Below the pieces are notes generated by a model, which was not told the DNA's origin, ran no database searches, and was given only the letters and a program-made list of their open reading frames with translations. Positions 1-36,120 of a stretch of 36,120 nucleotides of DNA are shown here, one piece after another; position 1 is the first letter of the stretch, and every line of letters begins with the position of its first letter. The position numbers were made by a program, and so were the translations under genes. The DNA comes from Clostridia bacterium. GTDB lineage: Bacteria; Bacillota; Clostridia; Monoglobales; Monoglobaceae. The stretch covers positions 1 to 36,120 of the forward strand of contig JAFSDN010000089.1 of NCBI GenBank assembly GCA_017436245.1, read 5' to 3'.

Positions 1-1
1 A

Positions 2-10
2 TGGTATAAT
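2..10 (+). promoter_or_regulatory. Extended -10 box before the GH89 gene
   Basis: TGGTATAAT at the left edge matches the extended -10 form (TG-N-TATAAT) and lies about 34 nt before the GH89 start codon. Any -35 box lies outside the window, so this is a probable but incomplete promoter. Confidence 0.5.
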
Positions 11-43
11 TAACCTAAATTACATTAGAGGGTGTGTTGGATT

Positions 44-2608
44 ATGGAAATGAGTAAAAACTTTGATTTTGAAAAGGAGGCACAGGGGAAATATTATCCC
101 TGTGTTTTTGACGTTGACTTGCAGGAAAATATGTATGTTGACAAAGTTTCTGTTTTTATGGGAGAGCCCGGTTATACACAATATACTCTTTATACAAGCA
201 TTGACGGTTGCAATTTCAAGCTTGTTGCCAACAAAGACAATTGTTCAATTTACGATGCTGAAAAGGGTGATGTTTTTGAAATAAACGGAACGGAAGCAAG
301 ATTTTTTCGTATTTTTGTTGAGTATTACAGTGGGGGCATTGAAGCACCATTGAAAAAGCTGTACTGTGAGGGCAGAAAGAGCAAAACACCTTTAGCGGCT
401 GAGACTGAAATTCATACAGGAGATTTTGAGGTTTCTGCGTATAACTGCGAAATATCGGAGATTGACATCGTTTCCGAGGTGTCTGGCATTGTTGAACGTA
501 ATCTTGGTGCAGAATATAAAGATTGGTTTGACTTCAGACTATTGCAAAAGTCTGAAAATGACTTTTTTGAAATAAACAGTGCGGACGACAAAATTGTTAT
601 ATGCGGAAACAACGGAGTTTCTCTTGCAACAGGCTTAAACTACTATCTTAAGTATTTTTGCAATGTTCATATTTCTCAGGTGGGAAGTCAGGTGAATATG
701 CCATCAAAACCGGTTAAACTGGAAAACAGCATAAGAAAAACTACTAAAGCCAAGATAAGATATGCATATAATTACTGCACTTTTTCCTATTCAATGCCCT
801 TCTGGAACGAGGAGCAATGGCGAAAGGAGCTTGACTGGCTTGCACTTAACGGCGTGAATGTTGTTCTTGATATAACGGCACAGGAGGAGGTTTGGAGAAG
901 ATTCCTCAAAAAATTGGGCTATTCTCGAAAAAATACAAAAAACTTTATTGCAGGGCCTGCATATTATGCATGGGCTTATATGAGCAACCTTTTTGGATTT
1001 GGAGGACCTGTTCATGATGATTGGTTTGAAAAAAGGGTTGAGCTTGCAAGAAAAAACCAATATATTATGCGAAAGCTGGGGATGATGCCTGTTCTTCAGG
1101 GATACAGTGGTATGATTCCTACGGATATTCAGGAGTATGACAAGAATATAGACATCATTCCTCAGGGAACATGGGCATCTTTTCAAAGACCGCATATGAT
1201 AAGAACCACTTCGGAAAGTTATGTGAAATATGCAAAGCTGTTTTATGAGAGCCAAAGGGAAGTTTATGGTGACCATTCCTGTTATTTTGCAACAGACCCT
1301 TTCCATGAGGGCGGAAAGACGGCGGATATGTCGCCACGTGAGATTTCTTCTGCAATTATCAGATCAATGTTGGATTACAGAGAGGATGCAGTGTGGATTA
1401 TTCAGGCATGGGAAGGAAACCCTCGTTCTGAGCTTCTTGCGGGCTTAGCTGATATTGAAAACGGAAGGGAGCATGCATTGATTCTTGATTTGTATGCCGA
1501 AAAATTGCCTCGCTATAATGAGGGCGAGCCTGGCAAGGTGAGTTACGGCTATGATAAGGAATTTAATTATACGCCGTGGGTGTTCTGTATGCTCAATAAT
1601 TTTGGCGGCAGACTTGGTCTGCACGGTCATCTTGATAATCTGGAAGAAAATCTTCCAGAGGCATTTAACAACTGCAAGTGTATTAAGGGAATAGGGATAA
1701 CCCCTGAGGCAAGCGGAAACAATCCTGTGCTGTATGACTATTTCTTTGAGAGTATATGGCAGGAAAGTGCAGAAAAGTTTGAAAAAAACAATTTGGATGA
1801 GTGGATTGGAAAATATATTCAAAGAAGATATGGAGCAAAGAATGACAATTTGTTGAAAGCATGGATGATACTGAAAAATACGGTATATAAGGCGGAATTT
1901 AATCAGCTTGGACAGGGTGCACCCGAATGTATTGCCAATGCAAGACCTGACTTTGGAATCAAGGCTGCATCGGCATGGGGAAATGCGGTTATATCATATG
2001 ACAAAAAACTTCTTGAAGAAGCGGCAGGGTATTTCCTTGGTGAATATGAAGTGTTGAAAAACTCTGAATGTTTTATGTATGATTTGATAACTGTTTTTCA
2101 GCAGGTGCTTTCAAACAGAGCACAGGATTGTTATGAGGAAATCGAAAGAGCATATAACGGAAAAGACAGTAAAGATTTTGAACAAAAGGCTGAATGTTTT
2201 TTGAATATAGTTGATTCCATGGAAAAACTTACATCAGGCAGTGAATTCTATGATTTTGAAAAATGGGTGAGCTCGGCAAAAGCTTTGGCTCCCATTGCAG
2301 ATGATTTTTCGCAGCGGCTTTATGAAATTAACGCAAAAGCTCTGGTTACAACATGGGGAGCGTACAATCAATCGGAGGCAGGCAGTCTTCATGATTATTC
2401 AAATCGCCAGTGGTCACAGCTTTTTGGTACTTTCTATAAAAAACGCTGGGAACTATGGCTGAAACAAAGAGCTGATGAGCTTGAGGGTAAAGAAAGCTCT
2501 GAATTTAACTGGTTTGAGTGGGAATGGAGTTGGGTGCGAAACTGCAAAATATCAACCGCGTGCCATGAAACCGACCGAAAATTCTTTGAAAACATTCTTG
2601 CTCAATAG
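44..2608 (+). CDS. GH89-family alpha-N-acetylglucosaminidase-like enzyme
   Basis: An 854-residue protein resembling human NAGLU and clostridial GH89 enzymes, which release terminal alpha-linked GlcNAc. Seen: an N-terminal beta-sandwich of discoidin type (about residues 10-115), an NAGLU-type N-domain, a barrel with LDWLALNGVNVVLDITAQEE and GPAYYAWAYMSNL, the motif DPFHEGG (candidate acid/base E422), GITPEAS (candidate nucleophile E555), and a helical C-terminal part ending in the family's WGAYN...YSNRQWSQL block. There is no signal peptide, so it should act in the cytoplasm. ATG 44 is chosen because AGAGGG at 27-32 sits at good spacing; a GTG at 32 overlaps that site. Family assignment is firm. 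The real substrate is less sure, because the neighbouring genes point to plant-type polysaccharide rather than mucin or heparan. Confidence 0.87.
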   Translation: MEMSKNFDFEKEAQGKYYPCVFDVDLQENMYVDKVSVFMGEPGYTQYTLYTSIDGCNFKLVANKDNCSIYDAEKGDVFEINGTEARFFRIFVEYYSGGIEAPLKKLYCEGRKSKTPLAAETEIHTGDFEVSAYNCEISEIDIVSEVSGIVERNLGAEYKDWFDFRLLQKSENDFFEINSADDKIVICGNNGVSLATGLNYYLKYFCNVHISQVGSQVNMPSKPVKLENSIRKTTKAKIRYAYNYCTFSYSMPFWNEEQWRKELDWLALNGVNVVLDITAQEEVWRRFLKKLGYSRKNTKNFIAGPAYYAWAYMSNLFGFGGPVHDDWFEKRVELARKNQYIMRKLGMMPVLQGYSGMIPTDIQEYDKNIDIIPQGTWASFQRPHMIRTTSESYVKYAKLFYESQREVYGDHSCYFATDPFHEGGKTADMSPREISSAIIRSMLDYREDAVWIIQAWEGNPRSELLAGLADIENGREHALILDLYAEKLPRYNEGEPGKVSYGYDKEFNYTPWVFCMLNNFGGRLGLHGHLDNLEENLPEAFNNCKCIKGIGITPEASGNNPVLYDYFFESIWQESAEKFEKNNLDEWIGKYIQRRYGAKNDNLLKAWMILKNTVYKAEFNQLGQGAPECIANARPDFGIKAASAWGNAVISYDKKLLEEAAGYFLGEYEVLKNSECFMYDLITVFQQVLSNRAQDCYEEIERAYNGKDSKDFEQKAECFLNIVDSMEKLTSGSEFYDFEKWVSSAKALAPIADDFSQRLYEINAKALVTTWGAYNQSEAGSLHDYSNRQWSQLFGTFYKKRWELWLKQRADELEGKESSEFNWFEWEWSWVRNCKISTACHETDRKFFENILAQ

Positions 2609-2641
2609 CTGTTGTTAATAATGTACCAAATTTGGAAAGTC

Positions 2642-2683
2642 AAGCGAAAAAATTTATACTAATCTGTCAAATGTTATATTGAA
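2642..2683 (+). promoter_or_regulatory. Shared 42-nt upstream activator element, copy A
   Basis: This stretch begins AAGCGAAAAAATTTATA and runs to TGTTATATTGAA. It recurs at 10481-10522 with only three mismatches. It ends inside the -35 box of the GH3 promoter, the position of a class II activator site. Two similar half-sites (AAATTTATA near 2650, AAATGTTATA near 2669) lie about two helical turns apart, as AraC-family proteins prefer. The link to a particular regulator is inference. Confidence 0.7.
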
Positions 2684-2725
2684 GCCAAACGACATTACAT
2701 GATATACTTTTCAATATAGTAATGT
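2679..2725 (+). promoter_or_regulatory. Promoter of the GH3 gene with overlapping inverted repeat
   Basis: TTGAAG (2679-2684), an 18-nt spacer and TATACT (2703-2708) form a moderate sigma-A promoter 35 nt before the GH3 start. An inverted repeat, ACATTAC (2692-2698) with GTAATGT (2719-2725), brackets the -10 box and the likely start point and could be an operator. The other copy of the upstream element also has an inverted repeat over its -10 box. Confidence 0.6.
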
Positions 2726-2742
2726 GTTTGGAGGATGAGGCA

Positions 2743-5436
2743 ATGATTGGTGAACGGATAGTTAATGGGCTTGAATTGCGTCACATGACACCGGAAGATA
2801 TAAATATAATTCATAAAGTGTCTGAAAGGACAACTGCAGAGGGCTGTGTTCTGCTGAAAAATAACGGAATGTTGCCTTTGAAAAAAGGGGACAATGTTGC
2901 GGTTTTCGGAAGGATGCAACGTGATTATGTTCCTTGCGGCTGGGGCTCAGGCGGAGATGTTAATGTTGAATATACGACGAATATTTTTGACAGTCTGACT
3001 GAAAAAGAACTGGAAATAAATCAAAGAGTTGTTGAAGCATACAGAGAATGGGCAGAAACAAATCCGGTTGATTACAGCGATTTTAGCGTACATCCAAGAA
3101 ACAGCGAGGGCGAAATGCCTATGCCGGAGTCAATTATTAAAGCTGCAGCAGAGGAAAGCGCCAAGGCTCTTATTATAATTACAAGAATAGCAGGAGAAGG
3201 AAAGGATCAGCACGATGAAAAATTGAGTTACAGACTTTGTGACGAAGAATATGAACTTATAAAAAACGTAAGTAATGCCTTTGAAAACACTTGTGTTGTT
3301 TTAAATACCAGCAGTATAATAGATATGAGCTGGGCAACAGAGTTTGATGTGCAATCCATTATATATGTGTGGCAAGGAGGACAGGATGGAGGCAAAGCTA
3401 CGGCAGATGTTTTGTGCGGAGACAGCTATCCGTCAGGTAAGTTAAGTGATACTATTGCGTATTCTGTATCGGATTATCCGTCTGCAGCAAATTTTGGTGC
3501 GTCCGACGAAAACGTATATGAGGAAGATATTTTTGTGGGTTACAGATATTTTGAAACCTTTAAAAAGGATAAAGTAATGTATCCTTTTGGTTATGGTCTT
3601 TCATATACACAATTCAGTATAGATGTTGAGAATACATATGTCAGAGATAACGAAATAATAATAATGCTGAACGTTGGCAATACAGGTGATTTTGCAGGTA
3701 AGGAAACTGTTCAGGTGTATTTTTCTGCACACAATAATAAAATCTCATATCCGTCAAGAACATTAGTAGCTTTTGCAAAATCCAAGGAATTACAGCCTCG
3801 TGAGTCAGAAAAAATTGTTATAAGCTTTAATGCAGAGGATATGGCTGCCTATGATGATACAGGTGTTACAGGCAACAAATCCTGCTATGTGCTTGAAGAA
3901 GGTGAGTATGGCATTTATGTGGGAAATAATGTGCGTGATGCACAAAAAGTGTATACATATCATCAGCCTCAGACAAAAGTGACAAAAAGGCTGTCGGAAG
4001 CTCTTTTGCCGAACAAATCATTTAAACGCATGATTAACAAAAGTGGCAAGGCAGAGTTTGAAGTTGTAGAAAAAGGTGAATTTCATACGCCTGAATGTAC
4101 ATTTAAAGAAATTGAATATACGGGTGACAGAGGATATTTGCTGGCTGATGTATATCACGGAAATGTCGCAATAGAGGATTTTGTATCCCAGTTAAGTGAT
4201 TTTGATTTGGCGTGTATATCACAGGGTGAGGGTATGCACAGTGACAAAACACGACCCGGATGTGTTGGGGCTATTGGCGGTCTGACCAAGGAATTACAGA
4301 AATTCGGAATACCCGCAATATGTGTAACAGACGGACCGGCAGGATTGCGCTTCGATAACGGTGATACGGCTGTTCAGATTCCCATAGGTACATTGTTGGC
4401 GTGCACGTGGAACTGCAAGCTTGTGGAGGAATTGTATTCGTATCTGGGAATGGAAGCCTATTACAAAAAGGTGGACGGACTTTTAGGCCCCGGAGTGAAT
4501 ATTCACAGACATCCGCTGTGCGGTAGAAATTTTGAATATTATTCAGAAGATCCGTATTTGAGCGGAATGATTGGAAAGGCAGTATGCTCGGGACTTGATA
4601 AGGCGGGTGTAACTGCAACGGTAAAGCATTTTGCGGCAAATAATCAGGAATTTGAAAGGTCTCTTACTAATTCACTTGTGTCGGAGAGAGCCCTGAGAGA
4701 AATATATCTGAAACCATTTGAAATGATTGTAAAAGATGGAAAAACAAAAATGATTATGACCGGATATAATCGGATTAACGGTGTTCACGCAGCAGGAAAT
4801 TATGATTTGACAACATTGATTCTGAGAAATGAATGGGGCTATGATGGGGCGGTTATGACCGACTGGGGTGCCAAGACAAATGAAAATGAGAAAAATATAA
4901 GAGAGAAAAAATATCAGATAATTTCCCAAAATGATGTGTATATGGTAAGTGTCTCTGTGGAAGATGTTGTTGGCGAAATATTGCTGGCGTTGGAAGAGGG
5001 TGAGATTACCCGTGCACAGCTTCAGAGAAATGCTGTAAATTTACTGAATGTAATTTTAAACACACCAACCTTTGAACGGTATATGGAAAAGGGTTGCGAA
5101 TATAAAGAAGCATATGAAAATGCTGAAACAAAGTTGATTTGTAAATGCACAGATGTAGTAAGTGATAAGGAATATACCATAGATGCAGAAGGAAATAAAA
5201 AATTTTATGCGGAGATTAGATATGTGTGCACAGCCCCTGAGTTGGCACAGGTTCCGATTAAGGTAAAAGTAAATGGAAAAGTTGTCGGTGTTTATGTTTG
5301 CTTATCCAAAGGTACAGGCGTTTGCGCTGAAAAAATTTTGGCACGGATACCGATTGACGATGATGGAAAACCAATAAGAGTCGCACTGAATTATACTGAC
5401 GAGATAGAAATAAAGGAAATGGAATGTTATATTTGA
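2743..5436 (+). CDS. GH3 beta-glycosidase with swapped domain order
   Basis: An 897-residue GH3 enzyme, probably a cytoplasmic beta-glucosidase or beta-xylosidase acting on imported oligosaccharides; there is no signal peptide. The domains are in swapped order. The alpha/beta sandwich comes first (about residues 25-300, ending at PFGYGLSYTQF; candidate acid/base E152 in AGEGKDQHDE), then an Fn3-like domain (about 300-415), then the (beta/alpha)8 domain (about 475-780) with TDGPAGLR, GRNFEYYSEDP, KHFAANNQE and nucleophile D707 in VMTDWG. Most GH3 enzymes have the barrel first; the reversed order is known from a few rumen and clostridial beta-glucosidases. About 100 further residues follow the barrel. 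ATG 2743 is chosen because GGAGG at 2730-2734 lies 8 nt upstream; the ATG at 2722 precedes that site. Confidence 0.9.
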   Translation: MIGERIVNGLELRHMTPEDINIIHKVSERTTAEGCVLLKNNGMLPLKKGDNVAVFGRMQRDYVPCGWGSGGDVNVEYTTNIFDSLTEKELEINQRVVEAYREWAETNPVDYSDFSVHPRNSEGEMPMPESIIKAAAEESAKALIIITRIAGEGKDQHDEKLSYRLCDEEYELIKNVSNAFENTCVVLNTSSIIDMSWATEFDVQSIIYVWQGGQDGGKATADVLCGDSYPSGKLSDTIAYSVSDYPSAANFGASDENVYEEDIFVGYRYFETFKKDKVMYPFGYGLSYTQFSIDVENTYVRDNEIIIMLNVGNTGDFAGKETVQVYFSAHNNKISYPSRTLVAFAKSKELQPRESEKIVISFNAEDMAAYDDTGVTGNKSCYVLEEGEYGIYVGNNVRDAQKVYTYHQPQTKVTKRLSEALLPNKSFKRMINKSGKAEFEVVEKGEFHTPECTFKEIEYTGDRGYLLADVYHGNVAIEDFVSQLSDFDLACISQGEGMHSDKTRPGCVGAIGGLTKELQKFGIPAICVTDGPAGLRFDNGDTAVQIPIGTLLACTWNCKLVEELYSYLGMEAYYKKVDGLLGPGVNIHRHPLCGRNFEYYSEDPYLSGMIGKAVCSGLDKAGVTATVKHFAANNQEFERSLTNSLVSERALREIYLKPFEMIVKDGKTKMIMTGYNRINGVHAAGNYDLTTLILRNEWGYDGAVMTDWGAKTNENEKNIREKKYQIISQNDVYMVSVSVEDVVGEILLALEEGEITRAQLQRNAVNLLNVILNTPTFERYMEKGCEYKEAYENAETKLICKCTDVVSDKEYTIDAEGNKKFYAEIRYVCTAPELAQVPIKVKVNGKVVGVYVCLSKGTGVCAEKILARIPIDDDGKPIRVALNYTDEIEIKEMECYI

Positions 5437-5473
5437 TTTTTGAATGACTGTCAGGCTAAAGAGGAGTGATGAT

Positions 5474-6307
5474 ATGGAATCTTTAAAATGCGGTATTGAA
5501 AATATTGCAATTAGAATAAAAGGTACGGAAATCCGTCTTGATTTTGCAGATTGCCTGAAAACATATTGTTATGACAATGGTGCAAATTTATCTGACAGAA
5601 TAAAGGAGATACATTATCATAATTATTGTGAAATTTTTCTTGTGTCTGATAATACAATGAAGCTATCGACCCCTGAGGCAGTTTTTGAAATTTCGGATTC
5701 GGTTGTTGTTGTGCCAGCAGGGGTAAAGCATTTTTATATGGGCGCAAAGACAGAAGGCGAAGTATTTTCGTTCAGGCTTTTAAACTCTGCAATGGGAATT
5801 GACGGTAATATTAAATGGCTTGAAATGGATAGTAAAATGAAATGTTACATACAGGAGATTCTGAATATTTACAAATCGGGTGGCGCATTTTTTTCTGATA
5901 AGTTGTCGGCATTGTTTACGCTGATTGTTACGGAAATAATCGAAAAGCTCAGAATAATTGGTTTTGCAGAAGGTGAATGTGGGAAAACAGGGGAATATAT
6001 TGATATTATAGAGGATATTATAAACCGCAGGTATACCGAGAGGCTTACCCTGACCATGGTTGCGGAAGCATTACATCTGAGTGAAAAACAGACCTCAAGG
6101 ATAATAAAAAGGGAATATGGAAAAACGTTGTCGCAGGTGCTTAATGATAAAAAGCTTTCGGTTGCGGTTATGCTGCTGAGATATACAGATAACAAAATTG
6201 ATGAAATCCTGTCTCAGCTGAATTTTGAATCAAAGAATTATTTTTTTACGCTCTTTAAGAAAACATTTCATATGACACCGGGCGAATATAGAAAAAATAC
6301 AAAGTGA
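5474..6307 (+). CDS. AraC-family transcriptional regulator
   Basis: A 277-residue regulator. The N-terminal half (about residues 15-105) looks like the cupin sugar-sensing domain of AraC proteins, with HYHNYCEIFLV and VVVVPAGVKHFY. The C-terminal 100 residues form the paired helix-turn-helix domain (LTLTMVAEALHLSEKQTSRIIKREYG, then IDEILSQLNFESKNYFFTLFKK...MTPGEYRK). It lies 37 nt after the GH3 gene and 10 nt before the next gene, so it is probably co-transcribed with both. It may bind the repeated 42-nt element, including the one at its own operon promoter, which would make the circuit autoregulatory; that is inference. ATG 5474 follows GAGGAG (5461-5466). Confidence 0.88.
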   Translation: MESLKCGIENIAIRIKGTEIRLDFADCLKTYCYDNGANLSDRIKEIHYHNYCEIFLVSDNTMKLSTPEAVFEISDSVVVVPAGVKHFYMGAKTEGEVFSFRLLNSAMGIDGNIKWLEMDSKMKCYIQEILNIYKSGGAFFSDKLSALFTLIVTEIIEKLRIIGFAEGECGKTGEYIDIIEDIINRRYTERLTLTMVAEALHLSEKQTSRIIKREYGKTLSQVLNDKKLSVAVMLLRYTDNKIDEILSQLNFESKNYFFTLFKKTFHMTPGEYRKNTK

Positions 6308-6317
6308 GGGAAACAAT

Positions 6318-7550
6318 ATGAAAAACATTGGATGTACAATGGAAAAAATTTGGAATCATTTTGAACACAAAATGCTTTGTAAGGAAACAAATCTGATATA
6401 CGATTTCCTTGTGGGATATGATGAAGATGCGCTGACAAAAGCCTTACCCACCCTTGGAGAAATTGCATTGCAGATTCCAAACCCTTGCGGCTGGGGTACG
6501 GGAATGGAGGATTGCATGCTCAATAATCCTTTGATGCTTGATGCGGTTATTTACCGTTATGAAGTGACAAAGGATAAAAAGCTCTTTGGGCTTGCGGATA
6601 AACTTCTTGCGGGAATCAGGCTTTGTGCAACGGTATCGGATGACAGAGGTTATCTTGCAAGAGGTGTCTCGCCACTTGACGGCAAGAGCCATTACATAAA
6701 CAGCTCAAGAGACCAGTACACACAATGCATATATGCTCTTTTTCACTATTACACCAGCAGTATGATGAGAGAAAAGGACAAGGAATGGATAACAGATGTC
6801 CTTGTGTCATTTGCTGAACGTGCCGAAAAGAATATTACAAAAGAAAACGAATATGATTATCTTCGTGAGGACGGACAACGGGGACTTGTTTGCAATATGT
6901 GGGGTCCGACTCTTTGGGGACATGAGGTGAATCGCATACATATGATTTACCTTGCCGCATGGTATACAAGCAGGGATGAACACTGGTTTGAATTATATAA
7001 GGAAATAAGGGATGAGGGTATACGTCTTGCAACGGAGAGAATTCATCCCAGAACCGAAATGTACGGCTTTTTGCAGATGCAGGTTTCAATGAAGCTGCTT
7101 TATGAAGCAGAGCCGGAGGATGAGTACAAGAAGAAATATGCAGAAATTCTGAAGTTTGTTGCACAAAAGGTCTCGGACTACAGAATTACGGAAGAAAAAC
7201 TGGATTATACTCAAATCAACAGCCCTTTTTCTGACTGGCGTGAAAAAACAGCCGAAAATGTGTGGCATCATTTTGTGGCAAGAACGGAGCGGAATGCTCT
7301 TATTGGTGGCTATACTTATTATGTTCCGCAGGAAAAGCTGTGGGACGAGGTTATAGAGATACGCAACATAACCGAAGCGGTTTATATACGGATGCTTGGT
7401 GGAGACAGGAGTATTTCGGAAGAACAATGCAGTGATTTTTTGAAGGTTCTTGATTTTTTTGACGGCGAGAAGCATTGTTCATATGCATATATATGTGCGG
7501 TTGTCTCTTATTGGGCGGCGAAGTTTTTTGATGCGGAGCTCAGAGTTTAA
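6318..7550 (+). CDS. Predicted alpha/alpha-toroid protein, possible glycoside hydrolase
   Basis: A 410-residue protein without a signal peptide. It shows regularly spaced helical stretches with aromatic and acidic motifs (CGWGTGMEDC, YRYEVTKDKKLFGLADKLL, SSRDQYTQCIYALFHYY, MWGPTLWGHEVNRIHMIYLAAWY). This pattern is typical of six- or seven-hairpin toroid enzymes such as GH88/GH105 or rhamnosidase-like catalytic domains. I do not recognise a specific family. Its position in an operon with GH3 and an AraC regulator suggests a cytoplasmic step in oligosaccharide breakdown. The start follows GAGGG at a normal distance. Confidence 0.65.
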   Translation: MKNIGCTMEKIWNHFEHKMLCKETNLIYDFLVGYDEDALTKALPTLGEIALQIPNPCGWGTGMEDCMLNNPLMLDAVIYRYEVTKDKKLFGLADKLLAGIRLCATVSDDRGYLARGVSPLDGKSHYINSSRDQYTQCIYALFHYYTSSMMREKDKEWITDVLVSFAERAEKNITKENEYDYLREDGQRGLVCNMWGPTLWGHEVNRIHMIYLAAWYTSRDEHWFELYKEIRDEGIRLATERIHPRTEMYGFLQMQVSMKLLYEAEPEDEYKKKYAEILKFVAQKVSDYRITEEKLDYTQINSPFSDWREKTAENVWHHFVARTERNALIGGYTYYVPQEKLWDEVIEIRNITEAVYIRMLGGDRSISEEQCSDFLKVLDFFDGEKHCSYAYICAVVSYWAAKFFDAELRV

Positions 7551-7575
7551 AAATTTTCCAAAACGAAAATATTCA

Positions 7576-7604
7576 TTGCACAATTTTTGTTTGTTTGATA
7601 TAAT
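7576..7604 (+). promoter_or_regulatory. Sigma-A promoter of the two-component pair
   Basis: TTGCAC (7576-7581), exactly 17 nt, then a perfect TATAAT (7599-7604), about 30 nt before the response regulator start. Just upstream, AAACGAAAATATT (from 7561) resembles the first part of the shared 42-nt element, which may be a weak site for the same regulator. Confidence 0.7.
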
Positions 7605-7634
7605 TAGTTCATTAAGGTATATGGAGTGTCGGAT

Positions 7635-8726
7635 ATGTACAGTATTTTAATTGTCGATGACAGTAACGTTGAAAGACGTGGAATACGACGTCTTTTGGAA
7701 AAATACAACGGATGCTTTAATATTACGGAGGCTTGCGACGGAGAGGAAGCCTTTGAGCAGATTTGCAAAAATGATATAGATATTGTGTTTACCGATGTCA
7801 GGATGCCCATTGTGGACGGCATCAAACTCCTGAAAATGATAAAAGAGCATGACGGTTCAATACAGACGGTGATTATCAGTGCATACAATGATTTTGAATA
7901 TACAAGCAAGGCGATTGAAAACAAAGCTGACCATTATATCCTGAAGCCCATTGATGTGGACACCTTCAATAAGGTGCTTGTCAGCGTGATTGAGGCGGTT
8001 GACCGCAAGAGAAGCTGTGAATCGCAGGAAAAGGAAATCATAAGAAATCTTGTGGATTTCAGCGAGGAAGCTGATTTTGTTTATGAAAACAGGGCATACC
8101 GTGATGTGTTTAATGCCATTGTTGAAAAGGACACATTGCGAATTGTACGGTCAACTGAGGACTTGTTTGCAAATTTCAGGAGCAGCAAGTCAATGTCGGT
8201 TTTATATGTTAAGCAAATCTGTGTTGAAATATCAAAAAGACTCTGCAAGCTCATAAAGGATGAAAAAAAGGAGCTTAATAATATACTCAACGAAATTGTT
8301 TTGAAAAAGAACTATGAAGAAATAGAAACCTATATGCTTGAAATGGTCAGAGTGTTGACGGACAAGGTACTGAAAGAGAATGAAACTGATGAAGTTCAGC
8401 TCAGTGCACCCGTAAAGACCGCTTTGGAAATTGTCCGCAAAAGATTTCAGGAAGATATTTCGTTAGAGAGTATTGCTGAAGAGGTTGCTCTTTCTTCCAA
8501 ATATTTCGGACAGCTTTTTAAGAAGGAAATGAATGTAGGATTTGTGAAGTATCTCACTCATTACAGGTTGGAAAGAGCTGAAAAGCTTCTGAACGGAACA
8601 AGCATGAACATAAATGATATATGCAGGCAGATTGGCATACAAGATCCGTCTTATTTTTGCTTTGTTTTCAAGAAAAAGTACGGAGAAAGTCCCGATCGTT
8701 ATCGGAAAAAGGCGGGGGATAAATGA
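7635..8726 (+). CDS. YesN-type response regulator with AraC DNA-binding domain
   Basis: A 363-residue response regulator. The receiver domain (about 1-120) has the acidic pair D8/D9, phospho-acceptor D54 in VFTDVRMP, the switch region IISAYNDFEY and K104 in YILKPID. A middle helical linker leads to a C-terminal AraC-type paired helix-turn-helix (ISLESIAEEVALSSKYFGQL, then MNINDICRQIGIQDPSYFCF...SPDRYRK). It is the partner of the downstream kinase, with which it overlaps by 4 nt (ATGA). In Firmicutes such pairs sit beside LplABC-type sugar importers and activate them, which fits here. ATG 7635 has GGAG 8 nt upstream; a GTG at 7626 is less likely because it would add MSD before the usual start. 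Confidence 0.92.
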   Translation: MYSILIVDDSNVERRGIRRLLEKYNGCFNITEACDGEEAFEQICKNDIDIVFTDVRMPIVDGIKLLKMIKEHDGSIQTVIISAYNDFEYTSKAIENKADHYILKPIDVDTFNKVLVSVIEAVDRKRSCESQEKEIIRNLVDFSEEADFVYENRAYRDVFNAIVEKDTLRIVRSTEDLFANFRSSKSMSVLYVKQICVEISKRLCKLIKDEKKELNNILNEIVLKKNYEEIETYMLEMVRVLTDKVLKENETDEVQLSAPVKTALEIVRKRFQEDISLESIAEEVALSSKYFGQLFKKEMNVGFVKYLTHYRLERAEKLLNGTSMNINDICRQIGIQDPSYFCFVFKKKYGESPDRYRKKAGDK

Positions 8727-10438
8727 AAAATTTTTGCAGTTTAACCAAAATTATGCATGGTTTTGCAAAATGGGAAATCAAAAAAAAGCTTATGCTGTCA
8801 TATATTGCAATTATGATTGTTTCCATGCTTATTCTTGAATCTTATTCGTATGTTCAACTGAAAAATCAGGCTGAATCCAATATGAATGAAAGTATGGATG
8901 TGGTTCTTCGTACAAAATGTATGGAGATTGAAAATGAAATAAGCAAAGCGGAAATGATAATCAGCAATATTATCAGAAACAAAAGTCTGTATGAAATAAT
9001 GAAGAACGGCTATTTGTTTGAACGCGACGGTTACCAATGGCAGGACATGGAGGAGATTTTTATCCCAACCATTGAAGGTTTTCTCAGAAACAATACCAAT
9101 ATTAATAAAATATCAATATACACAGCATATGATCTGCCTGAGGTGGGGAGTATGTTACTTAGGGAAAAACGTATACATAATGAAGATTGGTATAAAACAG
9201 CGAGAGAAGAATACGGAATAAAATGGTTTTATGAGAATGACAGGTGTTTTGCTGTTTGCGAGTTTATAGATTTGTGGGATACCGGACATGAACATATAGC
9301 CACAGTTTATTTTGAGGTGAACAACGGGATATTCAGACTGCAGAACCGGTTTGATGATGAGGGAATCTACCGTTACAGAATCGAGGCTCCGGACGGTCAT
9401 ATGCTTTATACTGATAGTTTGTTTGAAAACGAAGCGGAGCTCAATGAACATGAGCTTGAGGATAAGGTGCAAAAGCTTTATTTTTCAAAGGACAGAGTGT
9501 CGGACAAGGGCTTTGTTATGAGGGTATATTGTCCCAAGGAAAGCATGAACGGTTATCTTGGTAAAGTATATATGGTTATGGTTTTAATGCTGGTTCTGTG
9601 TGTTGTGGCAATCGGGGCTCTTGGTGCATGGTTTTCGGATATGATGACGGCGAACATAAGAAAACTGAATACAGCCATGAATGAAATCGGAAACGGAAAT
9701 TTTGACGTGGAGATAAGTGTCAATTCGCAGGACGAGGTTGGAGCAATCGCCACACAGCTCAAAAAAATGCTTGGCGATTTGAAGGAGACCATTCAAAAGC
9801 TCTATGAAATAAAAATCGAAAAGCAAAAGCAGGAAATAACAACACTTCAGTCACAGATAAACCCGCATTTTTTATACAATATCCTGTCAACAATAAAATG
9901 GACAGCAATTGAGGAGAGCGCAGATAACACGGCGGATATTGTGGGGATGCTTGCGGATTTTTACAGAACGGGACTGAATCGGGGAGATACCTTTATTTCA
10001 ATGAAAGATGAAATTCTCAATGTGAAGGCATATGTGAATATGGAGCTTATTATTCATGACAATGATTTTGAAGTTGAGTACAATCTTGACGAAAAAATGT
10101 ATGAATATAAGTGCATAAGTTTTATTCTTCAGCCCATTGTGGAAAATGCTATTTTTCATGGAGTAAAGGGTAAAAAAGGAGCAGGTGAAGGTCGGATTGT
10201 GATTTCGTCATGCGTTGAGGAGAATATTGAAATATCAATCTGCGATAATGGAGGCGGAATGAGTGACCAAGTTGGAAAAGAAGTCCTTCTCAGAGAGGGA
10301 AAGGGCTACGGTCTTGCCAATATTCAGCGCAGGATAAAGCTGATACATGGTGATGAATACGGATTGAACATACAGAGCGGTGAAGGCGGAACTTGTGTGA
10401 AGGTTATTTTGCCGAAGAATACGGATATGCAGATGTAG
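8723..10438 (+). CDS. YesM-type sensor histidine kinase
   Basis: A 571-residue membrane kinase. Seen: a transmembrane segment near residues 23-44, an extracellular sensor region (about 45-275, Cache-like by length and position), a second segment near 276-300, a HAMP linker (MMTANIRKLNTAMNEIGNGN), then the His_kinase motif with H382 in QINPHFLYN and a HATPase domain (N box QPIVENAIFHGV, G box DNGGGM, GYGLANIQRR). It probably senses sugar directly or through the binding lipoprotein and phosphorylates the regulator encoded just upstream. Translational coupling is likely from the ATGA overlap. Confidence 0.92.
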   Translation: MKNFCSLTKIMHGFAKWEIKKKLMLSYIAIMIVSMLILESYSYVQLKNQAESNMNESMDVVLRTKCMEIENEISKAEMIISNIIRNKSLYEIMKNGYLFERDGYQWQDMEEIFIPTIEGFLRNNTNINKISIYTAYDLPEVGSMLLREKRIHNEDWYKTAREEYGIKWFYENDRCFAVCEFIDLWDTGHEHIATVYFEVNNGIFRLQNRFDDEGIYRYRIEAPDGHMLYTDSLFENEAELNEHELEDKVQKLYFSKDRVSDKGFVMRVYCPKESMNGYLGKVYMVMVLMLVLCVVAIGALGAWFSDMMTANIRKLNTAMNEIGNGNFDVEISVNSQDEVGAIATQLKKMLGDLKETIQKLYEIKIEKQKQEITTLQSQINPHFLYNILSTIKWTAIEESADNTADIVGMLADFYRTGLNRGDTFISMKDEILNVKAYVNMELIIHDNDFEVEYNLDEKMYEYKCISFILQPIVENAIFHGVKGKKGAGEGRIVISSCVEENIEISICDNGGGMSDQVGKEVLLREGKGYGLANIQRRIKLIHGDEYGLNIQSGEGGTCVKVILPKNTDMQM

Positions 10439-10480
10439 CATCTGGAAAAGTCTGTTGAAAGTGTACAAATATGGAGCATA

Positions 10481-10522
10481 AAGCGAAAAAATTTATATCA
10501 ATCTATCAAATGTTATATTGAA
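10481..10522 (+). promoter_or_regulatory. Shared 42-nt upstream activator element, copy B
   Basis: Matches copy A (2642-2683) at 39 of 42 positions by eye, while the flanking DNA matches poorly. It ends inside the -35 box of the importer promoter, exactly as copy A does for the GH3 promoter. This is strong evidence for shared control of the two transcription units. Confidence 0.75.
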
Positions 10523-10547
10523 ACAGAAGATGGTGTCATTGTATAAT
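10518..10547 (+). promoter_or_regulatory. Promoter of the importer/GH10 operon
   Basis: TTGAAA (10518-10523), an 18-nt spacer and a perfect TATAAT (10542-10547), about 50 nt before the first permease. The 18-nt spacer and the placement relative to the 42-nt element are the same as at the GH3 promoter. The -10 box lies within the left arm of a long inverted repeat (10533-10565). Confidence 0.68.
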
Positions 10548-10574
10548 TTTATTGTACAATGACACTATTTTTTT
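10533..10574 (+). terminator. Hairpin with T-run after the kinase gene, overlapping the next promoter
   Basis: GTGTCATTGTATAAT pairs with ATTGTACAATGACAC (15 bp with one G-T pair, TTT loop), followed by TATTTTTTT. It would end transcripts coming from the two-component pair. Transcripts that start at the promoter inside it lack the left arm and should escape. The same palindrome could also serve as an operator. Confidence 0.6.
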
Positions 10575-10596
10575 GCAGAAAGTTGAGGTTGGATTT

Positions 10597-11556
10597 ATGA
10601 GTAATAAGTCGTATGAATTAAATACGGTCAAACGCAGCAAAACAAAAAGGTTTATGATTGAACTGTATAAACAGCGACACCTACATATGATGGTTATTCC
10701 GGCAATTGTGTTTTTCTTTATTTTCAGCTACATACCAATGTACGGAATCATCATTGCGTTCAAGGATTATAATTTTGTGGACGGAATCTGGGGCAGTCCA
10801 TGGGTTGGGTTGAAGCATTTCAAAATGTTCTTTTCTGAGCCCAATTTGTGGAATTTGTTCAAAAATACTATGGGCATCAGTATTCTGAAAACAGTAATCG
10901 GCTTTCCCGGACCCATTATTTTTGCACTGCTTCTCAATGAGCTTTCAAGCAAAAGATTCAAAAAAACCGTGCAGACAATATCTTACCTGCCGCACTTTGT
11001 TTCAATTGTTGTTATAGTGGGTATGGTAACCAAATTCTGTTCTGCAAACGGCGGTTTGTTCAATGAAGTTCTTATGGCTCTGCACATAATTGATGAACCT
11101 GTAAGCTTTCTTGCGGAACCTGATTATTTCTGGGGCATTCTGATTGGAATTTCGGTATGGCAGGGCATAGGCTGGGGGTCAATAATATACTGTTCGGCAA
11201 TCAGCGGAATTGACCAGACTCTTTATGAGGCGGCAACCATAGATGGTGCGGGAAGGTTTAAGAAGATTTGGCACGTGACGCTCCCCGGTATTTTGCCGAT
11301 TGTAACAATTTATCTCATTCTTTCCATGAGCAGTATTCTGACCGGTTCGGGATTTGATGATATTTATCTTTTGAGAAACAATATGACAATGGATGTTTCG
11401 GAGACCATCAGCGTATACAGCTACGAAATGGGTATCGGAAAAGGAAGATACTCATTTGGTACGGCAATCGGATTGTTTACCTCCTGTGTTAATCTTGTGC
11501 TGTTGATTGTTTCAAACTATGTTTCAAAGAAAGTTTCGGAAACAAGTCTTTGGTAA
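10597..11556 (+). CDS. ABC sugar importer permease, LplB type
   Basis: A 319-residue inner-membrane permease with about six hydrophobic segments and the permease-ATPase contact loop YEAATIDGAGRFKKIWHVTLPG. It belongs to the carbohydrate uptake (CUT1) group, with the N-terminal pattern of the LplB branch (HLHMMVIPAIVFFFIFSYIP). It pairs with the permease encoded next and the lipoprotein after that. No ATP-binding subunit lies in the window; CUT1 systems often share a distant MsmK-type ATPase. ATG 10597 follows GAGG at 10585-10588; the reading frame is open further upstream but has no ribosome site there. Confidence 0.92.
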   Translation: MSNKSYELNTVKRSKTKRFMIELYKQRHLHMMVIPAIVFFFIFSYIPMYGIIIAFKDYNFVDGIWGSPWVGLKHFKMFFSEPNLWNLFKNTMGISILKTVIGFPGPIIFALLLNELSSKRFKKTVQTISYLPHFVSIVVIVGMVTKFCSANGGLFNEVLMALHIIDEPVSFLAEPDYFWGILIGISVWQGIGWGSIIYCSAISGIDQTLYEAATIDGAGRFKKIWHVTLPGILPIVTIYLILSMSSILTGSGFDDIYLLRNNMTMDVSETISVYSYEMGIGKGRYSFGTAIGLFTSCVNLVLLIVSNYVSKKVSETSLW

Positions 11557-11588
11557 AACGGACATAAAAAAGAAGGAAGGTTTAAAAT

Positions 11589-12500
11589 TTGTATAGGAAA
11601 AATCATATAAAAAAATCTGTGGGAGAGCGTATGTTTGACATAGGCAATATATTGTTTTTTGTATTATTGTCAATTGTATTTGTGTATCCCTTTGTGAATA
11701 TTCTTGTTGTATCGCTTAACGACCCTTACGATGCAATGCGGGGAGGTCTGTATCTGTGGCCCCGTGAGTTTTCGGTTGAAAATTATAAGCACGTGCTGAA
11801 GGACCCTCAGATATATACCGGTTATGCCGTAACGGTGGCAAGAACGGTTATCGGTTCGGTTACTCATGTTTTTTGTACATCAATGTTTGCTTACGGCTTG
11901 TCAAAAAAGAATCTGAAGTTCAGAACTTTTTATTCCATATTCTGTTTTATTCCCATGTTCTTTGGAGGTGGACTTGTTCCGTCGTATCTTTTAAGAAGAA
12001 GTCTTGGCCTTCTTAACAGCTTCTGGGGAGTGTATATAATTCCGGGGCTTTACGGTATGTGGAATGCAATGATTTTCAAAACAACTTACTCCTCGTTGCC
12101 TTCATCCCTTGAAGAAGCGGCAAAGATTGACGGATGCAGTGACTTTGGCACATTCTTCAGAATAATATTGCCGCTTTCAAAGGCAACGATAGCGGCGATA
12201 CTGCTGTTCCAGGGCGTGAGCCATTGGAATCAATGGTTTGATGCATACATATATGTGACGGATGAAAAGCTGCTTCCCCTCCAAACGGTGCTCATGCGCA
12301 TTATCAACCAGAGCGCGGCAATTCAGGCGGCAGAGGCAGAGGCGCAGGTGGTGCTTGATGTTGACAGCACATCAAAGGCAACTCCTGAATCAATCAGATA
12401 TGCAACAATGGTTGTGACAATAGGTCCGATTATTCTGCTGTATCCGTTCCTGCAGAAGTATTTTGAAAAGGGCGTGCTTGTGGGTTCAGTAAAAGGTTAA
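11589..12500 (+). CDS. ABC sugar importer permease, LplC/YtcP type
   Basis: A 303-residue partner permease, with the family's leader (SVGERMFDIGNILFFVLLSIVFVYPF) and the contact loop EEAAKIDGCSDFGTFFRIILPLS. It ends in the usual LQKYFEKGVLVGSVKG. The start is TTG 11589, supported by GGAAGG 8 nt upstream and because it keeps the conserved basic leader; an internal ATG at 11631 would remove it. It lies 32 nt after the first permease and 31 nt before the binding protein. Confidence 0.92.
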   Translation: MYRKNHIKKSVGERMFDIGNILFFVLLSIVFVYPFVNILVVSLNDPYDAMRGGLYLWPREFSVENYKHVLKDPQIYTGYAVTVARTVIGSVTHVFCTSMFAYGLSKKNLKFRTFYSIFCFIPMFFGGGLVPSYLLRRSLGLLNSFWGVYIIPGLYGMWNAMIFKTTYSSLPSSLEEAAKIDGCSDFGTFFRIILPLSKATIAAILLFQGVSHWNQWFDAYIYVTDEKLLPLQTVLMRIINQSAAIQAAEAEAQVVLDVDSTSKATPESIRYATMVVTIGPIILLYPFLQKYFEKGVLVGSVKG

Positions 12501-12531
12501 AAATTTAATATAAAGTCAGGAGGACGAAAAA

Positions 12532-14127
12532 ATGAAAAGAATGAATGCGTGGAAGAAATTAGGTGCAGCTTTATTGTTGGTTGCCATGTTGGTTTCTGTT
12601 TTTTCCGGATGTAATGAAGAAAAGTCTGACGGGAAAGTGACCGAAATTGACTGGTTCATCAATATGCAGAACTGGGGCGACAGCGGCGAGCTGTGGAAAA
12701 CAGCCGATGCCTTGAAGGAAATTGTTGATACAACAGGTGTTATTCCGAATGTTTCCATTCCAACAGGTATGGGAGCCGAAAAGATTAACCTGATGATGGC
12801 AACAGGTGACATGCCCGACCTTCTCACCTTTGATGCAACCGACCCTCAGCTTAATCAGCTGGTTGAAAGCAAGGCAATATACTCAATGGATGAGCTTATC
12901 GAAAAGTATGACAAGGAAAAGAAGGTTGAAATCCCCGACAGCGTAAGAGTTTTTGGCGCACAGCAGCTTGACGGCGTTTTGTACGGATTTCCTTCATATT
13001 TGCCGCCCGACTGGCAGGTTGAAAACAAAAGCGGTTTGAACACCTCTGCTTTTATGGTGAGAAGTGACATTTACGAGGAGCTTGGATGCCCTGATATGTC
13101 AACTCCCGAAGGCTTTTATAATGCTCTTGTTGCATTTAAGGAAAAATATCCCGAAATCAACGGCAAAAAAACAATACCCCTTTGCATGTGGTCAAGTATG
13201 AACGGTATCGGAAGACTGGCAAGCTCTTTTGGTATTAAAGATTTTTATATTGATGAACAGGGAAATTATGTTTCGCCCTGGAAGAATCCGCAGTATGAAG
13301 AATTTATTAAGTATATGGCAAAGCTCAATCAGGCAGGACTTATTGATAAGGAAGCCTATGTGAAGAAGCCCGACCAGATAACAGAGGATTTGTCAAACGG
13401 TTTGAGCTTTGTTGTTTTGTGGCAGTTTGACGCCATGATTGATATAAACAAGTCACTTGATAAGGTTTGCCCCGGTGCACGATATAAGGTTATTGAGCCT
13501 ATGAATGCAACAGACGGACCCATTACACTCAGAACGTTCACAAGAAAGCCGTGGCTTGTTACGGTTGTACCGAGAGAAGCTAAGAATCCTGAAGCTGCAT
13601 TCAAGCTTGCAAGCTATATGTGGAGCGAAGAATGTGTGCTTCGCCGTCATTACGGAGTTGAAGGCGAGGACTGGGTGAGAGTTGACGAAAACACAATTCA
13701 GCAGACCGATTCCTATGCAACACGAAGCCAGGAGGAAGGCTTCCGTGAAAAAACAGGTATAACAACCTTCAGAGTTATACATCACAACTGGAACAGGGTA
13801 CTGCCCCCACCAAGTGTTGAACAGCCTGTATATGAGAAGGAAGACAGACCAATTGCTGATAAGTACATTGATACTGAAAATATGTGGAGATCACTTATGA
13901 AAACTGCAAGTCCCGAAAGCGAAGAGGGTATTATTGAAACACGGGCACTGAATATCATAAGCAAGGCAACTCCGGGTATTTATATGGCAAAAACCGAAGA
14001 TGAAGGTATTGCAGCATGGAAGAAGCTGCTGAGTGATTTGGATTCAATTGGGTATGACAAGGTTGAGAAGTTTAATACCGAAGAAATGAAGATTGCAAAG
14101 GAGCGTTTCAGTGCTTTGGAAAAATAA
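12532..14127 (+). CDS. Sugar-binding lipoprotein, LplA type
   Basis: A 531-residue extracellular solute-binding protein. It has a lipoprotein signal peptide with lipobox VFSGC (C27), then a type I periplasmic-binding fold with the usual MMATGDMPDLL and an LDGVLYGFP block near residue 145. It is anchored outside the membrane and delivers oligosaccharides to the two permeases. An AGGAGG site lies just before the ATG. Its length suits the large LplA-type proteins, which bind longer sugars. The exact ligand cannot be read from the sequence; the following GH10 gene suggests xylo-oligosaccharides. Confidence 0.92.
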   Translation: MKRMNAWKKLGAALLLVAMLVSVFSGCNEEKSDGKVTEIDWFINMQNWGDSGELWKTADALKEIVDTTGVIPNVSIPTGMGAEKINLMMATGDMPDLLTFDATDPQLNQLVESKAIYSMDELIEKYDKEKKVEIPDSVRVFGAQQLDGVLYGFPSYLPPDWQVENKSGLNTSAFMVRSDIYEELGCPDMSTPEGFYNALVAFKEKYPEINGKKTIPLCMWSSMNGIGRLASSFGIKDFYIDEQGNYVSPWKNPQYEEFIKYMAKLNQAGLIDKEAYVKKPDQITEDLSNGLSFVVLWQFDAMIDINKSLDKVCPGARYKVIEPMNATDGPITLRTFTRKPWLVTVVPREAKNPEAAFKLASYMWSEECVLRRHYGVEGEDWVRVDENTIQQTDSYATRSQEEGFREKTGITTFRVIHHNWNRVLPPPSVEQPVYEKEDRPIADKYIDTENMWRSLMKTASPESEEGIIETRALNIISKATPGIYMAKTEDEGIAAWKKLLSDLDSIGYDKVEKFNTEEMKIAKERFSALEK

Positions 14128-14154
14128 TCAGACGTGAGAGGAAAGGTGGATTTT

Positions 14155-16746
14155 ATGAAAAAACGGGTTTTGCCAATCCTTTTGTTGTTTTGCATAATAC
14201 TGAGTAATTTTTGTGTTTATGCTGAAAACGGAGGTGCGGATGCTAAGGCTCAATACGAAGTCTTTGTTGACAGCTACGAAAACACAGCAAAGATGAAATC
14301 CTTTTCAGAGGGTATAAAGGCAATGGAGCTTGACCCCAAAAAGTTCTATGGCTACAAAAACGGATTACAATTCGTTGGACTTTCCAAGGGTGCAGAAATT
14401 GTATATGAAGTGCCTTTTGAAATCGGCTCATATACGTTGACACTTACGGGGGATATTGCAGAATATTCCCCCGATTTCACTCTTTTCCTTTCAGTTGACG
14501 GTGTAAATTACAACGAAGATAAATATGCCGAGCACAGAAAGCTGAGCGGCTACAGAGTGTACACAAATCCTGAAGTGCTGAAGGAAAACAGATTTATTAA
14601 AATTGTATATAATTCCAAAACGGCGCCGGGAAATTTATATCTTCTTGAAATGGAAATAAATGAGGAGCCTTTTATTAAGGTGGGCGGTGAAAGAATAAGG
14701 AGAACACTGCCCCCCACCTTTGATTACAGCACGCTTCCATCATTGAAGGAGGCATATAAGGATTATTTTCCCATTGGTGCAGCATCTGAGCCCTTTGATT
14801 TGGCAACCACTCCCGAGCTTCTGGAATCTCAGTTCAGCGCCATGGTTTCGGAAAACCAGTCGCATTTTCACGGACTTGAGCCTCGGGAGGGGGTTTTCAA
14901 TTTCACAACTGCCGACCAGATTTTTAATTACGGTGTTGAAAATGATATGGTTGTGAGGCTCCATGCCCTCTGGTTTTATCCCGGAACACCTGCATGGGTG
15001 TTTACTCAGCCCGGCGGCGGGCCCGTTTCAGAAGATGTTTTCAGGAAAAGATTTGAACGTTATATAAAGACGGTTGTTTCTCACTATAAGGGAAAGGTTA
15101 AATACTATGATGTGGTTAACGAGCTCTTTGAAACTGATTTCAAGCGTTTTTTGCCTGAATACAAGGTGTTTAACGATGATGAAAAGTTTCTGGACTTTAT
15201 TGCCGATATTTTCAAATGGGCGCATGAGGCAGACCCCGATGCAAAGCTGATTTTTCTTGATAACCGTCTTGTGGATCAGGACAAGCGAGACCTTATCTGG
15301 CACAATATTATTCCCCGTGTACTTGAAAGGGGTGTTCCAAAGGATGTTTTTCTTCTTGGTGAGCAGGGACACTGGGGTGTTAACACAATTGTATATAAAA
15401 AGGACGAGATTATTGAAGGAAGCTCAATTGAATCAATGCTTGACGAAGCCCGTGCGCTGGGAATTAATATTGCAATAACCGAGCTTGATTTGGCTCTCAG
15501 CAGTGCGGCTGTTGCTTCGGATATGAACGGCGAGACATCTTCGCTGACCAGAGAACAAAAGCATGAGCTTCTTGCAAAAAAGTGGGCGTCAATCTTTGAT
15601 TTATTCAGGGATAATGCGGACATCATTGAAATGGTGACATTCTGGTGTGTTTCGGACAACACAAGCTGGAAAACAAAAACCACCGAGGACTGTGTTCTTC
15701 TGTTTGACTTCAATTTTGAGCCATATCCTGCGTTTTACAGAATGTTTGATTTTGAGAAAAAAGAACCCCGTTGGACAACGGATGATATTGTTGAGATTGC
15801 TTATGCAAACAACTACACACCAAGAGAAATTCAGGCGGTTTACGGCACTCCTGTGGTTGACGGCAAAAAGGATGCTGTGTGGGACAAGACCGAGGTTCTT
15901 GAAATAGACAGGCAAATAAGCGGAAAAACAGGGGCAGGTGCAACAGGAAATGTCCGCTGTTTGTGGGATGAGGATAACTTCTATGTTTTTGTTGAAGTAA
16001 AGGACGATATTTTGTGTTCGGATAATCAGTACGATTGGTTCAAGGATAATGTTGAGATTTTTGTCAGCGAGAAAAATCAGAAGGGTGCCAGCTATATAGA
16101 AGGCGACTGTCAGCTCAGAATAACCTGGGACGGAATTTTGTCAGGCTGGGGCGGCGGTGCATGGGCAATGGACTGGTTTGATGCGGCAAGAAATGTGACA
16201 GACGACGGCTATACAGCGGAGTTTGTTTATCATATGCACAAAAAGGAGAACAAGACAGATGATGTTCTTGGCTTTGAAGCGTTGATTACCGATATGGTTG
16301 ACGGTACAGACCAGAGGCGAAGCGTAAGGAAATTCTGCGATAATGTTAATGAATCGTCCATTACGCCAACACTCTGGGGAACAGCAAGGCTGGTTAACAA
16401 GGTGCAGAAGGAATCTGCTGTGCAATCTGACGGAGACGTTCAAAAAGAAATAACAGTTGACGGGCTTGCCTATACACTTAATTGCGTTTCGGAAGACGGA
16501 ACAGACTATGTTTCAGCAAGAAATCTTGCATCAGCGCTGGGTGGAACTGTCAGATACCACATGAGCAACGATGAAATTATTCTTATTTTATTTAACACAG
16601 AATTTATTTTCAGAGCAGGGCAGACAACTGTGTTTGTTAACGGCAAAAAAACAGATATGTTAAAGACAGTTGAAATAAAGGACAAAAAGATAATGCTGCC
16701 GTTGGATTTTGTCCTGATGAATATGGGACGGAATTATTCCCTTTAA
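14155..16746 (+). CDS. Secreted GH10 glycosidase with CBM9-like and copper-amine-oxidase-like domains
   Basis: An 863-residue exported protein with a signal peptide ending near VYAEN. Domain order: a beta-sandwich of discoidin type (about 30-185), a GH10 barrel (about 200-540; acid/base E323 in DVVNE, nucleophile E443 in ITELD, QGHW loop), a CBM9-like domain (about 560-760; VDGKKDAVWDK, WDEDNFYVFVEVKD, DNVEIFVSEKN), and a C-terminal copper-amine-oxidase N-domain-like module (about 770-863; DYVSARNLASALGGTV, INGKK-like turns), which in Clostridia is found on surface proteins. The cleft motif normally WHxQTP reads FYPGTP here (H270, Y275), so specificity may differ from a standard xylanase. ATG 14155 follows AAGGTGG. 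Confidence 0.87.
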   Translation: MKKRVLPILLLFCIILSNFCVYAENGGADAKAQYEVFVDSYENTAKMKSFSEGIKAMELDPKKFYGYKNGLQFVGLSKGAEIVYEVPFEIGSYTLTLTGDIAEYSPDFTLFLSVDGVNYNEDKYAEHRKLSGYRVYTNPEVLKENRFIKIVYNSKTAPGNLYLLEMEINEEPFIKVGGERIRRTLPPTFDYSTLPSLKEAYKDYFPIGAASEPFDLATTPELLESQFSAMVSENQSHFHGLEPREGVFNFTTADQIFNYGVENDMVVRLHALWFYPGTPAWVFTQPGGGPVSEDVFRKRFERYIKTVVSHYKGKVKYYDVVNELFETDFKRFLPEYKVFNDDEKFLDFIADIFKWAHEADPDAKLIFLDNRLVDQDKRDLIWHNIIPRVLERGVPKDVFLLGEQGHWGVNTIVYKKDEIIEGSSIESMLDEARALGINIAITELDLALSSAAVASDMNGETSSLTREQKHELLAKKWASIFDLFRDNADIIEMVTFWCVSDNTSWKTKTTEDCVLLFDFNFEPYPAFYRMFDFEKKEPRWTTDDIVEIAYANNYTPREIQAVYGTPVVDGKKDAVWDKTEVLEIDRQISGKTGAGATGNVRCLWDEDNFYVFVEVKDDILCSDNQYDWFKDNVEIFVSEKNQKGASYIEGDCQLRITWDGILSGWGGGAWAMDWFDAARNVTDDGYTAEFVYHMHKKENKTDDVLGFEALITDMVDGTDQRRSVRKFCDNVNESSITPTLWGTARLVNKVQKESAVQSDGDVQKEITVDGLAYTLNCVSEDGTDYVSARNLASALGGTVRYHMSNDEIILILFNTEFIFRAGQTTVFVNGKKTDMLKTVEIKDKKIMLPLDFVLMNMGRNYSL

Positions 16747-16761
16747 GGAGGTTCAATTTAT

Positions 16762-18600
16762 ATGAAAAACAAAATCAGTAAGTTAATTGCATATATTACC
16801 CTTTGCGGAGTTGTTTTATCACAAAGCATGGTTTGCTTCGGCAGTGAGCTTGCGGCAGAGGAGAGTATTGAGGAAATACTTAATGGGGAAAATGGTGAAG
16901 TTTATGCAGTTCAGTCAGAAAGGCCTCAGAATGTGAACACCGAAAATTTTGCTGATGACTTTGAAGCTTTTGACAAGGTTTATTCATACAGCAATATAAT
17001 CAGGGTGGAAAACAATTCGATTCTGACCAACGAGCAGTACGGTGACGGCAATCTGTGGACAATGGGCTCCAATGCCGAGAATGCTGAGATTGTGTATGCT
17101 GTTGGTGAAGATGTGTTTATGTCAAATATTTACTTTGAGTTTTCCAGAATGACCGACGTGAAGTATCCTGTCATTTCTGTTTCGGCAGACGGTGTTGAAT
17201 ATACGGATATAACAGCAAGAATGTCATCCGCCAAAGGTGATGATGCAACGGTTTCCCGTGATTGGACAAAGCTTGCGGCGGCAAGCAGAGAAAACGGTGC
17301 TCAGCATATTTATGCTGCAGAAAAAGCTGTTTCGGGCGTGAGATACCTGAAAATTGAAATACAGGCAAATTCTACGGTTCGTCCGATGTATCTGAGAAAT
17401 ATTGCTGTTGAGGTTGAAGCTGTAAAGGAAGTGAGCGAAAGCATAACGGACGAATATGAGAATTCTGATTACGTTTACAGCTGTAAAAACTTTGAAATGT
17501 CCTCTGCAATGGAGCTGGAGGGACTGGGATTTAAAGATGTAACATCCTTGCAGCTTACAGATGTTGCAAAGCCGGCAGAGATTGTTTATAAGGCAAAGGC
17601 AGGCAAGACAATAACAGAAATTGAATTGGGAATAACAAGATGGGATCAGATAAAGTTCCCTGTTGTTTCTTATTCCTATGACGGTGTAGTTTATACAAAC
17701 ATAAACCAACCCATGACGTCACCGTCTTTGAACGATGATGCATATGGCGGTTTCTGGGCACATCAGGGAAATGCAGGTTTTGAATACCGTGAAATGTATA
17801 GATTCAAACAGGCACTTCCTGAGGGCGCAACATACGTCAAAATATGGCTTGGTGGCGGATATGTGGTTCGAAATGACAAGTTTTTTATGAGAAATGCAAT
17901 TCTGAATGTTGAAAGCGCCGGGATAATAAGTGATGATGTTTATTCAGAAGCCTTTGAAACTCTTGATTTTGCAAGTGTATGCGAGAATATTGAACAGACG
18001 GAAAACGGTTTTATAGCAATGAGTGGCGGCAAGCTGGGATACAGAGCCGTAAGCGGAAAGAGGATAAAAACTTTCTCGGTGGCATATGAAGGTGATTCCC
18101 TGACTTTGAACTTGAATGTATATGATGCGAAAGGACGGGTTATACCATTTTCTGTGGCTGAAGACGGCGAATTGAGTGACGGAATATTATATGCTGAGCT
18201 TCCTTTAAATGCAAAGAGTGTTGTGATGGAAAATGCCGATTCTGTATTGTATACAGCCATAGATATTGAGCTGGACACGGCAGAGGGTTATGCGTGGCTG
18301 CTTGCTGAAGAAAAGACTGTCTTTGAGATCAGCGATGGCAATATGCTTTCTGCGAAAACATATGTAAGTTCTCAGGCAGGCGAGGATATTCCTGTGACGG
18401 CAATTCTGGTTGTGTATGAAGGCGCGGACATAGTGAAGATTGTTTCACAGAGAATAGATGCAAAGGCGGGCAAAAAAACCGAGCTGTATGTTGAAACGAT
18501 AATTCCTGAATCTGATGAAAAGATTAGTGCGGAGCTGAATGTAATAAGCGACATAAAGAACGGTATATCCATTGGAAATACTGCGGTATACTCTGAATAA
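16762..18600 (+). CDS. Secreted protein with discoidin-like repeat modules
   Basis: A 612-residue protein with a signal peptide (about 1-28). It has two clear copies of a beta-sandwich module of about 160 residues (about 60-220 and 221-385) and a shorter, degenerate third (about 386-505). Each clear copy has the signature VYSYSN near its start, AEIVY, YPVIS-S-DGVxYT and a closing xYLKIxIQ-type strand. The last 100 residues form another beta-rich domain (YVSSQAGEDIPVTAILVVYEG). There is no catalytic motif. The modules resemble F5/8-type (CBM32-like) folds by pattern only. It lies 15 nt after the GH10 gene. A role in binding polysaccharide or neighbouring surface proteins is inferred from context. 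Confidence 0.75.
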   Translation: MKNKISKLIAYITLCGVVLSQSMVCFGSELAAEESIEEILNGENGEVYAVQSERPQNVNTENFADDFEAFDKVYSYSNIIRVENNSILTNEQYGDGNLWTMGSNAENAEIVYAVGEDVFMSNIYFEFSRMTDVKYPVISVSADGVEYTDITARMSSAKGDDATVSRDWTKLAAASRENGAQHIYAAEKAVSGVRYLKIEIQANSTVRPMYLRNIAVEVEAVKEVSESITDEYENSDYVYSCKNFEMSSAMELEGLGFKDVTSLQLTDVAKPAEIVYKAKAGKTITEIELGITRWDQIKFPVVSYSYDGVVYTNINQPMTSPSLNDDAYGGFWAHQGNAGFEYREMYRFKQALPEGATYVKIWLGGGYVVRNDKFFMRNAILNVESAGIISDDVYSEAFETLDFASVCENIEQTENGFIAMSGGKLGYRAVSGKRIKTFSVAYEGDSLTLNLNVYDAKGRVIPFSVAEDGELSDGILYAELPLNAKSVVMENADSVLYTAIDIELDTAEGYAWLLAEEKTVFEISDGNMLSAKTYVSSQAGEDIPVTAILVVYEGADIVKIVSQRIDAKAGKKTELYVETIIPESDEKISAELNVISDIKNGISIGNTAVYSE

Positions 18601-18636
18601 GGTTGAAACGGATTGGGAAGGAGTGGAATATATATT

Positions 18637-20382
18637 ATGATAAAAAAAGTGGTTTTTGCTGTATGTGTTTTTGTTCTTGCTTGTTCTGCGGTGGTGTTTG
18701 CCTCTGAGAGTAGTATAGATTTTTATGTTGCAGATGCTGAAAAGCACGATGTTATTATTTATGGCTCTGTGCCTGTTGACAAAACAGACAGCTGGCTGAC
18801 AATCAGTTTGTTGAATCCGGGCTTTACTGCTGATAATGCGGATGACGCTGATGCGGATGTTGCGGTCAATTCGTTTAAAAGAGTTCTTTTGAAGGAAGAA
18901 GACGGAATGGGTGACTTTTCGGTTAAGCTGAGACTGAGAAACGTGAAAACAGGGACATACACAGCGTTGCTGAGAACAGGTGCCATGGAAGAACCTGAGG
19001 AATTGTCCATTGAATACTTTATCGGTGACGATGTGATAACGTTGTGTGAGAATATTGCATCGGCGTTGGAATCGGGTGACGGAGAGGAGCTTGCGATACA
19101 TTTTACAGAGGACGTATTGCGTTTGGTTGGCGTAAGAAGGACTTATCTCAGCGATGTTTCTGCAGAGGAAATATGTTCATTGATTGATGGCTCGCCTTCA
19201 AAGCCGGTTGATGCAACTTTAGAAAGCATAAAACGTGCAATTGAGGAAAAAGTCATTCTGGATATGGCAGAAAAGGATGAGTTAAATGAGCTTATAACAA
19301 CTGCACCAACTGATGAGCAGGCAATGGATGTTCTCAGCGGCGGAAATTTTGATGCACCTTCCTTCAAGGTTCTGACAAAATCAGCCGAAAAGGTTGTCAT
19401 GGCTGTTGCTGACGAAGTATCAGGAAAGAGTTATGCCAACAGAACAGACTTTGATTCGGCATTGAATGTTTCGGTGCTGAACAATGCCATTGCAAGTGCC
19501 GAGAACTATGTTGTTGTAAGAGACGTAATGAATGATTTCAGTGAATTGTTTGAAACAGACTATTCAGACGAATATGATGACCTCAGCAAAACTCAAAAAG
19601 CAAAAGCAGAAGCTGAATTGCAGAAATACATTAAGAACAACAAGGTTAAAAAGCCTGATGATGCCGCAAAGAAGTTTTTGAGTATTATTGAAGAAATAAT
19701 AGAAGACTCAAAATCATCTTCAGGCTCAGGTAAAGGCGGTGGCGGCAGTAGCGGCAGCGGCGGAGGCGGTCGGGTTAATGTTTCTTCTGATATTATAAAA
19801 GAGGTTAACACGGTTGACAACAGCGCAGGAAAGCTGCCTTTTACAGACATTGAGCACGTACAATGGGCGCAGGAAAGTATTATTGCTCTTGAAAAGGCAG
19901 GCGCTGTTTCAGGGCGTGCAAAAATGCAGTTTGAGCCTGACGCAACCGTGACAAGAGAAGAATTTGTCAAGATGGTTGTTCTTGCCCTTGAAATTGAACC
20001 TGAGGAATTAAAGGAAGTTGTTTTTGCGGATGTATTGGAAAATGATTGGTTCTATCCTTATGTTTCAAAGGCCTACTCCTCCGGAATAATAAACGGTGTG
20101 ACCGATTTATTTTTCGGAACAGGCTATGAAATAACCAGAGAAGAAATGGCAGCAATTTTGTACAGAACAGCGTTCAATACAGAAGAGGAACACAATGCCG
20201 AGCCTGTTTTTTCGGATAAGGATAACATTTCAGAATATGCATCCGAGGCTGTTGCTGTTTTGAGTAATATAGGTATTATAAACGGAAAAGGAAACGGAAT
20301 GTTTGAACCTAAAGATTCTGCAACAAGAGCGGAGGCTGCAAAGGTTATCTATCTGGTGATGCAGGAAATAGCAAAAAGATAA
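18637..20382 (+). CDS. S-layer homology protein with glycine-rich linker
   Basis: A 581-residue exported protein (signal peptide ending near VVFAS). An N-terminal beta-sandwich (about 25-135; VIIYGSVPVD, WLTISLLNPG) is followed by a helical region, a Ser/Gly-rich hinge (about 358-378) and three SLH repeats at the C-terminus (about 400-455, 460-515, 525-578; FTDIEHVQWAQESI, FADVLENDWFYPYV, FSDKDNISEYASEA). SLH repeats hold proteins on secondary cell-wall polymers. As the neighbouring GH10 proteins have no SLH repeats, it may be the wall anchor for the system; that is inference. ATG 18637 is the first codon consistent with AAGGAG at 18618-18623, though the 13-nt spacing is long. Confidence 0.83.
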   Translation: MIKKVVFAVCVFVLACSAVVFASESSIDFYVADAEKHDVIIYGSVPVDKTDSWLTISLLNPGFTADNADDADADVAVNSFKRVLLKEEDGMGDFSVKLRLRNVKTGTYTALLRTGAMEEPEELSIEYFIGDDVITLCENIASALESGDGEELAIHFTEDVLRLVGVRRTYLSDVSAEEICSLIDGSPSKPVDATLESIKRAIEEKVILDMAEKDELNELITTAPTDEQAMDVLSGGNFDAPSFKVLTKSAEKVVMAVADEVSGKSYANRTDFDSALNVSVLNNAIASAENYVVVRDVMNDFSELFETDYSDEYDDLSKTQKAKAEAELQKYIKNNKVKKPDDAAKKFLSIIEEIIEDSKSSSGSGKGGGGSSGSGGGGRVNVSSDIIKEVNTVDNSAGKLPFTDIEHVQWAQESIIALEKAGAVSGRAKMQFEPDATVTREEFVKMVVLALEIEPEELKEVVFADVLENDWFYPYVSKAYSSGIINGVTDLFFGTGYEITREEMAAILYRTAFNTEEEHNAEPVFSDKDNISEYASEAVAVLSNIGIINGKGNGMFEPKDSATRAEAAKVIYLVMQEIAKR

Positions 20383-20394
20383 GGAGGCGGCAGA

Positions 20395-23082
20395 ATGTTT
20401 AAGAAGAAAACAATATTTTTCAGAACTGTGTGCTTGTTGATGGTGTTTTTTATGCTGAGTATGTTGAACATTACAGCAACAGACACGAAAATTGAATTTG
20501 AACAGAAGGATATAACAAAAGCTGCTCTTCTTCAGGGCTTGGGGATAATAACAGAGACACCTGAAGTATTTCTGAGCAGAACCGGGCTGACAAGAGGTGA
20601 ATTTGCTGAAATATCAGTGAGAATGTCAGCGCTGCAAAATGATGTGGAATCAAATGAAAAAGTATATTTCACTGATGTGGATGACGAGCATCCAAAGGCT
20701 GAGGCAATATATGCGGCGGTGAATCTAGGGCTTATGAGAGGCAACGGTGATTATACTTTTGCACCCGATAAGGCGGTTTCATACGAAGAACTGGCAAAAA
20801 CCCTTGTTAAGATTATTGGTTACAAATGGTTGGCAGAACTCAATGGCGGTTATGTGGCAGGCTATCTGAGCACGGCTCAGAAGGTTGGTCTTGCCGCAGG
20901 TGCTTCCACAAAAAATCTTGACGGCATAAATATTGCAAGGATCCTGTGCAATGCATTGGAGGCGGAATATCCTGTTGTTTCGGGAATAGGCGAGAATGTG
21001 ACCTATGAAACCACTCCTGACAGAACGTATATGACAGAGGTTCTGAAGGTGATGAAAGAGAGCGGAATTGTGGAAGCAACCGAAGTCACAGAGCTTTACG
21101 GTGAGTCAAATCTCGGCAAAAATGAGATAAAAGTAAACGGAATTATTTTCCGTTGTTCGGATAATGCAACGGATTTTCTTGGAAAAAGAGTTGATGTTTA
21201 TTACAAGATAAACCGTGATACGACAGCTGTAAAGGATGTACTTTGTATATGTGTTTCGGATAAATGTACCGTTCTTGAATTGAACGATGAAAATGTGGAA
21301 TATTCAAACAGAGTATATAAATATTATGAAGGCTCAAACAAAGAAAAAACGGCACGAATTTCAGATGATGCTGCTATTATTTTCAATGGCAGAGCCATTG
21401 AAGACCCGGCATTTGATATGAACAGGCTTGCACCTGAAAACGGGGATGTCACACTTATTGAAAATACGGGTGATAAAGTATATGATGCGGTGATTGTTCG
21501 AAGTTACTATAACATAAAGATAGATGCTTTGGGCGGAACAGAAGATGTTATTTATGACGGAAGTGCGGCAAACCGTAATCTCGAAATAAAGGATATGGAA
21601 AATTGGCGCTTCTTTGACAAAAACGGCAGGGAAATTGGTTTTTCGGATTTGTCAATAGGAAGTGTTGCTTCAATAGAAGAAAATTCAAAGGGCGGAAATG
21701 TTTATATCGGACAGGATTCGGTAATGGGAAAGGTTGAAAAGGCTTATGAGGACAGAATTGTAATTGACGGCACCGAATATGACCTTTGCAGCAGTATCTT
21801 TGGGGAAAATGAAGTTGTGCCCGTTGCAGGAGACTACGGCAGGTTTTTGCGTGACCGAAAAGGAAAAATAGCGTTTTTTGATAAAATTAATTCGGATTTG
21901 CTTGCAGGTATTCTGATTTCGGCAGGTCGTGAAAGAGGCTTCAACGGAAAACTGAAAGCAAATATATATACAATTGTGGGTGAGTCAAAGGCATTTGACT
22001 TTGCTGACCGGGTTGAAATAGACGGAAAGGCTTACAGAACAGATAAATCATCATTCGGAGAAGAAACAGATGAAATAACAGAGTATCTTCGTCAAAGTGC
22101 AGCAATGGAAAACCCGGTTCTCACAAATGAGTTTCCCCTTGCTCAGCTTATAAGGTATAAGACCGACGGGGATGGTAAGATTTCTGAAATTGATACAGCG
22201 CTTGTAAACAGCAGCTATGAAGATGAAAACACTTTAAAAAATGTTTTGAAGTATTCTGACGGTGTGGGCGCATATTACAAAAAGCGCGGTATGTGTTTTT
22301 CGGGAAAGGCGCTGGTTGATGCAAACTCGGTTGTATTTGTTGTGAATACACCTGTTCAGGGAAACCTTGATGATAACTTTCAGTTAAGCTCGGGAGCATA
22401 TTTTTCGGATAACTATACTTATGATATTGCTGCGTTTAATTATACAAAGGACAAGATTGTTGCCGATGTTGTGATTGTGTATAAGGACAGCTCAAAAAAA
22501 GAGCTTGTGGGTGAAGGTCATGAAATGCTTGTTGACAGCATAGGTGCTGTGTATACAGATGAGGGCGAGACCTTCAAAACCGTAAGCGGATATTATCTGG
22601 GTTCATATGCTACATACAAGCTCAGCCCTAACCTCGGACTTGAAAGGGAACCGCAGCAGGGTGACCTGATACAGTTTTCTTTGAATAACAGAGAAGAAAT
22701 TTATGTCCTGCAAACGGTTTATTACGGCCCTGAGGACCGTTTTGGATATGACAGCAACAAGGACGGAATTCCCGACCTTAACAACGGCTATGGCAAGGAT
22801 ACGGCGTTTTATACTACCCAGGGATATGCATATCATACTTACGGAAACGCTATGATGGTTGCACCGGTATTATCATTGAATGATATTGAAAGTGCAGCCC
22901 GTGAATCATACAGCACGGCAGAAGCAAGGGTTTATATCTATGACAGAAATAATACAAGAAATCCCGTCAGCGTAGGTTCTTTGAGTGACATAAGAACATA
23001 TCTGAAGGACGAAGATGCGGCATCAAGGGTTATTGTGCGTACGCTTTTTACAAGTATTGTAACGGTTCTTATTATAAAATAA
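20395..23082 (+). CDS. Large surface protein with N-terminal SLH repeats
   Basis: An 895-residue exported protein with signal peptide (about 1-29). Three SLH-like repeats lie at the N-terminal end (about 33-200; LTRGEFAEISVRM, FTDVDDEHPKAEAIYAAV, VSYEELAKTLVKIIG). About 650 beta-rich residues follow with repeated short units (KVNGIIFRCSD, VIDGTEYDLCSS, EIDGKAYRTDKSS), typical of large clostridial surface proteins of unknown role. No catalytic motif is visible. AAGGAGG lies just before the ATG and only 12 nt separate it from the previous SLH gene. Its anchor is N-terminal while its neighbour's is C-terminal. Confidence 0.8.
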   Translation: MFKKKTIFFRTVCLLMVFFMLSMLNITATDTKIEFEQKDITKAALLQGLGIITETPEVFLSRTGLTRGEFAEISVRMSALQNDVESNEKVYFTDVDDEHPKAEAIYAAVNLGLMRGNGDYTFAPDKAVSYEELAKTLVKIIGYKWLAELNGGYVAGYLSTAQKVGLAAGASTKNLDGINIARILCNALEAEYPVVSGIGENVTYETTPDRTYMTEVLKVMKESGIVEATEVTELYGESNLGKNEIKVNGIIFRCSDNATDFLGKRVDVYYKINRDTTAVKDVLCICVSDKCTVLELNDENVEYSNRVYKYYEGSNKEKTARISDDAAIIFNGRAIEDPAFDMNRLAPENGDVTLIENTGDKVYDAVIVRSYYNIKIDALGGTEDVIYDGSAANRNLEIKDMENWRFFDKNGREIGFSDLSIGSVASIEENSKGGNVYIGQDSVMGKVEKAYEDRIVIDGTEYDLCSSIFGENEVVPVAGDYGRFLRDRKGKIAFFDKINSDLLAGILISAGRERGFNGKLKANIYTIVGESKAFDFADRVEIDGKAYRTDKSSFGEETDEITEYLRQSAAMENPVLTNEFPLAQLIRYKTDGDGKISEIDTALVNSSYEDENTLKNVLKYSDGVGAYYKKRGMCFSGKALVDANSVVFVVNTPVQGNLDDNFQLSSGAYFSDNYTYDIAAFNYTKDKIVADVVIVYKDSSKKELVGEGHEMLVDSIGAVYTDEGETFKTVSGYYLGSYATYKLSPNLGLEREPQQGDLIQFSLNNREEIYVLQTVYYGPEDRFGYDSNKDGIPDLNNGYGKDTAFYTTQGYAYHTYGNAMMVAPVLSLNDIESAARESYSTAEARVYIYDRNNTRNPVSVGSLSDIRTYLKDEDAASRVIVRTLFTSIVTVLIIK

Positions 23083-23101
23083 CTTTGAAAGGTGTGGTAG
23101 A

Positions 23102-26100
23102 ATGTTCAAACGAGCTTTATCTGTTTGCCTGTGTCTGTGCATGATTCTTTCTTTACTGACGTATGGCGTATATGCTGAAGAATCGGGAGTTGTTTTGAGT
23201 GACGGGAATTTTACCGAAAACTTTGCCGATTTTTCCAATGTATATTCAATAACAAATCTGAGGCAGGTAACCAACAACGCCTTGCTCTCCAATGAGCTTT
23301 ACAATGACAGCACCATATGGCAGCTTGAAAACGGAAAAAATGCCGCTGAGGTTGTTTACAGATTCAGAGATAGTATACGGATAAACAGTGTATATCTTGA
23401 ATTCTCACGTGACGCTGTCATGAAGTATCCTGTCATTTCGTGGTCGGAGGATGGTGTGACTTATACCGACCTGACTGCAAGGATGGATGTTCAGCGTGGT
23501 GAGGACGAGGTTGTGCTTGCAGACTGGAAGCGTATAATGACAGCAAGTGAAGTCAATGGTTATCAGCACGTTTATTCAACCGAAAAATCGGTTCCCGCTT
23601 CTGCAAGATACATAAAGTTTGAGGTGCAGGAGGGTTCTCTTGGCAGCGACAGGACTTTTTTGCGGAAGGCAGTATTTTCGGGCGGAGAGAGGACCGTAAA
23701 GGGCAGAAACGTTGTTGATGATTTTGAGAATTTTGATAATGTGTTTGCTTTTGATAATGTTAATCAGGTTAAAAACAATGGATTGTTGACAAATACATAT
23801 TATAATGACAGCAATCTGTGGACAGTGACAGACACATCAAAAAAGGCAGAGGTTGTTTTTAAAGCAAGTGAAGGAATGCTTTTTTCTCAGGTCGAATTTG
23901 AGTTTTCAAGAATGACCTCAATAAAATACCCCGTTCTGTCATATTCTGTCGATGGTGTGAATTATACCGACCTGACAACAAGAATGACCACGACGGAAGG
24001 TGATAGTGCTGCGGTTGCGACTCATTGGACAAAGCTTCAGTCAGGGGACAAAAACAATCTGGGACAGTTCAGCTATTCAACGGCAAAGACCATTCCCGAA
24101 GGTGCAAAATATGTTAAGGTTGAAATTCAGGCAGGTTCATCGGTTCGACCCATTTATCTGAAGCGGATTGCATTTGCCCTTGGTACCTTCAATGAGCTGA
24201 CCTCAAATCTGACGGAAATTTTTGAAGAATTTGAGAATGTTTATTCCTACGATAATTTAAAAAGAGTTGAAAATAATCCGATACTTGAAAGCCGGGCTTA
24301 CGGCGACAACACCCTGTGGATGGTTGATGATACAACAAAATCATCTGAAATTGTCTATGCAATCAAGGGGGACGGTGAAATAAAAAGTATTTATTTTGAG
24401 TTTTCACGGAACAGCTCAATGATTTATCCGGTTTTGTCTTATTCATATGACGGTGAGACGTATTATGATTTGACAACACGGATGACAGCAATGAAGGATG
24501 AAGATGACACCGTAAAGCAGGATTGGACAAGATTGTTCAATGCCGGAGACGAAAATCTCTGGCAATATGGATATTCAACAAAAAAAGAGATTCCCACAGG
24601 TGCAAAATTTGTCAAAATTGAAACCCTTGCCAATGCCTCGGCAAATCCGTATTATTTCAGAAAAGCAAAAATTGAGGTTGATTCGGGGCTGCGGATTTCA
24701 GAAAGTATAACTGATGAGCTTGGTGACATATCTAAGCTGTCCGGCGTGGAAAATTTTGTTCAGACTGTTTCAAACGCAGGTCTTGATGATGCAAGTGTTT
24801 TGTGCGTGGAAAATGTTTCGGAAATTGCTGAACTGATTTATGTGTCAGAGGCAGGAAAGGAATTTTCGGCAGTTGAACTGGAAATTGCAAAACGAGATAA
24901 AATAAAATTCCCGGTAGTTGCATATTCAACCGATGGGAAAAACTTTGAAAACATAAATATTCCCATGGCAATTGCGGATTATGACGAAAATTACGATTGG
25001 GTTTATGGGGGCAGCTTGTCATCCGGCTATGACAGCTTCAGTTTGTTTTCGGAGTTGCCGCAAAACACAAGAGCGGTTAAGGTTTGGATGCAGAAAAATT
25101 CAGTTTCGTCGCAAAATGACTTGATGCTCAGCAAAATAAGCCTTTCGGTTGAAAAAACAGACGGAGTGTCAGAAAAGACAACTGATACCTGTGACAGCTT
25201 TGCAAGGATATATTCTTCATCGAATATGAGTGTGGCTGTACCATCGGAAGTCAAAGCAAGGGGGTTGGATGATACAACAGCTTTTGGCGCAGCGGAGCTT
25301 TCAAAAAAAGCGGAGGTTGTGTACAAGGCGGCAGAGGGGAAGGAATTTTCGGAGATAACCGTTGAGCTTATGCGGCAGGGTATGCTTAAATTTCCTGTTA
25401 TCTCGTATTCTGAAGATAATGTGACTTATACCGATGTTTCACCTGTTATGGACGAAAAGGCGTATTCCTGTGATGAATGGTATCACAACGGAACAGTATA
25501 TAAGCCGGATGGCACATCTTCTTATTACAACCGTTTTACTCTTTCGTGCTATTTGCCAAAAGGTGCAAAGTTTGTGAAAGTATGGCTGGCGGAGGATGCC
25601 TTGTCAAAACTGACTGATGTGTACATACGAAAAGTGGATTTTTGTGTCAGAAATGAAAATGCATACGCTCGTTCCATGTTTGAGGAATACAGTGAGTATT
25701 TTGATATTTGTATGGCGGTAGAGCCAAAGTATCTTGAAAAGTACCATGCCTTGATTTCAAGTCAGGCAAATGTTATGGTGACGGAAAACGGTGCAAAGTC
25801 ATGGATTCATTACGGCGAGAATGACTGGGACTGGAGCTCCATTGATGCATCCTTGAATTATGCTGAGGAAAACAACATGAAGCTCCGTGCTCATACTCTG
25901 GTTTGTCCGGACTTCTTTGATGCTTATGCACAGAACGGAAACACCTCAAACACCTGGTTCTTTGAAGATGAAAACGGAAATTCGCTTTTTGACTCAAGTG
26001 GAAATCCCGTTGAAGGTGCAAGAGAGCTTACTCTCAAAAGACTTGAAAATCATATCAAAACAGTTATGACAAAGTATAAGGGCAGAATTTATGCTTATGA

Positions 26101-27862
26101 TGTCCTGAACGAGCCGTATATGGACAGGGGTGCGTGGCGTACATATACAAAATTCTGGAAGCTCCTTGGAACAAATGATGACAGCTGGATAAACGATTGC
26201 TTCAGGTGGGCTCATGAAGCCGACCCCGATGCGGTTCTTATCCTCAACGACAATGCCTATACTTGGGACAAGGAAAAGGAAACGGTGCTTTATAACAAAA
26301 TCAAGGAAATGCGAGATGCGGGAATACCCGTTCAGCTGGGAGCTCAGATGCATTACGGAGTGGATACGGATCTGGCAGATGTTGAATCCATGCTCAAAAG
26401 ATTTTCAGGACTGTGCGATATATACATTACAGAACATGATTTGAAAATGGTATCTTACGCTACTTCTGACGGAACGACCTATGAAGGTTGGAATGGTTTG
26501 CAGGCAAGGCTTGATGCGTCGCTGAGATTTCCCGATTATATGTATGACGAGCTGTGTGCCCTTCAGGCAAGAAAATATGCCTCCTTACTTGATTTGTTCA
26601 GAAAGTATTCGGACAGTATACCCTGTGTTGGTTTGTGGGGAATTTGCGACGGACAATCGGAATATACCAATGAAATGTTCCCCCTTATGTTTGATGAGGA
26701 CGGAAATGAAAAGGACGGATATTTTGGGGCTATGGACTTTGAAGGCAAGCTCCCAAGATGGAGTCCTGAGGATGGCCGCATAAAATACAGACGAATAGAT
26801 TACAGAATCAGTGAGGCAGACGGCACGGTAAGGATTGTTGCAGATGCAAACGGAGTTGAACAGACGGTAACCGCAACATTATATACCACCACCCAAGGCG
26901 GAAATGTAAAGATTTTCGGCGAGCCTTCGTTAAAAACCGGTGAGCAGACAACTGTCACGGATAATGAATGCTCCTTTACCTTCCCGTTGGACGGCTATAA
27001 CCCTGATGATGCGGCTGACACCTCACGGTATGTAATAAAGCTGAATATGGGCGGTGAGGAAATTCTGGACTACTTCTATTACATTCCGTCCTCTGCATAC
27101 AGTGCCGGCTTGACAATAGTTGATGACTTCAATGATTTTGAAAAGGAATATGAAGTGAAACAGCTTGATATTGTCTCAAACCTTACGCTTTATGACGATG
27201 ATTTTTCAGGATTTGTTGCATCAACGCCATTCCAGACAAGGGATAAGTATGTTGAATACAGGCTCCCGGACGGACATCAGCTGGATAATATTACTCTTGA
27301 TGCATATGTGTATAAAACATATAAGAATACAAGACGTCCCGTGATTTCGGTCTCGGCAAACGGAACAGATTACACGGCAGTATCTTCTCTTGCGGACTGG
27401 CCTGCATCATCGGAAATTACCGATAAGGTTTACCCGAATCAATACGGTTCTGAAAACCGAAGTCATTTTAGGTGCAATATCTCCGAAATTCCCTCGGGAA
27501 TGAAGTATCTGAGAATTGATGTGAATGAGTTTACCGGACAGGACCAGATATATCTTTCAAAGCTCAGAATTGAAACGGCTTTGAATGGAACAGAGCGGGT
27601 ATATAGTCTGAAGGTTGATTCAAATGGTAAAGCAAGGGTTTTTGGTATTAATGGTACGGAAGACAAGGGATTGAACCTTTTTGTTGCAGGCTATGACAGA
27701 GATGGCAGAGCTTTGTCGGGCAAGATGTTTGAGGTTGACCTTGATTCTGCGGGAACAGTGGTTGAAAAACAGCTTGAAGCATCAAATGAAGACTATTTCA
27801 AAGCATTTTTGTTTGATGACAGGCTTGTTCCCATAATAGATTTTGCTACAAGCGAAAAATAA
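23102..27862 (+). CDS. Giant secreted GH10 protein with five N-terminal repeat modules
   Basis: A 1586-residue exported protein. After the signal peptide (ending near VYAEE) come five tandem modules of about 160 residues (about 37-850), a GH10 barrel (about 851-1235; acid/base E1004 in DVLNEPY, nucleophile E1111 in ITEHD, QMHY loop), a beta-rich spacer (about 1236-1345), a sixth divergent module (about 1346-1505) and a C-terminal domain ending KAFLFDDRLVPIIDF. The spacing between the two glutamates (107) fits GH10. The cleft motif usually WHSQTP reads CPDFF here (HTLVCPDFF from H931), a marked change. There is no SLH or sortase signal, so attachment must be indirect or through the modules. 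It lies 19 nt after the SLH gene. Confidence 0.88.
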   Translation: MFKRALSVCLCLCMILSLLTYGVYAEESGVVLSDGNFTENFADFSNVYSITNLRQVTNNALLSNELYNDSTIWQLENGKNAAEVVYRFRDSIRINSVYLEFSRDAVMKYPVISWSEDGVTYTDLTARMDVQRGEDEVVLADWKRIMTASEVNGYQHVYSTEKSVPASARYIKFEVQEGSLGSDRTFLRKAVFSGGERTVKGRNVVDDFENFDNVFAFDNVNQVKNNGLLTNTYYNDSNLWTVTDTSKKAEVVFKASEGMLFSQVEFEFSRMTSIKYPVLSYSVDGVNYTDLTTRMTTTEGDSAAVATHWTKLQSGDKNNLGQFSYSTAKTIPEGAKYVKVEIQAGSSVRPIYLKRIAFALGTFNELTSNLTEIFEEFENVYSYDNLKRVENNPILESRAYGDNTLWMVDDTTKSSEIVYAIKGDGEIKSIYFEFSRNSSMIYPVLSYSYDGETYYDLTTRMTAMKDEDDTVKQDWTRLFNAGDENLWQYGYSTKKEIPTGAKFVKIETLANASANPYYFRKAKIEVDSGLRISESITDELGDISKLSGVENFVQTVSNAGLDDASVLCVENVSEIAELIYVSEAGKEFSAVELEIAKRDKIKFPVVAYSTDGKNFENINIPMAIADYDENYDWVYGGSLSSGYDSFSLFSELPQNTRAVKVWMQKNSVSSQNDLMLSKISLSVEKTDGVSEKTTDTCDSFARIYSSSNMSVAVPSEVKARGLDDTTAFGAAELSKKAEVVYKAAEGKEFSEITVELMRQGMLKFPVISYSEDNVTYTDVSPVMDEKAYSCDEWYHNGTVYKPDGTSSYYNRFTLSCYLPKGAKFVKVWLAEDALSKLTDVYIRKVDFCVRNENAYARSMFEEYSEYFDICMAVEPKYLEKYHALISSQANVMVTENGAKSWIHYGENDWDWSSIDASLNYAEENNMKLRAHTLVCPDFFDAYAQNGNTSNTWFFEDENGNSLFDSSGNPVEGARELTLKRLENHIKTVMTKYKGRIYAYDVLNEPYMDRGAWRTYTKFWKLLGTNDDSWINDCFRWAHEADPDAVLILNDNAYTWDKEKETVLYNKIKEMRDAGIPVQLGAQMHYGVDTDLADVESMLKRFSGLCDIYITEHDLKMVSYATSDGTTYEGWNGLQARLDASLRFPDYMYDELCALQARKYASLLDLFRKYSDSIPCVGLWGICDGQSEYTNEMFPLMFDEDGNEKDGYFGAMDFEGKLPRWSPEDGRIKYRRIDYRISEADGTVRIVADANGVEQTVTATLYTTTQGGNVKIFGEPSLKTGEQTTVTDNECSFTFPLDGYNPDDAADTSRYVIKLNMGGEEILDYFYYIPSSAYSAGLTIVDDFNDFEKEYEVKQLDIVSNLTLYDDDFSGFVASTPFQTRDKYVEYRLPDGHQLDNITLDAYVYKTYKNTRRPVISVSANGTDYTAVSSLADWPASSEITDKVYPNQYGSENRSHFRCNISEIPSGMKYLRIDVNEFTGQDQIYLSKLRIETALNGTERVYSLKVDSNGKARVFGINGTEDKGLNLFVAGYDRDGRALSGKMFEVDLDSAGTVVEKQLEASNEDYFKAFLFDDRLVPIIDFATSEK
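23210..25652 (+). repeat. Five tandem copies of a discoidin-like protein module
   Basis: Five consecutive coding repeats of about 490 nt. Copies 1-3 are close to each other (DFSNVYSITN / NFDNVFAFDN / EFENVYSYDN; YPVISWSEDGVTYTDL / YPVLSYSVDGVNYTDL / YPVLSYSYDGETYYDL). Copies 4 and 5 are a second subtype with KFPVVAYS or KFPVISYS and a longer loop before the last strands. Boundaries are approximate. Confidence 0.8.
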
Positions 27863-27917
27863 TTAAATGTACCCTTTTAGGGCACAAAAAAATATAAATT
27901 TTCAGGAGGAATGGAAA

Positions 27918-30248
27918 ATGAAAAAAAGAATGTTGGCAGCTATTATTTCATTGATAATGATAATAGCAACAGTAAGCGGTGTTTCCTTTGCGGAAACAGC
28001 AACCACGGGCGGCAATATTGTAACAACCGGGAGCCTGACAGATGAACTTGCCGATTTCTCAAATGTTTATTCAATAACAAACATCAGACAGGTGACGGAT
28101 AATGCACTTCTCACCTGTGAGGGTTACAACGATAACACAATCTGGCAGCTTGAGCACGGTGCAAAAGCTGCAGAAATTGTTTACAAGTTTGAAAAAGATA
28201 TTGAGCTTGCAAGTGTATATTTTGAGTTTTCGCGTGACGGAATAATGAAGTACCCCGTAATTTCCTGGTCGGAGAACGGCGTTACATACACAGACCTCAC
28301 AACAAGAATGGATGTTCAGAGGGGTGAGGATGAGGTTGTTCTTGCAGACTGGACAAGAATATTCAGCTCGTCTGAAGCAAATCTCTGGCAGTTTGGCTAT
28401 GCAACGACAAAGTCAATTCCTGCCAATGCACGATACATCAAAATTGAAATGCAGGAGGGTTCCCTTGCAACAGACAGAACATTTTTCAAAAAAATTGTTT
28501 TTTCGGGAATAAAGCACAGCGAGATTTCTGAGAGCATCACAGATGAATTCGAGAGCTTTGACAATCTGTATTCGGTATCTAATATCGGTGTCGTGTCCGG
28601 AAGTACAATTATGTCCGATAGCTCTCTCTGGACTGTAACTGACAAGACAAAAGCTGCTGAATTTGTATATAAGACAGCAGACAATTCGTTCTTTACAGCG
28701 GTATCTCTTGAAATTTCAAGAAACAATCCGATGATATATCCGATTATTTCATACTCAGTGGATGGTAGAAGCTTTACGGATATTACCAAAAGATTTGATG
28801 TTGTGAAAGGTGAAGATGCGGAAACATTGGCAGACTGGACAAGAATATTCAACGCCAATGATGCAAGTAGCTGGCAGTGGGGATATTCAACCTCCAAAAA
28901 TCTTCCTGTGGAGGCAAAATATATTAAGGTTGAAATTCCTGCCAATGCATCAACTTCAGCGTATTATCTGAGAAAAGCGGCGCTGACTGTTATGAAGCAC
29001 AACGTTCTTTCAGGTTCGGTGAATGATACCTGTGAGGATTTCAGCAATGTGTATAATTCAACAAATCTTCAGATTGCACCTGCATCGGCTGTGAATGAGT
29101 TTGCTGCAAAGGATACAACTGCATGGCAGATGATAAACGGAGCTAATGCGGCAGAGGTTGTGTATAAGGTGGAGGATAATGTTGAGTTGAGCGGCATTCA
29201 TGTTGAAATTGTCAGATGGGATCCAATTATTTTCCCCGTAATTTCTTATTCGGAGGATGGTTTGACTTATACAAATCTGAATACACCTATGACAAGTGCG
29301 TCATTGGTGGGTGCAGGTTGGGAATATATAGATTCTGCAACTGCAGATGGCAGAAATTTATATCGTGAAAGATATAAATTTGACGGCAGCTTCCCTGCAG
29401 GAACAAAATACGTGAAGATTTCTGTTCAGGCAGGTTCGGTTGCTAATAATGACATCAGAAAGCTGTTCTTTAATGAGATTGACCTGACAGCTATTGTTCG
29501 TAATGTTGTTTCTGAAAACGGTACTGACAGCTTTGCAGATTTCAGTAAGACATATTCAGTAACAAACATTGCACAGGTTGAAAACACCATAGAGTCAGAC
29601 AGCACACTCTGGACAGTTGCAGACAAAACAAAGGCGGCTGAGATTGTTTACAAAGCGGCAGATGGTCTTGCTTTTTCACAGGTATCATTTGATTTCTCAA
29701 GAAATGCGGCAATGAAGCATCCTGTTATCACATACTCGAGCGACGGTGAGAATTTCAAGGATTTGACATTCAGAAACACATCTGTCAAGACTGAGGATGA
29801 CGAAGTTCTTGCAGACTGGACAAGAAAATTCAATGCAGGTGACGGAAACCAGTGGCAGTGGGGATATGCAACAACAAAATCGGTTCCAAAGGGAACAAAG
29901 TACATAAAGATTGAAATTATGGACAATGCATCCGATAAGGCGTTCTATTTCAGAGAGGCTTCATTTGTTCTTGCGGCTCAGCCCGAAATGTCGCTTTCTG
30001 TGGACTTTAACGGCACAGCAGTTGTGAATATTGAAAAGGCGGGAACAGGTACGGCAAAGCTGATTGTTGCAGAATATGATATGGATGACAGGCTTGTTGC
30101 TGTTGTTTTAAAGGATGTTGATTTATCAAAGACAGGCGTTACAGACAAGAATCTGCCTGCTTCGGCAAACGGCTGGTATTATAAGGCATTTCTTTTTGAA
30201 GATATGAGCAGCTTTGTGCCGATGCTGGAATGTGCATCAAATCTCTGA
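27918..30248 (+). CDS. Secreted protein made of four discoidin-like modules
   Basis: A 776-residue exported protein (signal peptide ending near VSFAE) that is almost entirely four modules of about 160 residues, then a C-terminal domain ending WYYKAFLFEDMSSFVPML, like the end of the giant GH10 protein. Modules 1, 2 and 4 are the YPVIS/WTxIF subtype; module 3 is the second subtype (FPVISYSEDGLTYTNL). Module 1 is nearly the same as module 1 of the GH10 protein, including DVQRGEDEVVLADW. No catalytic motif is seen. It could be a polysaccharide-binding surface protein or a non-catalytic partner of the enzyme. ATG 27918 follows CAGGAGG; the frame is open 51 nt further upstream without a ribosome site. 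Confidence 0.8.
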   Translation: MKKRMLAAIISLIMIIATVSGVSFAETATTGGNIVTTGSLTDELADFSNVYSITNIRQVTDNALLTCEGYNDNTIWQLEHGAKAAEIVYKFEKDIELASVYFEFSRDGIMKYPVISWSENGVTYTDLTTRMDVQRGEDEVVLADWTRIFSSSEANLWQFGYATTKSIPANARYIKIEMQEGSLATDRTFFKKIVFSGIKHSEISESITDEFESFDNLYSVSNIGVVSGSTIMSDSSLWTVTDKTKAAEFVYKTADNSFFTAVSLEISRNNPMIYPIISYSVDGRSFTDITKRFDVVKGEDAETLADWTRIFNANDASSWQWGYSTSKNLPVEAKYIKVEIPANASTSAYYLRKAALTVMKHNVLSGSVNDTCEDFSNVYNSTNLQIAPASAVNEFAAKDTTAWQMINGANAAEVVYKVEDNVELSGIHVEIVRWDPIIFPVISYSEDGLTYTNLNTPMTSASLVGAGWEYIDSATADGRNLYRERYKFDGSFPAGTKYVKISVQAGSVANNDIRKLFFNEIDLTAIVRNVVSENGTDSFADFSKTYSVTNIAQVENTIESDSTLWTVADKTKAAEIVYKAADGLAFSQVSFDFSRNAAMKHPVITYSSDGENFKDLTFRNTSVKTEDDEVLADWTRKFNAGDGNQWQWGYATTKSVPKGTKYIKIEIMDNASDKAFYFREASFVLAAQPEMSLSVDFNGTAVVNIEKAGTGTAKLIVAEYDMDDRLVAVVLKDVDLSKTGVTDKNLPASANGWYYKAFLFEDMSSFVPMLECASNL
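28034..29972 (+). repeat. Four tandem copies of the discoidin-like protein module
   Basis: Four coding repeats of about 160 codons. They share the WQxGYxTxKxxP motif and a final strand of the form KYIKxExxxN with the five-fold array of the GH10 protein. Boundaries are approximate to about ten codons. Confidence 0.78.
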
Positions 30249-30267
30249 TTTGAAAGAGAATTAAATT

Positions 30268-31137
30268 ATGTATATTGACAAAACGGGTAAAAAATGGTAC
30301 AAGGTTGCTCTGCATCTGCACACAACCCTCTCTGACGGTTTGCTGACTCCTGAGGAAGTAGCAAAAAAGTATGCTGCAGACGGATTTGATGCAATTGCAA
30401 TAACCGATCACTGGCATTTTTATCCTCGCAATGAGCTTTCGGGCATTGAGATTATTGCAGGCTGTGAATATAACATGAACAATTGTGGAAGAGACACTAT
30501 AAAGGGTGTTATGCACATTGTGGGTGTTGGTATGAAGAAAGAACCCGTTTATAAAGCGGGGGCAACACGTCAGCAGATTATTGACGCAATCATCGATGTG
30601 GGCGGGGTGGCAGTACTTGCCCACCCCGCATGGTCACTGAACACAATGCAGGACGTGAAGGAGCTGAAAGGTTTTTCAATGCTTGAAATTTACAATGGCT
30701 TGTCGGCAGAGGATGGCCACAGTGCTTATTCGGGTTATATTGTGGATGTGCTTGCAAATGAAGGGATTTTCTTCCCGTTGACAGCAACACAGGATTCACA
30801 TTACTATGACGAAAGAGACGGTATTCCTTCATATGTTATGGTAAATGCCGAAAGCAACAGCACCAAGGATATTCTTGCGGCAATAGCCGAAAAAAAGTTT
30901 TATGCAACTCAGGGTCCTGAGCTTTATGTCAGACGTGAAGGTGCCAACATAATCGTTGATTGCAGCGAATGTGTCAGAATGGATTTTATTTCAAATTCTT
31001 CCGGCGGAAACAAGATTGTAAAGGGAGAAGGTATTACCCACGCTGAATGTAAAATCAACGAGTGGGAAAAATGGATGCGTGTTGAAGCCTTTGATAAGGA
31101 CGGAAAATGTGCATGGAGTAATTACATTGTTCTTTAA
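30268..31137 (+). CDS. PHP-domain metal-dependent phosphoesterase-like protein
   Basis: A 289-residue cytoplasmic protein with the metal-binding motifs of the PHP superfamily: HLHTTLSDG (H16, H18), AITDHW, an acidic ligand in IIAGCEYN, LAHPAW and TQDSHYY. PHP proteins hydrolyse phosphoesters or related bonds with two or three metal ions. The last 60 residues look like an added beta domain (LYVRREGANIIVDCSE). It is the final gene of the operon, 19 nt after the repeat protein and just before the terminator. Its place in a polysaccharide locus suggests a role in sugar-phosphate metabolism or signalling, which is speculative. Confidence 0.85.
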   Translation: MYIDKTGKKWYKVALHLHTTLSDGLLTPEEVAKKYAADGFDAIAITDHWHFYPRNELSGIEIIAGCEYNMNNCGRDTIKGVMHIVGVGMKKEPVYKAGATRQQIIDAIIDVGGVAVLAHPAWSLNTMQDVKELKGFSMLEIYNGLSAEDGHSAYSGYIVDVLANEGIFFPLTATQDSHYYDERDGIPSYVMVNAESNSTKDILAAIAEKKFYATQGPELYVRREGANIIVDCSECVRMDFISNSSGGNKIVKGEGITHAECKINEWEKWMRVEAFDKDGKCAWSNYIVL

Positions 31138-31140
31138 CGT

Positions 31141-31174
31141 AAAAGGCGGCTGTCGAACCGACAGCCGCCTTTTA
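31141..31174 (+). terminator. Strong intrinsic terminator of the glycan operon
   Basis: GGCGGCTGTCG pairs perfectly with CGACAGCCGCC over an AAC loop, flanked by AAAA and TTTT. It starts 3 nt after the PHP stop codon. It probably works in both directions and marks the end of the locus. Confidence 0.93.
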
Positions 31175-31268
31175 TTGAGCCTTAAAGCGTTAAATAAAAT
31201 ACAGAATGTTTTGCGTTTTGGACTGTTCCGGATATTGAAAACTGCGAGGGTTATGACAGTAATCCGAC

Positions 31269-31610
31269 CACTGTGACGACAGTGTAAAATATTATACATA
31301 TATCATCGTCGGGATATATTTCAGCATTGGCATATTAGCCTGATAGAAGCTATGCGAACCTGCCTGAAAATGCGTAATTTCGGTATATTTTGACTTGTCG
31401 TCCTTGACAGGCGCTAGCCTGTTAAAATCAGGTTCGGAGAACTTCTGTCAGGCTAGTGACACCTGAGTTTAGCAGGAGGATGCTATCGCAGGAAAAATTT
31501 CCAACTACAAATTGCGGGAATACTACTAACCGAGCAATATGCTTCAGGGGAGACAGACTTCAGGAATAAGTCTCTAAATACTGTTACATCGGTATTTTTA
31601 AATTTACTAT
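31269..31610 (+). other. Non-coding stretch with nested hairpins and a group I intron-like motif
   Basis: No credible gene lies between 31175 and 31630. The DNA is full of paired segments: CACTGT/ACAGTG (31269-31284); ATATATC/GATATAT (31298-31319); CTAGCCTG (31414-31421) with CAGGCTAG (31449-31456) enclosing AGGTTC/GAACTT; GGAAA/TTTCC (31491-31502). CAAATTGCGGGAA (31508-31520) equals the P element and preceding joint of the Tetrahymena group I intron. TTCAGGGGAGAC (31543) resembles the R element, and GTCTC (31570) could close P7. A P3 partner strand and P8 are missing, so it may be a truncated intron (perhaps an IStron remnant) or another structured RNA. Confidence 0.4.
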
Positions 31611-31629
31611 ATCAGGAAAATGAGAGGTA

Positions 31630-32199
31630 ATGGCAGTAAATTATACATATTCATTGCTTGATGAAGTGAAAGAAATTTTGGTGAAAATTAAATCAGCACA
31701 AAAGAAAAAAATATTTGGAAATTGTTATGAACAAAACGATTATATTTTTACTAAAGAAGACGGAAGTACATATTATCCTACATATCCGTCTCATGAATTG
31801 TGGAAATGTCTCAGGAGAAATGGGTTGTCGCATATTCGCTGGCACGATTTGAGGCATACAACAGCAAGTTTGCTTATAATCATTGTTGTGGAAACGGCAG
31901 AATGCCGTTTTAAGCGGAATATATTCCGCAACTTTCAAGCACACAGCTTGAAAGACACGCATGATTGCAATAATGTCGGTCTTTGAAAACCACAGTTGTC
32001 AAAGGAGTTTGCGATGTATCGCAAACTAAAAACGCAAAGCGTTTCACCGACTACGATTATACTGAAGGGTTGGCAAATGAAAGAAATATCCGAGTGGCTT
32101 GGACATGCGGACATAGGAACCACTATGAATATTTATGGTCATATTGATATGGAGCATAAAAAGGAGCTTGGGAATACTTTAAACGGGTTGCTTGCCTGA
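31630..32199 (+). pseudogene. Tyrosine recombinase remnant, truncated and interrupted
   Basis: The two flanking parts are in the same frame and together encode the C-terminal catalytic half of a tyrosine integrase: DEVKEILVKIKSAQ, NDYIFTKEDGSTYYPTYPSH, IRWHDLRHTTASLLI, then after the insertion LKGWQMKEISEWLGHADIGT, with H and Y of GHAD...NIYGH. The N-terminal half and the first catalytic arginine are missing; homology begins near 31645. A 183-bp insertion (31874-32056) splits the gene between LLI and GW, and its stop codon at 31984-31986 ends translation. Removing it restores the usual spacing. The gene ends close to a tRNA-Lys 3' fragment, as expected for a past integration at the same tRNA. 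Confidence 0.85.
31874..32061 (+). mobile_element. Six-hairpin MITE-like insertion
   Basis: A compact element of about 178-183 bp bounded by TTATA at both ends (31874-31878, 32057-32061), a likely target duplication. The ends are imperfect inverted repeats (TATAATCATTGTTGTGG against CACCGACTACGATTATA, 12 of 17 by eye). Inside are six hairpins: AAACGGCA/TGCCGTTT; the perfect palindrome GCGGAATATATTCCGC; CTTTCAAGC/GCTTGAAAG; CTTTGAAAAC/GTTGTCAAAG with one mismatch; AGTTTGCGAT/ATCGCAAACT; AAACGC/GCGTTT. It has no coding capacity. I do not recognise it as a named element. Confidence 0.75.
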
Positions 32200-32251
32200 A
32201 AAAAATAAATGTTAGAAAAGTGTTAGAAAGTTGGTCGCCTAAGGGTACGTG

Positions 32252-32296
32252 AATAGAAAAGAAAAACCCCGCAAAGTCTTGTGACTTGCGGGGTTT
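32252..32296 (-). terminator. Terminator of the tRNA-Lys transcript (minus strand)
   Basis: Read on the minus strand, AAACCCCGC...GACTT / AAGTC...GCGGGGTTT forms a strong stem with one bulged A and an ACAA loop, followed by TTTTTCTTTTC. It lies a few bases after the CCA end of the tRNA 3' fragment, so it is the original tRNA terminator. Confidence 0.85.
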
Positions 32297-32299
32297 AGG

Positions 32300-32344
32300 T
32301 GGTACACCTTCAGGGACTCGAACCCTGGACACCCTGATTAAGAG
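32300..32344 (-). other. tRNA-Lys(CTT) 3' fragment, attachment site (att)
   Basis: On the minus strand this is the 3' part of a tRNA: anticodon loop CTCTTAA, anticodon stem strand TCAGG, variable loop GTGTC, T arm CAGGG-TTCGAGT-CCCTG, acceptor strand AAGGTGT, A and encoded CCA. The 5' half is missing: the bases before the loop (ATAAGT) cannot pair with TCAGG. Such a 3' fragment next to an integrase marks the end of an element integrated in the tRNA gene; the intact tRNA should stand at the far end of the element, beyond the right edge. Confidence 0.88.
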
Positions 32345-32405
32345 ACTTATCAAAGCATATTTCAGGAAAATTCAAAATCGCTCAAAGCCTTGATTTTACT
32401 GCGTT

Positions 32406-32558
32406 TTTGTGCATTTTAGCTTTTTTTGAAATATGCTGATTTCAGGAGTTTGTGCACTACTTTGTGCACTGGAATGTGCAATGCACATAGACAAAAAAAG
32501 CCGACTGCAAGCGGCAGACGGCGGATTTTTGTATTCAGATAATTTGACTTTGTGCACT
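32406..32558. repeat. TTTGTGCA repeats, probable integrase arm-type sites
   Basis: TTTGTGCATT at 32406, TTTGTGCACT at 32449, 32461 and 32549, and a palindromic variant ATGTGCA-A-TGCACAT at 32474-32488. They cluster between the att site and the integrase stop codon, where arm-binding sites of tyrosine integrases are found. Confidence 0.55.
32493..32522 (-). terminator. Intrinsic terminator of the integrase gene
   Basis: On the minus strand GCCG-T-CTGC pairs with GCAG-T-CGGC (one mismatch) over a CGCTT loop, followed by seven T residues. It lies 12 nt after the integrase stop codon. Confidence 0.75.
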
Positions 32559-33560
32559 AAAATCATTGTTTTCTGTGCCGATGACGAAATCAGCCATAAT
32601 ATTTATTGCTGTTTTCTTGGTGTCCTCGATAACGTGCGTGTATGTGTTCAGAGTGGTTGATATGTTTGCGTGTCCCAGAACTCCCGAAACAGTAGATATA
32701 GGCACGTTGTTTTTTATCATATACGTTGCGGCGGTGTGCCTTAGTCCGTGAAATGTCACGCCCTCAATGCCGTTCTGTTTTGCGAAGTCTCTCCACCAAT
32801 GGGAAGGAGTTTGTAAACACATTATTTTTCCGTTCTGCTGTGTGAATATCCAGTCCTCATCAGCCCACTTGTCACCCCATATATGTTTTTCTCGGAGTTG
32901 CTCATTGTGAAGCCTTATAAGAATATTTTTGAGTATGTCCGGGAGGAAAAGAGAGCGTTCAGACTTCTTTGTTTTGGTTTCGTCCGTGAATGTTCCTACA
33001 CCGTCAACGGTGGAGGCTGCACGTCTGATTGAGAAATAATTCTCGTTAAAATCTATATCCGACCATTTCAGACCTACAATCTCCTGACGTCTCAGACTGC
33101 ACAGAATGGCAAAATAAAACATTGCCTGATACTTTAACGGCTCGGAGCTTATGGCGGTTGTTGCCGCCTTAATTTCGTCCTCTGTAAGTGCTTTCTTTTC
33201 GGGAGCGGTATATTTCGGGGTATCAATGCGGTCACAGGGATTGTTTTTCATATATCCCCATTTAACGCCCTTGCTGAACATAGCCTTGAGCATTTTATAT
33301 ACTGCGTTTCGGGTTCTGGCGCTCTTTACCGGGTCAATGATTCTGTGAAGGTGTGCCGGTGCGACTATATCCAGTTTGAGAGCAGATGCGCTCTTGATGT
33401 GTACGTCCCAGAGCTTGGAATACCATTCAGCGGTTTTCCTTCTCAGACTTTTCTTGACGTGGTGCTGCATCCATTCGCTGTACAGTTCCCCCAGAGTTTC
33501 AGGAACAAAAGAGACGTGCTGCATGAGCAGATCCTCACGCTCGTTGTAAAATTCAAGCAA
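32535..33560 (-). CDS. int: Tyrosine recombinase (element integrase), N-terminally frameshifted
   Basis: The longest intact frame has 341 residues and contains the core-binding domain (about 22-105) and the full catalytic domain: R157 in SLRRQEIVGL, K near 198 in TKTKKSE, H271 and R274 in HGLRH, H297 in LGHANIS, Y307 in NTYTH. The frame is open upstream as far as 33680 and encodes a typical arm-binding domain (EKYLLRLSLGFDDFGKRIQ), but it has no start codon there. The likely original start, ATG 33711 with AAAGGG before it, is in another frame. Removing one base from the AAAAGGGG run near 33671-33677 joins the two. So the gene is either inactivated, expressed from the weak TTG at 33560 without the arm-binding domain, or rescued by +1 frameshifting. 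It sits next to the att site, as integrases do. Confidence 0.85.
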   Translation of the reverse strand: MLEFYNEREDLLMQHVSFVPETLGELYSEWMQHHVKKSLRRKTAEWYSKLWDVHIKSASALKLDIVAPAHLHRIIDPVKSARTRNAVYKMLKAMFSKGVKWGYMKNNPCDRIDTPKYTAPEKKALTEDEIKAATTAISSEPLKYQAMFYFAILCSLRRQEIVGLKWSDIDFNENYFSIRRAASTVDGVGTFTDETKTKKSERSLFLPDILKNILIRLHNEQLREKHIWGDKWADEDWIFTQQNGKIMCLQTPSHWWRDFAKQNGIEGVTFHGLRHTAATYMIKNNVPISTVSGVLGHANISTTLNTYTHVIEDTKKTAINIMADFVIGTENNDFSAQSQII

Positions 33561-33666
33561 GAGCCGTTCTGCTTCTCTGTCATTGTTACATTCTACTACC
33601 TTTGACGGCTGAATTCGTTTTCCGAAATCATCAAAGCCCAGAGAGAGCCGGAGAAGATATTTTCCT

Positions 33667-33711
33667 TAGCCCCTTTTGGTTACGTGTCCTATGGACCTTT
33701 TCTTTTGCATA
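33667..33711 (-). other. Detached start of the integrase gene
   Basis: ATG 33711 opens a 14-codon frame (MQKKRSIGHVTKRG, then TAA at 33667-33669) that reads like the usual basic leader of an arm-binding integrase domain. AAAGGG lies 9-10 nt before the ATG. The rest of the gene continues in the +1 frame. Confidence 0.7.
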
Positions 33712-33736
33712 AAAAAATTCCCCTTTCAAATTGTTC

Positions 33737-33765
33737 TTGACACAAAGGGGAAACAGCGGTATAAT
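33737..33765 (+). promoter_or_regulatory. Perfect consensus sigma-A promoter
   Basis: TTGACA (33737-33742), exactly 17 nt, then TATAAT (33760-33765). It points rightward, away from the integrase and against the hic/XRE genes, and no protein gene follows on this strand. It drives the small RNA described next. Confidence 0.88.
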
Positions 33766-33778
33766 AACAGTGTTCTTG

Positions 33779-33845
33779 TTATTGCTGTTTGACCCCTACG
33801 GTCAACACAATATCCCTATTATTGCTGTTTGACCCCTGCGGTCAA
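33779..33845 (+). repeat. Two direct copies of a 27-nt hairpin module
   Basis: Copies at 33779-33805 and 33819-33845 begin TTATTGCTGTTTGACCCCT and differ at one base (A/G) in the loop. The period is 40 nt. They form the body of the small RNA. Confidence 0.85.
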
Positions 33846-33860
33846 AGTAATAATATCCCT

Positions 33861-33897
33861 GCCTTGTGTGTTCCAGCACACAGGGCATTTTTATTTT
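33861..33897 (+). terminator. Intrinsic terminator of the small RNA
   Basis: GCCTTGTGTG pairs with CACACAGGGC (one G-T pair) over a TTCCAG loop, followed by ATTTTTATTTTG. Confidence 0.85.
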
Positions 33898-33937
33898 GTT
33901 TTGTTGGTGTGTGGTCGCTCATCGGAGCGGATAAGTT

Positions 33938-34156
33938 TTATAAAAGTTTCAAAAAATCGTCAAGTTCTATGTTTGCCATATTCAATATACTTTTCAAAGT
34001 TCCCTTTGCAACCTCCGAATGGTTCGGAATGATTACTGTGTATGAGCCTTTTTGATATTTGATGTGGCTACCTCTCTGCTTAACAAATTCAAAGCCGAGT
34101 TTTTCAAGTGCTGATATAATTTCCTTTGGAGTGAGTACTGGATATTTTGAGCCCAT
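33938..34156 (-). CDS. hicA: HicA-family mRNA interferase toxin
   Basis: A 72-residue protein with the double-stranded-RNA-binding-like fold of HicA toxins, which cut mRNA. Family motifs: LTPKEIISALEKLGFEFVKQ, RGSHIKY with catalytic H31, VIIPNHSEVAKGTLKSIL. Its start codon overlaps the stop codon of the antitoxin gene by one base (TAATG), which suggests translational coupling and antitoxin excess. Length and motifs are complete, so the toxin is probably active. Confidence 0.92.
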   Translation of the reverse strand: MGSKYPVLTPKEIISALEKLGFEFVKQRGSHIKYQKGSYTVIIPNHSEVAKGTLKSILNMANIELDDFLKLL

Positions 34157-34362
34157 TATATAGCAACCTCCAGTGTGGTAACATAAACTTCAGGATGTGT
34201 TTCTTCCGGGCGGTTATCCTCGTAGTATAAGCTCAAAGCCTCCTTCAGGTTGGCTGTAGCCTCGTCAATGGTTTTTCCCTGAGAAGCAACACCGCTGTGA
34301 ATGTCGGTTGCTACATACCAGTTATCTTCTTTTTGGATGATGATTGTGCATTTGATTGACAT
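34156..34362 (-). CDS. hicB: HicB-family antitoxin
   Basis: A 68-residue protein with the HicB partial RNase H-like fold (CTIIIQKEDNWYVATDIHSG, GKTIDEATANLKEALSLYY). It binds and blocks HicA. It lacks the C-terminal DNA-binding domain seen in longer HicB proteins, so it may not regulate its own promoter. ATG 34362 is chosen because AAGGAGG lies just upstream; the frame is open to 34401 without support. The antitoxin gene comes first, the reverse of E. coli hicAB. Confidence 0.88.
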   Translation of the reverse strand: MSIKCTIIIQKEDNWYVATDIHSGVASQGKTIDEATANLKEALSLYYEDNRPEETHPEVYVTTLEVAI

Positions 34363-34390
34363 ATAAAAGCCTCCTTGTGGTTTATTTTTA

Positions 34391-34417
34391 ATTATATTCA
34401 AGTTTTATATTTTTCAA
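34391..34417 (-). promoter_or_regulatory. Possible promoter of hicBA
   Basis: On the minus strand TTGAAA (34417-34412) and TATAAT (34396-34391) lie about 30 nt before the hicB start. The 15-nt spacer is shorter than ideal, so this is tentative. It overlaps the decayed tail of the upstream regulator gene. Confidence 0.4.
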
Positions 34418-34499
34418 TCGTTATAATGTCGGATAAATAGTCAAGAATTTTCTTTTTGCCGTGGGTGTTTAGTTTATTATAATCTGCGAGAAGGTGAGC
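34398..34499 (-). other. Cut-off C-terminal tail of the short XRE regulator
   Basis: Directly after the TAG at 34500-34502 the same frame continues with AHLLADYNKLNTHGKKKILD and more, ending at TGA 34398-34400. This is the usual tail of these regulators (compare LLTNYNKLNPTGKDKVQDYT in the next gene). One base change from GAG or CAG to TAG explains the truncation. Confidence 0.75.
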
Positions 34500-34754
34500 C
34501 TACTCCGCATTGGTGACAAGGTGAGTGTTTTGTGTTTCTGAATAGGCGTTGCTGTTGTTTTGAAATTCTGTTCTGCCGATTAAGTAATCAACAGTTACAT
34601 CGAAGAAATCAGCTAATAAAATAAGCATTTCGGAATTAGGTTCTCGCTTTTCTTTTTCGTAGTTGAAGTATGTTGTATAAGCTATATTTAACTTGTGTGC
34701 AACTTGCCGCATATTTAATTTTTTTTGTATTCTTAATTCTTTCAAACGTATCAT
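34500..34754 (-). CDS. XRE-family regulator, truncated by an amber codon
   Basis: An 84-residue protein. An HTH_3 DNA-binding domain fills residues 1-62 (IRLKELRIQKKLNMRQVAHK, YTTYFNYEKEKREPNSEMLI, FDVTVDYLIGR). The C-terminal tail that usually helps dimerisation is cut off by TAG, while its coding sequence is still present downstream. The DNA-binding part is complete, so it may still act as a repressor. ATG 34754 has AAGGAG upstream; a GTG at 34763 overlaps that site. A GGTCG-N5-CGACC operator lies 18 nt before the start. Confidence 0.85.
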   Translation of the reverse strand: MIRLKELRIQKKLNMRQVAHKLNIAYTTYFNYEKEKREPNSEMLILLADFFDVTVDYLIGRTEFQNNSNAYSETQNTHLVTNAE

Positions 34755-34771
34755 AAAAGTCACTCCTTATG

Positions 34772-34788
34772 AGGTCGGAAATCGACCT
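34772..34788. promoter_or_regulatory. Palindromic operator before the short XRE gene
   Basis: AGGTCG-GAAAT-CGACCT, a perfect 6-bp inverted repeat with a 5-bp centre. It matches the site at 35215-35229 and is at the same distance from a start codon, so it is probably bound by one or more of the XRE regulators here. Confidence 0.68.
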
Positions 34789-34800
34789 TGATTATTTTCC

Positions 34801-35196
34801 CTATGCGTTCAACTTTCTTTCAAGCTCGGATTCGGGAGCGGTATATTTTTCATTGTCGGTTAGATCCTCGGTGTAGTCCTGCACTTTGTCCTTTCCGGTT
34901 GGGTTCAGTTTGTTGTAGTTGGTGAGAAGCTGTTCCTCATCAGCGGCGAGTGTGTCCGCTTTCTTCCCAGAAGGGTTATATCTTTCGTTGGGGTTGTCAA
35001 CCCACCCCATAAGATAAACCGGGGAACATTCAAGGGCTTTTGCTAAAGGCTCAATAATTGAAATCGGCATATCCTCAATGTCTGAATTTTCGTATCTATA
35101 CACAGTAGCACGATTTTTATTTATGATTTTTGCAACATCTTCAACCGTTTTTCCGATTTGTTTACGACGGTTTTTTATTCTTTCATTGATTGTCAT
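34801..35196 (-). CDS. XRE-family transcriptional regulator
   Basis: A 131-residue protein. An HTH_3 domain (about 1-65; INERIKNRRKQIGKTVEDVA, NRATVYRYENSDIEDMPIS, LECSPVYLMGW) is followed by the tail DNPNERYNPSGKKADTLAAD and LLTNYNKLNPTGKDKVQDYT. It resembles phage or ICE repressors, but no peptidase domain is present, so control is not by self-cleavage. ATG 35196 is preferred over ATG 35205 because AAGGG lies 9 nt before it. Its tail is nearly the same at DNA level as that of the next regulator upstream. Confidence 0.87.
   Translation of the reverse strand: MTINERIKNRRKQIGKTVEDVAKIINKNRATVYRYENSDIEDMPISIIEPLAKALECSPVYLMGWVDNPNERYNPSGKKADTLAADEEQLLTNYNKLNPTGKDKVQDYTEDLTDNEKYTAPESELERKLNA
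34845..34998 (-). repeat. Duplicated regulator tail, copy 1
   Basis: This 154-bp coding stretch is about 88% identical by eye to 35427-35580 without gaps. It encodes the NPNERYNPSGKKA-to-NEK tail of the 34801-35196 regulator. Confidence 0.85.
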
Positions 35197-35214
35197 TTTA
35201 ATCATCCCTTATGT

Positions 35215-35229
35215 GGTCGAAAATCGACC
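35215..35229. promoter_or_regulatory. Palindromic operator before the middle XRE gene
   Basis: GGTCG-AAAAT-CGACC, 18 nt before ATG 35196. About 50 bp around it (35213-35264) repeats 34771-34822 with few changes, including codons for a RKLNA-like gene end. Confidence 0.68.
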
Positions 35230-35286
35230 TTGATTATTTTCCCTATGCGTTCAACTTTCTTTTCAACAACAATTCGGGAAGAAAAA
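35230..35286 (-). other. Remnant of a regulator gene end between two XRE genes
   Basis: The sequence CTATGCGTTCAACTTTCTTT here is the same as the final codons (ERKLNA stop) of the 34801-35196 gene. It is no longer joined to any gene, so the upstream regulator probably once ended here and had its last codons replaced. Confidence 0.5.
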
Positions 35287-36114
35287 CTAATAAATTATTT
35301 TTTCCTCGATTGGCGGTTGCAGTGTGCCTTTGGTTTCCTTGCCTCCCCATGCGGCAATTTGGTATTCGGGTCCTGCCGGAAGTTCCGATTTTGAAAAAGG
35401 CGAAGGTTTTAAATTAGTATTCGTAAATTTTTCATTGCCGGTTAGATCCTCGGTGTAGTCTTGTACTTTGTCTTTTCCGGTTGGGTTCAGCTTATTATAA
35501 TTATCAAGGAGCTGTTCCTCATCGGCGGCGAGTGTGCCCGCTTTCTTCCCGGAGGGGTTGTATCTTTCGTTGGGGTTGTCTGTTCTACAAGTGAGGTAGT
35601 CTACAGAACAGTTGAAATATTCAGAAAGTTTTAATATAACATCTATTCTGGGGTAAAAGTTTCTACTCTTCATTTCTGACAATAAACTGCGGTTTATATT
35701 ACACTCATCAAGTGCTGTGTGTAGGCTCATATTTTTTTTATGAGCAATTTCTTGTATACGTTCTGCTATGTTAGAAGCAGAATGAATGTCATTTAGCTTT
35801 GTGGACTGTTTGCTGTATAAAATGCTTATTAAAAAGTCTATGTCATAATTCATTGCATTTGAGACACTAACAAGAGTTTCAAAAGACGGTATTATGCTTT
35901 GTTTTGTTTTTGGGTGTTCATCCCTTTCAAGCATAGAAATATAGCCTTTACTCAGCCCAGACATTTTAGAAAACTCATCCATTGTAAGATTATTATTCAT
36001 CCTATACTGCTTAATTAGTTCTCCTAAAGTCACATTTGGCATGAGGATTTTTGTGTGATGTGGATTATTTTCTTCGTCTCGTTCTCCACGTTCTATTGGA
36101 ACATCAAAGCCCAT
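35287..36114 (-). CDS. Double-HTH XRE regulator, possibly continuing past the window edge
   Basis: Up to 275 residues are visible. It carries two HTH_3 domains: residues about 28-92 (LGELIKQYRMNNNLTMDEFS, LSKGYISMLERDEHPK) and about 113-175 (ERIQEIAHKKNMSLHTALDE, RSLLSEMKSRNFYPRID, CSVDYLTCRTDNP). The same tail as the middle regulator follows, then a tail ending YQIAAWGGKETKGT...PPIEEKIIY. The second half alone would be a complete regulator, so the gene looks like a fusion or tandem duplication. ATG 36114 is only 6 nt from the window end and has no visible ribosome site. The true start may lie outside or be ATG 36042, which also lacks a clear site. Confidence 0.75.
   Translation of the reverse strand: MGFDVPIERGERDEENNPHHTKILMPNVTLGELIKQYRMNNNLTMDEFSKMSGLSKGYISMLERDEHPKTKQSIIPSFETLVSVSNAMNYDIDFLISILYSKQSTKLNDIHSASNIAERIQEIAHKKNMSLHTALDECNINRSLLSEMKSRNFYPRIDVILKLSEYFNCSVDYLTCRTDNPNERYNPSGKKAGTLAADEEQLLDNYNKLNPTGKDKVQDYTEDLTGNEKFTNTNLKPSPFSKSELPAGPEYQIAAWGGKETKGTLQPPIEEKIIY
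35427..35580 (-). repeat. Duplicated regulator tail, copy 2
   Basis: Partner of 34845-34998; codes for the same tail in the double-HTH regulator. Differences include a run of G/A changes around the NYNKLN codons, many of them silent. Confidence 0.85.
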
Positions 36115-36120
36115 TAACCA

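Follow-up and report, generated by a model that had tools for sequence, protein, structure and literature searches.

The window (the whole stretch of 36,120 nt analysed here) contains a full-consensus promoter that faces away from a tyrosine integrase gene (int) and has no protein gene behind it. This raises the question of what such a promoter serves. The earlier note had proposed a stand-alone, C-rich small RNA that may restrain the integrase or target host genes. The features concerned are listed in Table 1.

Table 1. Coordinates of the promoter, the predicted RNA and the adjoining genes in the window
Feature	Position	Strand	Remarks
Tyrosine integrase	32535..33710	-	full-length frame from ATG 33710
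Promoter TTGACA-17-TATAAT, sigma70/sigmaA full consensus	33737..33765	+	divergent from int; -35 start to int ATG 27 bp
Predicted non-coding RNA, ~121 nt	33772..33892	+	fold z = -8.3; no sense ORF listed by small-ORF scan
Module 1: CCUAC-loop hairpin, then unpaired UCCCU	33774..33816 (approx.)	+	fold and module alignment
Module 2: CCUGC-loop hairpin, then unpaired UCCCU	33814..33859 (approx.)	+	fold and module alignment
Intrinsic terminator, one-directional: 12-bp stem, 4-nt UCCA loop, U5 tail	33860..33892	+	terminator scan, fold
hicB-hicA toxin-antitoxin pair	33938..34401	-	HicA by Pfam; partner DUF7387/HicB-like; convergent with the RNA
Three XRE-type regulators	34500..36114	-	middle gene 34801-35205

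The promoter and the predicted RNA

The -35 hexamer TTGACA (33737-33742) and the -10 hexamer TATAAT (33760-33765) are separated by a spacer of 17 nt. Scanning of both strands confirmed that this is the only 12/12 promoter match in the window, and none of 3000 dinucleotide shuffles of the region upstream of int reached that score. The 330 kb sampled from the same genome contained 17 perfect promoters, about one per 20 kb, so that such a match is infrequent there without being exceptional. The statement that no protein gene follows also held, as no plausible ORF was present on either strand of the RNA region, and a small-ORF scan of both strands found no ORF of note.

The predicted RNA lies where the earlier note had placed it, divergent from int and beside hicBA, and is convergent with hicA. 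Its two modules recur with a period of 40 nt, share 36 of 46 aligned columns, and both contain TTTGACCCCTNCGGTCAA hairpins and TATCCCT. The local fold of each module was predicted as a hairpin of 13-16 bp with a CCUAC or CCUGC loop, which is kept in both copies despite their differing 3' arms. In the free minimum, however, module 1 pairs with module 2 over a long range (-47.7 kcal/mol), the twin hairpins being about 3 kcal/mol costlier (-44.8). Thus the modules, their period and the unpaired C-rich motifs stood as first described, but twin hairpins were not the preferred fold. In the predicted folds, local and long-range alike, UCCC was unpaired (P about 0.66-1), and the UCCC and CCCCU segments were mostly open in both. 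Against shuffles, fold z was -8.3 for the whole RNA and -6.6 with the terminator removed. The clean terminator reported after the modules was recovered as the top-scoring one of the scanned region, with a stem-loop at 33860-33887. Promoter, terminator and predicted fold are read directly from the DNA; we infer that the RNA is transcribed and stable, and consider a real terminated transcript likely (probability about 0.8).

The best explanation is a gene for a C-rich small RNA. The strong vegetative promoter, the two duplicated hairpin modules and the intrinsic terminator would form a self-contained sRNA gene, encoding no protein, on a tRNA-type integrative island. The RNA would pair antisense, its CCCCU loops and unpaired UCCCU serving as Shine-Dalgarno-blocking seeds as in LhrC, RsaE and related C-rich sRNAs, and the duplicated module would supply redundant binding sites. 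In LhrC, which prevents ribosomes from binding, redundant CU-rich/UCCC motifs are spread over a loop, a linker and the loop of the terminator (PMC4132741). By sequence prediction, the window RNA has what is expected of the C-rich (UCCC) sRNAs of Firmicutes, namely its own promoter, an intrinsic terminator, no ORF, and motifs that are unpaired or in loops. Like the LhrC family of Listeria (and RsaE, SprD and FsrA), it is a short sRNA with redundant C-rich UCCC in loop and linker, its own terminator and predicted blocking of ribosome sites. Unlike them, it has no sequence or covariance match and sits in a mobile element beside int. It therefore resembles LhrC and RsaE without membership in those families. 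The working mode is suggested by this resemblance of C-rich, duplicated and exposed motifs, and by analogy we put a C-rich antisense mechanism at slightly below even odds.

The perfect inverted repeats in this unit (TTGACC-N5-GGTCAA, with 40-bp spacing) may also be read as DNA operators for an XRE regulator, overlapping int-strand promoter-like sites (TTGACC-16-AATAAT). They adjoin three HTH genes, and a minus-strand promoter-like match of 10/12 was located at 33845-33818. However, they lie between promoter and terminator, the copies also agree exactly in the asymmetric stretches of the modules (TATTGCTG, TATCCCT), and by inspection no such palindrome occurs near int in the closest related elements (L045, L046 and L054), which makes operators improbable.

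Homologues of the RNA and conservation of the promoter

Rfam searches at gathering and permissive thresholds gave no relevant match to the window RNA, the Rfam covariance models of LhrC and RsaE did not match it, and blastn found none among phage and plasmid records. No convincing homologue was obtained by blastn and covariance model from 51 genomes of its order. The covariance search for homologues, which the earlier note had proposed for ICEs and prophages, was run with model R1 on these 51 and on 391 genomes of the class, where only the window rose above noise; the 391 genomes are part of the class, and the result indicates rarity rather than absence. Several matches were rejected: two weak ones to model R1 (a tandem repeat and a match with a long insert), a blastn match in G034 to 27 nt of the terminator region that was taken as chance, and pattern-scan matches in viral contigs, which on reading or by model were GC-rich coding sequence or simple palindrome repeats. 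Within the databases and genomes searched, the RNA is an orphan. Its fold lacks covariation support because no homologue was found, and the modules, whose conservation in related elements had been named as a point on which the candidate would stand or fall, are not conserved there. On this point the RNA fails and the promoter passes.

The nearest kin of the integrase were found in G101 (63% identity), G312 (57%) and G499 (about 52-54% by alignment), followed by G150 and G135 (42-45%) and by more remote sequences. All three closest relatives found (L045, L046 and L054) had a divergent promoter with 17-bp spacing 29-61 bp upstream of int: TTGACT-TATACT at 29 bp, TTGACA-TATAAT at 43 bp and TTGACA-TATAAT at 61 bp, compared with 27 bp in the window. 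Two of them scored 12/12 and one 10/12. Shuffling of the int-upstream regions gave 12/12 in 0 of 3000 cases for each, and the 10/12 case was reached by 79 of 3000. The spacers share nothing between the window and its relatives, so the hexamers appear to be kept by selection. Among about 25 more distant integrases, whose start codons were assigned only roughly, no divergent match within 120 bp exceeded 10/12, a score reached in one or two loci; in L066 an 11/12 promoter beyond 120 bp led into an ORF. L011, the sole close relative from a named genome, is cut by a contig edge upstream of int, and viral contigs searched with integrase, XRE and HicA yielded no relatives or only distant integrases (at most 29%). 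As judged from these comparisons, the outward promoter is a regular and conserved part of the loci of this integrase subfamily, and it is the promoter that lasts, not the RNA sequence.

What follows the promoter differed between the relatives. Two of them carried a short RNA with a terminator (fold z -5.9 and -5.0), and the RNAs at the equivalent site had no C-rich module in common with the window RNA. In L045 a two-hairpin RNA of 76 nt with a 14-bp terminator was predicted, ending at the stop of an XRE-S24 repressor gene that precedes int. Over 76 aa, the middle XRE regulator of the window shares 57% identity with this repressor adjoining int, and by that measure the window element is akin to L045 in its repressor as well. 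L054 had no terminator near the promoter, which was followed by an ORF and an xis-like HTH_17 gene. In L046 the predicted RNA (97 nt) overlaps, with its own 3' end, the 3' end of a convergent ORF. This ORF encodes a hydrophobic peptide of 26 aa (MDKALEYVLLIIVLLALKEIIRYIKK) that matched no family model, and it is equipped with a strong ribosome site and an 11/12 promoter of its own. This ORF and its antisense RNA (L046 2993-3160), beside yefM-yoeB in the related island, are probably a type I toxin-antitoxin pair.

The L046 arrangement follows the plan of TxpA/RatA-type systems such as C. difficile CD2517.1-RCd8 and its kin (compare PMC6563280), whose RNA is, like that of the window, short, terminated and carried by a mobile element. 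By the same plan the window RNA could be a type I antitoxin, complementary to the end of the mRNA for a small hydrophobic toxin. A toxin ORF was looked for opposite the RNA and not found; the one ORF there, of 28 codons, shows no membrane character, lacks a ribosome site and matches no family, and the next gene is hicA. This explanation is thus very improbable for the window.

It is conceivable, though we consider it rather unlikely, that the subfamily maintains a conserved expression slot for RNAs of element maintenance or silencing, in which the outward promoter at the start of int stays fixed and unrelated units (C-rich sRNA, type I antitoxin, xis leader) are exchanged behind it. The regulatory RNAs of islands in uncultured Clostridia are hardly charted, and more of them could simply be sought behind strong promoters that stay in place beside int while the RNA changes. 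The arrangement also suggests a testable way in which the islands may stay quiet.

The integrase as a target, and a role in cis

Restraint of the integrase by pairing of the RNA with its AAAGGGG ribosome site, as first suggested, was not supported. When gene starts were ranked by their pairing with the open C-rich segments of the RNA, the int start region came 54th of 251, and 10% of shuffled start regions paired equally well, which is not significant. The ranking covered about 330 kb of the genome and used a simple script (ORFs of at least 120 codons, start chosen by ribosome-site score) with energies that ignore target structure; for hicB and xre1, the starts entered were 1-3 bases off the ATG. 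Many ribosome sites paired equally well with the C-rich motifs, so int was not special and the ranking is uninformative about targets. The equivalent test in relatives beat shuffles in L045 (0.5%) but not in L046 (64%), and pairing with int is therefore not a common trait. The int frame of the window reads MQKKRSIGHVTKRG-stop-GKYLLRLSLGFDDFGKRIQPSKVV: its codon 15 is an in-frame TAA (about 33666-33668), and the relatives have no stop there. Either the gene is broken, or it restarts downstream without the N-terminal domain, or the stop is an assembly error. Of the proposed stand-alone sRNA gene of Gram-positive type, the anatomy thus fits and the position of the promoter is conserved in relatives, but the modules are not conserved and restraint of int is unsupported.

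Because the conserved part is the promoter, an additional or alternative role in cis at int has to be considered, and the promoter probably influences int in cis as well. It may even be the promoter itself that matters. Strong transcription away from int, starting a few dozen bases from its start codon, would compete with a weak int promoter or collide with repressor or hicBA transcripts and keep int silent, and the terminator would merely end the opposing transcript. The promoter position is kept in four of four members of the subfamily and the RNA is not; genes lie upstream on the int strand in the window, L045 and L046, and the scan listed no minus-strand terminator-like site between hicA and int. 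However, the promoter of L054 serves an xis-like operon, and a plain early-operon promoter would equally explain the conservation. L046 has an int-strand terminator by inspection, and with a broken int frame the window may have nothing left to restrain. We regard silencing of int by the promoter itself as possible but doubtful.

Other features of the window

By inspection, 32299-32350, downstream of int, resembles the 3' half of a tRNA-Lys(CUU) gene, and ARAGORN found no whole tRNA. It is followed by TTTGTGCACT repeats at about 32446-32560; together they are probably the attachment site and the arm sites of the integrase. A 56-bp repeat is present in near-identical copies (96%) upstream of two XRE genes (34765-34830 and 35205-35265). 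It contains the palindrome GGTCGNAAATCGACC and ATAGGGA, the latter being the complement of UCCCUAU in the small RNA.

An integrase pseudogene at 31630-32199 contains a dispersed repeat of about 190 bp (31874-32062), a string of short hairpins with the ends TATAATCATTG...ACTATTATA, which had no match in Rfam. Three further copies, 87-91% identical, were found in the 330 kb sampled (G000 C82:19891-20078, C82:35454-35642 and C73:4813-5000). Their stems are constant and their loops variable, and the repeat is MITE-like.
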